From Plebeiibacterium marinum (lineage in GTDB: Bacteria; Bacteroidota; Bacteroidia; Bacteroidales; Marinilabiliaceae): a stretch of 64,000 nucleotides of DNA. This document shows positions 1 through 64,000 of this stretch, in pieces. Under the pieces are notes generated by a model, which worked only from the letters and a program-made list of their open reading frames with translations, was not told the origin of the DNA and did not search any database. The stretch spans positions 1 to 64,000 of the forward strand of contig NZ_JAPDPI010000007.1 in assembly GCF_026013615.1 (NCBI RefSeq). Reading direction: 5' to 3'. Made by a program: the position numbers and the translations under genes. Every line of letters starts with the position of its first letter. Within the stretch, counting starts at the first letter, position 1.

Positions 1-3
1 AAG

Positions 4-87
4 TACTCGAGGCGGGACTTGAACCCGCACGTCCTAATGGACACAAGATTTTAAGTCTTGCGTGTCTACCAATTCCACCACTCGAGC
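4..87 (-). tRNA. tRNA-Leu (anticodon UAA)
   Basis: Read on the minus strand this folds as an 84-nt class II tRNA. The acceptor stem pairs GCTCGAG with CTCGAGT, the discriminator is A, the anticodon loop is CTTAAAA with anticodon TAA, there is a long variable arm, and the T-arm carries GGTTCAAGTCC. The long variable arm and A73 fit leucine. No CCA is encoded (CTT follows). It lies 7 bp downstream of tRNA-Gly, so both are probably one transcript. Confidence 0.95.
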
Positions 88-94
88 ATCCTTG

Positions 95-167
<73 letters not shown>

Positions 168-237
168 ATCTTCAATATTTTCAATCACAACATCCATCAA
201 CCTTTGCCGATAAATATCCCTTTTGCGATTGCGGATG

Positions 238-268
238 CAAATATAGAGTATATTTCTTTATTTGCAAA
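238..268 (-). promoter_or_regulatory. Bacteroidota-type promoter of the tRNA-Gly/Leu operon
   Basis: On the minus strand TTTG (268-265) is followed by a 19-bp spacer and TATATTTG (245-238). This is an exact match to the phylum's -33 TTTG / -7 TAnnTTTG consensus. It lies about 70 bp upstream of tRNA-Gly and downstream of mutS. Confidence 0.7.
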
Positions 269-335
269 GTTTTTCTCTCATTTGAATCAAAGTTTTTTCA
301 CACTCTTTATTACTTCCTGATTACCAGTACATAAA

Positions 336-2960
336 TTAGTTTATACCTGCAAATTTCTTTATCTCATTCAGTTTATTCAAGGCCTCCACCGGTGTCAGGT
401 TATTGATATCCGTATTTGCAATTTCATCCCGAATCTGTTTCAAAACCGGATCATCCAATTGGAAAAAGCTCATTTGATACCCTTCCCTGTGCTTACCCAT
501 ATCATTTACAGGTTTAGCCAAACTACCTTTCCGGTTAGCACCTTCCAACTCAGCTAATATTTCATTGGCCCTGTTCACAACACTCTTTGGCATTCCGGCC
601 ATGCGTGCCACATGTATACCAAAACTATGCTCACTACCACCTCTAACCAGCTTTCTTAAGAAAATAACTTTATTATTCACCTCCTTTACAGAAACGTTAT
701 AATTCTTGCACCGGTCAAAAGAACGCTCCATTTCATTTAATTCATGATAGTGGGTTGCAAACAGGGTTTTAGCTTTCGCCCTCCTGTTTTCATGAATATA
801 CTCCACAATACTCCAGGCAATAGAAATACCATCATAAGTACTAGTCCCCCTCCCAAGCTCATCAAACAATATTAAACTTTTAGGGGAGATATTATTAAGG
901 ATACTTGATGCCTCATTCATTTCAACCATAAAGGTAGATTCCCCTGCCGAAATATTATCAGAAGCCCCAACTCTCGTAAATATTTTATCAACGACTCCAA
1001 TCTTTGCAGATGTTGCAGGAACAAAACAACCAATCTGTCCTAAAAGCACTATCAATGCTGTTTGACGTAACAAAGCAGACTTACCCGCCATATTTGGTCC
1101 GGTAATAATGATCACTTGCTGCTTCTCATTATCAAGATAAACATCATTAGGAACATATTCCTCTCCTACCGGCAATTGTTTTTCGATAACAGGATGCCTG
1201 CCATCTTTAATATCAATAATATCATCATCGGTAATAACAGGACGAACATATTTGTTCTGTGCAGCTACTGCTGAAAACGACAACAAACAATCCAATTTAG
1301 CCAACAAACCAGCATCTAACTGTATAGCAGCCAGATATTCGGACAAACTCATTACCAAATCGTTAAAAAGCTGTGTTTCCAGGGATAAAATCTTCTCTTC
1401 AGCCCCAAGAATTTTCGCCTCGTATTCTTTTAATTCTTCTGTGATATATCGCTCAGCATTTACGAGTGTCTGCTTCCTGATCCACTCTTGCGGTACTTTA
1501 TCCTTATGCGTATTCCTGACTTCAATATAATACCCAAAAACATTATTGAAACTTATTTTTAAAGATGGAATCCCTGTCCGCTCAATTTCTCGTTGCACAA
1601 GATTATTAAGATAATCTTTACCAGAAAAAGCAATATTTCTTAGATCATCCAATTCAATACTAACCCCTTCACAGATAACATTCCCTTTATTTATCTGAGC
1701 TGGAGGATCTGAGGCGATCTCATTTTCAATCCTGTCTCTAATTGAAAGGCATGGGTTTAACTGGTCGCCAATACTGCGTAACGTTGAATTATCAGACTTT
1801 TCACAACCATGCTTTATTGGTTCAATAGCTTTGAGTGCATTTTTTATCTGTACAATTTCTCTTGGCGACACCCTACCTACGGCAACCTTTGAAACCAGGC
1901 GCTCCAAATCTCCAACCGGAGTTAAAAAATCAACAAGTTCATCTTTAAGATCAGGATATTTAAAAAAATACTCCACGGCAGACAACCGGTCTTCTATCAA
2001 CTTTACTTCTTTTAAAGGCAAGGCCACCCATCTTTTCAACAGACGACTTCCCATAGGAGAAACTGTTTTATCTATAACTCCGGCCAATGAATTTCCTCCT
2101 TCATTTACCGATCCAAACAATTCCAGATTCCTGATGGTAAATTTATCCAACCACACATATTTGTCTTCTTCAATTCTCGAAAGCCCTGTGATATGCTGAA
2201 TTCTATTATGCTGGGTAATATCCAGATAATGCATTATTGCCCCGGAAGCCACTATTCCATATTTCAGGTTATGCACCCCATATCCTTTTAGCGATTTTGT
2301 TTCAAAGTGCTTCAACAATCTATCATGGGCAGAATCTTCGGTAAACACCCAATCTTCGAGTCCATAAGTATAAAATTTATCGCCAAATTTTTCAACAAAT
2401 TGCTTTCTTTTACTTTTTTCGAAAAGGACTTCCTTAGGCTTAAATCCATTTAGAAGCTTATCAACATACTCAAACCTACCTTCTGCAGTAAGAAACTCTC
2501 CTGTTGAAATGTCCAAAAAAGAAACTCCGGCAACATTTTTATCCAAATGGACAGCAGCAAGAAAGTTATTTTCCTTATGCTCCAACACATTATCACTTAT
2601 TGCAACGCCAGGAGTAACCAATTCAGTAACACCCCTCTTTACAATAGACTTAGTCATTTTAGGGTCTTCAAGCTGATCGCATACAGCTACGCGCTGGCCT
2701 GCCCTAACCAATTTTGGTAAATATGTATCCAATGCATGGTGCGGAAAACCAGCCAATTCCACCGAAGAAGCAGAACCGTTAGCCCTCTTGGTGAGTGTAA
2801 TCCCCAATATTTCAGATGCTTTTATGGCATCATCCGAAAATGTTTCATAAAAATCACCCACCCGGAATAGTAATATCGCATTTGGATGCTTGTCTTTAAT
2901 TTCGTAATACTGCTTCATCAGTGGTGTCTGAACCACTTTTTTTCCTTCTTTTTTCGCCAA
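336..2960 (-). CDS. mutS: DNA mismatch repair protein MutS
   Basis: MutS binds mismatches and small loops in the sliding-clamp ATPase cycle of mismatch repair. The N-terminal mismatch-recognition domain has the Phe-X-Glu reading motif in VGDFYETF (about residue 35). The C-terminal ABC-type ATPase has GPNMAGKS (about residue 620), [10 protein letters not shown] and a FATHYHEL segment. The length (874 aa) is normal for MutS1. The reading frame stays open to a TTG at 3005, but a TATATTTG promoter element lies inside that extension (2992-2999). I therefore prefer the TTG at 2960, giving a start [19 protein letters not shown] that resembles family N-termini. It stands alone, with the tRNA operon downstream on the same strand. 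Function is very secure; the start is an inference. Confidence 0.95.
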
Positions 2961-2991
2961 TGGAGTACTCTTTTTCTTTTCAACAATGCTG

Positions 2992-2999
2992 CAAATATA
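2992..2999 (-). promoter_or_regulatory. -7 element of the mutS promoter
   Basis: TATATTTG on the minus strand matches TAnnTTTG. No clear TTTG lies about 19 bp upstream, so only the -7 half is supported. If used, transcription begins near 2985, about 25 nt before the TTG chosen as the mutS start. Confidence 0.45.
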
Positions 3000-3137
3000 A
3001 GCCAAATTAAACCATTTTTAAAAGCAATATGATACTGTTTGACAAACAATACATACAACATTGGGTATTAGTCTGAAACTTGATTTTTTACAATTTGGTT
3101 CGTAAATTAAATAGTGAATTAATATGGCAAAAACAAT

Positions 3138-3323
3138 ATGAGGTGCTTTTTAAAGAACATCGGTATTTTAATGATCATTGCAGGGGTTGTGCTACTTGTT
3201 TTCTACACCACACAAAACCGAATTAAAAACATTCATTTCATAATCACGACCTGTCTGGAGATTGGCGGTTTGATTATTTATATTACAACCAACAGATTTT
3301 TCAGAAACTCAGACAAATGCTAG
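3138..3323 (+). CDS. small two-helix membrane protein, unknown function
   Basis: This is a 61-residue protein with two hydrophobic helices (about residues 8-24 and 33-50) joined by a short polar loop, followed by a basic tail (TTNRFFRNSDKC). There is no signal peptidase site, so it probably sits in the inner membrane as a hairpin. The ATG is at 3138. Its last 4 bases overlap the end of the convergent comB gene. It lies in an otherwise empty gap between mutS and comB. The layout recalls short conserved Bacteroidota hypotheticals, but no function can be assigned. It could be spurious, although the clean two-helix pattern argues against that. Confidence 0.5.
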   Translation: MRCFLKNIGILMIIAGVVLLVFYTTQNRIKNIHFIITTCLEIGGLIIYITTNRFFRNSDKC

Positions 3324-4045
3324 CCATTCATGTTTTCTAAGACAATACTACCGCCATAGAAAACCGGCACTATTTCAAACACACTGGATCGGAAACAATA
3401 ATCAAGGTCGCTGTCATAACCCAATCCGGCCAACCTACTATAATGCTCCCCTTGCGCTGCAATTTTATGAAGATCGCCTTTTGCTGTATGATATAACAGC
3501 GACATAGCCACAGAAACATCTGTCAATCGGGCATCATAAGCCTCCTTTAAATCCATAGCCAACTTCCCTGCACACAATGCATCTTCCATTGTAAATTCAT
3601 CATAAGAACCAGAGCCCACCAAAACAACCTCCTCTTCTCCTTCCAAAGCCTTAACAATTGCAACATCATTTACAAATGCCCCTATTATTACCTTCGACGC
3701 CCCTTTTGAGTTTAAAATGGCCCTGGTTCCATTTGTTGTTGTCATGACCAAAGTTTTATCACAAATAACTTCAGGAACATAGGAAAAAGGAGAGTTCCCA
3801 TAATCGAATCCCTCAATAGGAACCGCATCCCTTTCTCCCCCTAAAACAACATTTTCTTCACCTAACTCTTTTTTTATATTAAAGGCCTCTTCGGGGTGCA
3901 TAACCGGGATAACACTTTTTGCCCCATTAGCCAAAGCAGTAACCATAACAGAAGTTGCTCTTAAAACATCTATCACAACCACTGTCTTGTTTGCAACTCT
4001 ATCAGGAAAAATTTCCCTGGCAGATAATATTATATCAACATTCAT
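3320..4045 (-). CDS. comB: 2-phosphosulfolactate phosphatase (ComB family)
   Basis: ComB-family Mg2+-dependent phosphatases remove phosphate from 2-phosphosulfolactate; in methanogens this serves coenzyme M synthesis. The 241-residue sequence has the family blocks VVIDVLRATS (about 22-31), LGGERDAVPIEGFDYGNSP and TTTNGTRAI, and is full length. Bacteroidota lack coenzyme M, so the physiological substrate is uncertain; sulfolactate or a related sulfonate is plausible (inference). Its ATG overlaps the end of the upstream MATE gene by 11 bases, so they are translationally coupled in one minus-strand operon. Confidence 0.85.
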   Translation of the reverse strand: MNVDIILSAREIFPDRVANKTVVVIDVLRATSVMVTALANGAKSVIPVMHPEEAFNIKKELGEENVVLGGERDAVPIEGFDYGNSPFSYVPEVICDKTLVMTTTNGTRAILNSKGASKVIIGAFVNDVAIVKALEGEEEVVLVGSGSYDEFTMEDALCAGKLAMDLKEAYDARLTDVSVAMSLLYHTAKGDLHKIAAQGEHYSRLAGLGYDSDLDYCFRSSVFEIVPVFYGGSIVLENMNG

Positions 4046-5405
4046 ACTTATTAAATTTTTGATATAGCTTACGGTACCTTATTTGCAATAAAAAACTAGC
4101 TACAAACAAACCTATAAGATAACCTATCCATATCCCAACTGCATTCATTTCAAACACAAATGCGCAAAGATAACTTATTGGAAGGGCAATTAAAATCCAT
4201 GTAACAAATGCAATCACAGATGGAGCATTCACATCCTGCAATCCCCTTAAAATCCCCAACCAGGTCACTTGCAAACCATCAAACAGCTGAAATACACCAG
4301 CCACAACCATTAACTGAGCAGCGATAGAAACCACATTCACATCATTTATAAATAACCGGGGAAGTTCATTACGCAATAAAACAAACATCACTCCATTAAA
4401 TGCCATAAAAATAATTACCTTATGGATAATGGCATATGCTGAATATTTTAAATTATGAAAATCATTTGCACCAAAATAATTGCTCACCTTGATGGTAGCT
4501 GCCGAAGACAACCCAACAGACATCATATATGTTAAACTAGCCAAGGATAACACAATTTGATGGGCCGCTAAAGAATCCTTATCAATCCAACCCATCATAA
4601 GGGTACCCATACTGAATGCAAACACTTCAATAACCATTTGTCCACCGATTGGAAAACCGACTTTAATCACCTCAAGTACTTTTGTCCACTGAATCCTTGT
4701 TCCTATACAATCCCGCTTATACTTATTAAAAAATGGCAGATATACAAACGCAGCAACAAATAAAACTCCCATAACAATACGAGAAACCAGAGTTGCATAC
4801 CCTGCACCATCTAGTCCCCATGAAGGAAACCCAAGCTTACCAAAAATAAAAATGTAATTAAGAACAATATTCAGCACATTGGCCACGAGTGTAATTACCA
4901 TGGCTATCCTTGTATTGGTAATCCCTTCTGCAAACTGCTTAAAAACCAAAAATATCACGTAAGGAAATACAGATAAAACAAGAATATAATAATAAGGCCT
5001 GGCCAACGACACCACCTCTTCTGCCTGCCCCATATATTTTGTCAGCAATCCAACAAGAAACATCAGGAACATCAACCCAACGGCAAACAACACATTGGCA
5101 ACCAATCCTTGCTTTAACCATTGAGCGCTCAACTCCCTGTTACCTGCACCAAAAGCTTTGCCTACCAACGGTGTTAAACCATAAGCAACTCCAATAGACA
5201 GCACCAGCCCAAGAATAAAAATACCGTTTGCAAACGAAACCGCAGCCAGCTCTGTTGCCCCAAGCCGACCAACCATAACCGTATCAGCCAACCCTACAAC
5301 CATTTGCCCTCCCTGCGAAAAAACAACAGGCAGAGCCAACTTTATATTAGGAATATAATGAGGGCGATAATTGCTATAATACGATTTTAAGAAAAACCTT
5401 TTCAT
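4035..5405 (-). CDS. MATE family multidrug/cation efflux transporter
   Basis: This is a 456-residue inner-membrane antiporter with about 12 hydrophobic segments. It has the MATE N-lobe features LALPVVFSQGGQMVVGLADTVMVGRLG (shown in part: ADTVMVGRLG, about residues 40-49) and the matching C-lobe segment GFPIGGQMVIEVFAFSMGTLMMG (GGQMVIE). NorM-type members export drugs or metabolites in exchange for Na+ or H+. The ATG at 5405 gives a normal N-terminus ahead of the first helix. It is between trmN6 (8 bp upstream) and comB (overlapping), so it is part of a co-directional run. Substrate unknown. Confidence 0.88.
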   Translation of the reverse strand: MKRFFLKSYYSNYRPHYIPNIKLALPVVFSQGGQMVVGLADTVMVGRLGATELAAVSFANGIFILGLVLSIGVAYGLTPLVGKAFGAGNRELSAQWLKQGLVANVLFAVGLMFLMFLVGLLTKYMGQAEEVVSLARPYYYILVLSVFPYVIFLVFKQFAEGITNTRIAMVITLVANVLNIVLNYIFIFGKLGFPSWGLDGAGYATLVSRIVMGVLFVAAFVYLPFFNKYKRDCIGTRIQWTKVLEVIKVGFPIGGQMVIEVFAFSMGTLMMGWIDKDSLAAHQIVLSLASLTYMMSVGLSSAATIKVSNYFGANDFHNLKYSAYAIIHKVIIFMAFNGVMFVLLRNELPRLFINDVNVVSIAAQLMVVAGVFQLFDGLQVTWLGILRGLQDVNAPSVIAFVTWILIALPISYLCAFVFEMNAVGIWIGYLIGLFVASFLLQIRYRKLYQKFNKYEC

Positions 5406-5413
5406 AAAACACT

Positions 5414-6133
5414 TTAAAACTTCAGGTAAAAATCCTTTGTAAGTTCTTTATACTCGTCAGAATATCCATGACGCCCAAATTCTTCTACAACCATTACCTT
5501 TTCATCTACATCACTGATTTTTTCAAAGCCATACTCCATCAAAACCCTTTTAGCTTGCTTCTGGGGAGTAGGTTTAACCTTCAGCACCTTCTGTAAATAC
5601 AGCAAATTTTCATTCGCATATTTCTCAAAATCGCCGAAAGCATCAAAAGGCAACACTACTGCAAACCTGCCTTTATCGCTCAACAGACTTACCACCCCCT
5701 TTATCAACTCCATATATGTAAGCGTTTCGGTATGACGTGCCATACTCTTTTGCTCACAAACATTTTTTAATGAATTATTAAAAAAAGGAGGATTAGAAAC
5801 AATAAGGTCATATTTCTTTGAAGCTACAACTGAAAAATGCTGAAGACAGTCATTTATGGCAACAATCCGATGGTTCCATGGTGAATTTTCTATATTGATT
5901 CCAGCCTGAACAAAAGCCATATTATCAATTTCCAGGGCATCAATATTGGCATATTGATTTTTTTGAGCACACATCAATGCAATCAACCCGGTTCCTGTTC
6001 CAACATCCAATATTACCCTGGCATTATTACAATTAACCCAGGCACCAAGCAAAACACCATCTGTACCAACCTTCATGGCAGCCATATTCTGCTCTATGGT
6101 AAAGTGTTTAAATTTAAAATATGAATTCGCCAT
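5414..6133 (-). CDS. trmN6: tRNA1(Val) (adenine37-N6)-methyltransferase
   Basis: This is a 239-residue Rossmann-fold methyltransferase that uses SAM to methylate A37 next to the anticodon of tRNA-Val (YfiC/TrmN6 family). The SAM-binding motif is ILDVGTGTGLIAL (about 41-53) and the N6-adenine methyltransferase catalytic motif is NPPF in SNPPFFNN (about 115). The opening FKFKHFTIEQN..MKVGTDGVLLGAW is family-typical. The start is 2 bases after the stop of the TIGR02757 gene, which indicates one operon. Confidence 0.87.
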   Translation of the reverse strand: MANSYFKFKHFTIEQNMAAMKVGTDGVLLGAWVNCNNARVILDVGTGTGLIALMCAQKNQYANIDALEIDNMAFVQAGINIENSPWNHRIVAINDCLQHFSVVASKKYDLIVSNPPFFNNSLKNVCEQKSMARHTETLTYMELIKGVVSLLSDKGRFAVVLPFDAFGDFEKYANENLLYLQKVLKVKPTPQKQAKRVLMEYGFEKISDVDEKVMVVEEFGRHGYSDEYKELTKDFYLKF

Positions 6134-6135
6134 AA

Positions 6136-6897
6136 CTAAAACTTCTCAAAAACTCCAAGTCCAAACAATGCAAAATCATATTTAACAGGATCCTCCGGGT
6201 CATATTGTTTTAAAACAGAAGTTATTTCTTCTACGGTAACCCAGTCATTTTGCTTTCTCCCTATTAAACCAAGCTTACGTCCTACATTACCTGTATGCAC
6301 ATCCAGCGGCAACATTAAATCAGCCATATCGATCTGATTCCAAATACCAAAATCCACTCCACTATTATCTTTCCTAACCATCCATCTGAGAAACATATTC
6401 AGCCTTTTGGCAGATGATTTTTTATCAACATTGGCAATATGTTTGCCCGATCGGCCAATCTCTCCTACCGAAACAAACACCTCTCTAAAATATTTTAAAC
6501 ACCCCTTTATACCCCCTGATATTTTATAACCATCAGCAAACACTTTTTCTAATCCACCATGATTATCGTATATGTTTTTTAGGGAATTGAAAAAATAGGA
6601 AAGATCTTCACCATTAAATGTTCTATAAACTGCTTTGTTCCCGAGATCCGGAAATTCACCTTCCTTTATAAAAAGAAAAGGCTCATAATCCATCCATTGC
6701 ATAATTTTGGAAACACTTTTTATTATAGCTTTCCTTTGTCCCCATGCTAATGTTGCAGCTATAAAACCTGCTATCTCAATATCTTCTTTGCAAGTGAATT
6801 GTTTTGGGATAGAAATTGGATCTGACTCTATAAATAAGGGATTATTATACTGAATCACTTTTTCATCAAGAAATGCCTTTATTTCCTTACTGTTCAT
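6136..6897 (-). CDS. TIGR02757 (DUF2400) family protein
   Basis: This is a 253-residue soluble protein matching the conserved bacterial TIGR02757/DUF2400 family. Recognisable blocks are AATLAWGQRK (about 49-58), FLRWMVRKD, GIWNQIDMADLMLPLDVHTG (within 183-203) and YDFALFGLG near the C-terminus. The helix-rich pattern with VHTGNVGRKLGL recalls helix-hairpin-helix DNA glycosylases, so a nucleic-acid role is possible but unproven. It starts 10 bases after the LolD-like ATPase gene and ends 2 bases before trmN6. Confidence 0.8.
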   Translation of the reverse strand: MNSKEIKAFLDEKVIQYNNPLFIESDPISIPKQFTCKEDIEIAGFIAATLAWGQRKAIIKSVSKIMQWMDYEPFLFIKEGEFPDLGNKAVYRTFNGEDLSYFFNSLKNIYDNHGGLEKVFADGYKISGGIKGCLKYFREVFVSVGEIGRSGKHIANVDKKSSAKRLNMFLRWMVRKDNSGVDFGIWNQIDMADLMLPLDVHTGNVGRKLGLIGRKQNDWVTVEEITSVLKQYDPEDPVKYDFALFGLGVFEKF

Positions 6898-6907
6898 CCT
6901 TGATATT

Positions 6908-7558
6908 TTACATTACAATCCCGTCTTTCATTCTTATTTCCCGATCGCTCAAGTGAGCAAGATGAAGGTCGTGGGTAACAATAACAAATGTTTGTTTGAA
7001 CTCATCCCGTAAACTAAAAAACAACTTATGCAGCTCTTCCTGATTTTTTGAGTCAAGCGATCCGGTTGGTTCATCAGCAAATACAACAACCGGGTCATTA
7101 ATTAATGCCCTGGCAATAGCCACCCTTTGCTTTTCGCCTCCACTTAATTCTGCTGGTTTATGATGCTCCCGATCCTTTAATTTTAGAAACGATAAAATTT
7201 CTTTAGCCCTTATTTCACTTTTTGATTTATTTTTTCCGGCTATTAGAGCAGGTAGAATAATATTCTCTATGGCATTAAATTCGGGCAACAATTGATGAAA
7301 CTGAAACACAAAACCGATATTCTCGTTACGGAAACGGGCTAATTCCTTTTCCTTCAGATTCTGAATTTCTGTATTGTTAATTGTAATACTCCCCGAATTT
7401 GGTTTATCAAGTGTACCCAATATCTGTAACAAGGTGGTCTTCCCTGCTCCACTTGGTCCGACTATGGACACAACTTCTCCTTGTGCTATATTTAGGTCAA
7501 CTCCTTTGAGAACTTCAAGTTCTCCAAATTGCTTTTTTATGCCCGTAGCTGAAATCAT
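6908..7558 (-). CDS. ABC transporter ATP-binding protein, LolD/MacB-type
   Basis: This is a 216-residue ATPase with canonical motifs: Walker A GPSGAGKT (34-41), Q-loop GFVFQ (82-86), signature LSGGEKQR (138-145), Walker B VVVFADEP and H-loop VTHD. It belongs to the LolD/FtsE/MacB type that powers lipoprotein release or FtsX-like permeases. No permease is adjacent; the partner must be elsewhere. The frame extends upstream to 7612 but would overlap the preceding exchanger gene; the ATG at 7558 ([12 protein letters not shown]) is the natural start. Lipoprotein sorting is a reasonable but unproven role. Confidence 0.85.
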
Positions 7559-7565
7559 TATACTT

Positions 7566-8507
7566 TTACTTAGTGAACAACAATACCATGTACAAAAGAT
7601 AGGCAGAAACAAAGATAGCTCCTTTAAACCTATTTATATGCCCATGTTTAATAGGCAACATGGCCAACACCAACAAGACACTAATACCCATCATCCAAAT
7701 CATATCCACCGAAACCATAAAGCTGGAAATATTAATGGTTTTCAACGCCGATGTTACACCCAAAATACCTAAAAGATTAAATATATTTGAGCCAATAATA
7801 TTTCCGATAGAAATATCCGTTTCCTTTTTTATTGCAGCCATAACTGAAGTTGCCAACTCAGGAACACTGGTTCCAAATGCAACAACCGAGATGCCGATAA
7901 CACGTTCACTCACATTAAAACCCTTGGCAACAATAACCGCCCCCCGCACCAGGAGTTCAGAACCCAAATACAGTCCTACTGCAGCCAAAACCAACAACCC
8001 AATAGCAAGCCTGAACTTCATGGAAGGCTTCTCAATAACCTCACCTGACTTACCCATTTGCTTTCGTGAATGATATACTGAAAACACTAAATACAATACC
8101 AAAAAGGTTAGAAAAATAACCCCCTCATGAAACTGCAATTGATAGTTCAACGAAAAAACATAAAACAAGATGGAGGCCATCATCATGATACTCCAATCAA
8201 ATAAAATAGATTTCTTTTTTACCGTAATAGGCAATATTACAGAAACAGTTCCAAGCACCAGGGCTATGTTAGCAATGTTAGAACCTACCACATTCCCAAC
8301 TGAAATATCCGGCACCCCATCAAACACAGCCTTTAAGCTCACTATTAACTCAGGGGCCGAAGTGCCAAAAGCCACAACAGTTATACCCACAACCAAAGTT
8401 GATATCTTAAGGTATCTGGCTATTTGAACACTGGATTTAACCAACCAGTCACCACTAAAAAAAAGCAGGACAAAACCTGCAATTAACATCAAAAATCCCA
8501 TACACAA
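7566..8507 (-). CDS. calcium/sodium antiporter (CaCA family, YrbG-like)
   Basis: This is a 313-residue inner-membrane exchanger with about 10 hydrophobic segments and two inverted alpha-repeats. Each repeat carries the ion-binding signature: [15 protein letters not shown] (about 45-59) and [15 protein letters not shown] (about 208-222), with [16 protein letters not shown] and [16 protein letters not shown] following (each shown by its GSN core). The acidic residues in the two GTS.PE motifs bind cation. It probably exchanges Ca2+ for Na+ across the inner membrane. It ends 7 bases before the LolD-like ATPase start. Confidence 0.88.
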
Positions 8508-8555
8508 GTATCTGGTATTTATATTTACTTCTGTTTATCTCAATCGAAACCTACT

Positions 8556-8870
8556 TTACTTTTCCTTTAAGGCATCAAAGTCATCCTCTTTGCCTTTCCC
8601 ATTTCTTTCAGAATCTTCCTCCAGACTACTGTCAATATCCCTAACATGTTCCTCAATTTCTCTCTGACTATCACGCAGATCCTGGGCAAAATCCTCTGTT
8701 CCTTCTCTGAATTCCCTCTTTATATCATCCGTAGCCCTTTTAAATTCATTCATTCCCTTTCCGAGCATTCGGGCAAAATCAGGTATTTTATTTGCCCCAA
8801 AAAGCAATAATACAGCAAGGAACACCAAAATGATTTCTCCACCACCAAATGATAAAAATGAAAAACACAT
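8556..8870 (-). CDS. tatA: twin-arginine translocase TatA/TatB-like subunit
   Basis: This is a 104-residue single-span protein of the Tat system, which exports folded proteins. A short N-terminal helix (GGGEIILVFLAVLLLFG, residues 8-24) is followed by the conserved hinge and amphipathic helix (KIPDFARMLGKGMNEFKRA), then a highly charged, Glu/Asp/Lys-rich tail. The frame extends to 8912, but that stretch overlaps a promoter element; the ATG at 8870 gives the typical start MCFSFLSFGGGEI. The GKGMNEFKRA segment fits TatA. TatC is not in the window. It follows secDF directly, after a terminator and its own promoter. Confidence 0.87.
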   Translation of the reverse strand: MCFSFLSFGGGEIILVFLAVLLLFGANKIPDFARMLGKGMNEFKRATDDIKREFREGTEDFAQDLRDSQREIEEHVRDIDSSLEEDSERNGKGKEDDFDALKEK

Positions 8871-8894
8871 ATCTTTAATTTTTTCAAACAGATT

Positions 8895-8902
8895 CAAAGA
8901 TA
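8895..8902 (-). promoter_or_regulatory. -7 element upstream of tatA
   Basis: TATCTTTG on the minus strand matches TAnnTTTG and lies 24 bp upstream of the chosen tatA ATG, just past the secDF terminator. No good -33 TTTG is seen, because the corresponding bases belong to the terminator stem. Confidence 0.45.
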
Positions 8903-8911
8903 ATAAAAACA

Positions 8912-8947
8912 AAACACCCTTTAAACATAAAGGTTTAAAGGGTGTTT
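8912..8947 (-). terminator. intrinsic terminator of secDF
   Basis: A perfect 15-bp inverted repeat (AAACACCCTTTAAAC / GTTTAAAGGGTGTTT) with a 6-base loop lies 20 bases after the secDF stop. On the minus strand it is followed by TTTTGTTTTTATT. The stem is long and the U-tract clear. Confidence 0.85.
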
Positions 8948-8967
8948 AAATATCTTGTAACTAAAAA

Positions 8968-11943
8968 TTACTTTTTGTCCTTTTTCCTATTTCTGGCATC
9001 GATAACACCAAACGCCACCGGAGTTGCAATAAATAGTGAAGAATAAGTACCTACAACCACACCTAACATCAATGCAAATACAAATCCTTGGATCACTTCA
9101 CCTCCGAACAAGAAGATTACCAACAATACAATAAATGTAGTTAATGAGGTATTTACTGTACGGCTGATTGTTGAGTTCAATGCAGATTCAACAACTCCCA
9201 ATCTATCTCTCTTTGGATGTAATCCCAAATACTCCCTGATACGGTCAAACACTACCACTGTATCGTTGATTGAATAACCAATAACAGTTAGGATAGCTGC
9301 AATAAATGCCTGGTCAATTTCCAAACTAAATGGCACCACTTTGTACAATAAAGAGAACACTCCTAATACAACTAACACATCGTGTACCAATGCAACCAAA
9401 GCACCTAAACCATACTCCCAGTTACGGAATCGGATTAAGATATAAATAAAGATCACGATTAATGAGAATGCGATAGAATAGTATGCCTTTGTTTTAATAT
9501 CGCTAGCAATAGTTGGTCCCACTTTCTGAGAACTCATCCTATGTTCATCAACAAACTTCTTAAAATCAACATCTGCTCCCAAATGTGATTTTACGCCATT
9601 ATACAATTTCTGTTCAATGTTATTATCAACATCTTCACCAGCTTCATCAACCATATAGTTGGTTGCTATTCTTACCTGGTTATCACCACCAAACGTTTTT
9701 ACTTCAACCTGAGCCCCTGTGAATTCATCCGTTAATGACTCATGAATATCTGATGCTGAAACTGCCTCATCAAACCTTACTACGTAAGTTCTACCTCCAG
9801 AAAAGTCAATACCCAACTTAAGCCCTTGAGTAGCCAAAGATGCCAAACCAATCACAATTAATATTCCAGATATAGCATAAAATATTTTCTTCTTATCTAA
9901 GAACTTAACACTAGTATTTTTAAGGAATCCTTCAGTCAGTTTTGTTCCAAACTTCACATCTGATTTCTTTTCAAGCATTTTTTCAAAAATTAATCTTGTA
10001 ATAAAAATTGCTGAAAAGAATGAAGTGGCGATACCAATCATTAACGTGGTAGCAAAACCTTTAATTGGACCAGTACCAAATGTAAATAAGATAATACCTG
10101 TTAAGAATGTTGTAACATTGGAGTCAATAATTGCAGAGAAAGCATTTTTATATCCATCTGCAACTGCCAGCTTAACACCTTTACCTGCCGATAATTCTTC
10201 ACGGATACGTTCAAATATCAATACGTTGGCATCCACCGACATACCAATTGTTAATACAATACCGGCAATACCAGGAAGTGTTAACACTGCACCAAATGAA
10301 GCTAAAACTCCAAGAATAAAGAACATGTTTGCCAAAAGTGCAAAATCAGAAACGGCACCAGCTTTAAATCCATAATAGAAAATCATGTAAACAAGTACCA
10401 CAAGGAATGCCCACATAAATGAAGATAATCCTGAATCAACTGCTTCCTGACCTAAAGAAGGACCTACTACAGTGTCTTCTACAATTCGTGCTGGAGCTGG
10501 TAGCTTACCAGACTTAAGAATGTTGGCAAGGTCTTCCGCCTCTTTCACATCAAAGTCCCCGGTAATAGAACTGCTACCACCTTTAATTTCGTTTTGTACA
10601 GTTGGGTAGCTATATACATAACCATCCAATACAACAGCAATACTTTTACCAATATTTGTTTTTGTTAGTCGCGCCCACACATTAGCACCCTCTGCGTTCA
10701 TACGCATACTAACTTCGTATCCACCTTTATTTGTAACCGACTTGCTGGCATTTGTAATCACATCACCTTCAAGAGGCGCACGTCCATCATGTGTAGTTAC
10801 TTTAACAGCAATCAACTCATAAATTTCCTGCTTGCTCATGGTACCATCCTCAAGCTCTCTTTGAGGAAGCGGCTTTACTCCCCACATAAACCTTACGTTT
10901 TTAGGAAATAAGGCTCTTACCTGATCCAACTGAAGGTAAGCATTAACTTTTGAAGTATCCTGTACCATAGCAAAACCAACAAGAGGCCCTTTTTGACGTT
11001 GCGACGGCTGTAACACAGAAAACAAAGACTTTTGAGACTGTAGCGCCAACGAATCCACTTTGGTACTATCAGATTCAATAGCACTTAACAAATCCGATCC
11101 CTCTTCTTTTTGAGGAGCTTCAACTTCTGCTACAGTTTCTTCAGGTTTATTTAAAGCATCTTTTGCTTGTTCAATTTCTACCACTTTGCTATTGGCAGCA
11201 ATTAAACTGCTCACCAACTCACTTAATTCATAAGTTTCCCAAAACTCAAGGCTTGCTGTTCCCTGAAGCAGCTTACGAACCCTTTGAGGATCTTTGATCC
11301 CTGGAAGTTCAACAAGCACACGACCTGCTTTTTCAAGTTGCTGAATATTAGGCTGGGTTACACCAAAACGGTCGATACGTGTACGCAGAATATTAAATGC
11401 ATTATCAATGGCACTTTTAGATTCTTCCCTGATAACTTTTAGAACTTCTTCGTTTGAACTGTTGTAATCAATTTTACCCTGTAGTTCCACAGTACTAAAA
11501 ATTGCAGCCAACCTTGCTTCCGTATCTAATTCAGTAAAAGCATTATAAAACAATGTTATAAAATCCTCTGAAGAAGACATTTCTTTTTGTTCTGCAATCT
11601 GTAATGCTTCATTAAAAGTATTATCTGAATTATAGTTCGATAAAGCCTTTAAAATATCCGCAACCTTTACCTCAAGGATTAAGTTCATACCCCCTTTAAG
11701 GTCAAGACCAAAGTTGATTTCTTTTTCTTTACACTCTTTATAAGTGTATTTCCTTCCGAAAAAATTATAAACCGGCTCATTAGCAACCGAATCCAAATAA
11801 TTTATTTCAACCTGCGGATCTCCTTTTGCAAATTCTTTTGCCTTATTCTCTTCCTCTCTGGTTTGATAAGTAAATATCAATTGATATAAACTTACTAAAG
11901 CTAGCAGGATGGCAAAAACTCTGATCGCTCCTTTGTTTTGCAT
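8968..11943 (-). CDS. secDF: protein translocase subunit SecDF (fused SecD and SecF)
   Basis: This is a 991-residue fusion of the two proton-driven RND-type subunits that pull preproteins out of the SecYEG channel. The SecD half starts with a membrane helix and FGLDLKGGMNL (about 78-88), then a large periplasmic region and TM helices with GIVLTIGMSVDANVLIFERI (core SVDANVLIFERI). The SecF half begins near residue 680 and contains LGIDFSGGRTYVVRF and SINDTVVVFDRIRE. Bacteroidota commonly carry this fusion. The SecD periplasmic part has an acidic insertion (about 270-300). A TATATTTG element lies about 58 bp upstream and a strong terminator follows the stop. It neighbours tatA, so both general export systems are together. 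Confidence 0.95.
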   Translation of the reverse strand: MQNKGAIRVFAILLALVSLYQLIFTYQTREEENKAKEFAKGDPQVEINYLDSVANEPVYNFFGRKYTYKECKEKEINFGLDLKGGMNLILEVKVADILKALSNYNSDNTFNEALQIAEQKEMSSSEDFITLFYNAFTELDTEARLAAIFSTVELQGKIDYNSSNEEVLKVIREESKSAIDNAFNILRTRIDRFGVTQPNIQQLEKAGRVLVELPGIKDPQRVRKLLQGTASLEFWETYELSELVSSLIAANSKVVEIEQAKDALNKPEETVAEVEAPQKEEGSDLLSAIESDSTKVDSLALQSQKSLFSVLQPSQRQKGPLVGFAMVQDTSKVNAYLQLDQVRALFPKNVRFMWGVKPLPQRELEDGTMSKQEIYELIAVKVTTHDGRAPLEGDVITNASKSVTNKGGYEVSMRMNAEGANVWARLTKTNIGKSIAVVLDGYVYSYPTVQNEIKGGSSSITGDFDVKEAEDLANILKSGKLPAPARIVEDTVVGPSLGQEAVDSGLSSFMWAFLVVLVYMIFYYGFKAGAVSDFALLANMFFILGVLASFGAVLTLPGIAGIVLTIGMSVDANVLIFERIREELSAGKGVKLAVADGYKNAFSAIIDSNVTTFLTGIILFTFGTGPIKGFATTLMIGIATSFFSAIFITRLIFEKMLEKKSDVKFGTKLTEGFLKNTSVKFLDKKKIFYAISGILIVIGLASLATQGLKLGIDFSGGRTYVVRFDEAVSASDIHESLTDEFTGAQVEVKTFGGDNQVRIATNYMVDEAGEDVDNNIEQKLYNGVKSHLGADVDFKKFVDEHRMSSQKVGPTIASDIKTKAYYSIAFSLIVIFIYILIRFRNWEYGLGALVALVHDVLVVLGVFSLLYKVVPFSLEIDQAFIAAILTVIGYSINDTVVVFDRIREYLGLHPKRDRLGVVESALNSTISRTVNTSLTTFIVLLVIFLFGGEVIQGFVFALMLGVVVGTYSSLFIATPVAFGVIDARNRKKDKK

Positions 11944-12000
11944 CTGTAAATATGATTTTTAATTAGTCAATTAAATTTGATTCGTTTTTCTCGAATTGCG

Positions 12001-12008
12001 CAAATATA
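12001..12008 (-). promoter_or_regulatory. -7 element upstream of secDF
   Basis: TATATTTG on the minus strand matches TAnnTTTG and lies 58 bp upstream of the secDF ATG, in a gap with no other gene. No convincing -33 TTTG is seen at the expected distance. Confidence 0.4.
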
Positions 12009-12124
12009 TTGTTTTTTTTTAGAATACCATTGAAGTTCGGTATCCAATTTCAAAATGCTCTTGGGCTAATTCGCAAATAGAATATTAATTTGAAACAAAT
12101 GAAGTAAAACAAAATAACAATTGC

Positions 12125-14566
12125 CTACGAGCTTTTAGAGAAAGGAGAAACCTTAATGGTTCGGGATGAATGAATTAGAACAAACAAAAAGGACAAGCCA
12201 AAAATCGCAACAGCCACCGCAAACATAACAAAAACCGGTATCCTACTGTAATATGCAAATCCTTCAAGCCACAATTGCAATACCACAAACGACAAAGGAA
12301 TTGACACAATCACTCCTGTAATTAAAAACTGCCCAACTTCAACAAATAGTTCATTGAATACCTGAACATTAGAGGCTCCCAATATTTTTTTAATTTCAAA
12401 ATCCGACATTTTCAACTCTGTTACATATGCTGCAAAAGCCCTGATACCCAGCCATGCAACGAAGAGTGACAATATTGCAAACAGAACAATCATCTTTAGC
12501 ACGGTTTGTTCCTCTACCAGATTGCTCTTCAACAACTCATCCATCATCACATATTCAAACGGTTCATTATCCGTATTCGCCTTCCACAACTGTTTTATCT
12601 CGCCAACTAACTGTTCTGCAGAAGCATCATCCGAAATTTTAATCAACAAATTATCATAAAAACTCCCTTTGGGCAAATCCAAAAGCAACAAAGGCCTCAC
12701 CGGCAACTGAACAGGTTCAAAATGAAAATCTTTGGAAACGCCCACTATTGAAAAACCATAATCCTGACTGGAGGCATCCATATAATTGATTTTTTTACCC
12801 AGGGGCTTCGACATACCAAGTGCTTCTTTAGCTTTGAGGTTAACAACTATATCGTGCGACATTTTTTGATCAGTCCTCCCCCACATCGTTCCTGCAACAA
12901 AATTTACCTGCAGAGTTTTAAAAAAATCTTTATCTACATAATTATAGGGAAGTAAAACCATCCTTTCACCCTCTTTGTCAACAAATTTAAATGATTGCAG
13001 CGGGGCTTCTTTACCAATCATGTGTTTACAGGCAGACACACTCACCACCCCGGGAATACTTTTTAATTTAGCCTTTACCTCTGAAAATTTTTTGCCCAGT
13101 GCATGCCCTCTTTCTACAACCAATATATTTTTACTTACAAAACCCATATCCTTATGATTCAGGTATTGATATTGCCAAAACATTCCAAGTGAAAAGATGA
13201 CCAGAAAAGTAGCCACTAAAATCTGACAACCTGCCAACACCCCCCTCATCATCATACTTTTTTTCCCAAGAGCGGCACCTCTTTTAAAAATCACATCTTC
13301 ATTATATCCCGAGAAAGAAATGGCTGGATACAACCCGGAAACCACACCTACTAAAAATGTTAACAGTGTAACATAAATCAAGTCTACACTACTCCCCTGC
13401 CTGTCAATCTTAAGATTTAAATCGAACAGCATATTAAAGCCAGGCAAAAGCAGCTCTACCAGCACCAATCCAATAAACAAAGCAATAAAACTATAGGTTA
13501 CCGCTTCAACAACAAATTGAACAAAAAGCGCATTTCTTGTCCCTCCCATCAATTTCCTAACCCCTATCTCCCGAAGTCTTTGAGAAGCTCTGGCAGTAGT
13601 AAGGTTAATAAAATTAAGACAGGTAATAACCAATACAAAAAATGCTACGGACAAAAAAAGCACAACATAGATATATCGCGACCCTGGCTCTAACTCATTT
13701 TCCAGCTTAGAATACAAGTGAATATCCTTTATTGCCTGCAACCTGAAGCCCATTGACTTTAAGCCTCCACCAACACCTGAATCAACACCCTCAAAACGTT
13801 CTATTTGAGTTTCAATTATCAACCTTAACTCATCATTCAAACGCTTTTCCAAACCAACAGTATCCTGCGCTACAATATAGGTATACCTCCCAATTGAAAG
13901 CCAGTTATTCATAGCCTCCTCAACATCTTCCGGATTCTTCCATTGATACAACTTTCTGATAGCATTATCTGAGGCAATAAAATCACAATGAAAATGTGAA
14001 TTACCCTTAAAATCCTCACACACTGCCTTTACACTGAATTCCAACCCATTATCTAACAACAATCGTTTCCCTAAGGGGTCATCATCACCAAAATATCGTT
14101 TTGCTGTACTTTGGGTAACAACTATATCTTCAGCAGAAAGGAGCAAATTACGCTCCTCTCCCTTTATTATCTCAATATCAAAAACCGAAAAAAACGAAGC
14201 TCCTGCATAGTAAAAATTGTCCTCATTAAACTTCTTATCACCATAACTAACCAGTTTATTTATACCCCTGACAATTTTTAAACTTTTATCTACCTGAATA
14301 AAATTGTTTTTAAGATATGCAGATAATGGGACAGGTGACATAGCACTATTAAAATAATCATCTCCAATATAACCTTCCGTCACCACCCTATAAATATCAT
14401 TATAATCAGAGAAATGCCTGTCGTAATTCAATTCCGTTCTAACATACAGCAATACTATAATACTGATTGTAATCCCCACTGACAACCCCACAACATTTAT
14501 TATTGCATCAGTACGAAACCTAAACAACGAACGAATCGCAACCTGTATATCTCTTACCAGCTTCAT
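12125..14566 (-). CDS. FtsX/MacB-type ABC transporter permease
   Basis: This is an 813-residue permease with the duplicated layout common in Bacteroidota. There is an N-terminal helix (AIINVVGLSVGITISIIVLLY, residues 20-40), a periplasmic MacB core domain, three helices with TTARASQRLREIGVRKLMGG (core REIGVRKLMG), a further helix, a second periplasmic domain, and a C-terminal helix trio with EIKKILGA. The REIGVRKLMG and FEIKKILGAS loops are the FtsX coupling motifs. The type drives mechanotransmission or export across the envelope rather than classical import. It starts 2 bases after the ATPase gene and diverges from a sigma-54 regulator/kinase pair. Substrate unknown. Confidence 0.85.
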   Translation of the reverse strand: MKLVRDIQVAIRSLFRFRTDAIINVVGLSVGITISIIVLLYVRTELNYDRHFSDYNDIYRVVTEGYIGDDYFNSAMSPVPLSAYLKNNFIQVDKSLKIVRGINKLVSYGDKKFNEDNFYYAGASFFSVFDIEIIKGEERNLLLSAEDIVVTQSTAKRYFGDDDPLGKRLLLDNGLEFSVKAVCEDFKGNSHFHCDFIASDNAIRKLYQWKNPEDVEEAMNNWLSIGRYTYIVAQDTVGLEKRLNDELRLIIETQIERFEGVDSGVGGGLKSMGFRLQAIKDIHLYSKLENELEPGSRYIYVVLFLSVAFFVLVITCLNFINLTTARASQRLREIGVRKLMGGTRNALFVQFVVEAVTYSFIALFIGLVLVELLLPGFNMLFDLNLKIDRQGSSVDLIYVTLLTFLVGVVSGLYPAISFSGYNEDVIFKRGAALGKKSMMMRGVLAGCQILVATFLVIFSLGMFWQYQYLNHKDMGFVSKNILVVERGHALGKKFSEVKAKLKSIPGVVSVSACKHMIGKEAPLQSFKFVDKEGERMVLLPYNYVDKDFFKTLQVNFVAGTMWGRTDQKMSHDIVVNLKAKEALGMSKPLGKKINYMDASSQDYGFSIVGVSKDFHFEPVQLPVRPLLLLDLPKGSFYDNLLIKISDDASAEQLVGEIKQLWKANTDNEPFEYVMMDELLKSNLVEEQTVLKMIVLFAILSLFVAWLGIRAFAAYVTELKMSDFEIKKILGASNVQVFNELFVEVGQFLITGVIVSIPLSFVVLQLWLEGFAYYSRIPVFVMFAVAVAIFGLSFLFVLIHSSRTIKVSPFSKSS

Positions 14567-14568
14567 TT

Positions 14569-15246
14569 CTATTTCAATAAATTCTCCCTTACCAAATGAC
14601 CATCAATAAGCTGAACGACCTTTTGCCCCCTTCCGGCAACTTTTCCTGAATGAGTAAACCCCAGGACAGTAATGCCTGACTCATTTACCACACTCAGCAT
14701 GTCCAAAATCTCATCTCCTTCCGTTGTACTTAAATTTCCTGTAGGCTCATCTGCTATTAGCACAGAAGGCTCTACTACTATGGCACGAGCAATAGCAACC
14801 TTTTGTTTTTGCACTGCTGTCAGATCCTTAGGAAATTGCTTTTTTCGGTGGAGCATATTAAAATCTTCCAATACTTTTAACACCCTTGTCTTTCTTTCTG
14901 CCTTCTTCATTTTCAGATAAACCAAAGGCAGTTCTATATTTTCATAAACAGTAAGTTCCTCAATTAACCTTGATTCACTAAACAGATACCCAATCTTCCC
15001 TCTTCTAAATAATAGACGATCCCGCTCTGACAACTCTGTAACAGATGCATCCATAAAAATCAAATCACCGGAACTAGGATATTCTAACAAGCCTATAATA
15101 TTTGCCAAACAAGTCTTCCCACTTCCTGATGGACCATAAAACATTACAAAATCCCCGGGATTAACATTTATATTAATATTGCTCAAAGCCACACGAACAA
15201 GCTCCCCATTTCTGTATTCTTTAGATATGTCTTTTACCTGAAGCAT
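14569..15246 (-). CDS. ABC transporter ATP-binding protein with degenerate motifs
   Basis: This is a 225-residue MacB/LolD-type ATPase paired with the permease 2 bases downstream. Walker A GPSGSGKT (38-45), Walker B VLIADEP (162-168) and the H-loop His (FTHS, 199) are intact. The signature that should read LSGGQ is LTAVQ (142-146), the Q-loop glutamine is Ser (GYLFS, 86-90), and the D-loop aspartate is Ser (NLS, 171-173). ATP binding looks possible, but the composite hydrolysis sites look impaired. The surrounding KQKVAIARA matches the family, so a sequencing error is unlikely. The start ATG at 15246 is well placed. Confidence 0.85.
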   Translation of the reverse strand: MLQVKDISKEYRNGELVRVALSNININVNPGDFVMFYGPSGSGKTCLANIIGLLEYPSSGDLIFMDASVTELSERDRLLFRRGKIGYLFSESRLIEELTVYENIELPLVYLKMKKAERKTRVLKVLEDFNMLHRKKQFPKDLTAVQKQKVAIARAIVVEPSVLIADEPTGNLSTTEGDEILDMLSVVNESGITVLGFTHSGKVAGRGQKVVQLIDGHLVRENLLK

Positions 15247-15307
15247 AGTAATTCTTTTCTATCTTTAATTAAACAGGCCTTCATGTATGATGATACCAGC
15301 TCAAAAG

Positions 15308-15344
15308 TGTACGGTTTCGCATCATTCATGTACGCATTCGCACA
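15308..15344. promoter_or_regulatory. paired dyad sites upstream of the ABC genes
   Basis: TGTACGGTTTCGCATC (15308-15323) and TGTACGCATTCGCACA (15329-15344) repeat with a 21-bp period, two helical turns. The second fits TGTnCG-N4-CGnACA fully and the first fits its left half plus CGnA. They lie 62-98 bp upstream of the ATPase start, where enhancer sites for the divergent NtrC-type regulator would be expected. The assignment to that regulator is an inference. Confidence 0.5.
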
Positions 15345-15596
15345 CTCAAATAACGCACCTAAAACCGAAATATTAACCATTGCATAACAATCCAACAACA
15401 ACAACCCTCTTCCTCAAAACGCATACAAACCTAATTCACTGCTACTTACAAAATCACCCCAATAAATATTCTTTAAAATACATGAATCTTTCCTTACTTT
15501 ACACATCATTTATTATGCCAGCAGCATTAATGCCTTATTATCAAACACATTACACCTTCGGCATTTTTTTTGATTCATCCGGGCAATAGAAAAAAC

Positions 15597-15612
15597 TGTT
15601 CGCTTATGAACA
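15597..15612. promoter_or_regulatory. third dyad site, upstream of the sigma-54 regulator
   Basis: TGTTCGCTTATGAACA is a near-perfect inverted repeat (TGTTC/GAACA) and matches the two sites at 15308-15344 except for one base. It lies 66 bp upstream of the regulator ATG, consistent with autoregulation (inference). Confidence 0.45.
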
Positions 15613-15677
15613 TTTATCAGTAAAAAATAACACTGAATGTATTATATTTATAAAAACAACTTAAACTCTTTAATCTG

Positions 15678-17051
15678 ATGCAGAACAAAAGTGGAAAAAT
15701 ATTAGCCGTAGATGATAACGAAGACATATTATTTGCTCTTAAATTACTCTTAAAACCTCATGTTGAACTAATAAAAACAACAAATAATCCCTCTAACATT
15801 TCGTCAATACTGAAAGAGGAGGAATTTGATGTAATTTTATTGGATATGAACTTTTCCAAAGATGCCATCAGCGGGCAAGAAGGTTTCCAGTATCTGGAGG
15901 AAATTTTACAAATTGATCCTTCAGCCGTTGTTTTGTTTATTACCGCATATGGAGACGTTGAAAAATCAGTAAAGGCCATTAAGGCGGGCGCCACAGACTT
16001 CATCTTAAAACCCTGGCAAAACGAAAAGATCCTTGCCACCATTTCTTCTGCTGTAAAACTAAGAAAATCAAAAAACGAAATTCACGAGCTAAAGGAAAAA
16101 CAGCAAGAATTCAACACAATACTCGATCAGCCATTCGCTGATTTCATTGGAGTTTCCCCTGGAATGCAAAGAGTATTTACAACCATACAGAAGGTTGCAA
16201 AAACAGATGCCAACGTTCTTATCCTGGGAGAAAACGGAACAGGTAAGGAATTGGTTGCCCGTGCCCTGCACAGAAACTCATTACGACACAACGAAGGTTT
16301 TGTAAGTGTTGACCTGGGCGCTTTAAGCGAAACACTGTTTGAAAGCGAACTATTTGGGCATGTAAAAGGCGCATTTACCGATGCAAAAACAGACCGCCCG
16401 GGCAGATTTGAACTAGCCAACAAAGGGACTATATTTTTAGACGAGATAGGAAACCTGTCGCTTCCCTTCCAGGCCAAACTATTAACTGTACTGGAAAGAA
16501 GGGAAGTTACCCGCGTGGGAGCCAACAAACCCAAATCCATCGATATCAGGCTCATCAGCGCAACCAATATGCCACTTAGAGAAATGGCAGAAAAAGATGA
16601 ATTCAGAATGGATTTGCTATACCGCCTAAATACTGTAGAAATTGAGCTCCCCCCACTAAGGGAAAGGCCGGAAGACATCCCAGTATTAGCAGATCACTTC
16701 TTAAAAATATTTTCAAAAAAATACAAGAAACCTGCAAAACTATCCAAAAGTGCTTTAAACAAATTATCTCACTATGCATGGCCCGGCAATGTGAGGGAAT
16801 TTCAACACGTTTTGGAAAGAGCAGTAATCCTGAGTGACACCCCTACCCTTTCGCACGATGACCTTCAGCTCTCTCCGCAACAAACAGGCTCTGATGGCAT
16901 TGAATTAGACACATACAACTTAGAGGAAGTTGAAAAAACAATTATTGAGAAAGTACTAAGGATGAACCGTGGTAATATTTCAAAGGCTTCAAACGACCTG
17001 GGACTGACTCGCACATCCCTATACAGAAGAATGGAAAAATATGGTTTATAA
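15678..17051 (+). CDS. sigma-54-dependent response regulator (NtrC family)
   Basis: This is a 457-residue regulator. The receiver domain has the acidic pair DD (12-13), phosphoacceptor D56 in ILLDMNF and K111 in LKPW. The AAA+ domain has Walker A GENGTGKE (184-191), the sigma-54 contact loop GAFTDA (231-236, a variant of GAFTGA) and Walker B TIFLDEIGN (about 251-259). A C-terminal Fis-type helix-turn-helix is seen in NRGNISKASNDLGLTRTSLYRRM (core SKASNDLGLTRTSLYRR). It should remodel sigma-54 polymerase when phosphorylated by the kinase whose start overlaps its last 11 bases. The divergent ABC operon is the likely target (inference). Confidence 0.92.
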   Translation: MQNKSGKILAVDDNEDILFALKLLLKPHVELIKTTNNPSNISSILKEEEFDVILLDMNFSKDAISGQEGFQYLEEILQIDPSAVVLFITAYGDVEKSVKAIKAGATDFILKPWQNEKILATISSAVKLRKSKNEIHELKEKQQEFNTILDQPFADFIGVSPGMQRVFTTIQKVAKTDANVLILGENGTGKELVARALHRNSLRHNEGFVSVDLGALSETLFESELFGHVKGAFTDAKTDRPGRFELANKGTIFLDEIGNLSLPFQAKLLTVLERREVTRVGANKPKSIDIRLISATNMPLREMAEKDEFRMDLLYRLNTVEIELPPLRERPEDIPVLADHFLKIFSKKYKKPAKLSKSALNKLSHYAWPGNVREFQHVLERAVILSDTPTLSHDDLQLSPQQTGSDGIELDTYNLEEVEKTIIEKVLRMNRGNISKASNDLGLTRTSLYRRMEKYGL

Positions 17052-18402
17052 AAATTTCAGAATCAACTTTATATTCAGAACGGCACTGTTAACAGGGACC
17101 ATATTCTTATTTTTCTACCTGTTTTACAACACCAGTTTAACCATGACCCTTTTTTTAGTTGGAGGAGCCATTGGGATACAGATATTTGCGTTTTTTCATT
17201 ACATAGACAGGACAAACAGAATTTTAAATAACTTTTTAGAATCCATCAGATACTCTGATTTTACAAGAACCTTTCAGGTAGAAGGAGAGGGATCATCCTT
17301 TGAAAAACTCAAAAACTCATTCAACGAAGTAATTAAAGATTTTCAGGAGGTAAGAGCCGAAAAGGAAGAAAACTTTTATTATCTGCAAACAGTTATACAA
17401 CACATTGGTATTTCATTAATTGCCTTTCAAAAAGATGGCCAGGTTGAATTGATAAACAATGCCACAAAAAAACTGTTTCAAGTAAGAAACCTGCGCAATA
17501 TAGATTCTCTTCGCAGCTTTAGTCCCGAATTGGTTGAAAACCTGTTTAAGATTAAGCATGGAGAAAACACTTTGATCAAAGTGCAGGAAAAGGACAACCT
17601 TCTCCAGTTAATCATATACGCAACCGAATTTACCATCCACAACCGGAAGATAACGCTGGTCTCCATTAAAAACATACAACAGGAGCTGGAAGAAAAAGAG
17701 ATGGAATCATGGCAAAAACTCATAAGAGTACTAACCCATGAAATCATGAACTCCATAACCCCAATCTCATCTCTTTCCTCCACTGTTGCTATGATCATAA
17801 AAGACTTATGCGAAAACCTAAAAGAAACAGGTGCCAACAGTGACGATATTGAATCCTTAGAGGAAGTAGAAAGCGCATTAAAGACCATTCATAAAAGGAC
17901 GGATGGGTTGCTCCACTTTGTAAACACCTATCGCAACCTGACCAAGATCCCTAAACCCAGTTTTTCCATATTTAAAATCAGCCACCTTTTTGAGAATATA
18001 AAGAATCTGTTCGAAGAAGAACTTAAAGCTAAGAATATTACCTGCACTATCAACATCGAACCCAAAACATTAGAGCTTTCAGCAGATGAACACCTTATCG
18101 AACAAGTTATTATCAATTTAATTAAGAATGCGATTCATGCAACGGAAAACAGAGAACAGGCCCATATTCAACTATTATCAAACCTAAACAGCCGGGGAAA
18201 AACAATTATCCAGGTTGTAGATAATGGACCAGGTATCTTACCGGACGTATTGGAAAGGATCTTTATTCCGTTTTTTACAACAAAACCTCAAGGTTCCGGA
18301 ATCGGATTAAGTCTTTCCCGTCAGATTTTGCGATTACACGGTGGCACAATAAATGCCTATTCAGAACCTGATAAAGAAACCAAGTTTACTCTTACTTTTT
18401 AA
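17041..18402 (+). CDS. sensor histidine kinase partner of the sigma-54 regulator
   Basis: This is a 453-residue kinase. Two N-terminal helices (about 9-29 and 33-52) are followed by a HAMP-like linker, a PAS-like region (about 110-210), an H-box with H233 in VLTHEIMNSITP, and an HATPase domain with N-box NLIKNAIHA, G1 DNGPGI and G2 GSGIGLSLS. The short loop between the helices leaves almost no periplasmic sensor, so it may sense the membrane or an inner signal. The EIMNSITP H-box is typical of kinases that pair with NtrC-type regulators. Its start overlaps the regulator gene; its 3' end overlaps convergent rex by 11 bases. Confidence 0.92.
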   Translation: MVYKNFRINFIFRTALLTGTIFLFFYLFYNTSLTMTLFLVGGAIGIQIFAFFHYIDRTNRILNNFLESIRYSDFTRTFQVEGEGSSFEKLKNSFNEVIKDFQEVRAEKEENFYYLQTVIQHIGISLIAFQKDGQVELINNATKKLFQVRNLRNIDSLRSFSPELVENLFKIKHGENTLIKVQEKDNLLQLIIYATEFTIHNRKITLVSIKNIQQELEEKEMESWQKLIRVLTHEIMNSITPISSLSSTVAMIIKDLCENLKETGANSDDIESLEEVESALKTIHKRTDGLLHFVNTYRNLTKIPKPSFSIFKISHLFENIKNLFEEELKAKNITCTINIEPKTLELSADEHLIEQVIINLIKNAIHATENREQAHIQLLSNLNSRGKTIIQVVDNGPGILPDVLERIFIPFFTTKPQGSGIGLSLSRQILRLHGGTINAYSEPDKETKFTLTF

Positions 18403-19039
18403 CATGCCCCATACGGTTGAACATTACAGCCAAATGGGCATACAAGGAAGTATCCTGAACGACTACATCATCACCAAGCCTGATTCTGATAGGGGTAAAA
18501 TTCCAAATCCCTTTAATACCTCCTGCTGCCATTAACTGGGCCACATCCTGGGCAAATTCAGCAGGAACAGTCAATATACCCACTTGCACGTTTTCATCTT
18601 TCATTTTTTCAAACTCGCTCACATGAAAAATGGGAACCCCCTCTATTGATCGTCCAATCACTTTGGGATCCACATCAAAAGCCGCAACAATCTTCAACCC
18701 ATACTGATCCAGTCCATGATCATGCAACAGGGCATTACCCAAACTACCTGCCCCAAATAAATATGCCTTATCCAGCTTGGTAAAGCCTAAAAAATCCTCC
18801 AACACCTCAATCAAAGCGTTTACTTCGTATCCAACCCTGGTTTTTCCAACAATACTGGTATATGACAAATCCTTTGTTACCTGCGTAGGATCAACACCCA
18901 TATCCCGCGCAATATGTGTTGATGAAACAAATTCCTGATTTCTTCTTTTTGCCAACTTAAGATAAGCCAGGTAACAAGGCATCCTTCTTAGTGATGGTTC
19001 AGGAACCAATCCTTCTTTCTTTTTATTTTCCGACGACAT
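18392..19039 (-). CDS. rex: redox-sensing transcriptional repressor Rex
   Basis: This is a 215-residue repressor that senses the NADH/NAD+ ratio. An N-terminal winged helix (VPEPSLRRMPCYLAYLKLA, core PSLRRMPCYL, and DPTQVTKDLSY) binds DNA. The Rossmann domain has GAGSLG (96-101), AAFDVDP and TVPAEFAQDVA. Length is normal. Rex typically represses fermentative and respiratory dehydrogenase genes when NADH is low; the Nqr operon 6 kb away is a conceivable target, but I saw no Rex-type operator in front of it. It is convergent with the kinase gene. Confidence 0.92.
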   Translation of the reverse strand: MSSENKKKEGLVPEPSLRRMPCYLAYLKLAKRRNQEFVSSTHIARDMGVDPTQVTKDLSYTSIVGKTRVGYEVNALIEVLEDFLGFTKLDKAYLFGAGSLGNALLHDHGLDQYGLKIVAAFDVDPKVIGRSIEGVPIFHVSEFEKMKDENVQVGILTVPAEFAQDVAQLMAAGGIKGIWNFTPIRIRLGDDVVVQDTSLYAHLAVMFNRMGHVKK

Positions 19040-19105
19040 ATTTAATGTAAATCCTATTCTGTATAAAAGATAGTTATGGAGTAAAGATTATTTACCCCTT
19101 AATCA

Positions 19106-19113
19106 CAAAAGTA
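19106..19113 (-). promoter_or_regulatory. -7 element upstream of rex
   Basis: TACTTTTG on the minus strand matches TAnnTTTG, 66 bp upstream of the rex ATG. The -33 position reads only TTTTC, so the promoter is weakly supported. Confidence 0.35.
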
Positions 19114-19211
19114 GGTAAGTTTTCGATTAAAGAAAATATTCATTATTATTTAATTTCAGAATAACTTACTTATTCTCCATATTTATATTGAATCTATACA
19201 ATCCTAAAATA

Positions 19212-20312
19212 CTATTTTTCCCATCCCGGCAATTCCTTATTAAAATGATATTCTGAAATACCTATGTTATTTAAATATATACTCCTGGCTTCCTTGGCAT
19301 AATCAACTAAACGGTTATTGGCATCCTGATCCATAAACAAGTTATCCTGCTCAAAAGGACTAACCGGTAGCACATAAAACTCCTTTCTGTTTTCAATTAC
19401 AGGGGTATAAACCCAAGTCAGATAATACCCTGCATCACTAACTTCTGTTACTCCACCCCGCTTAGTCAGTTCCACCCTGACAACTCCTCCTCCATCACAA
19501 GGTGCTGTTCGTTGGTTAGAAACAAAATTTCCCAGTGAATAAACAACAAAATGATCTTCCCGGAATTCTATGGGCTGCAATACATGCGGATGCGACCCGA
19601 TTACCACATCCACACCATTATTCCTGAACAGCTGATTAATTTCTTTTTGGGCATCATTTGGCAGAGTTTGATATTCGAGCCCCCAGTGAACAAAAGCTAT
19701 AATCTTATCAGGATTCAGTCTTCTTGTTTCTTGAATATCTTTAACAATAACATCCTTATCTAAGAAATTAACAATATTGGGCTTACTCACCGGGATTCCA
19801 TTTGTACCATAAGTATAGTTTAAAACAGCTACTTTAATTCCATTCTGTTCCAGAATCATAGCCCGATTATTTTCTTTCTCCTTAGGATTTTTAAATGTGC
19901 CAGTATGCGGAATACCGAGGCTATCCAATACATCAATTGTCCGCTCCAACCCCTGCTTTCTCCTGTCAATACAGTGATTATTTGCAGTAACTACAGCATC
20001 CACACCAGCATCCTGCAAGGCAACAGCAAGAGCATCGGGAGAACTAAACTGAGGATATCCTTTAAATGGCGGGCCTGCCAGGGTTACTTCCAGGTTTGCA
20101 ATGGCAAAATCAGCATCTTCAAAAATATTGCTCACATACTTAAAACAATTTTGATAATCATACTCCCCGGTTTCAGGATTGTAAGCACTGTTTATCTGGG
20201 TATCATGGCCCATAACATCACCTATAAAAACCAGAGATAGTGTAGTTGAATCCTGGGCAACTAAAAAAGGGGATACTGAAAAAATTATAACAAAAAACAG
20301 AAGATTTTTCAT
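19212..20312 (-). CDS. CapA-like metallophosphoesterase-fold protein, secreted
   Basis: This is a 366-residue member of the PGA_cap/CapA family. A signal peptide (MKNLLFFVIIFSVSPFLVAQ) precedes the calcineurin-like fold, with metal-site motifs FIGDVMGHD (about 28-36), TANNHCIDR, HWGLEY and GSHPHVLQ. CapA itself takes part in poly-gamma-glutamate capsule synthesis, but stand-alone homologues occur widely with unknown roles, and no capB/capC is present. The frame is open upstream to 20627, but the signal peptide fixes the ATG at 20312. It is divergent from the acyl-CoA ligase gene. Confidence 0.82.
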   Translation of the reverse strand: MKNLLFFVIIFSVSPFLVAQDSTTLSLVFIGDVMGHDTQINSAYNPETGEYDYQNCFKYVSNIFEDADFAIANLEVTLAGPPFKGYPQFSSPDALAVALQDAGVDAVVTANNHCIDRRKQGLERTIDVLDSLGIPHTGTFKNPKEKENNRAMILEQNGIKVAVLNYTYGTNGIPVSKPNIVNFLDKDVIVKDIQETRRLNPDKIIAFVHWGLEYQTLPNDAQKEINQLFRNNGVDVVIGSHPHVLQPIEFREDHFVVYSLGNFVSNQRTAPCDGGGVVRVELTKRGGVTEVSDAGYYLTWVYTPVIENRKEFYVLPVSPFEQDNLFMDQDANNRLVDYAKEARSIYLNNIGISEYHFNKELPGWEK

Positions 20313-20379
20313 GCTAAATAATTTTGTTTCTTTTAAAATTGTGCATAAATATAAACATTTAACAATTAAGCCACTTGAA

Positions 20380-22200
20380 ATGATTTTTGAAAGGACATTT
20401 GATATCCTTTGGCATTTAAAGGAAAACGATGGCAAACAAGATATTCTTTGCACCAAAAAGAACGGGAGCTGGACAAACTTTACTGTAGATGAATATTTTG
20501 AGAACGCAAGATCGTTTGCCAAAGGGCTAATCCAATCCGGGTATAAAAAAGGGGATAAGATCGCCACTATATCAAACAACCGGCCAGAGTGGAACTTTGT
20601 GGACATGGGAATGAGTATGGCAGGCATAATACATGTACCTATCTACCCTACCATCAGCGAAGAGGAATTTTCATATATCTTTAATCACTCCGGAGTCAAA
20701 ATGGTGATCGTATCCGATAATTCCCTCTACAAAAAAATAAAGCCTATAGCTGATAATACCCCACACATCGAAAGCCTATATACTTTCAATAAAATTGAAG
20801 GCGCCCTTCACTGGAGCGAAATTATAAGGTTAGGCCAGCAGCACAGGGTTAAACTAAAGCCCGTGCTCGAAAGTATCAAAAAAGGAATTACTGCTGACGA
20901 CACTGCCTCTATTATATACACATCGGGAACAACCGGGATGCCCAAAGGCGTAATGTTGAGCCATGGTAATTTTATGAATAACGTAAACGGCGTATGGGAT
21001 TTATTTGACCTTTATAAAAACACCCGTGTATTAAGCTTCCTGCCCCTTTGCCATGTGTACGAGAGAATGGTTAATTACTTATTTCAGGCAAAACAGTGCT
21101 GCATATACTATGCTGAAAATCTCGGAACAATTGCCCCGGATATGGCCAGCTGCAAAGCAAATGCATTTGCTACAGTACCCAGAGTTATAGAAAGGATTTA
21201 TGACCGCATCGTATCCAAGGGCGAAGACTTAAACGGTGCAAAAAAAGCAATATTTTTTTGGGCCATGAGGCTTGGCGAAAAATACAGCATAGAAAACAAC
21301 AATAATGCTATATATAAAATCAAGCTTAAAATTGCCCGCAAATTGGTATTTAGCAAATGGCAGGAAACCTTTGGTGGCGAATTAAAGTTTGTAATTTCAG
21401 GTGGTGCAGCCTTGCAACCCCGGCTAAGCAGGTTGTTTTTTGCAGCCGGAATACACCTGATGGAAGGTTACGGATTAACAGAAACAGCTCCTGTAATAGC
21501 AGCCAACTTCTCTGTAAGACCCAATAATTTAATGATTGGAACAGTAGGCCCCATACTCAACAACATTGAAGTAAAAATTGATGAAGACGGGGAAATCCTG
21601 ACCAAAGGCCCCTGCGTTATGAAGGGATATTATAACGCTCCGGAACTGACCGAAGAAGTAATTGATGGCGATGGCTGGTTTCATACCGGAGACATCGGTC
21701 AATTAGTTGATGGGAAATTTTTAAAGATCACAGATCGCAAAAAAGAAATGTTCAAAACCTCAAGCGGAAAATATATTGCCCCACAAACAATTGAAAACCT
21801 GCTTAAAGAGTCGATTTTTATTGAACAGGCCATGGTGGTTGGTGAGAGTGAAAAATATGCCAGCGCATTAATCTCTCCAAACTTTGATTATTTGCACATG
21901 TGGGCCCACGACCACAAAATTCACTTTAGGGACAACAAGGAATTAGTAAGAAACCCAAAGATTTTGAAAGTATTTAACAAAGAAGTTCATAAAACCAATA
22001 AATTACTGGGACAGCACGAGCAAATAAAGCGCTTTAGGATAGTTTGCGAACCATGGACTTCGGCATCAGGGGAACTGTCGGCGACTCTCAAATTAAAAAG
22101 AAGAGTACTCTACAACAAATATGCAGACCTTTTAAGGAAAATATATTCATACGAACCCGATCAGGACAACCGGGGCTCAATAAGCTTTAACGGAGATTAA
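20380..22200 (+). CDS. long-chain fatty acid-CoA ligase (AMP-forming)
   Basis: This is a 606-residue adenylate-forming enzyme that activates fatty acids with ATP and CoA. It has the AMP-binding P-loop SIIYTSGTTGMPKGV (about 178-192), YGLTETAPV (about 363-371), the DGWFHTGDIG motif (about 427-436) and DRKKEMFKTSSGKYIAP toward the C-terminus. It is the FAA1/FadD15 type common in Bacteroidota. The chosen ATG (MIFERTFDILWHLKEN) matches the family N-terminus; the frame runs 69 bases further upstream into the capA start region. It ends at a bidirectional terminator shared with pruA. Confidence 0.9.
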   Translation: MIFERTFDILWHLKENDGKQDILCTKKNGSWTNFTVDEYFENARSFAKGLIQSGYKKGDKIATISNNRPEWNFVDMGMSMAGIIHVPIYPTISEEEFSYIFNHSGVKMVIVSDNSLYKKIKPIADNTPHIESLYTFNKIEGALHWSEIIRLGQQHRVKLKPVLESIKKGITADDTASIIYTSGTTGMPKGVMLSHGNFMNNVNGVWDLFDLYKNTRVLSFLPLCHVYERMVNYLFQAKQCCIYYAENLGTIAPDMASCKANAFATVPRVIERIYDRIVSKGEDLNGAKKAIFFWAMRLGEKYSIENNNNAIYKIKLKIARKLVFSKWQETFGGELKFVISGGAALQPRLSRLFFAAGIHLMEGYGLTETAPVIAANFSVRPNNLMIGTVGPILNNIEVKIDEDGEILTKGPCVMKGYYNAPELTEEVIDGDGWFHTGDIGQLVDGKFLKITDRKKEMFKTSSGKYIAPQTIENLLKESIFIEQAMVVGESEKYASALISPNFDYLHMWAHDHKIHFRDNKELVRNPKILKVFNKEVHKTNKLLGQHEQIKRFRIVCEPWTSASGELSATLKLKRRVLYNKYADLLRKIYSYEPDQDNRGSISFNGD

Positions 22201-22212
22201 GAAATAAACCAT

Positions 22213-22248
22213 AAAAGCCGGATCATCCATTTGATGAATCCGGCTTTT
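22213..22248. terminator. bidirectional terminator between the acyl-CoA ligase and pruA
   Basis: AAAAGCCGGAT and ATCCGGCTTTT form an 11-bp stem, with A-tracts on one side and T-tracts on the other, so it can act on both converging transcripts. It begins 13 bases after the ligase stop and ends 28 bases before the pruA stop. Confidence 0.85.
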
Positions 22249-22275
22249 CTTATTCATATTTCTAAAAACTTAAAA

Positions 22276-23904
22276 CTACTCGGCTAAAAACGGGTATTTA
22301 TAATCTTTTGCCGGAACAAAAGTTTCTTTAATAGTACGAGGACTTACCCAACGCATTAAGTTAATCGCTGAACCTGCTTTATCATTTGTTCCTGAACCCC
22401 TTGAACCACCAAATGGCTGCTGTCCAACTACAGCACCTGTTGGCTTATCATTGATATAGAAATTTCCGGCTGTATGTGTCAACCTTTTTGTCATCATTTC
22501 AGCCACATATCTATCTTGTGAAAAGATTGCACCTGTTAATGCATACATTGATGTTGTATCAAGAACATCCATTGTAGCCTCAAATTCAGCATCTTTATAT
22601 ACATAGATAGTAACTACCGGACCAAACAACTCCTCTTCCATGGTGTCGTATTTAGGATTTGTAGTCAACACAATAGTTGGCTCAATAAAATAACCTTTTG
22701 ATTTGTCGTAATTTCCACCAAAAATCACCTCAGCTTCATCACTTGCCTTAGCTGCATCGATAGCACCAGACAACTTATTAAAAGAAGATTCATCAATAAC
22801 TGCATTCACAAAATTGCTGAAATCTTCCGGATCACCCATTTTCATTTCAGCCAATTGCGCTCCTACATAACCTTTAATTTCTTCCCAGCGGCTTTCTGGT
22901 AAATAAATACGCGAAGCAGCAGAACACTTTTGACCCTGGTATTCAAACCCACCTCGAACTATAGCTGTTGCTACAGCTAATGCATCACATGACTTATGGG
23001 CAAAAATATAGTCTTTACCACCTGTTTCACCTACGATACGAGGATATGTTTTATATTTTTGGATGTTCTCACCAATTGTTTTCCACATTCCCTGGAATAC
23101 ACCTGTAGAACCAGTAAAGTGAATACCTGCAAAATCAGGATGTTCAAAGATAACCTTTGCTGTAACAGGACCAGAAGCATAAACAAGGTTAATCACTCCA
23201 TCAGGCACACCAGCCTCTTTAAATATATCCATCAATACTTTTGCAGAATAAACTGCTGTTTTTGATGGTTTCCACACAACTGTATTACCCATTAAAGCAG
23301 GTGCAGAAGGCAAGTTACCGGCTATTGATGTAAAGTTAAAAGGAGTAAGCGCAAAAATGAATCCCTCTAAAGGACGATACTCAACCCTGTTCCACATACC
23401 AGGAGCAGACTCCGGCTGATCAGCATATATTTCTGTCATATACTGAACATTGAACCTTAAAAAATCTGCAAATTCACAAGCCGCATCAATCTCAGCCTGA
23501 AAAGCATTTTTTGACTGACCCAACATAGTTGCAGCATTCAGCTTTTGGCGATATGGCCCTGCCACTAATTCAGCAGCTTTTAGAAAGATAGAGGCTCTAT
23601 GTTCCCAACTTAAATTTTCCCATGCTGGCTTAGCCTCAAGTGCAGCATCAATTGCCTTATACACATGAGTTTCATCTCCCTGATGATAATATCCTAAACA
23701 ATGCTTGATATCATGCGGAGGATGCATAGAAACCTTATTTCCGGTTCTTACTTCCTCTCCTCCAATATACATTGGAATATCCACTTCCGTTTCTTTAAAA
23801 GCCTTAAGTTGGGCTTTAAGTTCATCTCTTTCCGGTGTTCCCGGTGCATATGACAAAACCGGTTCGTTTTCTGCAATCGGCACGTTAAATATTCCTTTTG
23901 GCAT
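22276..23904 (-). CDS. pruA: L-glutamate gamma-semialdehyde dehydrogenase (P5C dehydrogenase)
   Basis: This is a 542-residue aldehyde dehydrogenase of the P5CDH type that oxidises glutamate semialdehyde to glutamate with NAD+ in proline degradation. The NAD-binding region has TPFNFTSIAGNLPSAPALMGN (core FNFTSIAGN), HFTGSTGVFQGMWK, the general base in GETGGKD (about 300) and the catalytic Cys in YQGQKCSAASR (about 330). The ending QQPFGGSRGSGTNDKAGS is family-typical. The ATG at 23904 starts MPKGIFNVPIAENEPV, as in homologues. No proline dehydrogenase is adjacent. Confidence 0.93.
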   Translation of the reverse strand: MPKGIFNVPIAENEPVLSYAPGTPERDELKAQLKAFKETEVDIPMYIGGEEVRTGNKVSMHPPHDIKHCLGYYHQGDETHVYKAIDAALEAKPAWENLSWEHRASIFLKAAELVAGPYRQKLNAATMLGQSKNAFQAEIDAACEFADFLRFNVQYMTEIYADQPESAPGMWNRVEYRPLEGFIFALTPFNFTSIAGNLPSAPALMGNTVVWKPSKTAVYSAKVLMDIFKEAGVPDGVINLVYASGPVTAKVIFEHPDFAGIHFTGSTGVFQGMWKTIGENIQKYKTYPRIVGETGGKDYIFAHKSCDALAVATAIVRGGFEYQGQKCSAASRIYLPESRWEEIKGYVGAQLAEMKMGDPEDFSNFVNAVIDESSFNKLSGAIDAAKASDEAEVIFGGNYDKSKGYFIEPTIVLTTNPKYDTMEEELFGPVVTIYVYKDAEFEATMDVLDTTSMYALTGAIFSQDRYVAEMMTKRLTHTAGNFYINDKPTGAVVGQQPFGGSRGSGTNDKAGSAINLMRWVSPRTIKETFVPAKDYKYPFLAE

Positions 23905-24135
23905 AATTCAAGTTTTAATAAATTAGTTATATAATGTTCTTAATTTTTTACATGATCTAATGCAAAACAAATTTACGACCGAGCAGAATGTTTTGAAATG
24001 AAATATATCAGTGTTTAGAGCCTCATTTTACTGATTAATATCAATGATTTGTCATTATTATGTTAAGCCTACGAATAACAGCAGACCATATACAGATGTT
24101 CTATCCAGAAGCAACTCAGGTTTGGTTATAATTTA

Positions 24136-25401
24136 TCAGGGTTTCACCGAGTTAGACTGGGCAACTCCAATGAGCCTATCGTAGTTATCGCTAATATCGC
24201 GATAGTATACCAAAAACAAATAGTCATTTTCCGCCTCGCTATATGAACCTTCCAAGATACTAACCGTAGCCTGGTCGGTTTGCGGAGTTTTAAACGCATA
24301 TAAATAATTATAAAAGCCTTGCTTTAACAGCAAAGTCTTTTCGTATCTTTTAAACTGTGGATTATACCTCATCACACTCGAATCATCAATCCTCCAGTTT
24401 GTGAGCCCTCCCATTATATAAATATCGCCACCGGCAAAAGGTTCATTCCTGGGCAAGAAAAAATGCACCAACACATAATCGCTTTCTGTAAAAGGATCGC
24501 GCCCCTCCCTATTCTCAATCACATAACGCCCGTTAAAGTCATTCTGGAAAAAGTAACTCTTTTCATTACGCGACTCATCTGGTTTTAGATCCAGATGATA
24601 ATAAGGATCATGAAAATGAATATCACTAACATCCTCCGTCCTAAATTCATACGTCCTTAAATCAAGCCACCTAAACTCATTCCCCCCTTCAAACATGGTT
24701 TCCCTGTTGTAATTATACTCAAGCGATTCGGGCTTAATAAACTGGGGTTTAATATCATGAATAGCGTTATCCAGACGCTGATTTTGATAGATACTAACCG
24801 TTACTTCATGCAAGGGGTTTGAAATTTCAAAATTTCTATGCGTTACCGTAAAGTTAATATCCTGTTGTTGCTTCCTCAAACTAGAGTTCATGGCAAATTT
24901 TATCTGGGATTGCACCTGAACCTTCCTTTCCACAACCATAAATCGCCGGGCTAAAACGGGTGCCTCCCTATTGAAATCCTCATATACCAAAATGATATAG
25001 TTTCCACTGTAGTTAATGCCAATATCTTCATTGGGAAACTGCATTTTATAGTGCACATATTCGACCGTGGTATTAAAGGAAAAATCAAAATCCAGAACAG
25101 GGACCTGATTAATACCATTTACATATTCCTGTTCACTAATATCTGAAGGTTCCCAATGACTATTACAGTGCACCAATGAATAATAATAGCTCCTGGAATC
25201 ATTATTTAAATCGTCAAAACTCAACTCGATCTTTTCATCTGTACCAAGTTGGATTACAGGATAGGACATAGGCCACCCCTCTTTGTGACACATAACTGTT
25301 TTAATAGATTGACTATATACAAAATTATTGAGAGATTGCGCTCCGGAATACTGAAAACCAGAAACAAACAACAACAAAACCACATACCTTACGTACCACA
25401 T
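24136..25401 (-). CDS. type IX secretion system plug protein (DUF5103)
   Basis: This is a 421-residue secreted protein. A signal peptide (cleaved after about residue 21, QYSGAQ) is followed by beta-rich domains matching DUF5103. Recognisable blocks are HCNSHWEPSDISEQEYVNG (within 78-96) and FFLPRNEPFAGGDIYIMGGLTNW. In the T9SS the Plug protein closes the periplasmic side of the giant SprA outer-membrane channel when no cargo is present. No other core T9SS gene is next to it. It lies between pruA and the nqr operon, on the opposite strand from nqr. Confidence 0.8.
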   Translation of the reverse strand: MWYVRYVVLLLFVSGFQYSGAQSLNNFVYSQSIKTVMCHKEGWPMSYPVIQLGTDEKIELSFDDLNNDSRSYYYSLVHCNSHWEPSDISEQEYVNGINQVPVLDFDFSFNTTVEYVHYKMQFPNEDIGINYSGNYIILVYEDFNREAPVLARRFMVVERKVQVQSQIKFAMNSSLRKQQQDINFTVTHRNFEISNPLHEVTVSIYQNQRLDNAIHDIKPQFIKPESLEYNYNRETMFEGGNEFRWLDLRTYEFRTEDVSDIHFHDPYYHLDLKPDESRNEKSYFFQNDFNGRYVIENREGRDPFTESDYVLVHFFLPRNEPFAGGDIYIMGGLTNWRIDDSSVMRYNPQFKRYEKTLLLKQGFYNYLYAFKTPQTDQATVSILEGSYSEAENDYLFLVYYRDISDNYDRLIGVAQSNSVKP

Positions 25402-25524
25402 ATCCTTTATTATTTAAAACGAAAATAAACATTTTAAAGGTGTACAGGTTACTATTTAATTATTATTTAACGAATTTTTTCTTTATTACATGACACTAGA
25501 GCGTGTGTAACTTATAATTTATTG

Positions 25525-25532
25525 TATTTTTG
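25525..25532 (+). promoter_or_regulatory. -7 element of the nqr operon promoter
   Basis: TATTTTTG matches TAnnTTTG, 33 bp before the nqrA ATG. The -33 region reads TGTG rather than TTTG, so only half the consensus is met. Confidence 0.45.
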
Positions 25533-25564
25533 CAACAAAATTTTAAAAATAACTTTTTTCAAAC

Positions 25565-26914
25565 ATGTCAGACGTAATTAAAATAAAAAAAGGTCTTGAT
25601 ATTCGGTTGAAGGGAAAAGCAGAAAAAGTTTTTGGAAGTGCAGCAATGCCAGAACTTTATGCTATTAAACCAGGTGACTTCCCTGGTTTGGTTCCTAAGT
25701 TAGCGGTTAAACCTGGCGACAAAGTTAAAGCCGGTTCTGTATTGTTTTATGACAAGTACCGTACCGACATTAAGTTTGTGTCTCCTGTAAGCGGAGAAGT
25801 TCAGTTGGTTAACCGTGGTGAGCGAAGACGAATATTAGAAGTAGTGGTTAAGAGCGATAACCAGAACGAAGCAGAGAAGTTTGGAGCTGTTGATCCAAAA
25901 CAGGTTTCAAAAACAGAGGCAGTTGAAAAGATTTTGGCTTCGGGTATGTGGCCATTCCTTCGTCAGCGTCCGTACAACGTAGTTGCGAATCCTGCTGACA
26001 CTCCAAAAGCCATTTTTATCTCAGCTTTTGATTCTGCACCTTTGGCTCCTGATTACGACTTTATTGTTGCAGGGCAAGAAAAAGAATTTCAGGCCGGGGT
26101 AGATGTTTTAAACAAATTAACTGACGGTGGCGTAAACATTGGCATCAACAATGAGATGGCTTCCAAAGCTTTTGTATCGGTAAGCGGTGCTAAAACACAA
26201 GCTTTTTCGGGTCCACACCCGGCAGGGAATGTTGGTATTCAAATTCACCACGTATCACCGATCAACAAAGGAGAAGTTTACTGGACTATCCAACCACAGG
26301 AAGTTATTTCCTTAGGTAAGTTATTCCTGTCAGGATCGTATGACGCTTCAAGGATTATTGCAATTACAGGTTCTGAAGTAAAAAACAGAAACTACGTGAA
26401 AACAAAAGTCGGGGCTCTTATTAAACCTTATATTGAAAACAATATTGAGGAAGGAAGCCTTCGCTTTATCAGCGGCAATGTTTTAAGTGGATCAAATATT
26501 GGCAAAGACGGTTATATCGGGTCTTACGATTCACAATTAACTGTAATTCCGGAAGGTGATCAACATGACTTTATGGGCTGGGCAGCACCAGGATTGAAAA
26601 AATTCAGTGTTTCCAAATCATTTTTCTCATGGTTATGTCCAAACAAGGAGTATGCTTTAAATGCAAACCTTAACGGAGGCCCTCGTGCCATTATCATGTC
26701 AGGACAGTATGACAAGGTATTGCCTATGGATATTTTACCGGAACATTTGATTAAAGCTATTATTACGGAAGATATCGACAAAATGGAACAGCTTGGAATA
26801 TACGAAGTAGCAGAAGAAGACATGGCTCTTTGCGAATTTGTATGTACTTCTAAACTAGAAATTCAAAGCATCTTACGAAAAGGTATTGATGTAATGATTA
26901 AAGAGATGAGCTAA
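25565..26914 (+). CDS. nqrA: Na+-translocating NADH:quinone reductase subunit A
   Basis: This is the 449-residue peripheral subunit of the six-subunit Na+-NQR, which couples NADH oxidation by ubi- or menaquinone to Na+ export. Family blocks are IKKGLDIRLKGKAEK at the N-terminus, PGDFPGLVPKLAVKPGDKVK (core GLVPKLAVKPGD), ASGMWPFLRQRPY (about 120-133) and FSGPHPAGNVGIQIHH (about 218). NqrA contributes to the quinone site on the cytoplasmic side. It is the first gene of nqrABCDEF, with a phylum-type -7 box upstream. Confidence 0.96.
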   Translation: MSDVIKIKKGLDIRLKGKAEKVFGSAAMPELYAIKPGDFPGLVPKLAVKPGDKVKAGSVLFYDKYRTDIKFVSPVSGEVQLVNRGERRRILEVVVKSDNQNEAEKFGAVDPKQVSKTEAVEKILASGMWPFLRQRPYNVVANPADTPKAIFISAFDSAPLAPDYDFIVAGQEKEFQAGVDVLNKLTDGGVNIGINNEMASKAFVSVSGAKTQAFSGPHPAGNVGIQIHHVSPINKGEVYWTIQPQEVISLGKLFLSGSYDASRIIAITGSEVKNRNYVKTKVGALIKPYIENNIEEGSLRFISGNVLSGSNIGKDGYIGSYDSQLTVIPEGDQHDFMGWAAPGLKKFSVSKSFFSWLCPNKEYALNANLNGGPRAIIMSGQYDKVLPMDILPEHLIKAIITEDIDKMEQLGIYEVAEEDMALCEFVCTSKLEIQSILRKGIDVMIKEMS

Positions 26915-26951
26915 TCCGTTAATCAATTGTAAATATTTAAATTATAATAAA

Positions 26952-28112
26952 TTGAAAGCATTAAGAAATTATTTGGATAAAATCAAACCCAACTTTGAAA
27001 AAGGTGGGAAGTTTGAGAAATTACACTCAACATTTGATGCTTTTGAGACCTTCTTGTTTACTCCAAAAACAACTTCAAAGACAGGTGTACATATTCACGA
27101 TGCCATCGATTCAAAAAGAACGATGTCGGTTGTGGTTTTGGCATTAATCCCTGCTTTATTATTTGGTATTTGGAATACAGGATACCAACATTTTCTTGCA
27201 TTGGGCGAGACTGCTGAGTTTTGGCAGATGGTAGGTTATGGTGCTTTAAAAGTATTGCCTATTGTTGTGGTATCGTATGTAGTTGGTCTTGGCATTGAGT
27301 TTATGTTTGCTCAAATGAGAGGACATGAAGTGGCAGAAGGCTTCCTTGTGTCGGGTATGTTGATACCTCTTGTTCTACCTGCAGACATTCCACTATGGAT
27401 GGTAGCTGTAGCTACTGCATTTGCAGTAATCATTGGTAAAGAAGTTTTTGGTGGTACCGGAATGAACATCTGGAACCCGGCTTTGGTAGCCAGGGCATTC
27501 TTATTCTTTGCTTACCCTTCAAAAATGTCGGGAGATGTTATTTGGGTATCAGGAATGAGCAAAGGAGAAGGTATTGTTGATGGTTTCTCCGGGGCTACTC
27601 CGCTGGGTAACGTTATTACAGGAAAACTGGATTTATTACCAACAACACTTGAAAGTTTCATTGGAACTATCCCCGGTTCAATTGGCGAAACCAGTACTTT
27701 AGCTATTTTAATCGGTGCTGTTATTTTATTAGCTACCGGAATAGGAAACTGGAAAATCATGTTAAGTGTATTTGCCGGAGGTTACTTAATGGCATTAGGA
27801 TTTAATGCTATTGGTACAACTGACGCGATGAACGTGGATGCTATACAGCAACTTTGCTTAGGCGGTTTTGCCTTTGGTGCCGTATTTATGGCTACAGACC
27901 CGGTTTCAGGATCTCGCACAGAAACAGGAAAATATATCTACGGATTTTTAATCGGTGTATTTGCTATTATGATCCGGGTGTTTAACCCTGCATATCCTGA
28001 GGGTGTAATGTTAGCGATATTATTAATGAATACTTTTGCTCCGTTGATTGATCATACAATTGTTCAGCAAAATATTAAACGTCGTTTAAAGAGAGTTAAA
28101 GTAAACGCTTAA
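26952..28112 (+). CDS. nqrB: Na+-translocating NADH:quinone reductase subunit B
   Basis: This is a 386-residue membrane subunit with about 10 hydrophobic segments. It carries riboflavin and a covalent FMN; the flavinylation motif is SGAT in DGFSGATPLGN, with T216 as the acceptor attached by ApbE. It forms the Na+ path with NqrD/NqrE. The start is TTG at 26952 (MKALRNYLDKIKPNFEKGG matches the family); no ATG lies nearby. It follows nqrA by 37 bases and nqrC follows by 11. A TTG start in an essential operon may lower its translation relative to its neighbours. Confidence 0.96.
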   Translation: MKALRNYLDKIKPNFEKGGKFEKLHSTFDAFETFLFTPKTTSKTGVHIHDAIDSKRTMSVVVLALIPALLFGIWNTGYQHFLALGETAEFWQMVGYGALKVLPIVVVSYVVGLGIEFMFAQMRGHEVAEGFLVSGMLIPLVLPADIPLWMVAVATAFAVIIGKEVFGGTGMNIWNPALVARAFLFFAYPSKMSGDVIWVSGMSKGEGIVDGFSGATPLGNVITGKLDLLPTTLESFIGTIPGSIGETSTLAILIGAVILLATGIGNWKIMLSVFAGGYLMALGFNAIGTTDAMNVDAIQQLCLGGFAFGAVFMATDPVSGSRTETGKYIYGFLIGVFAIMIRVFNPAYPEGVMLAILLMNTFAPLIDHTIVQQNIKRRLKRVKVNA

Positions 28113-28123
28113 TAAATAATAAA

Positions 28124-28816
28124 ATGGACAAACAAGGAAATTTATATACGTTTCTGTATGCATCAATCATGGTGATTATTGTAGCGGCCGTTTTAGCTTT
28201 TGTATCTGAATCGTTAAAGCCGATACAAAACAAAAACGTTGAAGTAGCAAAAAAGATCGACATTCTTAAATCGGTTGGTATAGCCAGTGATGCAAAAAAT
28301 GCAGAAGATTTATACGAAAAACACATTGGTGCCAACACCAAGGTGATTAACATGAACGGAGAAGAAGTTAAAGGAAGTGCATTTGACGTGGACATGGCTA
28401 AAGAGCTTCGCAAAGATGCCGACGCCCGTAACTATCCGTTATATGTTTGTAAGTTAGATAATGGCCAGGAGAAGATTATCATTCCTCTTCGCGGCGTTGG
28501 TCTTTGGGGGCCAATCTGGGGATATATCTCTTTAAACGAAGATAAAACCACTGTTTTCGGTGCTACCTTCGATCACAAAGGAGAAACTCCAGGTTTGGGT
28601 GCTGAAATCTCAAAAGAGTTTTTCCAAACACCTTTTAAAGGAAAAACAATTTTTGACGAATCAGGAGCATTTACTTCTATAAAAGTATTAAAAGGCGGAT
28701 CTGCCGGTAATGCCCACGCCGTTGATGCTATCTCAGGAGGTACTATCACCAGTAATGGCGTTACAGATATGTTAGAAGAGTGCCTTAAAGGGTACGAAAA
28801 GTATTTAAAAAATTAA
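28124..28816 (+). CDS. nqrC: Na+-translocating NADH:quinone reductase subunit C
   Basis: This is a 230-residue subunit with one N-terminal helix (about 10-27) and a periplasmic FMN-binding domain. The flavinylation motif DAISGGTITS (201-210) provides T207 as the FMN acceptor; most NqrC have SGAT, so SGGT is a mild variant. GVGLWGPIWGYI (124-135) and HKGETPGLGAEIS (151-163) are family blocks. Electrons pass through its FMN between the membrane iron centre and NqrB. An apbE gene lies downstream at 35957. Confidence 0.95.
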   Translation: MDKQGNLYTFLYASIMVIIVAAVLAFVSESLKPIQNKNVEVAKKIDILKSVGIASDAKNAEDLYEKHIGANTKVINMNGEEVKGSAFDVDMAKELRKDADARNYPLYVCKLDNGQEKIIIPLRGVGLWGPIWGYISLNEDKTTVFGATFDHKGETPGLGAEISKEFFQTPFKGKTIFDESGAFTSIKVLKGGSAGNAHAVDAISGGTITSNGVTDMLEECLKGYEKYLKN

Positions 28817-28827
28817 ACGGTTAAAAA

Positions 28828-29484
28828 ATGAGCGACAAAGAACCTTTGTTTTCAGCGAAAAACCGAAAATTGATTACTAACCCGATTGGTGCTCAAAACC
28901 CGATTACCATCCAGGTATTGGGTATCTGTTCTGCACTTGCGGTAACGGCAAAATTAGAGCCGGCAATTGTAATGTCTATTTCGGTAATGTTTGTATTGGT
29001 TTTCGCCAATCTATTTATATCATTATTGCGTAACACTATTCCTGCACGTATCCGTATTATCGTACAGCTGGTAGTTGTTGCTGCGTTGGTTATTCTGGTT
29101 GACCAGATTCTTAAAGCGTTTGCTTACGAAGTAAGTAAACAGTTATCAGTATTTGTTGGATTGATTATCACCAACTGTATTATCATGGGACGTTTAGAAG
29201 CATTTGCCTTAGGAAACAAACCATGGCAATCAGTTTTAGATGGTGTAGGTAATGCTGCCGGTTACGGTGTTATCCTGGTAATCGTAGCTTTCTTCAGAGA
29301 GCTTTTGGGTGCCGGAACATTGACACTCCCTGCTGTTGGAACATTAACCATCATTCCTCAGGCATTTTACGATTTAGGGTACGTGAACAACGGATTAATG
29401 ATTCTTCCTCCAATGGCCTTGGTTACTGTAGGGGTTATCATCTGGGTGCAACGTTCTAGAAATAAGGATTTGATTGAATCTTAA
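28828..29484 (+). CDS. nqrD: Na+-translocating NADH:quinone reductase subunit D
   Basis: This is a 218-residue, six-helix membrane subunit homologous to NqrE and RnfA/RnfE. Conserved cysteines in LGICSALAVT (about 28-37) and ITNCIIMGRLEAFA (about 111-124) fit the pair that, with two from NqrE, holds the membrane-embedded iron centre. The N-terminal SDKEPLFSAKNRKLITNP is family-typical. It begins 11 bases after nqrC. Confidence 0.95.
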   Translation: MSDKEPLFSAKNRKLITNPIGAQNPITIQVLGICSALAVTAKLEPAIVMSISVMFVLVFANLFISLLRNTIPARIRIIVQLVVVAALVILVDQILKAFAYEVSKQLSVFVGLIITNCIIMGRLEAFALGNKPWQSVLDGVGNAAGYGVILVIVAFFRELLGAGTLTLPAVGTLTIIPQAFYDLGYVNNGLMILPPMALVTVGVIIWVQRSRNKDLIES

Positions 29485-29510
29485 TTTATTAACTGGAAAA
29501 ACAGATTTCA

Positions 29511-30128
29511 ATGGAAAATATAATTAATATATTCATCAAGTCTATCTTTATCGACAACATGGTATTTGCTTACTTCTTAGGTATGTGTTCGTACCTGGCT
29601 GTATCAAAAACTGTGAAGACTTCATTTGGACTTGGTGTTGCTGTAGTATTTGTACTGGCCATTACAGTACCTGTAGATTATTTATTAAATGAATATGTAC
29701 TTAAAGCCGGTGCTTTAAGCTGGTTAGGAGAAAGCTTTGCTGATGTTGACTTAAGTTTCTTAAGTTTCATCATGTTTATTGCCGTAATCGCCTCCATGGT
29801 ACAGTTGGTTGAGATGATTGTTGAGAAATTTGCCCCTGCACTTTATAGTTCATTGGGTATCTTCTTGCCTCTTATTGCCGTAAACTGTGCAATACTTGGT
29901 GGTTCATTATTTATGCAGGAACGTCAGTATGCTTCATTAGGTGAAGCGACTTCTTTTGCATTTGGATCAGGAATTGGTTGGTTGTTGGCAATTGTAGGTA
30001 TTGCAGCTATTCGTGAAAAATTAAAATACTCTGATATCCCTGCCCCATTACGCGGTTTAGGTATCACTTTTATCGTAACCGGTTTAATGGGTATTGCTTT
30101 CATGAGCTTTATGGGAATTCAATTATAA
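29511..30128 (+). CDS. nqrE: Na+-translocating NADH:quinone reductase subunit E
   Basis: This is a 205-residue, six-helix membrane subunit, an inverted homologue of NqrD. Cysteines in [12 protein letters not shown] (about 23-34) and [13 protein letters not shown] (about 124-136) would complete the iron site shared with Nqr[19 protein letters not shown] and [19 protein letters not shown] are characteristic. It begins 26 bases after nqrD. Confidence 0.95.
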
Positions 30129-30198
30129 CCGGCATGGCCGGAGCAGGTAACTAAAGCTTTTAAACTTTAGATGCTTGTTCATAAAAGCAAAAACTAAA

Positions 30199-31464
30199 AT
30201 GAATATGATATTTTTAGCTAGTCAGGGTGCAGTAATTACTACCAGTGTGGTGGTATTCTTACTTGTTATCCTTGTGTTGGTGTCAATTCTTTTGTGGGTA
30301 AAGCAAAAATTGACTCCGGCAGGAACCGTTACTATCGACATCAATGATGGAGAGCAAGCTTTAGAGGTTTCTCCAGGACAAACATTGTTGTCTGCTTTAG
30401 GAAACAACAAAATCTTCCTTCCTTCAGCTTGTGGTGGTGGAGGTACTTGTGCTATGTGCCGTTGCCAGGTTAACGAAGGTGCAGGTTCTATACTTCCTAC
30501 CGAAACAGGTTATTTTACCCGTAAGGAACAAGCTAACAACTGGCGTTTGGCTTGTCAGGTAAAAGTAAAGGAAGACATGAAAATGGACATCCCACAGGAA
30601 ATTCTTGGTATCAAGAAGTGGGAATGCGAGGTGGTTTCTAATGACAACGTGGCTACTTACATTAAAGAGTTTGTAGTTAGACTACCAGAAGGTGAAACGT
30701 TAGATTTTAAATCAGGAGGTTATATCCAGATCGATGTACCTAAAATCACTGTCGACTTTAAAGATATGATCATTGGAGATGAGTACAGGGATGAGTACGA
30801 AAAGTATGGAATCTTCGACCTGCAGATGGTGAACCCAGAGCCTACTTACAGGGCTTACTCAATGGCTAACCACCCTGCTGAAGGTAACATCGTGATGTTG
30901 AACATCCGTATCGCCACTCCTCCATTCGACAGAGTAAACGGTGGATTTATGAAGGTTAACCCAGGGGTTTGTTCTTCGTTTATCTTCTCTCGTAAACCAG
31001 GTGATAAAGTTACCGTTTCAGGACCTTACGGAGAATTCTTTATTAAGGAAACTGAACGAGAAATGATGTTTATTGGTGGTGGTGCAGGTATGGCTCCTAT
31101 GCGTTCGCATATCTTCCACTTGTTCCATACAGTTAAAACAGGCCGTAAAGCTACATTCTGGTATGGTGCCCGTTCTAAGAAAGAGATCTTCTACCAGGAT
31201 CAGTTTGAGGCTATCGAAAAGCAATTCCCTAACTTTAAGTTTAAAATTGCTTTAAGTGACCCTCAACCGGAAGATAACTGGGAAGGTTCAACAGGATTTA
31301 TCCACCAGGTTATTCATGATGAGTACTTAATCAATCATGATGAGCCGGAAGATATTGAATACTATCTTTGTGGACCTCCAATGATGAACGATGCTGTTAA
31401 CAAAATGCTTTATGATTTAGGGGTACCTGATGAAATGATTGCATTTGATGACTTTGGATCGTAA
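30199..31464 (+). CDS. nqrF: Na+-translocating NADH:quinone reductase subunit F
   Basis: This is the 421-residue NADH-oxidising entry subunit. An N-terminal helix (about 12-33) anchors it. A plant-type [2Fe-2S] domain has C78, C84, C87 and C119 (ACGGGGTCAMC and RLACQ). The FAD domain has RAYSMANHP and the NADH domain has GGGAGMAPMRSH and YLCGPPMMND. The frame opens at a TTG at 30175, but the ATG at 30199 (MNMIFLASQ) directly precedes the helix and is preferred. It closes the operon, ahead of a strong terminator. Confidence 0.96.
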   Translation: MNMIFLASQGAVITTSVVVFLLVILVLVSILLWVKQKLTPAGTVTIDINDGEQALEVSPGQTLLSALGNNKIFLPSACGGGGTCAMCRCQVNEGAGSILPTETGYFTRKEQANNWRLACQVKVKEDMKMDIPQEILGIKKWECEVVSNDNVATYIKEFVVRLPEGETLDFKSGGYIQIDVPKITVDFKDMIIGDEYRDEYEKYGIFDLQMVNPEPTYRAYSMANHPAEGNIVMLNIRIATPPFDRVNGGFMKVNPGVCSSFIFSRKPGDKVTVSGPYGEFFIKETEREMMFIGGGAGMAPMRSHIFHLFHTVKTGRKATFWYGARSKKEIFYQDQFEAIEKQFPNFKFKIALSDPQPEDNWEGSTGFIHQVIHDEYLINHDEPEDIEYYLCGPPMMNDAVNKMLYDLGVPDEMIAFDDFGS

Positions 31465-31509
31465 TCAAAGTAGCAAGATATTAGTAGCAAGTCGTAAGAC
31501 TTATTAAAT

Positions 31510-31540
31510 AAAAAAAGACTCCCAAGGGAGTCTTTTTTTA
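31510..31540 (+). terminator. intrinsic terminator of the nqr operon
   Basis: AAAAAAGACTCCC and GGGAGTCTTTTTTT form a 13-bp stem with a 2-base loop and a T-run, 46 bases after the nqrF stop. The A-run on the left may also serve transcripts from the other strand. Confidence 0.9.
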
Positions 31541-31632
31541 TTTGGAGATAACATCTTCTTACATCATTTTTTTTACATTCGTTTAATCAAATCTTGAATC
31601 TTGATACTTACGTCTTGATACTTTTTTAAATT

Positions 31633-34600
31633 ATGCGCAAAAAACATCTTATCCGAAATATTTTATTTATTGCTGGAGCATTTATCCTGCTACTTGTTAT
31701 CCTTGCTGAAATATTTAAAGAGGACATTGTTAAAATGGCCATAAAGAAAGGAGCTAACACCTTTGATGTACCTCTTGTGGTTGGCGAAGTTGACTTTAGT
31801 CTGCTTTACAGGTTTCCGCTGGCAACAATTGAATTTAACGACCTGGCCATGCTAAACCAACTTCCACACCCTGATTCTCTAAATCAGCATATTGATACGG
31901 TTGCAAGCATTTCCAGGTTATATGCATCAGTTGACCTGATTGAACTAACCAGAGGAAATATCTTTGTAAAAAAAATCGATATAAAAGACGCTAAGGCAAA
32001 ATACCTTGTCGACTCATTAGGGAACAGCAATTTCGACTTTCTTTTTAAGGCATCAGAAACGGATTCTACAAAAGCAGATGAAAAAGACACAACTATTGTA
32101 CAAGGGGTATATTCTCTTGAAAAGCTCACTTTATCAAACATCGACCTTGAGTATATTGATGAATACATGAATTTTTCAGGACATTTAAATATTCCCAACC
32201 TTTCAATAAACGGAGAACTTGAGCCTAAGGGATATGTTGCTGAAACCAAAGGTGAGATACTGCTAAAATCTATCCATTATGCAGATTTCCACCTGGAGGA
32301 ATTAAAACAAAGCAGCTTAAGCTTTGATGTTTCGGCACTTAATGATTCTTTAGAGGTCAGGGAACTTACCCTAAACGCAGCAGGATCAGAAATTACCGCA
32401 CTGGGGACCATTGTAACACACGACAGTTTATTTGTAGACCTCAACCTAAGTGGAAACCAGATTGACCTATCGAAAAACATTGCCTTGTTACCGGAGAAAA
32501 TGCGTAACGAACTAAAATTGAAACAAGGAGGCGGGATCCTTAATGTAAGCGGAACCACAAAAGGCTTTATCTCTCCATCAAGCATCCCCCAGTTTAATAT
32601 CAATATCGATCTTTCAAACGCCCTTATTGAGTATGATGTATATCCTGTAGTAAAAAACATCATCCTTAACAGCAATATTTCAAGCGGATATACCCCCGGT
32701 TTAAATGCTGCCATGGTAAACATTAAACAACTTCATGCAGAAACAACACGTAGTTCAGTAGACTTATCCGCCATACTAAAAAATCCAAACAGTCTTGAAT
32801 ATGACATTGCTGCTGACATCAGTGCTTCATTGGATGAACTGAAACCTTACTTGCAAGACTCATCAATAAAAAAAGCTTCCGGATTAATAAAAGCACATAT
32901 AAAAACCAATGGGGTTTTACCCGATTCCATTACACCTGGTTTCACCGATAAGGCTCTTGCAAATACCAGCATGAATATATCGTTACATAACATTGCTATT
33001 GCTATGGATTCAATACCATCTGTTGACAAACTAAACGGTAAATTTATTTTTACGCCGGGAAACATTAAAATAAGCGATTTTAAAGCTTCCATCCCTGAAT
33101 ATAACATCAATATAACAGATGGAATAATTGCATCGTCATTTAAAGGAAAATTGAGCAATTACAAAAAGCTGGATGTAAAGCTGGATACCTTTCTGGTGGC
33201 TATGCCGCAATCATCAATTGCTGCCACCGGTAAAATAACCGGACTTGAAAATATAAAATATGATTTAAGGTCATCAATTAAACTTGGTTTGGGCGAAATT
33301 AAAGAAATGCTCCCCGATTCCTTAGCCAATTATATGGGAGGAGAGATTGATGCCAACATTAGTTCTTCCGGAAATTTCCATATTGATTCTGTTGCTGATA
33401 AAGCCCTGGAACTACTTTTTGAAAACAGCAAGTTTAATGTATCGCTAAACAATGTAACACTAGAAATGCCCGACAGTATGATGAATGTTACTGCCCTATC
33501 GGGACATGCAGATTACCAACATGACACATTAAAACTAAACAAAGTGATTGGAAGCTACCTTGGGTTGGATTTTTCTGCTGACTCAACTACCGTTTCCAAT
33601 GTGTATACAGCGGCCGTACAAAACAATGAAAAAGAACTATATGTACGTGGCATTTTTGGAGCAGGAGATTTGGATTATGCCTGGATTAATGCTTTTATGA
33701 CTGATACTGTTCCCATGTCAGAGAAAGAAACTCAGGCCGCTATAAAAGAACAAACTGAAAATCCATATATAAAAAAATTTACAACCAAAATCAATGGCAA
33801 AGCCAGACTCAGGAGTTTTAAATACGGTGATATTTTTGTTGAAAATATTGACACAAAGTTTCTGGCAAAAGTAGACGAAGGATATTTTGTTGCAGATGAT
33901 ATGTTGTGTAGTGTATTTGATGGTGATGCCAGACTGTCGGTCCGAATGGATATCAATAATAACTTCAGAGATTTGCTGCAGTTCAGGTCAAATTTTTCAA
34001 AACTTGACGTTTCCAGAATGATGGATGAATTGGAAACCTTTATAGATCAAGAGGATTTTAAAAAAGAAAACGTATTTGGAAATTTATCAGGCCATATGGA
34101 TGGTCGTATTGTCATGAAAGATTATAACTTGATATATGATTCATTAATGGTAAGGGGCGATATAAAATTAGAGAATGGATCTTTGGTAAATGTTAAGCCT
34201 GTAATGGCAATTGAAAAAATACCTATGACGGGCTTAAAAAATTTGGATGATTTAAAATTCAGTACGCTTGACAGTAAGATATTTCTTTACAACAACGAGT
34301 TATACATTCCTCAAACGCAAATAGTAACCTCATCATTTGATGCAAGTTTTTTAGGGATGTATAGTTTAGGGGAAGATTATGCTTACCATGTAAGAGTTTT
34401 TTTAGGCGAGATATTGGCAGGCAAATCAAAAGCTAATATTAAAAAGCAAGCTTCAGATGGTGGATTTGCCGAAAACGAGGAAGAGGCAAAAAAAGGCAGG
34501 ACGCCTCTATACCTGGTTTCTAAATCGGAAAATGGAAAAGAAAAAGCCTGGTGGGATAAAGAAAGTGACCGGAAAAGGATGATAAATACAGTAAGGGTGA

Positions 34601-34659
34601 AGCAGAGAATATTGGGCTTCAACTTTTTTCCGGAAAAAGTGACCTACGAAACTGAATAG
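31633..34659 (+). CDS. large AsmA-family envelope protein
   Basis: This is a 1008-residue protein with one N-terminal membrane helix (about 9-25) followed by the AsmA N-terminal pattern (GANTFDVPLVVGEVDFSLLYRFPLATIEFNDL, core VGEVDFSLLYRFPLATIEF). A long, repetitive beta-strand region and an AsmA-C-like segment near the end (NLDDLKFSTLDSKIFLYNNEL, core FSTLDSKIFLYNNELYIP) follow. AsmA/TamB-type proteins form hydrophobic grooves bridging inner and outer membranes, often moving phospholipid. Length and layout fit. It has its own start after the nqr terminator. Cargo unknown. Confidence 0.75.
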   Translation: MRKKHLIRNILFIAGAFILLLVILAEIFKEDIVKMAIKKGANTFDVPLVVGEVDFSLLYRFPLATIEFNDLAMLNQLPHPDSLNQHIDTVASISRLYASVDLIELTRGNIFVKKIDIKDAKAKYLVDSLGNSNFDFLFKASETDSTKADEKDTTIVQGVYSLEKLTLSNIDLEYIDEYMNFSGHLNIPNLSINGELEPKGYVAETKGEILLKSIHYADFHLEELKQSSLSFDVSALNDSLEVRELTLNAAGSEITALGTIVTHDSLFVDLNLSGNQIDLSKNIALLPEKMRNELKLKQGGGILNVSGTTKGFISPSSIPQFNINIDLSNALIEYDVYPVVKNIILNSNISSGYTPGLNAAMVNIKQLHAETTRSSVDLSAILKNPNSLEYDIAADISASLDELKPYLQDSSIKKASGLIKAHIKTNGVLPDSITPGFTDKALANTSMNISLHNIAIAMDSIPSVDKLNGKFIFTPGNIKISDFKASIPEYNINITDGIIASSFKGKLSNYKKLDVKLDTFLVAMPQSSIAATGKITGLENIKYDLRSSIKLGLGEIKEMLPDSLANYMGGEIDANISSSGNFHIDSVADKALELLFENSKFNVSLNNVTLEMPDSMMNVTALSGHADYQHDTLKLNKVIGSYLGLDFSADSTTVSNVYTAAVQNNEKELYVRGIFGAGDLDYAWINAFMTDTVPMSEKETQAAIKEQTENPYIKKFTTKINGKARLRSFKYGDIFVENIDTKFLAKVDEGYFVADDMLCSVFDGDARLSVRMDINNNFRDLLQFRSNFSKLDVSRMMDELETFIDQEDFKKENVFGNLSGHMDGRIVMKDYNLIYDSLMVRGDIKLENGSLVNVKPVMAIEKIPMTGLKNLDDLKFSTLDSKIFLYNNELYIPQTQIVTSSFDASFLGMYSLGEDYAYHVRVFLGEILAGKSKANIKKQASDGGFAENEEEAKKGRTPLYLVSKSENGKEKAWWDKESDRKRMINTVRVKQRILGFNFFPEKVTYETE

Positions 34660-34732
34660 GAGGATCATATTTATTTAAAAGTCCATTGCTTGCAGTATAA
34701 CAATCATCAGATTATTGAAAACACATTAAAAT

Positions 34733-35356
34733 ATGAAACGAGTACTTATACAGATAATTTCTTATTCGATTTCATTAATTTTGTTAATACTAATTTCTGT
34801 AAAAATATATAATCATTTCTCAGTAAAGAGGTTTGTTACAAAACCAATCTCAAAAAAGGAATCTGATATTATTTTTGGAAATAAAGATGCTAAAGAATCC
34901 ATATTTTTATTTGGGAATTATCAATGCTCACACTGTAAATACTTTTTCAACGAGGATTATCCCAAATTAAAAAAAGAAATACTGGATTCTGGAAAAATAA
35001 ATTTAAGAGTAAGGTTTGTGCCTTTATCAGATAACAAATCAATTTTAAACGTTTATTCTATGTCCATAAGCATATTTAAATATGGAGAATATGAGAAGTT
35101 CCACAATATGCTTTTGCACAATTTCAATCTGGCATTTACTCCTGAATACGAAGATCTTATAAACAATATTATGCAAAACAATGAAGCCATCGCCCAGGAT
35201 TATCTTTCAGAGAATAATATTGCTGATTTGGAAAATAACAAAAAGGAATTTAAAGAGCTGAAATTTAAAGGAACCCCTACAATAATATTCCGTAATAGAA
35301 TTTATAAAGGAAGACCTTCTATTAAAGAGCTAAAACAACAATTAGAAATAAATTAA
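34733..35356 (+). CDS. membrane-anchored DsbA-like thiol oxidoreductase
   Basis: This is a 207-residue protein with an N-terminal membrane helix (about 7-26) and a thioredoxin-fold domain of the DsbA/Thioredoxin_4 type. The active site is CSHC (C65-C68) in FGNYQCSHCKYF and the cis-proline loop is KGTPTIIF (about 181-188). It probably forms or isomerises disulfides in the periplasm. It is the first gene of a two-gene unit: a cysteine-rich lipoprotein starts 9 bases downstream. The pairing suggests an enzyme and its client, but this is an inference. Codon use is more AT-rich than in the flanking genes. Confidence 0.75.
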   Translation: MKRVLIQIISYSISLILLILISVKIYNHFSVKRFVTKPISKKESDIIFGNKDAKESIFLFGNYQCSHCKYFFNEDYPKLKKEILDSGKINLRVRFVPLSDNKSILNVYSMSISIFKYGEYEKFHNMLLHNFNLAFTPEYEDLINNIMQNNEAIAQDYLSENNIADLENNKKEFKELKFKGTPTIIFRNRIYKGRPSIKELKQQLEIN

Positions 35357-35365
35357 TTCACTACT

Positions 35366-35713
35366 ATGAAGAAATTACTTTTATTACCATCAATTTTATT
35401 TGTCGTTTTCATAACCCTAACAGTTGCTTGTTCGGAAGATGAAGATGAAATATGTGAACAATTCGTTTCACCAGAATGCTCTGCCGACATCACAACATGC
35501 AGTGGCGGTGACTATGGATATTATTTATATAATGAAAAAGAATACTACTGTGAAGATGAAGATTGCTTAGATGCAACACGTGATGTTTACATTGCGGCAG
35601 GATGCCTTGATGCATCTGGAGTACTTGATATTAATTCTCAGGACTATATTCAGCTAAGAGCAATATCATTAAAAGTTATTGCTGAAGCAAGAGCTGCCTC
35701 GGGATGTAATTAA
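35366..35713 (+). CDS. small cysteine-rich lipoprotein, unknown function
   Basis: This is a 115-residue protein with a lipoprotein signal (MKKLLLLPSILFVVFITLTVAC, lipidated C22) followed by an acidic stretch (SEDEDEIC) and seven further cysteines (EIC, PEC, TTC, YYC, EDC, AGC, SGC). The C-terminal half predicts a helix (QLRAISLKVIAEARAA). The odd number of non-lipid cysteines leaves one free or pairing outside. I do not recognise a family. It is co-transcribed with the DsbA-like gene and ends at a strong terminator, so the two form a closed unit. Confidence 0.7.
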   Translation: MKKLLLLPSILFVVFITLTVACSEDEDEICEQFVSPECSADITTCSGGDYGYYLYNEKEYYCEDEDCLDATRDVYIAAGCLDASGVLDINSQDYIQLRAISLKVIAEARAASGCN

Positions 35714-35730
35714 CAACTATAAAGGATTAA

Positions 35731-35768
35731 AAAAAAAGCTGCCCATTCAAGCAATGGGCAGCTTTTTT
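35731..35768 (+). terminator. terminator after the thiol oxidoreductase/lipoprotein pair
   Basis: AAAAAAAGCTGCCCATT and AATGGGCAGCTTTTTT pair over about 16 bp around a short CAAGC loop and end in a T-run, 17 bases after the lipoprotein stop. Confidence 0.9.
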
Positions 35769-35902
35769 CATTAGTAAGGATCAGATCTGTATAGGCATCA
35801 TGTTTATCAGATCTGTTCCTCATCTGGAATTAACGAACAGATTTATTGAGTTTCATAAACCTAACAGGTTTTACGTATTCCCCAACTAATTACTCCCTTC
35901 AC

Positions 35903-35934
35903 TTTGTATATTACTCCGCAATCAACTATTTTTG
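35903..35934 (+). promoter_or_regulatory. promoter of apbE
   Basis: TTTG (35903-35906), a 20-bp spacer and TATTTTTG (35927-35934) match the Bacteroidota -33/-7 consensus, 22 bp before the apbE ATG. It also shows that the frame running upstream to 35846 is not the gene start. Confidence 0.65.
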
Positions 35935-35956
35935 CCGGCATAAAAACCATTTCATC

Positions 35957-36964
35957 ATGAAGCATTTTCTTCTAATAATTACAGTCTGTATTTTATCTTC
36001 TTGTCAACCCAAAACTTACGATTACCTTAAAATGCAGGGTAAGATTTTTGGTACTTTTTACAACATCATCTATCAGCCTGTAAAAGAAAATGATTCCATT
36101 GATATGGGCATTACTAAAGAACTCGACAAAGTGGATTGGGCTTTATCAACTTTTAAGGATACTTCAACCATCAGCAAATTCAATTTTAGCAACAAAGGGA
36201 TTACTATTGACCCCATGATGAAATATGTTTATGAATCAGGAATCAGCATATACAAAAACACAGATGGAGCTTTTGATATGACAGTAGGCCCGCTGGTGAA
36301 TGCCTGGGGATTTGGATTTAAGAAAAAGGATAACGTTACTTCCGGGATGATTGATTCATTGCTTTTGAATATAGGGATGGACAAAGTAAAGCTGGACACC
36401 AACAACTATTTAAGCAAACAACAACCCGAAATCATGCTCGATGCCAGTGCCATTGCCAAGGGGTATGGCGTGGATGTGGTGGCCGATTATCTGGCATCAC
36501 AAGGCATTACAAATTATATGGTTGAAATTGGTGGAGAAATCAGGGTAGCAGGCATTAACAACAAAGGAATTGCATGGAGGGTTGGCATTGACAAACCGAT
36601 TGACGACAAAGCTGCAATCAGCCGCGAATTACAAGATATTTTGTCTTTAACCAATGTAGGACTTGCCACAAGTGGTAATTATCGGAATTTCTATGTTAAA
36701 AACGGCAAAAAATATGCCCATACTATCGATCCCAAAACAGGATACCCGGTGCAACATTCACTTTTAAGCGCCTCCATTATTGCAAAAGAATGCATGGTTG
36801 CCGATGGCTATGCCACTGCATGTATGGTGATGGGATTGGAAAAAAGTATGCAAGTAATCGAAAGCCTGCCCAATATTGAAGGATACTTTATTTATCAGGA
36901 TGAAAATGGTGAAAACCAGGTAAAATACACCAAGGGATTTGAAAAGCTCATTCTTCAGCAATAA
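35957..36964 (+). CDS. apbE: FAD:protein FMN transferase (ApbE)
   Basis: This is a 335-residue periplasmic lipoprotein (signal MKHFLLIITVCILSSC, lipidated C16) that transfers FMN from FAD to a threonine in D-x-x-S-G-A-T-type motifs. Family blocks are FGTFYNIIYQ (about 30), FDMTVGPLVNAWGFG (about 104-118), LDASAIAKGYGVDVVADYL (core SAIAKGYGVD) and EIGGEIRVAG. NqrB and NqrC, encoded 5-9 kb upstream, carry matching motifs and are the expected clients. It has its own promoter, separate from nqr, and is followed by an AT-rich simple repeat. Confidence 0.92.
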   Translation: MKHFLLIITVCILSSCQPKTYDYLKMQGKIFGTFYNIIYQPVKENDSIDMGITKELDKVDWALSTFKDTSTISKFNFSNKGITIDPMMKYVYESGISIYKNTDGAFDMTVGPLVNAWGFGFKKKDNVTSGMIDSLLLNIGMDKVKLDTNNYLSKQQPEIMLDASAIAKGYGVDVVADYLASQGITNYMVEIGGEIRVAGINNKGIAWRVGIDKPIDDKAAISRELQDILSLTNVGLATSGNYRNFYVKNGKKYAHTIDPKTGYPVQHSLLSASIIAKECMVADGYATACMVMGLEKSMQVIESLPNIEGYFIYQDENGENQVKYTKGFEKLILQQ

Positions 36965-37075
36965 ACAATTAACAAGGAGCAATAAACAATGAGCAATAAA
37001 CAATGAGCAAGGAGCAATTTTGACTAATGACTAATAACTATTGGCTATTAGCTATTAGCTATTAGCTAATAACCA
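36965..37075. repeat. AT-rich simple repeat tract
   Basis: Two related runs lie side by side: a 14-bp unit (AGCAATAAACAATG) repeated about twice with variants, and then TAATGACTAATAACTATT leading to three copies of GGCTATTA/AGCTATTA. The tract fills the convergent gap between apbE and the next minus-strand gene. A similar TAATGACC-type tract is at 43540-43637. Confidence 0.7.
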
Positions 37076-37318
37076 TCAACAACTAAGCGTTTGGCTATCT
37101 CCTTCCCCTTCCAAATGCAGGGGCTTAATTTTAATAGAGTCCTTTTGAGCTTCCCTGTGTTGCGAAGTGGCGCATGAAATCCCTCTTTTTCGCATTTCTT
37201 TATTACTCCCAATATGAAGATTTGGGAACTTTCCATTCTTTTTAATCAAAATGCTAATAGCCATTAAAACAAACACAACCGCAACCAATACAACACTTAA
37301 TAATAACACTTTGATCAT
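37076..37318 (-). CDS. small single-helix membrane protein with one conserved-looking cysteine
   Basis: This is an 80-residue protein with an N-terminal helix (about 3-24) and a basic stretch KKNGKFPNLHIGSNKEMRKRGISCATSQ (core HIGSNKEMRKRGISC). I recall short Bacteroidota proteins of the same shape (helix, KKNG.FP, RKRGI.C..SQ), but cannot name a family or function. The last 20 residues are low-complexity and may be read through repeat sequence at 37080-37130. Its position beside apbE recalls NqrM, a small cysteine-bearing helper of Nqr assembly elsewhere; the sequences differ, so this is only an idea. It is convergent with apbE. Confidence 0.6.
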   Translation of the reverse strand: MIKVLLLSVVLVAVVFVLMAISILIKKNGKFPNLHIGSNKEMRKRGISCATSQHREAQKDSIKIKPLHLEGEGDSQTLSC

Positions 37319-37519
37319 AACATATAATTTTTAATGAGCATGCAAAAATACTGAATTTTCTTACTTATTAAACAATGTAGCCACAAATATGTTTCAAGTG
37401 TGAGAATTGATACAATACCAATATCCCAATGATATAAATTTTATAGTGAAATTGGTATAACTTTGTAGTTTTGCAAAGTAATATAGTCTTTTATCTATTA
37501 TCTAAAAGTCAGCAACAGG

Positions 37520-39940
37520 ATGATCTCAGGTACCGGAATCAGTTTTGATGAATTTAAAAAAGAAGTCCTTCGCGATTATCGCATTGGGCAGGTAAGCCGT
37601 AATTTAAGTTTAATAGGCCGTAAGGAGGTTTTAGGAGGAAAAGCAAAGTTTGGCATCTTTGGCGATGGAAAAGAAGTAGCCCAATTAGCCATGGCAAAGC
37701 AGTTTAAAGAAGGAGATTGGCGCTCGGGATATTACCGCGACCAGACTTTTATGCTAGCCTCAGGGATGCTTACCCCGCAACAGTTCTTTGCATCATTATA
37801 TGGTGAAACCAATACTGATTTAAACCCTGATAACGGGGGGCGGTCTTTTAACAATCATTTTGGAACCCGGACCATTACTGAAACAGGAGAATGGAAAGAC
37901 ATTGCAAACATCAAGTGTACCTCTGCAGATATTTCCCCAACGGCAGGTCAGATGCCACGTTTAGTGGGGTTAGCCTATGCCTCAAGGTTATACCGGAACA
38001 ATCCGGCCCTTTCAGACAAAACAAAGTTTAGCAATAAAGGTAACGAAGTAGCTTTTGGTACCATTGGAGATGCCAGCACTTCTGAAGGCCACTTTTTCGA
38101 AACGATTAATGCTGCAGCGGTACATCAAATACCCATGGTAGTTTCGGTTTGGGATGATGGATACGGAATTTCTGTCCCCAAGAAAATCCAAACCGTAAAA
38201 GAAAGCATTTCAAATGCCTTAAAAGGTTTTGAAAAGGGGGCAAAAGAAAAAACCGGAATTGAAATCTACAAACTAAAAGGATGGGATTATGCCGGGATTT
38301 GCCAGGCATATGAAGAAGGTGTAAAAAAATCCCGTAAGGAGCACGTGCCTGTATTATTTCATATCGAAGAACTTACCCAGCCCATTGGCCACTCTACCTC
38401 CGGATCTCACGAGCGATACAAATCTGAGGAACGCCTGCAATGGGAAAAAGAGTTTGACTGCCTGAAAAAAATGAGGGAGTGGATTATTGAACGTAACCTG
38501 GCCAATGATGGCGAACTCAACGCAATTGAACAGGAAGCACTTGTGGAAGCCCGAATGGCACAAAAAACAGCCTGGGAACAATTTAATGCCCCCTTAAAAA
38601 CAGAGAGAGACTCCCTGATTAAACTGATAGAACAAAAAACCTGTATCTGCGCGGGCAGCAATAACAATAAAATCAACGATCTTATAAATGATCTTAAATC
38701 GGCATACACCCTGAACAGGAAAGAAATTCTTTCAACAGCCAGAAAGATCCTTCGACATATCTGCAGCTCATGTGCAAAACCCGACAGTTTAAAATCCGTG
38801 CTTCAAAAATGGATTGCAGAGTACAGGGAAGTGACCCATGTTATGTATAACGACCGTCTGTATGCCGAAGATGAATATGCAATCACAAAAATACCGGTAA
38901 TACCACCTCACTATCCTGCAAATGTTGAAAAAGTTCCCGGAAGGGAAATACTAAGAGATAACTTTGACCAGTTATTTGAAAAGATTCCGGAACTGGTCAG
39001 CTTTGGAGAAGATACCGGCGTATTGGGAGGTGTAAACCAATCGATGGAAGGCCTGCAACAAAAGCATGGCATTCATCGGATATGGGACGAAGGGATCAGG
39101 GAAGCAACCATCATTGGCACCGGGTTAGGACTGGCACTAAGGGGATTGCGCCCCATTGCCGAAATACAGTATTTCGACTACCTTTTATACGGCCTGCAAA
39201 CCTTAAGTGATGATGTGGCCACGCTCAGATACAGAACAAAAGGAGGGCAAAAAGCTCCGCTGATAGTAAGAACCCGGGGACACCGTTTAGAAGGCATCTG
39301 GCATTCCGGATCCCCCACAAGCATGGTCATCAATTCCATCAGGGGCATGCACGTTTGCGTTCCTCGCGACATGACCAGGGCTGCCGGAATGTACAATACA
39401 CTGCTAAGAGCAGACGACCCGGCATTGGTTATAGAACCGCTCAACGGATACCGCATCAGGGAACCTCGTCCTGAAAACATTGGAGAGTTTAACATTCCTC
39501 TGGGCATACCTGAAGTACTGCATGTTGGACACGACGTTACCCTGGTAACCTATGGATCATGTGTTAGGATTGCCCAGGAAGCCGTTACTCAATTAAATGA
39601 TATAGGTGTTTCTGTTGAATTGATTGATATACAAACCTTGCTTCCGTTTGACTTATATGGTGTGATACTTGAATCCGTAAAAAAAACAAGCAGGATTGTT
39701 TTCTTTGATGAAGATGTTCCGGGGGGAACAACGGCTTATATGATGCAGCAAGTAATAGAAAAGCAAGGAGGATATAAACATTTGGATTCTACCCCTCGAA
39801 CGGTAACTGCCAAAGACCACAGACCGGCCTTTGGAACCGATGGAGACTATTTTTCAAACCCCAATGCAGAGGATGTTTACGAAACCATCTATGATTTGAT
39901 GAGCGAATCAAATCCGGAGAGGTTTCCAGAGATATATTGA
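37520..39940 (+). CDS. 2-oxoacid dehydrogenase E1, fused alpha and beta subunits
   Basis: This is an 806-residue thiamine diphosphate enzyme for decarboxylation of branched-chain or related 2-oxoacids. The alpha half has the ThDP site GDASTSEGHFFETINAA (about 187-203) followed by DDGYGISVP (about 217-225), and QPIGHSTSGSHERYKSEE. A linker of about 110 residues (330-440) with cysteines at CICAG and CSSC joins the beta half, which has SFGEDTGVLGGVNQ (about 494-507), DEGIREATIIGTG and EIQYFDYLLYGLQTL. Fused E1 is common in Bacteroidota. E2/E3 are not in the window. The ATG at 37520 follows AT-rich DNA containing TAACTTTG and TAGTTTTG boxes. Confidence 0.88.
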   Translation: MISGTGISFDEFKKEVLRDYRIGQVSRNLSLIGRKEVLGGKAKFGIFGDGKEVAQLAMAKQFKEGDWRSGYYRDQTFMLASGMLTPQQFFASLYGETNTDLNPDNGGRSFNNHFGTRTITETGEWKDIANIKCTSADISPTAGQMPRLVGLAYASRLYRNNPALSDKTKFSNKGNEVAFGTIGDASTSEGHFFETINAAAVHQIPMVVSVWDDGYGISVPKKIQTVKESISNALKGFEKGAKEKTGIEIYKLKGWDYAGICQAYEEGVKKSRKEHVPVLFHIEELTQPIGHSTSGSHERYKSEERLQWEKEFDCLKKMREWIIERNLANDGELNAIEQEALVEARMAQKTAWEQFNAPLKTERDSLIKLIEQKTCICAGSNNNKINDLINDLKSAYTLNRKEILSTARKILRHICSSCAKPDSLKSVLQKWIAEYREVTHVMYNDRLYAEDEYAITKIPVIPPHYPANVEKVPGREILRDNFDQLFEKIPELVSFGEDTGVLGGVNQSMEGLQQKHGIHRIWDEGIREATIIGTGLGLALRGLRPIAEIQYFDYLLYGLQTLSDDVATLRYRTKGGQKAPLIVRTRGHRLEGIWHSGSPTSMVINSIRGMHVCVPRDMTRAAGMYNTLLRADDPALVIEPLNGYRIREPRPENIGEFNIPLGIPEVLHVGHDVTLVTYGSCVRIAQEAVTQLNDIGVSVELIDIQTLLPFDLYGVILESVKKTSRIVFFDEDVPGGTTAYMMQQVIEKQGGYKHLDSTPRTVTAKDHRPAFGTDGDYFSNPNAEDVYETIYDLMSESNPERFPEIY

Positions 39941-40242
39941 TTTAACAGATCGTTTGATTATAACTACTTATACAAACAGTGTATCCTGTTTTAGTAAAAC
40001 TGACACCGTGGCATTTTAAGTTGATATTGCTTGTTTCCTCCAACATACACTCAACCACAGAGTCTCGGAGAGCACAAAGAAACACAGAGCTTCATATTTC
40101 TCTGTGATTCTTTGTGCCCTTGGTGCCTTTGTGGTAAAGGTTTTTCACACGTTTTACTTATTATTCATAGATATATTATTGTTTATTTGAACTTTTGAGA
40201 AAATCCCAAAACCACAGGATACAACTTTCTACAACAGTCTTT
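39941..40242. other. convergent intergenic gap with a long palindrome
   Basis: This 302-bp stretch between the converging E1 and K+ channel genes has no plausible reading frame. Its only structure is the palindromic element at 40054-40135. Confidence 0.6.
40054..40135. repeat. palindromic CACAGAG-type intergenic repeat
   Basis: An 82-bp foldback runs from ACCACAGAG through CACAAAGAAACACAGAG to a short loop, then CTCTGTG, TTCTTTGTG and TTTGTGGT. The type (repeats of CACAGAGAAACACAGAG with their complement) is seen between genes in many unrelated bacteria. It may end both converging transcripts. Confidence 0.65.
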
Positions 40243-41268
40243 TCAATACCCTTCCTTCACTCCAAAAGTCTTTTCAAGTTTAACCTTATCGTTGCCCCTT
40301 GAAATTACAATAATATAATCTCCTTGGTTTAGAGACTGGTTGTCGTCCGGATCTTTCACTAGCTTACCTTTTATTACCAGCCCTATCAAAATCACATTTA
40401 AGTCCTTTTTTAAACTAACAAAAGCATCTATGTAATTCATCCCCATATATGGATTATCCTGTGTAATTTTATATTGCTGAATATCCTGATCGTTTTCTAC
40501 CACACTGGTCGAGATCAGGTCTGAGGTATATTCAGCCACATGCGGCTCAAACAAATAACTCGCCACCATACGCGAAGCCACTTCATGACGGGCCACAACA
40601 TGCGACACCCCGGTATTTTCAAGTGTTTCCTTTAAATCGGGATTGGTACAATTGATTATGATATTTAAATCAGGGTATTCCTTTTTAATGTTCAACACAA
40701 AAACAAGCGTATCCGTGTCTTCCATAAAATTTACAAAAACAGCCTTACTTTTACGGATATTTACTTTTTCATATGCCAGCATATTTTTAAAATCTGCAAA
40801 CAAAGCAAAACTATTATCGCTTTCATACAAATCATTAAAAAGCTCCAGGTCATTTTTTGAATTGGTAACCAATGCAATTTTGTGCCCTGCATAATAAATT
40901 TGATTGGCCACCTGACGGGCAAACTCGCTCCAGCCAATTATAACGTAATGATCCTCGAAGTCGGTTCCAAAAAATCCTTGTTTCTTTTTTTCCATATATG
41001 TGTTGATTCTGTATGTTATTTCACCAATAAGAAAGCCAAGTATCCCCAGACTCCCCAAAATAATAAATAAACCCAGTATTTTACCACCTAAGGTTACCGG
41101 AAAGTAATCGCCATACCCAACTGTTGTTAATGTCACCACGCTATACCACACCGCATCTGTCAACGATTTAATATTAGCATTGGGATCTGATTTCTCCAAT
41201 ATGGATATGATGTAAATCAGCAGAATATATACTACAACTCCGGCAGCAAACAGTTTTCTATTTTTCAT
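40243..41268 (-). CDS. two-helix potassium channel with RCK (TrkA) domain
   Basis: This is a 341-residue channel. Two helices (about 7-24 and 62-85) flank a pore loop with the K+ selectivity filter TVGYGD (49-54). A cytoplasmic RCK domain follows: a TrkA-N Rossmann part beginning HYVIIGWSEFARQVANQI (the usual glycine motif is altered to GWSEFA) and a TrkA-C part (NVILIGLVIKGKLVKDPDDN) that gates on ligand. It is the last gene of the polyamine/PspA cluster, separated from speD by a 251-bp gap holding a foldback element. A link between polyamines and channel gating is an inference. Confidence 0.88.
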   Translation of the reverse strand: MKNRKLFAAGVVVYILLIYIISILEKSDPNANIKSLTDAVWYSVVTLTTVGYGDYFPVTLGGKILGLFIILGSLGILGFLIGEITYRINTYMEKKKQGFFGTDFEDHYVIIGWSEFARQVANQIYYAGHKIALVTNSKNDLELFNDLYESDNSFALFADFKNMLAYEKVNIRKSKAVFVNFMEDTDTLVFVLNIKKEYPDLNIIINCTNPDLKETLENTGVSHVVARHEVASRMVASYLFEPHVAEYTSDLISTSVVENDQDIQQYKITQDNPYMGMNYIDAFVSLKKDLNVILIGLVIKGKLVKDPDDNQSLNQGDYIIVISRGNDKVKLEKTFGVKEGY

Positions 41269-41320
41269 CTATTAAAATATTTAGCCTGATACAAATCCGA
41301 TAACAGATTAGTTTGTACTA

Positions 41321-41487
41321 GCAAGAAAACTCGTTTTTTTTTCCAACCCACACCCTCCAACTCCCCCGAATACAAGTTCGGAACAGGCTCTAATGGGAGT
41401 GACTCAACCCACAGTGCGCGAGAGGCTTCCCCTTCAGGGGACGAGGGGTGAGCGATGGGGTTAACTATAAAACAGGAGTTTTCTTGC
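41321..41487. repeat. foldback (MITE-like) element, copy A
   Basis: This 167-bp element is bounded by inverted GCAAGAAAACTC (41321-41332) and GAGTTTTCTTGC (41476-41487), with GC-rich internal hairpins around CTTCCCCTTCAGGGG and CACAGTGCG. The second copy, at 49814-49951, shares the ends and the internal CACAGTGCG and GGGGTGAGCG words. It sits between speD and the K+ channel gene. No transposase is encoded. Confidence 0.7.
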
Positions 41488-41519
41488 AGAGACGATGTCA
41501 TATATTATAAAATCAATAG

Positions 41520-41894
41520 CTATAAAGAATATTCCGGATTACCACGAGGTTTGGTAACCTTAATTTCATCATCCCAATTTAGGTTATAATCCATTTTTTC
41601 GCAAAGTGATTTAAAGATATTTGTCTTAGATTGGTTACAACTCGACAATTCAATATAAGTTACATTGCTTTCTGTAAATGTATGGATAGCAAGATGCGAT
41701 TCGGCTAAAAGCCAGAAAGCAGTGTATCCATTCACCGGGAAACGATGGGCGTTATAATCCAGGATTGTAAACCCCGATTGTTTTAATGTATTTTCAAAAA
41801 CAGCACGCAATTCACCTTCATCCACAAGCTGGATCCATCCTTTCAGGTTCACTATCTCCGGTTCTAGTTTTATGTATTCTAATTTGTCCTTCAT
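41520..41894 (-). CDS. speD: S-adenosylmethionine decarboxylase proenzyme
   Basis: This is a 124-residue prokaryotic (SpeH-type) AdoMet decarboxylase, which makes the aminopropyl donor for spermidine. The self-cleavage site is ESHLAIHT: cleavage between E65 and S66 would create the pyruvoyl cofactor from S66. H71 and C86 (ELSSCN) match the residues needed for processing and catalysis. Length is normal. It starts 24 bases after the spermidine synthase gene stops, so the two are coupled. The N-terminus (KDKLEYIKLEPEIVNLKGW) is slightly longer than in the shortest homologues. Confidence 0.85.
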   Translation of the reverse strand: MKDKLEYIKLEPEIVNLKGWIQLVDEGELRAVFENTLKQSGFTILDYNAHRFPVNGYTAFWLLAESHLAIHTFTESNVTYIELSSCNQSKTNIFKSLCEKMDYNLNWDDEIKVTKPRGNPEYSL

Positions 41895-41918
41895 TTACTT
41901 TTTTCTGCCAGGTTATTT

Positions 41919-43472
41919 CTAATACAAATCCCAATTACCCTTTAAATAATACTTATACAAAACAGGGTCATGAAGCTTATTGACTTTTACGGAGTCTCTT
42001 TGACCCGGATAGATTTCTTTGCCAAAGGATGTAATCAATTGCATTGCTTCATTAGTAATCCATTGCGTCTGTATATCCGTAAAATGCAAATCTTGCAATA
42101 CTTCCTTCAACGGATAGCCTTCCGGTTGCTTCACCCCAAGACTCCACCCCCATTCTCCCAGGGTAATCACATGATTATGCAGGGGTACCACCTCAAAACC
42201 TGCACTTCGCATGGTACCCACAATACACTTAAATGCTTTGGTAGCAAAATACGGGCTGCCTGCCTGAGTTACAATAACACCTCCGGGACGGAGATGCCGG
42301 TACGCTATCTTATAAAACTCTTCCGAATAAAGCCTGTTAAGCTCTATGTTCCTTGGATCGGGCAAGTCAACAATAATAACATCATAAAAATCCTTGTTTT
42401 CACTTATATAAGTAAAACCATCCCTGTTTAAAACCGCCACCCTTGAATCTGATAACGAGTTATGGTTCAAGCGGGTTAACAAAGGATATTCTTTCCCCAA
42501 TCTTGTCATGGCAGGATCCAGGTCCACAAGGGTAATATTCTCAGCTGCCTTATATTTTAAAATCTCGCGGACAGCACAACCGTCGCCCCCACCTAAAACC
42601 AGAACATCCTTAGGATGCGGATGTAAACTCATGGCAGGATGTACTAAAGGTTCATGATACATCATTTCATCCATAGTACACAATTGTTGGTTCCCATTCA
42701 GATAAAGCCAAAAATCATCTTTCCATTGGGTAACAACAATCCGCTGGTATTTTGTTTGCTCGGCATAAATAACCTTATCCTTGTATTTCTGCTGTTCTCC
42801 GTAAACAATAATCGGTTCGGCCATAAACACGCCACATACCAAAACTACAACAATCCCAGCTATAGCCGCATTAAATGGGATTTTATATGCCGGTGAAATA
42901 AAATTCTTTAATGAAAAATAGACAACAACGGCAACACTAAAATTTATAATCCCCAAAACAAATGGAGTATAGTTTAATCCCAAAAACGGAATCCCAATAA
43001 AGGCAAAGAATACTCCCCCCAACAAACTACCATAATAATCATTTTCCAGCACCTTGGAAATATTAACCCTTAAATCTTCATACTGATCATTGATCCGGGT
43101 AACCAAAGGAATTTCCATGCCTATCAACAAGCCAATCAAGATGCTGCAGGCATAAATAATAACCGCCAGCGATGCAGTATAGGCTGAGGCTGTATATACA
43201 ACCAAAGGAACAAAGGACACCACCAAAGAAAGAATGAACTCAAGTATCAGAAATTTCTCTGTAAGGTGAGATATAAACGATTTACTGATGCGACTCCCCA
43301 ACCCCATAGAGAACATCATGGTAGAAACAATTAATGCCCACTGGATAGTTGAATCTCCCAAAAAATGTGTAGCCAGGGTCGACAATAGATATTCTGCAAC
43401 AATTCCACTAAAACCTGTAGCAAAAATAGCAGCCATCAATATGGCAGAATACTTGTTCTTAATTTTAAACAT
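41919..43472 (-). CDS. speE: spermidine synthase with N-terminal membrane domain
   Basis: This is a 517-residue aminopropyltransferase. The first ~215 residues hold about 7 hydrophobic helices (beginning AILMAAIFATGFSGIVAEYLL, core FATGFSGIVAEYL) and the C-terminal half is the catalytic Rossmann domain. Motifs are QLCTMDEMMYHEPLVHPAM (core DEMMYHEPLVHP), VLVLGGGDGCAVREIL and IIVDLPDPRN, with the SAM-type GGGDG loop and acidic pair of SpeE. It should transfer the aminopropyl group of decarboxylated AdoMet (from SpeD downstream) to putrescine or a related amine at the membrane. The frame opens at a TTG at 43496, but that region is a terminator-like hairpin; the ATG at 43472 is preferred. Confidence 0.87.
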   Translation of the reverse strand: MFKIKNKYSAILMAAIFATGFSGIVAEYLLSTLATHFLGDSTIQWALIVSTMMFSMGLGSRISKSFISHLTEKFLILEFILSLVVSFVPLVVYTASAYTASLAVIIYACSILIGLLIGMEIPLVTRINDQYEDLRVNISKVLENDYYGSLLGGVFFAFIGIPFLGLNYTPFVLGIINFSVAVVVYFSLKNFISPAYKIPFNAAIAGIVVVLVCGVFMAEPIIVYGEQQKYKDKVIYAEQTKYQRIVVTQWKDDFWLYLNGNQQLCTMDEMMYHEPLVHPAMSLHPHPKDVLVLGGGDGCAVREILKYKAAENITLVDLDPAMTRLGKEYPLLTRLNHNSLSDSRVAVLNRDGFTYISENKDFYDVIIVDLPDPRNIELNRLYSEEFYKIAYRHLRPGGVIVTQAGSPYFATKAFKCIVGTMRSAGFEVVPLHNHVITLGEWGWSLGVKQPEGYPLKEVLQDLHFTDIQTQWITNEAMQLITSFGKEIYPGQRDSVKVNKLHDPVLYKYYLKGNWDLY

Positions 43473-43494
43473 TAACAAGAAAAGATGAAAAAAC

Positions 43495-43524
43495 AAAAGG
43501 CACTACTGTCAACCTGTGCCTTTT
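43495..43524 (-). terminator. terminator-like hairpin directly in front of speE
   Basis: On the minus strand AAAAGGCAC and GTGCCTTTT form a 9-bp stem with a 12-base loop, followed by GTTTTTT. It lies after the DUF350 gene and only about 20 bases before the speE ATG, so it could end the upstream transcript or act as an attenuator of speE. Confidence 0.75.
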
Positions 43525-43539
43525 ATTATGAATATTATT

Positions 43540-43637
43540 ATCAATTTACAATGATCAAATTACAATGATCAATGACCAATGACCAATATTAACTAATGAC
43601 TAATGTCCATTGACTATTGACCATTGACTAATGACCA
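43540..43637. repeat. AT-rich simple repeat tract, TAATGACC type
   Basis: About 98 bp of degenerate 7-10-bp units (ACAATGATCAA, CAATGAC, TAATGAC, CATTGAC, TATTGAC) fill the gap between DUF350 and speE. It resembles the second part of the tract at 36965-37075. No spacers of unique sequence occur, so it is not a CRISPR array. Confidence 0.7.
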
Positions 43638-43638
43638 T

Positions 43639-44514
43639 CTACAAACACCAGGTAATCAATACAGATCCCCCAACATAAGCAAATGCCTCAATAACCGCAG
43701 CTCCTACATTAGGATGCTCCTGGTTCACTATCTCATCAGTTAGCCGTTGTCCCGGAAGCAAAATTTTATCAGTTAAAAAACGCATCACCGGCAACAATGC
43801 CAAGCCAAGTACCAGTTCAAAACCAGCTTCGGTAAATGTTGGCCCCCATCCTTCAAAATCACCGGCTATGCCAAAACGGATCAGGTTTGCAATAGCAATC
43901 AAGGCACCTGCAAAACCAACTCCCACAGCTACATTGTCCTTTTCTATATGGTCGTGAACATCATACGGTGTTATCAACTGGTAAACCCATGCCCCAATAA
44001 TCATTGCCAACTGGCCAAAAGCCCAGAATACTACAGCTGTTAAAAACCCATGAGCCCATCCGCCCATATCTGTTTCTCCGGTTACTGCACCAAAAATAAT
44101 CAAACCCGAAGCCACAGAAACCGCTCCTTCAATAATTCCGGTTCCTGAGTTTCTATCTGTGATAATTTCCTTTTTAACAGAAAACTTTCGCAAAATGATT
44201 TTATCATTCAGCCAGATCGAAAGGTTCAACAATATAATAGCTAAGGCTCCGTATGCCATAATATCAACCAGATCATTTACCAAGCCTCTTGTAGGACCAA
44301 CAATAGCACTCCCTATGGCCAGTAACAATCCAATAAAATAACCGGTATGAGCAAAAGCAAATGCCACATTATCCTTTTCAACCAACTCTTCCTTTACACT
44401 AAAGCTCTTGTTTACTAATTGATAAACCACTTTTCCCAGGAAGAAAATCACAAATCCTGCGGAAATATAGGCTATCGCATCATATAATATGATTGAAATA
44501 TCTGATAAATTCAT
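43639..44514 (-). CDS. DUF350 membrane protein, internally duplicated (YjfL-like)
   Basis: This is a 291-residue protein with about 8 hydrophobic helices arranged as two DUF350 units of ~140 residues. Each unit has a matching block after a charged turn: VEKDNVAFAFAHTGYFIG (about 44-61) and IEKDNVAVGVGFAGALIA (about 190-207). E. coli YjfL is a single unit of ~130 residues, so this is a tandem fusion. The role is unknown; the family sits next to PspA-type genes in several genomes. It follows the Ser/Arg-rich gene by 24 bases and is separated from speE by a simple repeat and a hairpin. Confidence 0.85.
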   Translation of the reverse strand: MNLSDISIILYDAIAYISAGFVIFFLGKVVYQLVNKSFSVKEELVEKDNVAFAFAHTGYFIGLLLAIGSAIVGPTRGLVNDLVDIMAYGALAIILLNLSIWLNDKIILRKFSVKKEIITDRNSGTGIIEGAVSVASGLIIFGAVTGETDMGGWAHGFLTAVVFWAFGQLAMIIGAWVYQLITPYDVHDHIEKDNVAVGVGFAGALIAIANLIRFGIAGDFEGWGPTFTEAGFELVLGLALLPVMRFLTDKILLPGQRLTDEIVNQEHPNVGAAVIEAFAYVGGSVLITWCL

Positions 44515-44538
44515 ATTTTTTAAATTATAGGGATTATA

Positions 44539-45354
44539 CTATTTACCAAAACCTCCGCTACGCGAACGCGATGATGAACTACTATAGCGAGATGAGCTCC
44601 TGGACTTTTGCGAATAACTTGACCCCGAAGAATAACTCCTTGACTTGGTAGTTGTAGCAGATCGGGAAACCTGGCTTCTTACCTGGCTTTTGAAAGAAGA
44701 TGGCTTGGATGCCCACGTTGTGTTTTTGCCAGTTCGTGACGAGGTATAAGAACGGGTTCCGTACATATTTGAACCGGAAGGCCCGTAATACGCCCTTCGT
44801 CCATAATAACCTCCATAATAATCATCCCAATATGATCGGCGAACCGGGTATGTCATCATATTAAACATCGACGACATAAAGGCATATCTTCCGTAAAACT
44901 CCCAAAAAGAACCACCATCTCTTTGTACCCAATGCCCATATTTTTCATTGCCAACATAGTGGTTATAACCAGCAGGACTAGCTACTTTGGATAGCTTACC
45001 ATTCTTTTTTGAGGCAATTTCCATACCCATATTATTTACATTACTGGCAAAAAAGCTATCGCTCACTTTTTCCCAATCAGTATCTTTTGCCACAACTGTA
45101 TCTGGTTTCTCTACAATTACCTGGTATTGGTGATAATAACCATTACTCCTGGAATCCATATCCAAAAGAATTATAGAAAAATTAGGTTCATTGGCCAATG
45201 ATCTGATCAACTTATCAACCGGAGATTTTTCCCAGCTGCCCGACACCACAGGCTGCTGGCTATAATCCCTGTTCGACTTCCTGTTACTACAGGTTTTTAG
45301 AATAAAAAAACCAATAATAACAGCAATTATAATCTTTGCGAGTTTATTATCCAT
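44539..45354 (-). CDS. membrane-anchored protein with Ser/Arg-rich tail ending GGFGK
   Basis: This is a 271-residue protein of no recognised family. A hydrophobic N-terminus (about 6-21, ending FFILKTC) anchors it, possibly as a lipoprotein at C22. A globular middle (about 48-165) contains KLIRSLANEPNFSIILLDMDS and NHYVGNEKYGHWVQRDGGSFWEFYGRYAF (core GHWVQRDGGSFWEFYGRY). A Tyr/Gly-rich patch (YYGGYYGRRAYYG) leads to a low-complexity tail rich in Ser, Arg, Thr and Lys (about 195-271), ending SGGFGK. The gene position is that of E. coli YjfM (DUF1190) in the yjf operon. Whether the tail is a substrate for modification is speculation. Confidence 0.75.
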   Translation of the reverse strand: MDNKLAKIIIAVIIGFFILKTCSNRKSNRDYSQQPVVSGSWEKSPVDKLIRSLANEPNFSIILLDMDSRSNGYYHQYQVIVEKPDTVVAKDTDWEKVSDSFFASNVNNMGMEIASKKNGKLSKVASPAGYNHYVGNEKYGHWVQRDGGSFWEFYGRYAFMSSMFNMMTYPVRRSYWDDYYGGYYGRRAYYGPSGSNMYGTRSYTSSRTGKNTTWASKPSSFKSQVRSQVSRSATTTKSRSYSSGSSYSQKSRSSSRYSSSSSRSRSGGFGK

Positions 45355-45374
45355 TTGTTTTGCTGTTTGTTTTA

Positions 45375-45914
45375 TTATGACGAAGGTAATATATTGGAAA
45401 TTTCAAATTCCTTAATCTTTTTACCTACAGAAGCTTCAAATTCTTTTTCATCCCACTGTTCAATGCAAAGGATATTCACCCCATCCTCATCTTCAAAGTC
45501 CCACGAGCGGAACTCTTCCCATGTTTCCCCCTTGGCAATATCATGAAAATAACCAGGAGCTTCATTCTCCAGATAATAGGCAATTCCTTTATATGTTATT
45601 TTTTTTGGCGGTTTCTGTTGATGATGCAATGTTTCTGTAAGACTATCATCCAAAGCCCTTACTTTAACCTTTTGGGATATGGAAAGTTCCAATTCATCAT
45701 CTTCTGCCAAAGAAAGAAACTGATTCGTTTTTCCATCAGTAATTTTAAATTCCCGGGTAAAATAGTTATCACCCCAATCGTACTCATAGATAGCCTTTAC
45801 TTCCCAGGTGGCAAGGTCGTAATCAAAAACAAAACCAACATCCAGGTCTTTAACCTGAATGTTGGTGCTATCATAATGAGGTTCTCTTTTTTTAAAAATA
45901 TCAAAGATACCCAT
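45375..45914 (-). CDS. DUF4178 domain protein
   Basis: This is a 179-residue soluble, acidic protein matching DUF4178. Blocks are VKDLDVGFVFDYDLATWEVKAIYEYDWG (core GFVFDYDLATWEV, about 28-40), TREFKITDGKTNQFLSLAEDD and GETWEEFRSWDFEDEDG. Predicted as beta-rich with no signal peptide, hence cytoplasmic. It follows pspA by 12 bases and occupies the place of E. coli YjfK (DUF2491). No biochemical role is known to me. Confidence 0.82.
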   Translation of the reverse strand: MGIFDIFKKREPHYDSTNIQVKDLDVGFVFDYDLATWEVKAIYEYDWGDNYFTREFKITDGKTNQFLSLAEDDELELSISQKVKVRALDDSLTETLHHQQKPPKKITYKGIAYYLENEAPGYFHDIAKGETWEEFRSWDFEDEDGVNILCIEQWDEKEFEASVGKKIKEFEISNILPSS

Positions 45915-45926
45915 GTATTAACAATG

Positions 45927-46628
45927 TTATTGCTGTTTAAGCTTAGCCTTTAACTCTTCCAACGAGTTAGAAGCCTTAACGTTTTTATCCGACAGAACAT
46001 CGTCAATTTCCTCATCGATACTCCTGTTTTCCATTGAAATTTCGCCATAAGCCTCACTCATCGCTTCTTGCTGGGCTACTTTCTCTTTCATTTTTTCCAG
46101 CATAGAAACCGTACCAGAACTATCAATACCGCTTAACTGCTTATTAATTTTTTGTGTTGCACTACTTACCCTGGCCCTTGCCTTTAGGGTGCGCAATTCA
46201 TTTTCATAGCTTGTAATAGTGCTTTTTAGTTTCTTAATATTTTTATCCAGCTGTGAGATATTGGTATCAAAGCGATTTACTTCTTCCTGCGCCCTTGAAG
46301 CAGCTTCCACGGCTTCTTCTTTACGAGACAAGGCTTCTGTTGCCAACCGGTCTGCTTCTGCAACTTCTAATTCGCCCTTTTCGGCTTTTTGAAGTAAAAG
46401 AATAGCCTTTTGCTCATAATTTTTGGCCATTTCCTTATTGGTATTCAAATCTTTCCTGCTCCGGATAGCCATCGCTTTTACCTCTGCAAGTGCCTGAAGG
46501 CTCTTATCCAGATCCTGTTTTAGATCACGGATACCTTGCTCGGTCATTTTGATAGGATCTTCTAACTTATCAACAATAGCATGTGCCTCTGCCTGTCCTA
46601 CTCTGAAAATTCTTTTAAAAATACTCAT
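45927..46628 (-). CDS. pspA: PspA/IM30 (ESCRT-III-like) membrane-stress protein
   Basis: This is a 233-residue, almost wholly helical protein (coiled coil about 20-200) with an N-terminal amphipathic helix (MSIFKRIFRVGQAEAHAIVDKLEDPIKM, core IFKRIFRVGQAEAHAIVD). The block EDPIKMTEQGIRDLKQDLDKSLQALAEVKA (core DPIKMTEQGIRDL) marks the PspA family. PspA proteins form rods and coats that bind negatively charged or damaged inner membranes. It closely resembles YjfJ in context. It lies 12 bases from its neighbours on both sides, so it is co-translated with them. No PspBC/PspF regulators are present. Confidence 0.9.
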   Translation of the reverse strand: MSIFKRIFRVGQAEAHAIVDKLEDPIKMTEQGIRDLKQDLDKSLQALAEVKAMAIRSRKDLNTNKEMAKNYEQKAILLLQKAEKGELEVAEADRLATEALSRKEEAVEAASRAQEEVNRFDTNISQLDKNIKKLKSTITSYENELRTLKARARVSSATQKINKQLSGIDSSGTVSMLEKMKEKVAQQEAMSEAYGEISMENRSIDEEIDDVLSDKNVKASNSLEELKAKLKQQ

Positions 46629-46640
46629 GTGTTTACTTTT

Positions 46641-47036
46641 TTAGGCTTTTGAAAACTCTATTAATTCCTCTGAATACTCTGACAATAACAACTTCAATGA
46701 GTTCAATGTTCCTTCCAACTCATTTAAATCCAGATTTTCCAGTTGCAAAGTATCTCTAAAAATCACTCTGTTTCCTGTTTCATCAAGCGTAAATGCCCCA
46801 TGAACTATTTCCCGGTTTTTTTTAAGAAGTGATTTATAGATTTCCTCTGAACCAGAGCTCATTTCAAAAAGAAGTCCTTCTATTATTACAATACTGTCTT
46901 CACAATCTATAACAATATTGCTGATCCCGTCTTCTTCTTTTTCAATAACTACTAATTCTTCATTTACATCCTCTGATACAATCCTGTATTCAAGGTCTAA
47001 TAGGTAATTTTTTACCTTGTTAAAATATTCGCTCAT
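46641..47036 (-). CDS. YjfI/Tir-chaperone-like small protein
   Basis: This is a 131-residue acidic protein, first gene of the cluster. It lacks a signal peptide and shows the alpha/beta pattern of type III secretion chaperone-like folds (CesT/YbjN): helix KVKNYLLDL, strands ELVVIEKEEDGISNIVIDC, helix SLLKKNREIVHGAFTLD (about 69-85), and strands NRVIFRDTLQLENLDL. Such proteins are often annotated as 'molecular chaperone Tir' in Bacteroidota, and E. coli yjfI (DUF2170) has the same place before its pspA-like gene. Equivalence to YjfI is an inference from position and fold pattern. It ends 12 bases before pspA. Confidence 0.75.
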   Translation of the reverse strand: MSEYFNKVKNYLLDLEYRIVSEDVNEELVVIEKEEDGISNIVIDCEDSIVIIEGLLFEMSSGSEEIYKSLLKKNREIVHGAFTLDETGNRVIFRDTLQLENLDLNELEGTLNSLKLLLSEYSEELIEFSKA

Positions 47037-47239
47037 AGCAAATCAAATAATTGAAAAGGTTTATAAATAATATGAAATCAAATTCCACAAACTCAGTATC
47101 CCAATAAAACTTATTAAAAGTGTCACCTTAAAGAATACATGTATTTAACATTTGTGTTCAAATTGAAAAAACAAGCAGTACACAATAATATGAAATTTAT
47201 GGTTATTTTACAATATCCCAAACGCTAGTTTTTTGTTAA

Positions 47240-48679
47240 TTATTGTTTACGACGTACAATTAGTAATCCTAAAAACATAAAGCACCCGTTCATAATCAGC
47301 TTTTCATAACCCAGGGCAAAACCAAACCAGCGCAATGCATTATAATCCAAAACTCCCGTAATTACAGGTGCTACAATTGCTAAAACCGGAATCCAGTTAT
47401 CTTTAACCTCAATTTTGGTAAACAGGCCAAAGGCATACATACCCAACAAAGGGCCGTAGGTGTACCCGGCCAATATAAATATAGTGCTGATAATGCTGTC
47501 TGCTTTAAACACCCTGAATAGAATAATCACCAACATCAGTAGCACTGAAAATGAAAGATGCACCAGCATCCTTTTTCTTTTGGAGAGTTCCTCACCATGT
47601 TTTGTTCCTAATATATCTACCGAAAACGAGGTGGTTAAGGAGGTCAGGGCGGAATCTGCACTACTGTAGGCAGCAGCTACCAGGCCTATTATAAAAAACA
47701 CCCCTACTATTGCGGGTAATGATCCGCTGTTTACAATAACCGGGAACAAATCATCTGAACGTTCGGGCAATGCGATTCCCTGCTGATGCGCAAAAGTATA
47801 AAGCAATACTCCTAATGAAAGGAAAAGTATGTTTGTTGGAATAAAGGCAAATCCATACCATTTCATGTTTTTTTGTGCGTCCTTTAAGTTTTTACACGAA
47901 AGGTTTTTCTGCATCATATCCTGATCCAGCCCGGTCATAACAATGGTAATAAACGCCCCGGTAACAAACTGCTTAAAAAAGTTTTGCTTCGAATGCCAGT
48001 CGTCAAAAACAAAAACACGACTCAGCTCACTGCTATTAATCAGGTCTACAACTCCCGGCATATCAAGTTGCATAGATTTAGCAATATAAACTATGGTAAT
48101 AACAACAGAGGTAAGCATAAACAGGGTTTGAAGCATATCTGTCCATATAATGGTTTTAATCCCACCCCTGAAAGTATAAATCCAAATTAAGGCTATGGTT
48201 ATAAAAACGGTAATAGCAAACGGAATCCCCAATGCGTTAAACAAACTAATTTGAAGCACGTTGGCCATTAAATACAGTCGTGCCGAAGCGCCAATTGTTC
48301 TTGATACCAAAAAAAGCCATGCCCCGGTTTTATAACCAAAAAAACCAAAGCGTTTTTCGAGGTAGGTATATATCGATGTCAGGTTCAACCTGTAATACAC
48401 GGGAAGCAACACATGTGCTATAACCAGGTAACCAATAAAATACCCCCCTACCATTTGAAGATAGGAAAACTGGGTTGCCTTTACCCAGCCCGGTACGGAG
48501 ATAAATGTTACACCCGACAAACTGGCTCCGATCATACCGATGGAAACAATATACCAGGGCGACTGCCTGTTTCCTAAAAAAAAGTTTTTGTTATCTGATT
48601 TTTTCCCGGTAACATATGAAATTATCATTAAAACGATAAAATACAGTGCCACAAGCAATCCGGTATATTGTGGTTTCAT
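47240..48679 (-). CDS. sodium:solute symporter (SSS family)
   Basis: This is a 479-residue transporter with about 13 hydrophobic helices. The SSS core is visible: GMIGASLSGVTFISVPGWV (core GASLSGVTFISVPG, about 50-65), YTFRGGIKTIIWTDMLQ (about 168-184), GLDQDMMQKNLSCKN (about 248-262) and AAYSSADSALTSLTTSF (about 337-353). The A..SSADSALTSL segment is the helix with the Na2-site serines and threonine. Substrate unknown; with Na+-NQR in the genome a sodium gradient would be available. It is separated from the PspA cluster by 203 bp of AT-rich DNA. Confidence 0.9.
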   Translation of the reverse strand: MKPQYTGLLVALYFIVLMIISYVTGKKSDNKNFFLGNRQSPWYIVSIGMIGASLSGVTFISVPGWVKATQFSYLQMVGGYFIGYLVIAHVLLPVYYRLNLTSIYTYLEKRFGFFGYKTGAWLFLVSRTIGASARLYLMANVLQISLFNALGIPFAITVFITIALIWIYTFRGGIKTIIWTDMLQTLFMLTSVVITIVYIAKSMQLDMPGVVDLINSSELSRVFVFDDWHSKQNFFKQFVTGAFITIVMTGLDQDMMQKNLSCKNLKDAQKNMKWYGFAFIPTNILFLSLGVLLYTFAHQQGIALPERSDDLFPVIVNSGSLPAIVGVFFIIGLVAAAYSSADSALTSLTTSFSVDILGTKHGEELSKRKRMLVHLSFSVLLMLVIILFRVFKADSIISTIFILAGYTYGPLLGMYAFGLFTKIEVKDNWIPVLAIVAPVITGVLDYNALRWFGFALGYEKLIMNGCFMFLGLLIVRRKQ

Positions 48680-49148
48680 ACGCTTATTCCATTATTAGTT
48701 TCAACAAATATAAAAAACTTATCCAGAATCGGGCATTTGTTGAATTTGAAGACAGCTAAGCCTGGCCAATACAACAAAAGAGAGCCGCTAAAGGCAAAAA
48801 TGTATAAAAAAGCACATTCACTCATTACCTTTTTATACCTTACTTCACACCTTATAGGTGACTGCAATAAACCAAACTCGCAATTACATCACAAATACTA
48901 CACTATTTCTTCACTATTCCTTCACTACTGCTTCACTGATTTGAGTTTTATTGTGGAGAAATAGTGAAGAACATCTGAAGCATGTATGTATTAATTGCAC
49001 ACTTGATATATAGCAGTCCCCTATCAGGTGCATTGCAGATTAGTACAAGCATGGTGTTTTATTAAATCCGACCTTTTGAACAACTATAGATAAGTTTCGG
49101 CATCATTATTTCAAAAAGCTAAAACATATTAACCAAAAATCTCACGTT
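48680..49148. other. intergenic gap with no gene
   Basis: This 469-bp AT-rich stretch lies between the divergent SSS and DUF6266 genes. The frames present are short and lack coding character. It contains the 11-bp tandem repeat and hairpin at 48901-48966; nothing else stands out. Confidence 0.6.
48901..48966. repeat. 11-bp tandem repeat closed by an inverted arm
   Basis: ACTATTTCTTC, ACTATTCCTTC and ACTACTGCTTC follow one another (48902-48934), with a degenerate fourth unit. The first copy pairs with GTGGAGAAATAGTG at 48953-48966, giving a 14-bp stem with one wobble that encloses the repeats. Confidence 0.6.
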
Positions 49149-49778
49149 ATGGCTATTTTATCAAAAGGAATATTAGGACCCGGAAGCGGGAAAGTTGGTA
49201 ACCTTGTAATGTTCTCACGGTATGGAGTTAATATCTTAAGGACTGTACCAAAAAGAAAACCAAAGAAAACACCAGGCAGATTAGCACAGAGGCAAAAAAT
49301 GGGATTGGTTCACGAATTTCTTCGTCCTGCAAAAATAATTATTCACAAAACCTTTAAAAACGAGGTTCCTACCAGAAGTCCATATCAGGCTGCCCAGTCA
49401 TATCATCTTAAACATGCCATTGCCGGGGAATACCCCAATCAATATATTGATATGCAAAAGGCACTGGTTTCGCATGGAGACATTCCGCTACCTGAAAATA
49501 TCAGTTTTTCTGTTTCTGACGAAGGGATACACCTCAGCTGGGATCCTTATTTTGACAGTCCGAAAGCAGCCAATTCAGATTCTTTGGTATTTATGTGGAG
49601 ATATAGGCAAAGTTATATGGTTGATCATATGCCTGTTGGTGTACGCAGAGCAACAGGGGAATTTTTATGGAATAAGTTTACAACCGACAACATTAGCGAT
49701 TATACCATATGGATTGCTTTTAGAAATTGGAGAGAAACAGAATACAGCAACAGTTTTTGTTTACAGATTGCCCAATAA
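49149..49778 (+). CDS. DUF6266 family protein
   Basis: This is a 209-residue protein with the DUF6266 N-terminal block GILGPGSGKVGNLVMFSRYG (core GSGKVGNLV, about 12-20) followed by RTVPKRKPKKTPGRLAQRQKM (core RLAQRQKM), a basic stretch that recurs in the family. The rest is mixed alpha/beta with WDPYFDSPKAANSDSL and WIAFRNWRETEYSNS. There is no signal peptide. Function unknown; in Bacteroidota such genes often occur singly and patchily. It is flanked by long AT-rich DNA on one side and a foldback element on the other. Confidence 0.7.
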   Translation: MAILSKGILGPGSGKVGNLVMFSRYGVNILRTVPKRKPKKTPGRLAQRQKMGLVHEFLRPAKIIIHKTFKNEVPTRSPYQAAQSYHLKHAIAGEYPNQYIDMQKALVSHGDIPLPENISFSVSDEGIHLSWDPYFDSPKAANSDSLVFMWRYRQSYMVDHMPVGVRRATGEFLWNKFTTDNISDYTIWIAFRNWRETEYSNSFCLQIAQ

Positions 49779-49813
49779 ACTATGGCGCCAATTGAATGAA
49801 AGAAATAGTACTT

Positions 49814-49951
49814 GCAAGAAAACTCCAGAAATTTTTGTTAGCCCACCCACACCACTCAGCCTAAAGGGGAAGTTGCTTCCGCACAGTGCGTTGGAGTTTT
49901 CCCCTTTAGGGGAATCAAAGGGGTGAGCGTAGGAATCATGAATTTTCTTGC
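49814..49951. repeat. foldback (MITE-like) element, copy B
   Basis: This 138-bp element has ends GCAAGAAAACTC (49814-49825) and GAATTTTCTTGC (49940-49951), one mismatch from copy A at 41321-41487. Internally AAAGGGGAAG and CCCCTTTAGGGG form hairpins around CACAGTGCG, and GGGGTGAGCG is shared with copy A. It follows the DUF6266 gene by 35 bases. Confidence 0.7.
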
Positions 49952-50073
49952 AGGAACTAAATAGTTATCTGCCTGTTGTTAGAAAACCATTAATTCAATA
50001 TCCTATAATTTTTTGCATGCGGCAAACATAGGTTATAAAGATTTAAACTTCATTGCAACCTATCGGCTGCTCT

Positions 50074-50100
50074 GCCCAAAGAATTTTCTTACCTTTGGGC
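50074..50100 (+). promoter_or_regulatory. palindrome overlapping the recR -7 element
   Basis: GCCCAAAG and CTTTGGGC form a perfect 8-bp dyad with an 11-base centre. The -7-like TACCTTTG (50090-50097) lies inside its right arm, 25 bp before the recR ATG. It could be an operator or chance; the -33 TTTG is not obvious. Confidence 0.35.
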
Positions 50101-50121
50101 GGCAAAAAATTTTAAAGGGTT

Positions 50122-50748
50122 ATGAACACCGATAGCTTTCCATCGCAAATACTTGAAAATGCAGTTAAGGAATTTTCCCAACTCCCTGGGGTAGGCAGAA
50201 AAAGTGCATTGAGACTCGTGCTATTCTTGCTTAAGCAGGAAAAAAATGATGTTTTGCGATTTTCGGATGCATTAAAAAAACTTTGCGAAGAAATAGTTTA
50301 CTGCAAAGTATGTTACAACCTTTCAGATACCGAAGTGTGCGACATCTGCTCCAGCACAAAAAGGGATCATTCCACCGTTTGCGTAGTTGAAAACATTAAA
50401 GATGTAATGGCCATTGAAAACACACAACAGTTTTTTGGTGTTTACCATGTGCTGGGAGGCATCATATCACCTATGGATGGCATTGGCCCTGATGATTTGA
50501 CCATAAAACCCCTTGAAGACAGGGTAAATTCCGGAGAAATAAAGGAACTGATTTTTGCACTTCCCACAACAATGGAAGGGGACACAACAAATTTTTATTT
50601 ATTCCGTAAGTTTAATAATCATGATATTAAAATAACAACCCTGGCCCGAGGCGTATCAATTGGCGACGAGCTTGAATATACCGATGAAGTTACCTTGGGG
50701 AGATCATTGATCAATCGCACCCCTTTTGAGTCGAGCATGAAATTATAA
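50122..50748 (+). CDS. recR: recombination mediator protein RecR
   Basis: This is a 208-residue RecR, which with RecO/RecF helps load RecA on gapped DNA. Domains in order: helix-hairpin-helix ([18 protein letters not shown], core [11 protein letters not shown]), C4 zinc finger ([16 protein letters not shown], about 56-71), Toprim ([15 protein letters not shown]) and the C-terminal Walker-like block [15 protein letters not shown]. Length is standard. It heads a short plus-strand run with the next membrane protein 42 bases downstream. Confidence 0.95.
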
Positions 50749-50790
50749 AATACATAGTAAACACAAATCATAAATTTGACAAATAGAAAG

Positions 50791-51261
50791 ATGCAAGCTG
50801 ACATAAAAAAACAATTTAAAACTTTAAACATCTTATATGCCGCTATTCTGGTATCCATATCACTGGCTGCACTATTTACGGTATTTTTTGTTTTCAGATC
50901 AGGACACCTGCCCATATTCGATGCAGAACACCAGGCATTAATAAAAACCGTTGTAATTATTTCCCTATTGGTTGGCATTCCGGTAAGCCACATATTTTTT
51001 TACAAAAAAATAAAACACATCAATCCCGACATACAAGTAGTAAACAAACTTAGGTTTTACCAAACCGCATTTATTGTTAGGGTAGCCATGCTCGAGGCCA
51101 TTGGTCTTATAGCCTTAATTGGATATTTAGTAACTGCCGATAAATCATTTTTATATATGTTTGCCGTAGTTTTTATACTATTCATGATTCATGCCCCAAC
51201 CAAAAATAAATTGTGCAGTGATTTAAATTTAAGCGAACAGGAAGAAGAGTTACTTTTTTAA
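50791..51261 (+). CDS. four-helix membrane protein, unknown function
   Basis: This is a 156-residue protein with four hydrophobic helices (about 17-37, 52-70, 95-110 and 115-133), short loops and a charged C-terminus (SEQEEELLF). No signal peptide or known motif is seen. The frame is open from a TTG at 50776, but the ATG at 50791 is preferred. It lies between recR and a HAD-like gene, a layout I believe recurs in Bacteroidota but cannot verify here. Confidence 0.65.
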   Translation: MQADIKKQFKTLNILYAAILVSISLAALFTVFFVFRSGHLPIFDAEHQALIKTVVIISLLVGIPVSHIFFYKKIKHINPDIQVVNKLRFYQTAFIVRVAMLEAIGLIALIGYLVTADKSFLYMFAVVFILFMIHAPTKNKLCSDLNLSEQEEELLF

Positions 51262-51308
51262 ATTATTACCATACAACACAAGAAATTTAAAAACGATTCG
51301 TTATTACA

Positions 51309-51737
51309 ATGATTATAGCTGTTGATTTTGACGGAACTATTGTTGAGCACAAATATCCTGCTATCGGGAAGGAAAAGATTTTTGCTTTTGATACATTAAA
51401 AGCAATGCAGAAAGAAGGGCATCTGCTTATATTATGGACCTACAGGTCGGGAAAAGAGCTGGATGCTGCCGTTGAATATTGCCGAAAGAAAGGAATTGAA
51501 TTTTATGCTGTCAACAAAAGCTATCCGGAAGAAAAGTTTGACGAAGCCACTGCCAGCCGTAAAATAAATGCCGACATGTTTATTGACGACAGGAACATTG
51601 GCGGTTTTTATGGGTGGGGCGAAATATGGCAAGAGCTAAAATTAGGAGGTGATGAAGAAAGTGCCAGAATGAGACAACGGATGGAAAATACTTCCGGGAA
51701 TCTTCTGACCAAACTCCTCAGATTCTTATTGGGTTAA
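51309..51737 (+). CDS. small HAD-like phosphatase family protein
   Basis: This is a 142-residue capless HAD-fold protein. The nucleophile motif is VDFDGT (5-10), with motif II TYRSG (about 44) and the metal-binding FIDDRNIGG (about 91-99). The family includes small Bacteroides proteins of uncertain substrate. The C-terminal ~35 residues are charged and helical. Activity on a small phosphorylated metabolite is likely; the substrate is unknown. Confidence 0.75.
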   Translation: MIIAVDFDGTIVEHKYPAIGKEKIFAFDTLKAMQKEGHLLILWTYRSGKELDAAVEYCRKKGIEFYAVNKSYPEEKFDEATASRKINADMFIDDRNIGGFYGWGEIWQELKLGGDEESARMRQRMENTSGNLLTKLLRFLLG

Positions 51738-51798
51738 CACCACGCTTTCACTTTTGCATTAATAGATAATGAAGGCATGGTACGTTTGTAAAAAGTAA

Positions 51799-52929
51799 AT
51801 GGAATTGGATTTATCTGTAGTTATTGTAAGTTATAATGCTGTTGATTTTTTAAGGATTTGTTTGCACTCAGTCTTTGCTGCGTGCCACAACCTAAAGGCA
51901 GAAGTTTTTGTTGTTGACAATAACTCGGCAGATAATTCGGCAGAAATGGTAAGTCAGGAATTTCCCCAATGCCATCTTATTGCAAACAAACACAATCCCG
52001 GATTTTCAATTGCCAATAACCAGGCTATCCAGATAGCTCAGGGAAAATACATTTTAGTTTTAAACCCGGATACCATACTGGCCGAAGATACGCTTGAGAA
52101 AACACTCTCCTTTTTAAATAAAAATCAAAATATTGGTGGACTAGGAATCAGAATGATAGATGGAACAGGTCAGTTTTTGCCCGAATCCAAAAGAGGTCTC
52201 CCAACACCATGGGCTTCATTCTGCAAGATGTCGGGTCTCTCGTCCATCTTTCACAAAAGCAAAATATTTAACCAATACCATAAAGGATATATCGACTCAA
52301 ACAGCAATGCCATAACAGAAGTGCTCTCCGGAGCCTTTATGTGCCTGAAAAAAGCAGCATTAGAAAAGACAGGATTGTTTGACGAAGATTTTTTTATGTA
52401 TGGTGAAGATATTGATTTATCCTACCGCCTGATTAAGGCAGGGTATGATAACTTTTATTTTGCAGAATCGTCCATAATCCATTTTAAAGGAGAAAGCACC
52501 AACAAGGACAAAATATACAGAGACCGCTTTTACAAAGCCATGGTTCAGTTTGCACAAAAGCATTTTAGCAAAAGCTATGGGTTTGTATTCAGCCTGCTGA
52601 TCAACACGGGCATCAATATAATCAAATTTTCATCTGCCGTTCACCGGGACAAACCAACTCCCCGGGCAGGCATTTTAAACTATTATTCCATTGACTCCCC
52701 CATTAATATTGAAAACAACATAAAAACCACACCAATAACCGAAGAGGGTTTGGCTGATGTAACAAATGGAATCATCGTTTTCCCCATTCAGAAAATCACC
52801 TATAAAAAGATGATCCGGATCATGACTAAATACGGCCCGAAATTCAGATACCGTTTTTGGTTAGATGAAAAGAAAACACTTATGGGCAGCGACAAAAAAT
52901 ACCACAAAGGAGACGTTCAGCATTATTAA
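51799..52929 (+). CDS. glycosyltransferase family 2
   Basis: This is a 376-residue GT-A enzyme of the rhamnosyltransferase-like type. VVIVSYNAVDFLRICLHSV (core VIVSYN, about 7-12), VVDNNSADNS, the metal-site equivalent LNPDTIL and FMYGEDIDLSYRL (about 198-210) are the standard motifs. The last ~110 residues carry an amphipathic region and a basic tail. It probably adds a sugar to a cell-surface glycan on the cytoplasmic side. No sugar-nucleotide genes are adjacent. Confidence 0.87.
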   Translation: MELDLSVVIVSYNAVDFLRICLHSVFAACHNLKAEVFVVDNNSADNSAEMVSQEFPQCHLIANKHNPGFSIANNQAIQIAQGKYILVLNPDTILAEDTLEKTLSFLNKNQNIGGLGIRMIDGTGQFLPESKRGLPTPWASFCKMSGLSSIFHKSKIFNQYHKGYIDSNSNAITEVLSGAFMCLKKAALEKTGLFDEDFFMYGEDIDLSYRLIKAGYDNFYFAESSIIHFKGESTNKDKIYRDRFYKAMVQFAQKHFSKSYGFVFSLLINTGINIIKFSSAVHRDKPTPRAGILNYYSIDSPINIENNIKTTPITEEGLADVTNGIIVFPIQKITYKKMIRIMTKYGPKFRYRFWLDEKKTLMGSDKKYHKGDVQHY

Positions 52930-53162
52930 TTGTTGATAAATAAAAACATTTGCATATTTTTATAGATATTTCAGAAAACGAAGATCTATAAAATAAAACG
53001 AACATATCCTGATTCTCACCTAAAAGGATAATTAAATTTATTTGAGAGAACCTGTCATGATTGAGTATTAAAAACACGGGATGACGAATAAAAAGCTTTT
53101 TACTTCAAAACGCCATTCATCAATCTTGATACATGAATCCGGATACTAATTTATTAGAGTAT

Positions 53163-54752
53163 ATGAAAAAGCAGTTAACGGTAACACTCCTCATACTTTT
53201 ATTGTTCAATATTTCTTTCGGACAAGATAAAACCTATAAAAAGCAGATCACAAAAGCAAACCATTATATCAACATTGAAAACTACGCAAAAGCTGCTGAG
53301 ATTTACGACGAACTCCTAAAGGAATACCCCACAGATTCGTTTGTGCTATTTAAGGCCGGCGAATGCTTTTTATTTTCAGAAGGAAGAATAAAACAAGCGG
53401 TAGAAATATTAGAGAAAGTAGTGAAACAATACCCCATTGAAAATAAAAACAGTATAGAAGCCATTGAATCCCGTTTTTACCTGGGGCAGGCATACCATCT
53501 GGATTACCAGTTTGAAAAAGCCTTAAAAACATATGAGCTGCTTAATAACCAGATACCTGCAAAAAAGAAAGATGCCATAAAAAAAATAGAACGGGAGGTT
53601 GGCTATTGTACCTCTGCCATTGAACTCATGAAAAATCCGGTACAGTTTAAAATTTCAAACCTTGGCCCACTGGTTAACACAGAGTTTGATGAACACAGTC
53701 CCATCATAAACCTTACAGAAGACCTGCTCATATTCACTTCAAACAGAGAAACAGAAGAGTCATTAAAGATGGCTTCGGGTATCAGTGATGAAAACGTTTA
53801 CTTTTCATTGTGGCGCGAGGGCAGGTGGATAACCACCAGAGCACTTGATATTAACACCAAAGGAAACAACGCCAGCATCGGCATTTCTCCTGATGGTAAA
53901 ACTTTGCTTTTTTATCAAAACGATGGTGCCATCGGCAATATTTACACCAGTACTCTAAAAAACGACAAATGGGGAGAACTGGAAAAATTACCAGCTCCCA
54001 TCAACTCTATGGCAAACGAAACCCATGCCTCATTTTCACTGGATGGGAATACTATTTTCTTTAGCAGCGACCGCATAGGAGGGTTCGGAGGGAAAGACCT
54101 GTATAAATCTACCAAGCTTCCCAATGGAGAATGGGGAAAAGTTGTGAATCTGGGTTCCGGAATCAATACAGAACTGGACGAAGAGAGCCCTTATATACAC
54201 CCCAACGGAAAAACTCTTTACTTTAGCTCAGAAAGCCATAATTCAATGGGAGGCTTTGACATCTTTTCTGCCAGCACAGACAGTTCAGGCGTTTGGGACA
54301 ATGTAACCAACATTGGATACCCCATAAACACTCCATTTGACGACTTGTTTTTTGCACCAACCGTTAATGAGCAAAGAGTTTACTACGCTTCAAAACGTAA
54401 TGACAGCTTTGGAGGATCCGACCTTTATTTATTAGAATTTCCCGACAACGCTCCCAACGCACTAACCGTTGTAGGAGGCTTTATATTTAACCAGGATGGA
54501 GACCCCGCTGCGGATGCCCATATCTCTATCATCAATAAAAAAACCGGCAACAAAGAAGGCGTATATCGCCCATCTCAGAGTAACGGTAAATATATTGTGA
54601 TAATTCCTGCCGACACCGATTATCTAATGGAAATAAAAATGAAAGGCTACAAAACCATTTTGAAAGATTTCAATATCCCATCAGGAAATGCGTTTGCCAG
54701 AAAAGGTCATACTTTTTACCTTGATCCAATACTGCTTGAAAAGGATCAATAA
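53163..54752 (+). CDS. TPR/PD40 beta-propeller envelope protein, copy 1
   Basis: This is a 529-residue secreted protein: signal peptide (MKKQLTVTLLILLLFNISFGQ), two or more TPR-like repeats (about 25-150), a PD40/WD40-like propeller with repeated SPDGKTLLF, SLDGNTIFFSSDR and HPNGKTLYFSSESHNSMGG blocks (about 180-420), and a C-terminal carboxypeptidase-regulatory-like beta domain (GGFIFNQDGDPAADAHISI). The layout is that of PorE-type T9SS/peptidoglycan-linking proteins, but no OmpA domain follows. The ATG at 53163 is fixed by the signal peptide. The next gene is a paralogue. Confidence 0.75.
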   Translation: MKKQLTVTLLILLLFNISFGQDKTYKKQITKANHYINIENYAKAAEIYDELLKEYPTDSFVLFKAGECFLFSEGRIKQAVEILEKVVKQYPIENKNSIEAIESRFYLGQAYHLDYQFEKALKTYELLNNQIPAKKKDAIKKIEREVGYCTSAIELMKNPVQFKISNLGPLVNTEFDEHSPIINLTEDLLIFTSNRETEESLKMASGISDENVYFSLWREGRWITTRALDINTKGNNASIGISPDGKTLLFYQNDGAIGNIYTSTLKNDKWGELEKLPAPINSMANETHASFSLDGNTIFFSSDRIGGFGGKDLYKSTKLPNGEWGKVVNLGSGINTELDEESPYIHPNGKTLYFSSESHNSMGGFDIFSASTDSSGVWDNVTNIGYPINTPFDDLFFAPTVNEQRVYYASKRNDSFGGSDLYLLEFPDNAPNALTVVGGFIFNQDGDPAADAHISIINKKTGNKEGVYRPSQSNGKYIVIIPADTDYLMEIKMKGYKTILKDFNIPSGNAFARKGHTFYLDPILLEKDQ

Positions 54753-54853
54753 TACACTTTTAAACCAAAGCACATAAAAACAAATAACGGCACAACACAA
54801 CTTAGATCAAATAACTATTATTGTTTATCAAAGATATTAAACCCATTATGTAA

Positions 54854-54861
54854 TATTTTTG
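54854..54861 (+). promoter_or_regulatory. -7 element upstream of PD40 copy 2
   Basis: TATTTTTG matches TAnnTTTG, 39 bp upstream of the ATG. No good -33 element is seen. It suggests copy 2 can be expressed apart from copy 1. Confidence 0.4.
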
Positions 54862-54900
54862 CATTTTTAATGCTTTATATCAAAAAACAAAAAACTTAAA

Positions 54901-56805
54901 ATGAACCGTATTTCAGCCTCTATTCTCTTTGCGTTTTTTGCATTTGTTTTATGCGCACAAAACAACAACAATAGTAAAATGTACCATTCAGCAGTGCAAC
55001 TTGCTGAGTCAAGGGATTACGTAAAAGCCATTGATCTATTCAAAAGAGTTGTTGACATTGAACCAGAAAACATTAACGCCCAATATAACATAGGACATTG
55101 TTACTTAAACCTTAACAATGGAGCAGATTCGGCATCTGTATATCTCAACAATGCGAAAAACCTGTTAAAAAAAGATGACTACAACACAGAATTAGGGCTT
55201 GACATCTTTATGGCACTGGCAAAATCATATCAACTACAATACCGTTTTCAGGATGCCATTGACACTTATACAAAAGTACAGGGTTTTATTTCCAAGGATC
55301 TTACAGAACTAAACGAGGCCATAAACCACCAGATTGAGGTTTGTAATAACGGAATTGTATTAATGAAAAACCCTGTTAAACTGGAAGTACAGAACCTGGG
55401 CGAGAACGTCAATTCTAAATATGACGATCACAGCCCTTTGGTTACAGCTGATGAGTCATTGCTGCTTTTTACTTCCAAAAGAATCTCTTCCTATTCTACC
55501 ATTATGGACGACGGACAGTTTACAGAAAAAATATTTGCCAGTTCAAAAGACAAAGAATGGAAGAAAAGTGAAATTATTAAATCTATCGTCAAAAAAAACA
55601 GCCATGAATCGGGCGTTTGCTTATCGGCTGACGGTACAGAACTGTATATGCTAATCAGTAATATTGACGGACAGGATATTTACGTTAGTAATTTTGATGG
55701 AGAAACCTGGAGTGAACCCTTTAAATTACCCCAGGGAATTAACAGCCGGTTTAATGAAACCCACGCTTCTATCAATGCTGACAAATCAACCTTGTTTTTT
55801 ACCAGCGACCGCAAGGGCGGATATGGGGGACTGGACATATACATGGTTCGCAAATTGCCCAATGGCGAATGGGGTACCCCAAAAAACTTAGGCAATACCA
55901 TCAATACGCCATACGATGAAGAAACCCCGATGATACATTATGATGGTAAAACCCTGTATTTTAGTTCCGAAGGCCATAACTCCATGGGGAATTTTGATAT
56001 TTTTTACAGTAAGATGAACAACGACAGCTCGTGGACAAAACCCGTTAACATGGGCTACCCAATCAATACTCCCGATGACGACTTTTTCTTTACCCCAACA
56101 GTAGCAGAAAACAAGGCATATATGGCTTCATCCCGTTTCGAAGATAATTACGGCGGATCAGACCTTTACCTGATTGAATACGAAGAACCTTTTGAAAACA
56201 GATTGGCAGTGATAAAAGGCCAGCTCAAAAACACGCCGGAAACAGCCTGGGACAATGTAAAAATCACTGTAAAAGAAAACGGCACTAACAATGTAATTGG
56301 AGAATACAAACCCCATCCTGAAACAGGTAAATATTTATTAATACTTGAAACCGAAAAATCATACGACATAGCATTCTCGGGGCAGGGTGTTGAAACAAAG
56401 AACATCACCTACAATGTTGAGGAAGATATGGCGTATCATAGAAACGCGCAACCCACTTTGTTGGAAGACTTGTATTTAAATGTAGATTCTCCTAAGGAGG
56501 ATAACATTAACATTGCCGATAAAACTTCTCATCAAGCAACAGTTGTTGACCCGGAAAAACACCCTTATACAGTTCAGTTTGTTACACTAAAAGAGCTCCT
56601 GGTTGATTTGGATAGATTTTCGATTGACGTAAACCAGATTAAAGTATTTAAATGCAAAGACGGCAATTACCGATATGTATTTGGTGCATTTGAAAACTTT
56701 AGAGATGCCAAAAACGCCAAAAAAGAAGTTATTAAAGCCACTGGCTATGACGATCCGTTTGTGAGGTATTTCTGGCAGTTAAACAAAATGAAAACAGAGG
56801 AATAA
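54901..56805 (+). CDS. TPR/PD40 beta-propeller envelope protein, copy 2 with SPOR-like end
   Basis: This is a 634-residue paralogue of the preceding gene: signal peptide (MNRISASILFAFFAFVLCAQ), TPR-like repeats (about 28-155), a propeller with SADGTELYML, NADKSTLFFTSDRKGG and YDGKTLYFSSEGHNSMGN blocks, and a regulatory-like beta domain (about 435-520). It then differs: the C-terminus (about 555-625, YTVQFVTLKEL ... YRYVFGAFENFRDAKNAKKEV) has the pattern of a SPOR peptidoglycan-binding domain. This would anchor it to the wall where PorE uses an OmpA domain (inference). It ends 4 bases before the GNAT gene. Confidence 0.75.
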   Translation: MNRISASILFAFFAFVLCAQNNNNSKMYHSAVQLAESRDYVKAIDLFKRVVDIEPENINAQYNIGHCYLNLNNGADSASVYLNNAKNLLKKDDYNTELGLDIFMALAKSYQLQYRFQDAIDTYTKVQGFISKDLTELNEAINHQIEVCNNGIVLMKNPVKLEVQNLGENVNSKYDDHSPLVTADESLLLFTSKRISSYSTIMDDGQFTEKIFASSKDKEWKKSEIIKSIVKKNSHESGVCLSADGTELYMLISNIDGQDIYVSNFDGETWSEPFKLPQGINSRFNETHASINADKSTLFFTSDRKGGYGGLDIYMVRKLPNGEWGTPKNLGNTINTPYDEETPMIHYDGKTLYFSSEGHNSMGNFDIFYSKMNNDSSWTKPVNMGYPINTPDDDFFFTPTVAENKAYMASSRFEDNYGGSDLYLIEYEEPFENRLAVIKGQLKNTPETAWDNVKITVKENGTNNVIGEYKPHPETGKYLLILETEKSYDIAFSGQGVETKNITYNVEEDMAYHRNAQPTLLEDLYLNVDSPKEDNINIADKTSHQATVVDPEKHPYTVQFVTLKELLVDLDRFSIDVNQIKVFKCKDGNYRYVFGAFENFRDAKNAKKEVIKATGYDDPFVRYFWQLNKMKTEE

Positions 56806-56809
56806 CAAG

Positions 56810-57325
56810 GTGGTGAACCAGGTAGCACTAAGAGCCATTGAGCCGGAAGACGTAGAGATCCTTTACCAATGGGAAAACAACATGGAGCTTTGGGTAGTTT
56901 CAGATACCCAGAAACCATTTTCGCGACATCAGCTTCAGCAATACATCAAGGGTATAAACCTTGATATATACCAGTCAAAAGAACTGAGGCTGATGATTGA
57001 AACAGAGGAAGAAAATCCGGTTACAATAGGAATAATTGACCTGTTTGATTTTGACCCCTTTCACAACAGGGCAGGGGTCGGAATCATAATTCACAAAGAT
57101 TTTGAAGGGAAAGGCTTTGCATCAAAAGCACTCGATTTGTTTATTGATTATTGCTTTAACAACCTTGGCATCTTTCAGCTGTATTGCACCATCGCAACAA
57201 ACAACACCAGAAGCATTAAATTATTTGAGAGTAAAGGCTTTATAAAAACAGGCATCCGGCAAAAGTGGCGTAAAATTGGGAAAGACTATATTGACGAAGC
57301 GTTTTACCAACTGATTAATGAATAA
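56810..57325 (+). CDS. GNAT family N-acetyltransferase
   Basis: This is a 171-residue acetyltransferase of the RimJ/SpeG-like type. ALRAIEPEDVEILYQWENN opens the fold (core LRAIEPEDVEILYQWEN). The acetyl-CoA loop is seen in HKDFEGKGFASKAL (about 95-108), followed by LYCTIATNNTRSIKLFESKGF (core NNTRSIKLFESKGF). The start is GTG at 56810 (or the GTG at 56813), 4 bases after the preceding gene; no ATG is near. The substrate could be a ribosomal protein or a polyamine, among others; I cannot tell. Confidence 0.8.
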   Translation: MVNQVALRAIEPEDVEILYQWENNMELWVVSDTQKPFSRHQLQQYIKGINLDIYQSKELRLMIETEEENPVTIGIIDLFDFDPFHNRAGVGIIIHKDFEGKGFASKALDLFIDYCFNNLGIFQLYCTIATNNTRSIKLFESKGFIKTGIRQKWRKIGKDYIDEAFYQLINE

Positions 57326-57349
57326 GCATATTGCACAATATATGCTTTT
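57324..57349 (+). terminator. terminator after the GNAT gene
   Basis: AAGCATAT and ATATGCTT form an 8-bp stem with an 8-base loop and a short T-rich tail. The stem begins within the GNAT stop codon. Confidence 0.65.
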
Positions 57350-57385
57350 CTTCTAAACCCTTTTTAGGGATACAAAACCCCAATG

Positions 57386-57847
57386 TCAGTTATTCACCAG
57401 TTGCTTATATCCAGGGATCCCTTCCAGAAAATGATACTCCCTCCCGTCTTTGCTAAGCAAGGCACAATAATGGTTAATTCCATTGGTTACACATATAAGA
57501 CTGGTTTTTAACCTGATATTGTATCGGGCAACCTGATCAAACACCTGATTGGTAATTTTTATATGGGGCGCTTTGCACTCAACCACCAAAACCGGCATCC
57601 TTTTTCTATTATAAGAAACAATATCTGCCCTTTGCGACAAGCCATTGACATCAACTTTTGATTCCACTGCCATTAGAGAGGCAGGATAACCCTTACTCTG
57701 AGTCAGATACATCAAGAAATTTTGACGCACCCATTCCTCCGGGGTAAGCACAACCATCTTTTTTCTGATGGGATCAAATATCATCCTTCGCCCATTTACC
57801 TGCTTAATCGTGAAATCAAAACGGGGCAGATTCAACTCCTGCATCAT
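57386..57847 (-). CDS. stand-alone type I restriction HsdR N-terminal domain (PD-(D/E)XK nuclease fold)
   Basis: This is a 153-residue single-domain protein of the HSDR_N_2 type. The nuclease-like core is LSQRADIVSYNRKRMPVLVVECKAPHI (D about residue 74, ECK about 90-92), preceded by TPEEWVRQNFLMYL, which is typical of these domains. No helicase, HsdM or HsdS is present. It is divergent from amn and 0.9 kb from holA; I believe such lone domains often sit near holA in Bacteroidota. A role in DNA repair or recombination is possible but unshown. Confidence 0.8.
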   Translation of the reverse strand: MMQELNLPRFDFTIKQVNGRRMIFDPIRKKMVVLTPEEWVRQNFLMYLTQSKGYPASLMAVESKVDVNGLSQRADIVSYNRKRMPVLVVECKAPHIKITNQVFDQVARYNIRLKTSLICVTNGINHYCALLSKDGREYHFLEGIPGYKQLVNN

Positions 57848-57929
57848 TTACTTTTTATGCAAATATAAATCAAAAACAACATTCTATCGCTATTTTATAA
57901 ATCCCCCTAAAAAAACTATATTCGTAGTT

Positions 57930-58706
57930 ATGAAAACTAAGCAAGATATTGTTAACAATTGGCTGCCCAGATATACAGGAAGGGCACTGAAAGACTTTAC
58001 TTCACATGTATTATTAACCAACTTTCAGCACTATGTTGACCTGTTTGCCGAATGGCATAATGTACCCATCATAGGAGAAGATCACAACATGCCCAACGCA
58101 AGTGCCGATGGCATAACCATTATCAATTTTGGGATGGGTAGTCCAAACGCTGCCACTATAATGGATTTATTAAGTGCCATTCAACCCAGGGCCGTTTTGT
58201 TTTTGGGCAAGTGTGGCGGTTTAAAAAAGAAAAACCAGCTTGGCGACCTGATCATCCCCATTGCAGCCATCCGCAACGAAGGAACATCTGATGACTACCT
58301 TCCTGCTGAAGTTCCGGCACTTCCGGCATTTAGTCTGCAAAGAGCTGTTTCCACCACTATCAGGGACAATGCCCGTGATTATTGGACCGGAACGGTTTTT
58401 ACCACAAACAAACGAGTTTGGGAATATGATGAACGTTTTAAAAAATATCTTGAAAAAACAAGGGCCATGGCCATCGACATGGAAACTGCCACCATATTTA
58501 CAGTAGGATTTGCCAACGAAATACCAACAGGTGCCCTGCTATTGGTATCCGATCAACCTATGATTTCCAGCGGTATAAAAACTGATGCCAGCGATAAAAA
58601 AGTAACAAAGGAATATGTAGAGCAACACCTTCAAATTGGGATCGGCTCCCTAAAGGAAATTATTAATGGAGGGAAATCCGTGAAACACCTACTGTTTGAT
58701 AATTAG
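57930..58706 (+). CDS. amn: AMP nucleosidase
   Basis: This is a 258-residue nucleoside-phosphorylase-fold enzyme that splits AMP into adenine and ribose 5-phosphate. Blocks are IINFGMGSPNAATIMDLL (about 68-85), AVLFLGKCGGLKKKNQLGDLI (core LGKCGGLK, about 96-103) and AIDMETATIFTVGF (about 184-197), where DMETA lies at the purine site. Length fits the short Bacteroidota Amn type. The frame runs back to 57768 across the divergent gene; the ATG at 57930 (MKTKQDIVNNWLPRYTG) is the family start. Confidence 0.88.
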   Translation: MKTKQDIVNNWLPRYTGRALKDFTSHVLLTNFQHYVDLFAEWHNVPIIGEDHNMPNASADGITIINFGMGSPNAATIMDLLSAIQPRAVLFLGKCGGLKKKNQLGDLIIPIAAIRNEGTSDDYLPAEVPALPAFSLQRAVSTTIRDNARDYWTGTVFTTNKRVWEYDERFKKYLEKTRAMAIDMETATIFTVGFANEIPTGALLLVSDQPMISSGIKTDASDKKVTKEYVEQHLQIGIGSLKEIINGGKSVKHLLFDN

Positions 58707-58724
58707 CTATTAATTGTATTTTTG
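58695..58724 (+). promoter_or_regulatory. promoter of holA
   Basis: TTTG (58695-58698), an 18-bp spacer and TATTTTTG (58717-58724) match the phylum consensus, 18 bp before the holA ATG. The -33 lies within the last codons of amn. Confidence 0.55.
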
Positions 58725-58742
58725 CAGCAAAGCAAATAAAAT

Positions 58743-59747
58743 ATGAACGAGTTTCAACAAATTATGGCGGGCTTAAAAAACCGCCAGTTTAAGCCCATTT
58801 ACTTTTTAATGGGAGAAGAAACCTATTACATTGATGAAATAACCAATTACATCATAAACAACGTTTTAACAGAAGAAGAGAAAGGGTTCAACCAAACCAT
58901 CTATTATGGCAAGGATGTGGACGCCTCAACCGTTGTTATGGCTGCGCGCAGATATCCTATGATGGCACAACATCAGGTTGTTGTTGTGAAGGAGGCCCAA
59001 TATCTTGACAAAATAGAAGAACTTCAGCATTACGCAGCCGCCCCGTTATCGTCAACAATTTTAGTAATAAACTACAAATACAAAACGCTTGATAAAAGAA
59101 AAAAGCTAGGCACGATACTAAAAAAAGACAATTGTATATTCGAGTTTAAAAAGCTTTACGACAACCAGGTTTCAGCATGGATTACAGGATATTTGAAAGA
59201 TAAGCAAATGACCATTGACTTGAAAGCCAGTATGCTTTTGGCTGAATCGTTAGGAACTGACTTATCTAAAATTGTTAAGGAACTTGACAAATTACAAGTT
59301 GCTATAGGTGCAGAAATCAAACATATTACACCGGAACATATTGAAAAGAACATTGGGTTAAGCAAAGATTATAATAGCTTTGAACTTCAAAAAGCCATTA
59401 TCAACAAGGATATATTAAAGGCAAACAAAATAATCAAGGTATTTTCTAAAAACCCCAAGGACCACCCTATTCAGGCGACCATTACAGTACTCTTCAATTA
59501 CTTTTCAAAACTAATGGTTTATTATTACCTGGCAGACAAAGGGAAAAACAACGTGGCCAAGGAATTGGGGATTAATCCATACTTTGTTCAGGACTATACA
59601 CTGGGAGCAAGAAACTATTCGGCAAGAAAGGTTGTTTCTGTTATTTCCATTTTACGCGATTACGACATGAAGAGCAAAGGATTCAATAATGTTTCTGCCG
59701 ACATGGGGGATCTGCTTAAAGAAATGCTCTTTAAAATCATGCATTAA
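58743..59747 (+). CDS. holA: DNA polymerase III subunit delta
   Basis: This is the 334-residue delta subunit of the clamp loader, which opens the beta clamp. The N-terminal FKPIYFLMGEETYYIDEI (core YFLMGEETYYID, about 20-31), MMAQHQVVVVKEAQ (about 76-89) and the C-terminal GARNYSARKVVSVI (about 286-299) are family blocks; it lacks a working Walker A, as expected. It follows amn by 36 bases. The downstream rhomboid gene starts 31 bases after its stop. Confidence 0.92.
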   Translation: MNEFQQIMAGLKNRQFKPIYFLMGEETYYIDEITNYIINNVLTEEEKGFNQTIYYGKDVDASTVVMAARRYPMMAQHQVVVVKEAQYLDKIEELQHYAAAPLSSTILVINYKYKTLDKRKKLGTILKKDNCIFEFKKLYDNQVSAWITGYLKDKQMTIDLKASMLLAESLGTDLSKIVKELDKLQVAIGAEIKHITPEHIEKNIGLSKDYNSFELQKAIINKDILKANKIIKVFSKNPKDHPIQATITVLFNYFSKLMVYYYLADKGKNNVAKELGINPYFVQDYTLGARNYSARKVVSVISILRDYDMKSKGFNNVSADMGDLLKEMLFKIMH

Positions 59748-59778
59748 TACAATACTAACACCCCAAATATTAATTTTA

Positions 59779-60393
59779 ATGAATGTATTAATTATACTTA
59801 TCGCTGCTATTATCATTATCAGCGCTACCGCCTTTAGTCAAACCACCTTATTGTACCGCTATCAGTTTAACGCATATCAGATTATCCACAGAAAACAATA
59901 TATCAGATTAATATCGCACGGTTTTTTACATGGAAGCTGGACACACCTTTTGGTAAACATGTTTGTTCTGCATTCTTTCGGCAGGGCAGTTATTTACCAT
60001 CTGAACGATAACTTTGAAGGCAGAGGCATTCCCATGTTTTTGTTACTTTTCTTTTCTTCTTTGATATTTTCAAGCCTGTATTCCCTGATTAAAGAAAAAG
60101 ACAATCCTCATTACAATGCCATCGGTGCCTCCGGAGCTGTATCTGCAGTAGTTTTCACTTCTATATTCTTTAGTCCGTACAGTTTGTTATATATCTTTTT
60201 TGCCATTCCTGTTCCAGGTATTGTATTTGGCGTAGCTTACCTTATTTATTCAAGAGTAATGGCCCAACGAAATGTTGATAACATTGGTCACGATGCCCAT
60301 TTTTGGGGTGCCGTATTTGGTTTTATCTTCCCTATCCTTTATAAGCCATCATTATTTATTGACTTTATTAATAAACTGATGCCGTTTTTATAG
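59779..60393 (+). CDS. rhomboid family intramembrane serine protease
   Basis: This is a 204-residue protease with six hydrophobic helices. The catalytic serine is S118 in IGASGAVSA (GxSG), and the catalytic histidine is H174 in AHFWGAVFG (the H..G...G motif). HGSWTHLLVNMFVL (51-64) is the conserved second-helix motif. It cleaves membrane-embedded substrates; none is predicted. The frame opens at 59689 inside holA, but the ATG at 59779 begins the first helix. Confidence 0.9.
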   Translation: MNVLIILIAAIIIISATAFSQTTLLYRYQFNAYQIIHRKQYIRLISHGFLHGSWTHLLVNMFVLHSFGRAVIYHLNDNFEGRGIPMFLLLFFSSLIFSSLYSLIKEKDNPHYNAIGASGAVSAVVFTSIFFSPYSLLYIFFAIPVPGIVFGVAYLIYSRVMAQRNVDNIGHDAHFWGAVFGFIFPILYKPSLFIDFINKLMPFL

Positions 60394-60460
60394 AGATAAA
60401 AAGTGAGAGGTAAGCTCGAGTATAAAAGGTAATCTTAAGCAATGCAAAACAAACTGCACA

Positions 60461-60961
60461 ATGAACAAAGCAATATATATTGACAGGGATGGGGTGGTTA
60501 ATAGTGACGAAGGGCATTATTACGTATACAAAACAGAAGATTTTGTATTTAATACTGATATAGAAGAAGCTTTAGCCCTGCTGAAAAAGCATGGCTTTCT
60601 ATTAATACTGATTACCAACCAGGGAGGAGTAGCCAAGGGGGAGTATTCAGAAGATGATGTAAAAAGTGTTCACCAACACATGCAAAAACACTTAAAGCAA
60701 CATCAGGCTGATTTTGATGCTATTTATTATTGTCCGCACCATGATGCCGTTTCAACATGCCATTGCCGCAAACCCAAACCCGGAATGATCCTCCAAGCCC
60801 GGAAAGACCATGATATTGATATCAAAAAATCTTTTTTAATAGGAGATTCCCAAAGAGATATTGACGCCGGAATTGCTGCAGGAATAGAAACCTGCTACAA
60901 AGTACCTAAAAACACTTCAATTTTAAGCATTGCACAACAAATCATCAATAAAAAGCAATAA
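60461..60961 (+). CDS. D,D-heptose 1,7-bisphosphate phosphatase-like HAD-IIIA hydrolase
   Basis: This is a 166-residue GmhB-type phosphatase. The nucleophile loop is YIDRDGVVN (6-14), motif II is LITNQGG (about 49-55), the zinc-binding loop is CPHHDAVSTCHCRKP (about 90-104), and the metal motif is IGDSQRDIDAG (about 126-136). GmhB dephosphorylates heptose bisphosphate in LPS inner-core synthesis. It stands next to a class IV aminotransferase (3 bases), not to other gmh genes, so the heptose role is likely but not proven by context. Confidence 0.8.
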   Translation: MNKAIYIDRDGVVNSDEGHYYVYKTEDFVFNTDIEEALALLKKHGFLLILITNQGGVAKGEYSEDDVKSVHQHMQKHLKQHQADFDAIYYCPHHDAVSTCHCRKPKPGMILQARKDHDIDIKKSFLIGDSQRDIDAGIAAGIETCYKVPKNTSILSIAQQIINKKQ

Positions 60962-60964
60962 TCA

Positions 60965-61816
60965 ATGCATGACTTGGTAAACTATAACGGCAAGATATAT
61001 CCCTCTAACCAGGTTCCTGTAAGCTATAAAAACAGGGCATTTAAATTTGGAGATTCCTTATTTGAAACCATAAGGGCAAATGGTCATTACCCACTTAGCT
61101 TCAACCTCCATTACAAAAGGCTTAGAAAAGCCATGCTTAGTTTAAAAATGAACCTGGCATCCATTCCTGCAGAAGAAGAACTTAATGACCAAATAGTAAA
61201 GTTATTGCAAAAGCAAAAATCATATGGTGCATCAAGAGTCCGTTTAGAGATATTTAGAAGTGGCGAAGGATTATACACACCTGCTACCAATTCTGCAGAC
61301 TTTATCATAGAAACCTCTCAGCTACAATCCCCCAAATATAGTTTAAACAGCAAAGGGCTTTTAATATCCGTCTATCCGGAAATGAAGAAATCATATAATC
61401 CTATATCATTTTTTAAATCAGGGAATTCTTTACATTACATTCTGGCAGCCCTTCATAAAAAGGAGGAGGCGCTTGATGACTGTCTGCTTATTAACGAGAA
61501 AAACAAAATAATTGAAGCAACCAGTTCAAATATATTCTGGATTAAAAACGGCATTGTTTATACACCTTCTGTGTTTTCAGGATGTGTTGACGGGGTTATG
61601 AGACAAACAATTATTGCCCTGATACAAAAAACTAAAGATTTACAGATAGAAGAATGCAACGGAGCTACAGAAGAAGAGTTGCTTGATGCCGATGAAATAT
61701 TTTTGACCAACGCCATTCAGGGAATCCAATGGGTAGTAGGATACAAAGACAGAAGATTCTTTAACTACAACACCAAACTGCTGTTGGATGCCCTAAACAA
61801 ATATACTTTTGATTAG
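60965..61816 (+). CDS. class IV aminotransferase (branched-chain/aminodeoxychorismate lyase type)
   Basis: This is a 283-residue PLP enzyme of fold type IV. The start YNGKIYPSNQVPVSYKNRAFKFGDSLFETIR (core FKFGDSLFETIR, about 27-38) is family-typical, the PLP lysine is likely in ISFFKSGNSLHY (about 150), and EATSSNIFW (about 190) and QGIQWVVG near the end bind cofactor and substrate. Family members are BCAT, D-amino acid aminotransferase or PabC; sequence alone does not separate them here. It starts 3 bases after the HAD gene; its stop abuts the convergent YqgE gene. Confidence 0.82.
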   Translation: MHDLVNYNGKIYPSNQVPVSYKNRAFKFGDSLFETIRANGHYPLSFNLHYKRLRKAMLSLKMNLASIPAEEELNDQIVKLLQKQKSYGASRVRLEIFRSGEGLYTPATNSADFIIETSQLQSPKYSLNSKGLLISVYPEMKKSYNPISFFKSGNSLHYILAALHKKEEALDDCLLINEKNKIIEATSSNIFWIKNGIVYTPSVFSGCVDGVMRQTIIALIQKTKDLQIEECNGATEEELLDADEIFLTNAIQGIQWVVGYKDRRFFNYNTKLLLDALNKYTFD

Positions 61817-62410
61817 CTAATTTCTTGTGGGATCATTGGGAAACTTAGACCAGGTTTTATAAACACCACCCAGGTTTTTCAGGGTATCTTCCCATATATC
61901 TTCAACTCCTGATTCCATAATCACTTTATCGCCCAATTCAGCTACAATCCATGACTTTTCTTTGATTTCATTTTCAAGTTGACCCGGAGACCATCCCGAA
62001 TACCCGGCAAAGAATTTCACCTGCTTAAAGGTTGCCTCATCATTGTTTATCATCTCCTTTAGCCTATCAAAATCACCACCCCAAAAAATATTTTCAGTTA
62101 CCCTAACTGCCCCTGGCAAGGCCTCTCCTATGGTATGGATAAAATGCAAAGTATCCGATGCTACAGGGCCACCAATAAACAACTCCCCTTTAAATGAAAA
62201 CAAGTCATCTATCACTTCATCAGGATACACATTGCTTGATTTATTAAGGACAAAACCTACAGCCCCCTGTTTACTATACTCTGTTAACAATACAATTGAC
62301 CTGCTAAAATAAGGTCCCTTCAAAAAAGGCTCGGCAATAAGTATCCTACCTTTCGAAGGCTTGATAACAGGAACATCAGTCTCAAAAATATTAAAATCTA
62401 ACTGCCTCAT
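61817..62410 (-). CDS. YqgE/AlgH family protein
   Basis: This is a 197-residue member of the YqgE/AlgH family: KGRILIAEPFLKGPYFSRSIVLL (core LIAEPFLKGPYFSRSIVLL), GAVGFVLNKSS (about 50-60), LFIGGPVASDTLHFIHT (about 76-92) and FAGYSGWSPGQLENEI (about 133-148) are diagnostic. Function remains unclear, despite a link to alginate regulation in Pseudomonas. Its stop immediately follows that of the aminotransferase, with no gap between the converging genes. Confidence 0.9.
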   Translation of the reverse strand: MRQLDFNIFETDVPVIKPSKGRILIAEPFLKGPYFSRSIVLLTEYSKQGAVGFVLNKSSNVYPDEVIDDLFSFKGELFIGGPVASDTLHFIHTIGEALPGAVRVTENIFWGGDFDRLKEMINNDEATFKQVKFFAGYSGWSPGQLENEIKEKSWIVAELGDKVIMESGVEDIWEDTLKNLGGVYKTWSKFPNDPTRN

Positions 62411-62525
62411 AATTGTGCTTTATTATAAACAAATTAAGCATTAATTGTTTTCAAAAAAAATAATTCAAATAATTTTTCACGAAACATGTGTCTATAGTAA
62501 ACAATGCCATCCCAAAAGATTAAAT

Positions 62526-62533
62526 TATATTTG
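62526..62533 (+). promoter_or_regulatory. -7 element upstream of the NhaC-type antiporter
   Basis: TATATTTG matches TAnnTTTG, 29 bp before the ATG. The -33 position is weak. Confidence 0.45.
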
Positions 62534-62561
62534 CGGAATCAAATGCCTGAAAATATATACA

Positions 62562-64000
62562 ATGAATTTAAAGAGTACACTGTTTTTAATAATCACACTC
62601 CTGTTTTTAAAGCCTTGCAGTGCAAAAAACACCTCTATTGAAGTTACATTCCCCGATTTGATTGTTTCTTCAATCAAGCATGAGTTCAAAATTAATTTAA
62701 ACAGTACAGCACCGGACTATAAGGATATAAAAGTTTATCGAAACGATTCGGTATTAGAAACTACCTTTTCAAACAACTCGCTGCTTTTCGAAGCCTCTTT
62801 TAACAAAGGAGATACTTTGGAAGTTTATAAAGATAAAGAGGTTATCTATTCAAAAAAAATTGATCCGATACCTTTGTGGTTTTCAGTGCTACCCCCACTT
62901 ATTGCCATTATTATGGCGTTAATAACCAAAGAAGTGTTTTCATCACTTTTTATTGGACTTTTAGTTGGTACTACCATCATATACAAATACAAAGGTTTCG
63001 GCCTGTTCATCAGTTTTTTCAAAGGTACTTTTGCAGTTGTAGATACTTATGCACTAAGCGCCCTAAACAATCCCGATCATCTATCCATCATTATATTTTC
63101 CATGCTTATTGGTGGAATGGTTGCGTTAATTTCTATGAACGGCGGTATGAAGGGAATCGTATCCCACCTGTCAAAATACGCCAAAAGCCCACGCTCCGGT
63201 CAGTTTATTACATGGCTCATGGGACTCATTATCTTTTTTGATGATTATGCCAACACCCTTGTTGTGGGCAATACCATGCGCCCCGTAACCGACAAATTAA
63301 AAATATCCAGGGAAAAACTGGCCTACATAGTTGACTCCACCTCAGCACCCATAGCCTCAATTGCATTTATCACCACATGGATTGGTGCTGAATTAAGTTA
63401 CATAAACGAGGGAATTTCAAACCTGGGCATTAACCAGTCTGCCTACCAGGTATTTTTAAATTCGTTAAGCTACTCGTTTTATCCGGTTTTTACATTGTTT
63501 TTTGTTTTGATGCTTATTATCAAAAAACGGGACTTTGGCCCCATGCTAAAAATTGAAAAAGAAATCAGAAAAAATGGGATACCACAGGAAAACCTCAATA
63601 CATTTAAGGATTCGAAAATCCCCGATGAGCTAGCCTTAAACAACAATATTGAAGGACGATGGCTAAATGCCTTTATTCCTGTAATGGTAGTGGTTTTTGG
63701 CACCCTTGCCGGCCTTCTATATACGGGATGGGATAACGAGTTATGGCAACAGCAACAAGTTAGCTTTGGGACTAAACTATCGCAAACCATTGGAAACGCC
63801 GATTCATTCAAAGCCTTAATGTGGTCCTCATTAACAGGTGTTATTGTTTCTTTAATATTAACAACCTCTCAAAGGATTATGGGATTCAGAGAGGCCATGG
63901 AAGGATTGGTAAATGGCTTTAAAACGATGTTCAATGCCGTATTGATTCTGGTTTTGGCCTGGAGCATTGCCTTAATAACAGAACACTTGCATACGGCAAC
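62562..64000 (+). CDS. Na+/H+ antiporter NhaC family, 3' end outside window
   Basis: The frame from the ATG at 62562 stays open to the window end (479 complete codons). An N-terminal hydrophobic signal (about 4-20) precedes ~80 residues of extracytoplasmic beta-like sequence (NTSIEVTFPDLIVSS) not present in standard NhaC. The transporter part then begins near residue 106 (WFSVLPPLIAIIMALITKE, core LPPLIAIIMALI). Family motifs are GGMVALISMNGGMKGI, FFDDYANTLVVGNTMRPVTDK (core FFDDYANTLVVG) and STSAPIASIAFITTWIG. Bacteroidota NhaC-like proteins of this longer form may move amino or organic acids instead of Na+/H+ alone. Confidence 0.85.
   Translation, partial: MNLKSTLFLIITLLFLKPCSAKNTSIEVTFPDLIVSSIKHEFKINLNSTAPDYKDIKVYRNDSVLETTFSNNSLLFEASFNKGDTLEVYKDKEVIYSKKIDPIPLWFSVLPPLIAIIMALITKEVFSSLFIGLLVGTTIIYKYKGFGLFISFFKGTFAVVDTYALSALNNPDHLSIIIFSMLIGGMVALISMNGGMKGIVSHLSKYAKSPRSGQFITWLMGLIIFFDDYANTLVVGNTMRPVTDKLKISREKLAYIVDSTSAPIASIAFITTWIGAELSYINEGISNLGINQSAYQVFLNSLSYSFYPVFTLFFVLMLIIKKRDFGPMLKIEKEIRKNGIPQENLNTFKDSKIPDELALNNNIEGRWLNAFIPVMVVVFGTLAGLLYTGWDNELWQQQQVSFGTKLSQTIGNADSFKALMWSSLTGVIVSLILTTSQRIMGFREAMEGLVNGFKTMFNAVLILVLAWSIALITEHLHTA

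What the first reader, a model, noticed from the sequence alone, without database searches (positions are those of the whole stretch)
40243..47036. PspA membrane-stress cluster joined to polyamine synthesis and a K+ channel
Eight minus-strand genes run in order: YjfI/Tir-chaperone-like, PspA, DUF4178, a Ser/Arg-rich anchored protein, doubled DUF350, membrane-fused spermidine synthase, AdoMet decarboxylase, TVGYGD/RCK channel. The first five are spaced 12-24 bp. E. coli has a comparable yjfI-yjfJ-yjfK-yjfL-yjfM-yjfC set (DUF2170, PspA-like, DUF2491, DUF350, DUF1190, ATP-grasp glutathionylspermidine synthase-like); seen and known facts end there. I infer a module in which locally made spermidine or an aminopropylated product acts at a PspA-coated membrane and on a K+ channel. 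The ATP-grasp ligase that would use the polyamine is absent from the window. Related neighbourhoods may already have been noted, so novelty lies mainly in this gene combination.
Basis: partly seen in the sequence, partly recalled or inferred. Interest (0 to 1): 0.8.

Follow-up and report, generated by a model that had tools for sequence, protein, structure and literature searches.

The report
Enzyme cluster tagging a lysine-ended lipoprotein
A bacterial gene cluster already known from membrane-stress surveys probably does not serve to make free spermidine; it more likely attaches a polyamine-like arm to the last lysine of its own surface-anchored protein, which would be a new protein modification and is easy to test.

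Summary
The eight genes are present as described. Most of the operon (CesT/Tir–PspA, DUF4178, lipoprotein, DUF350, membrane-fused SpeE) was published by Ravi et al. 2024 (PMC11237479). The "local spermidine" reading is weak: this genome has a separate carboxyspermidine-type route, no GSP-synthetase ATP-grasp gene, and PMC12803844 (passage) states that bacterial membrane–aminopropyltransferase fusions do not make spermidine.

New finding: the partner protein ends in lysine. Models built without its last residues found 75 of 75 members ending in Lys, in three partner families. In plasmids, 12 of 12 full-length loci (6 genera) have a Lys-ended partner. Ten of ten DUF4247 partners beside SpeE-TM end GK; two of two without it nearby do not. 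Where an ATP-grasp ligase serves the system (E. coli YgiC/YjfC type), the partner ends GG (5 of 5; also 2 of 2 hybrids).

Best explanation: SpeD makes decarboxylated AdoMet and SpeE-TM aminopropylates the partner's C-terminal lysine, giving an end much like glycyl-spermidine. Charge pattern puts the catalytic domain outside the cytoplasm. No reaction has been shown. PspA is accessory (15 of 52 loci).

The parts
46641..47036 (-). CesT/Tir-like chaperone (YjfI/YbjN-type), 131 aa; accessory
   Evidence: CesT_Tir_1 E 1e-53; near SpeE-TM in 11 of 52 loci with >=6 kb on both sides
45927..46628 (-). PspA/IM30 protein, 233 aa; accessory
   Evidence: PspA_IM30 E 3.6e-44; 15 of 52 loci
45375..45914 (-). 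DUF4178 protein, 179 aa
   Evidence: PF13785 E 2.3e-24
44539..45354 (-). Partner lipoprotein (LipoSR; probably the 'Ctha_1186' lipoprotein of Ravi et al., not checkable here), 271 aa: Cys22 just after the N-terminal hydrophobic helix, folded domain about 45-185, disordered Ser/Arg-rich tail
   Evidence: no Pfam match; Cys22 in 35 of 35 aligned; AlphaFold pLDDT 80.6, residues 238-242 and 244-265 under 50; no PDB fold match at E<=0.001
44542..44547 (-). Codons of the C-terminal Gly-Lys, the proposed acceptor
   Evidence: GK in 42 of 42 homologues (window included) and 47 of 47 found with a model lacking the last 12 residues; Gly codons GGA/GGT/GGC/GGG 15/13/11/3, Lys AAA/AAG 38/4
43639..44514 (-). 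Doubled DUF350 membrane protein, 291 aa
   Evidence: PF03994, two stretches
43488..43520 (-). Hairpin GGCAC...GTGCC plus T-run upstream of SpeE; terminator-like, read by eye; its effect is unknown
   Evidence: sequence, single copy in the window
41919..43469 (-). SpeE-TM: membrane domain with seven hydrophobic segments (about residues 1-228) fused to an aminopropyltransferase domain (about 230-516)
   Evidence: AlphaFold pLDDT 93.0, segments five and six listed as one long helix; PDB neighbours are aminopropyltransferases; hydrophobicity and charges
41520..41894 (-). SpeD, AdoMet decarboxylase homologue, 124 aa; processing Ser66, His67 and His71 kept
   Evidence: PF02675 E 7.8e-16; Ser66, His67, His71 in 44 of 44; aligned to solved AdoMetDC 2iii and 1tlu
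40243..41268 (-). K+ channel with TVGYGD filter and RCK (TrkA-N) domain, 341 aa; frequent partner
   Evidence: within 6 kb in 13 of 24 LipoSR loci against 0 of 28 others with full flanks

Best explanation
The cluster is a protein-modification system, not a spermidine factory. SpeD makes decarboxylated AdoMet in the cytoplasm. The membrane-fused SpeE transfers its aminopropyl group to the side-chain amine of the C-terminal lysine of the anchored partner lipoprotein, giving ...Gly-Lys(N6-aminopropyl). That end is close in shape to a glycyl-spermidine amide, the kind of end that the YgiC/YjfC ATP-grasp ligases of the E. coli sister system could put on Gly-Gly-ended partners. SpeE-TM thus takes the place of the ATP-grasp ligase. 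Shown here: the conserved terminal lysine, its coupling to SpeE-TM, the exchange K-end/GG-end with the ligase, catalytic residues kept, a second spermidine-type route in the genome (by homology). Inferred: the reaction; that YgiC/YjfC act on the GG ends; the catalytic domain facing outward; that the tethered cationic arm then acts on DUF350, the K+ channel or the membrane surface under envelope stress.
For: (1) Ending-blind family models: LipoSR 47 of 47 end GK, the Acidobacteria-type peptide 13 of 13 end K (12 GK, 1 HK), the Bacteroidota 53-83 aa peptide 15 of 15 end HK; background in the same loci, Lys-ended 149 of 1312 ORFs of >=100 aa that are not LipoSR (this background includes some of the other Lys-ended partners). 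(2) In 91 SpeE-TM loci: Lys-ended partner 79 (LipoSR 45, Firmicutes-type 8, GK-ended small proteins 11, HK-ended 15), GG-ended 2, none found 10 (recounted); a GK/HK-ended ORF within 6.5 kb is on the SpeE strand in 80 of 91 and on the opposite strand in 21 of 91 (the 80 include a few chance ORFs). (3) Samples not drawn by SpeE: LipoSR in 395 Bacteroidota genomes, 8 matches, all reaching the model's end; the two not seen before have SpeE-TM beside them and end GK. DUF4247 in 299 Bacillota genomes, 12 matches: 10 of 10 with SpeE-TM nearby end GK, 2 of 2 without do not. (4) Plasmids: 13 records, 12 full-length SpeE-TM from 6 genera, 12 of 12 with a Lys-ended partner in the cluster. (5) With the ATP-grasp ligase the partner ends GG: DUF1190 5 of 5, hybrids L125/L126 2 of 2. 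GSP_synth is absent from own and from 11 of 12 Lys-tail genomes. (6) Catalytic and donor-binding motifs kept. (7) Separate spermidine-type route.
Against: No reaction or product has been observed. Ten of 91 loci lack a visible partner; six of these are cut by a contig end (L041, L051, L054, L059, L085, L086), four (L039, L044, L096, L108) have more flank on at least one side. In L045-L048 the LipoSR gene is 5-8 kb from the best-scoring SpeE-TM (L045, L046 and L048 have a second SpeE-TM next to it). One Lys-tail genome (G399) has a weak GSP_synth hit (37 bits). The two hybrid loci keep SpeE-TM with a GG-ended partner, so SpeE-TM must act differently there or before the ligase. The two DUF4247 loci without SpeE-TM were checked only within about 6 kb, and both genomes hold a divergent GSP_synth gene elsewhere although their tails do not end GG. 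An outward catalytic domain needs dcAdoMet outside the cell, for which there is no direct evidence. Some small partners were first noticed by their ending or by eye in a gap; seeds of the ending-blind models were chosen from them. Aminopropyltransferases are known (recalled) to modify small amines; I know of none that modifies protein lysine.
Confidence: 0.6

Rival explanations
1. Classical reading: SpeD and SpeE-TM make spermidine (or another free polyamine) from a diamine at the membrane, and the free polyamine acts on PspA-coated membrane and the K+ channel.
For: SpeE-TM keeps the aminopropyltransferase catalytic motifs and NCBIfam names it polyamine aminopropyltransferase; putrescine is probably available, as AguA-, AguB- and ADC-like genes are present (all below NCBIfam cut-offs, AguA above its Pfam cut-off).
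Against: A CASDH/CASDC spermidine-type route exists elsewhere in the genome. PMC12803844 says the bacterial fusions are uninvolved in Spd/Spm biosynthesis. It does not explain the conserved Lys end of the partner, nor its exchange with GG.
Confidence: 0.1
2. SpeE-TM aminopropylates a membrane lipid headgroup such as phosphatidylethanolamine; the Lys-ended partner is an adaptor or sensor whose cationic tail binds the membrane.
For: Membrane fusion of the enzyme; Ser/Arg-rich cationic tail; PspA neighbours in some loci.
Against: A general cationic tail does not require the very last residue to be Lys while the preceding positions vary (entropy 0 at -1 and -2, 1.1 to 3.3 bits at -3 to -30), nor its absence in the two DUF4247 loci without SpeE-TM nearby, nor the GG end with the ligase.
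Confidence: 0.12
3. The C-terminal Lys is acted on by another enzyme or is a sorting or assembly signal; SpeE-TM modifies something else in the same complex.
For: A flavin amine-oxidase-like gene (cluster 5) lies within 6 kb of SpeE-TM in 15 of 15 HK-ended loci and 6 of 11 loci with a GK-ended small protein, so lysine or aminopropyl-lysine oxidation is conceivable.
Against: That gene is near in only 8 of 45 LipoSR loci and 0 of 8 Firmicutes-type loci, although these end in Lys too; SpeE-TM is the gene shared by all variants.
Confidence: 0.13
4. Same acceptor, but the catalytic domain is cytoplasmic and the tail is modified before export.
For: dcAdoMet is made in the cytoplasm; the sister ATP-grasp ligase, needing ATP, must also act there.
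Against: Seven hydrophobic segments with positive charges on alternate loops (mean K+R 1.85, 0.18, 2.93, 0.18, 2.90, 0.55, 2.88) put the catalytic domain outside.
Confidence: 0.25

Closest known systems
Ravi et al. 2024 'second major group' CesT/Tir-PspA operon (PMC11237479; passages read)
   Same: CesT/Tir, PspA, DUF4178, lipoprotein (Ctha_1186), 8TM DUF350, 7TM-fused spermidine-synthase-like protein
   Different: The window adds SpeD and the RCK channel to what the passages list for that group (they place a K+ channel in another group). In the passages read, the paper suggests sensing of polyamine or 'aminopropylation of other substrates' and names no acceptor and no C-terminal lysine.
E. 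coli yjfI-yjfC and ygiB-ygiC; YgiC/YjfC peptide-spermidine ligases (RefSeq product names; Pederick et al. 2023 not held, seen only as a citation and in one sentence of PMC12568646)
   Same: Partner with a hydrophobic N-terminal segment and a Gly/Ser/Arg-rich tail, DUF350 and a PspA-family protein in the yjf operon, a polyamine-type enzyme
   Different: ATP-grasp ligase and a Gly-Gly-ended partner there; SpeD plus SpeE-TM and a Lys-ended partner here
Li et al. [quoted passage not shown] known from citing papers and from recall)
   Same: AdoMetDC paired with membrane-fused SpdSyn-like proteins
   Different: The acceptor was left unknown (recalled); a concrete acceptor is proposed here
SUMO-spermidine conjugation in eukaryotes (PMC12270671; passages read)
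   Same: A polyamine placed on the C-terminal end of a protein
   Different: Amide on a Gly-Gly carboxylate made by E1/E2; here an aminopropyl arm on a lysine amine is proposed
Thermus triamine/agmatine aminopropyltransferase (1uir, 3anx), Pyrobaculum SpeE (7xif), Medicago thermospermine synthase (6bq2)
   Same: Closest solved structures of the catalytic domain
   Different: Soluble, small-molecule acceptors

Membership tests
Ravi et al. group 2 PspA operon | CesT/Tir-PspA dyad | tested here: met
Ravi et al. group 2 PspA operon | Spermine/spermidine-synthase-like domain fused to an N-terminal 7TM domain | tested here: met
Ravi et al. group 2 PspA operon | DUF350 (8TM), DUF4178 and a lipoprotein | tested here: met
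   DUF350 in two stretches, DUF4178; Cys22 after a hydrophobic helix in 35 of 35. The Ctha_1186 name itself could not be checked (no such model at hand) and DUF350 segments were not counted.
YgiC/YjfC peptide-spermidine ligase system | GSP_synth-type ATP-grasp ligase in the genome | tested here: not met
   no match in the whole own genome
YgiC/YjfC peptide-spermidine ligase system | DUF1190 partner ending Gly-Gly | tested here: not met
   partner ends Gly-Lys and has no Pfam match
Spermidine synthase (SpeE) | Aminopropyltransferase fold and catalytic Asp/Gln/Tyr motifs | tested here: met
Spermidine synthase (SpeE) | Acidic residue two after the conserved Gln (Asp in B. subtilis 1iy9) | tested here: not met
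   Q402-A-G-S-P in the window protein, Q-A/S/T-T/G/C-S-P in relatives, against Q-T-D in 1iy9; also absent in the Thermus, Pyrobaculum and plant enzymes aligned there. That this residue holds the far amine of putrescine is recalled.
Spermidine synthase (SpeE) | Uses putrescine | not testable with these tools
   needs an enzyme assay; literature on relatives says no
AdoMet decarboxylase (SpeD) | Pyruvoyl-forming Ser and catalytic His | tested here: met
   Ser66, His67, His71 in 44 of 44, aligned with 2iii and 1tlu
AdoMet decarboxylase (SpeD) | NCBIfam TIGR03330 curated cut-off | tested here: not met
   48.5 against 75.65 bits; Pfam cut-off passed

The most novel reading that the evidence does not exclude
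SpeE-TM is an outward-facing protein aminopropyltransferase: with dcAdoMet made by SpeD and moved across the membrane by its own membrane domain, it converts the C-terminal lysine of an anchored lipoprotein into N6-(3-aminopropyl)lysine, a new protein modification found across many bacterial phyla. It is the amine-side counterpart of ATP-grasp C-terminal spermidinylation. The tethered polyamine tip on a flexible chain may then act as a plug or ligand for DUF350 or the neighbouring K+ channel.
Probability: 0.35. Interest if true: 0.92.

Novelty: new variant of a known kind. Interest (0 to 1): 0.8.

Why it matters
The membrane-fused SpeE proteins occur in many phyla, are annotated as polyamine aminopropyltransferases, and have had no known acceptor (recalled; PMC12803844 passage). 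A conserved C-terminal lysine in neighbouring proteins of several families gives one concrete, cheap test (a +57.058 Da shift on one peptide). If right, it would add a protein modification, explain why SpeD is kept in a genome such as this one that can make spermidine another way, correct a common misannotation, and unite two PspA-linked operon families (SpeE-TM and ATP-grasp) as two chemical routes to the same kind of polyamine-tipped envelope protein.

Tried and rejected
Spermidine production by this cluster: rejected as main reading (separate route; literature). Second SpeE in the genome (C133:3564-3788): the protein scores as a general methyltransferase. Neofunctionalised SpeD (ornithine/arginine decarboxylase, PMC10407285 passages): not favoured because SpeE-TM is adjacent; not tested. 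Silaffin-like modification of internal lysines of the Ser/Arg tail: dropped, because internal Lys positions are not conserved. Literature: 'PspA+DUF350+spermidine synthase' and 'DUF4178+DUF350' return only PMC11237479; 'aminopropylation, C-terminal lysine, aminopropyltransferase, decarboxylated S-adenosylmethionine, lipoprotein' (at least three) gave 11 papers, and the five-DUF search 30 listed of 32; judged from the listings and abstract starts, none reports a C-terminal lysine acceptor. Subscription papers and bioRxiv are not held, so this is no proof of absence from print. Fold of the lipoprotein domain: no PDB match at E<=0.001. Seven of 98 loci (L080, L081, L082, L088, L091, L101, L119) were dropped from the 91-locus counts because my ORF caller missed SpeE-TM; later found Lys-ended partners in six of them, L082 stays open. 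L045, L046 and L048 were left out of the tree (two SpeE-TM copies each); their LipoSR partners end GK. My D4178 and D350 profiles miss some divergent DUF4178/DUF350 genes (one search shows extra DUF4178 clusters), so those counts are lower bounds.

Full report
OBSERVATION. The first five are 12-24 bp apart. The window belongs to a Marinilabiliaceae-type Bacteroidota (inferred): the nearest SpeE-TM is that of Plebeiobacterium sediminum, 83% identical. The six-gene order CesT-PspA-DUF4178-LipoSR-DUF350-SpeE-TM is found in 11 of 91 loci, all eight genes in order in 4 (window, L033, L034, L064). The 169-bp gap with a hairpin before SpeE and the 251-bp gap before the channel are wider than usual (family medians 12 and 3 bp), though the nearest relatives also have 72-113 bp before SpeE.

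WHAT IS ALREADY KNOWN. Ravi et al. 2024 (PMC11237479; passages read) describe a CesT/Tir-PspA operon with DUF4178, a lipoprotein, 8TM DUF350 and a 7TM-fused spermidine-synthase-like protein, and a further group with an ATP-grasp ligase and a K+ channel. They suggest that the system monitors polyamines or aminopropylation of other substrates. The combination is therefore mostly in print. PMC12803844 (passages read) states that the bacterial membrane-APT fusions were shown experimentally to be uninvolved in spermidine or spermine biosynthesis, citing Li et al. 2019, which is not held. RefSeq names E. coli YgiC and YjfC peptide-spermidine ligases; the primary paper (Pederick et al. 2023) is not held.

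SPERMIDINE CAN BE MADE ELSEWHERE IN THIS GENOME. A carboxynorspermidine-synthase-like dehydrogenase (406 bits, below its curated cut-off of 800; its Sacchrp_dh_C domain passes the Pfam cut-off) lies next to a CASDC (nspC, 534 bits, cut-off 409). AguA and AguB homologues lie side by side on another contig (221 and 299 bits, below NCBIfam cut-offs of 382 and 410; AguA passes its Pfam cut-off) and an ADC-like gene on a third (187 bits, cut-off 369). The GSP_synth ATP-grasp family is absent. The only strong spermidine-synthase match is the window's own; the weak second one looks like a general methyltransferase.

NEIGHBOURHOODS. 80 named loci and 17 unnamed ones plus the window were scanned; SpeE-TM was called in 91 of 98. 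Of 52 loci with at least 6 kb on both sides, DUF350 is near in 35, SpeD in 31, DUF4178 in 27, LipoSR in 24, PspA in 15, Kch in 13, CesT in 11 (the DUF counts are lower bounds). PspA and CesT are thus accessory. Within these 52 the channel is found only with LipoSR (13 of 24 against 0 of 28). Outside them my Kch profile also hit genes beside SpeE-TM in 5 of the 8 DUF4247 loci (L174, L176-L179) and in 2 of the 3 DUF1190 loci (L169, L170).

THE LYSINE END. All 42 LipoSR homologues end in Gly-Lys. Positions -1 and -2 do not vary, while positions -3 to -30 vary (entropy 1.1-3.3 bits); the codons vary synonymously. In Firmicutes-type loci the partner is a DUF4247 protein (L097, L112), an unassigned protein (L076, L083) or a DUF4178 fusion (L084, L103, L106, L109), ending GGGxxxGK or nearly so. 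In Acidobacteria and others it is a 56-118 aa peptide (or a fusion to a larger protein) ending mostly GGK or RGK; in the Bacteroidota variant with an amine-oxidase-like gene it is a 53-83 aa peptide with one hydrophobic segment ending HK. Models built without the last 12 or 4 residues, searched over 12226 ORFs, found 47, 13 and 15 members, and all 75 end in Lys. LipoSR and the DUF4247 or small-peptide partners did not find each other in these searches; the two small-peptide families may be related, since one HK-ended member (L090) belongs to the first. Over the 91 loci: 79 have a Lys-ended partner, 2 a GG-ended one, 10 none found (recount). A GK/HK-ended ORF within 6.5 kb is on the SpeE strand in 80 of 91 loci and on the opposite strand in 21 of 91.

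TESTS ON OTHER SAMPLES. LipoSR searched by its own profile in 395 Bacteroidota genomes: 8 matches (6 seen before), all to the last model position; the two new ones (L181, L182) lie beside SpeE-TM and end GK. DUF4247 in 299 Bacillota genomes: 12 matches, 10 with SpeE-TM nearby and all 10 ending GK (eight, two seen before), 2 without and neither ending in Lys (GGGRIMRRR; FGSGKIRKRGRR). Plasmid records with SpeE-TM: 13, of which 12 are full length, from six genera, some of them near-duplicates. Partners end GPSHK or GPTHK (Novosphingobium, 3), SSGK (Alteromonas, 2), RHGK (Gemmatirosa), ESGK (Ensifer), NRVK (Tritonibacter, 2) and YGSHK (Burkholderia, 3): 12 of 12. The thirteenth (Rhodovulum) has a truncated SpeE and no partner was recognised. 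In Novosphingobium ES2-1 and Alteromonas the partner is the annotated CDS just upstream of DUF350, picked by position; in the unannotated records it was picked by position and ending together; in Burkholderia it was found only after looking on the other strand. The plasmid set is therefore not fully blind.

THE SISTER SYSTEM. DUF1190 proteins end Gly-Gly in 5 of 5 (YgiB, YjfM, and three from 185 genomes of one proteobacterial class), and GSP_synth is present in all three of those genomes, adjacent in two. Two Bacteroidota loci have SpeD, SpeE-TM and a GSP_synth ligase (255.8 bits for L126), and their partner ends SYGG. GSP_synth was absent from 11 of 12 Lys-tail genomes tested (G399 has a weak 37-bit hit). 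The two genomes whose DUF4247 ends in neither Lys nor GG (G648, G687) carry a divergent GSP_synth gene elsewhere (135 and 139 bits); what it acts on is unknown. So in the clear cases the last residue tracks the enzyme: amine chemistry with Lys, carboxylate chemistry with Gly.

ENZYME AND TOPOLOGY. SpeE-TM folds with high confidence (pLDDT 93.0); the catalytic domain is nearest to the Thermus triamine/agmatine enzyme, Pyrobaculum SpeE and Medicago thermospermine synthase, closely followed by spermidine synthases. Most catalytic and donor-binding positions are invariant in 60 sequences; the acidic residue two after Gln402, Asp in B. subtilis SpeE, is not acidic in the sequences. Seven hydrophobic segments with positive charges on the N-terminus and on loops 2-3, 4-5 and 6-7 (mean K+R 1.85, 2.93, 2.90, 2.88, against 0.18, 0.18, 0.55) predict N-in and a catalytic domain outside, on the side where a lipoprotein tail would be. 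LipoSR has Cys22 in 35 of 35 aligned and a disordered tail. SpeD keeps its processing serine.

MODEL. SpeD makes dcAdoMet; SpeE-TM aminopropylates the terminal lysine; the product Gly-Lys(N6-aminopropyl) differs from glycyl-spermidine by one carboxylated carbon, so both systems would end in a tethered polyamine. What the arm does is inference: candidates are DUF350 and the K+ channel (polyamines are classical K+ channel blockers, from general knowledge) or anionic surface groups. No reaction has been shown. The SpeE-TM tree (96 rows) needs only 3 changes between GK, HK and GG, so the number of independent origins is small; what argues against mere ancestry is that the lysine is kept in partners among which my models found no similarity (LipoSR, DUF4247, small peptides).

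Noticed in passing
L052:13033-14226 and the same place in L053 (Flammeovirgaceae): A second, divergent spermine-synthase-like protein (397 aa in L052, Pfam E 9.9e-9) sits beside a channel, SpeD and an amine-oxidase-like gene, divergent from the main cluster.
   Followed up: no
L118, L120-L123, L127-L129, L092, L093, L095, L110, L111: Bacteroidota variant with SpeD, DUF4178 protein, tiny HK-ended peptide, small DUF350, SpeE-TM, a flavin amine-oxidase-like protein and often a roughly 340-aa protein without a Pfam match; the oxidase might act on the aminopropyl-lysine.
   Followed up: partly
L171 (G648) and L172 (G687): DUF4247 proteins with extended Arg-rich ends beside PspA and DUF350 but no SpeE-TM nearby; both genomes carry a divergent GSP_synth-type gene elsewhere (135-139 bits).
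   Followed up: partly
L125, L126 (G158, G064): Hybrid locus: SpeD, GSP_synth ATP-grasp ligase and a GG-ended partner divergent from a SpeE-TM with GGGEG instead of GGGDG.
   Followed up: partly
window 41265-41501: A 78-aa ORF between speD and the channel has no NCBIfam match and spans a CCCCTGAAGGGG palindrome; probably a non-coding insert.
   Followed up: partly
window 47240-48679 and 37520-39940: Flanking SSF-type transporter and E1-dehydrogenase/transketolase fusion; both beside the cluster also in the closest relative L033.
   Followed up: no
L095: Two tandem copies of the DUF4178 protein plus HK-ended peptide.
   Followed up: no
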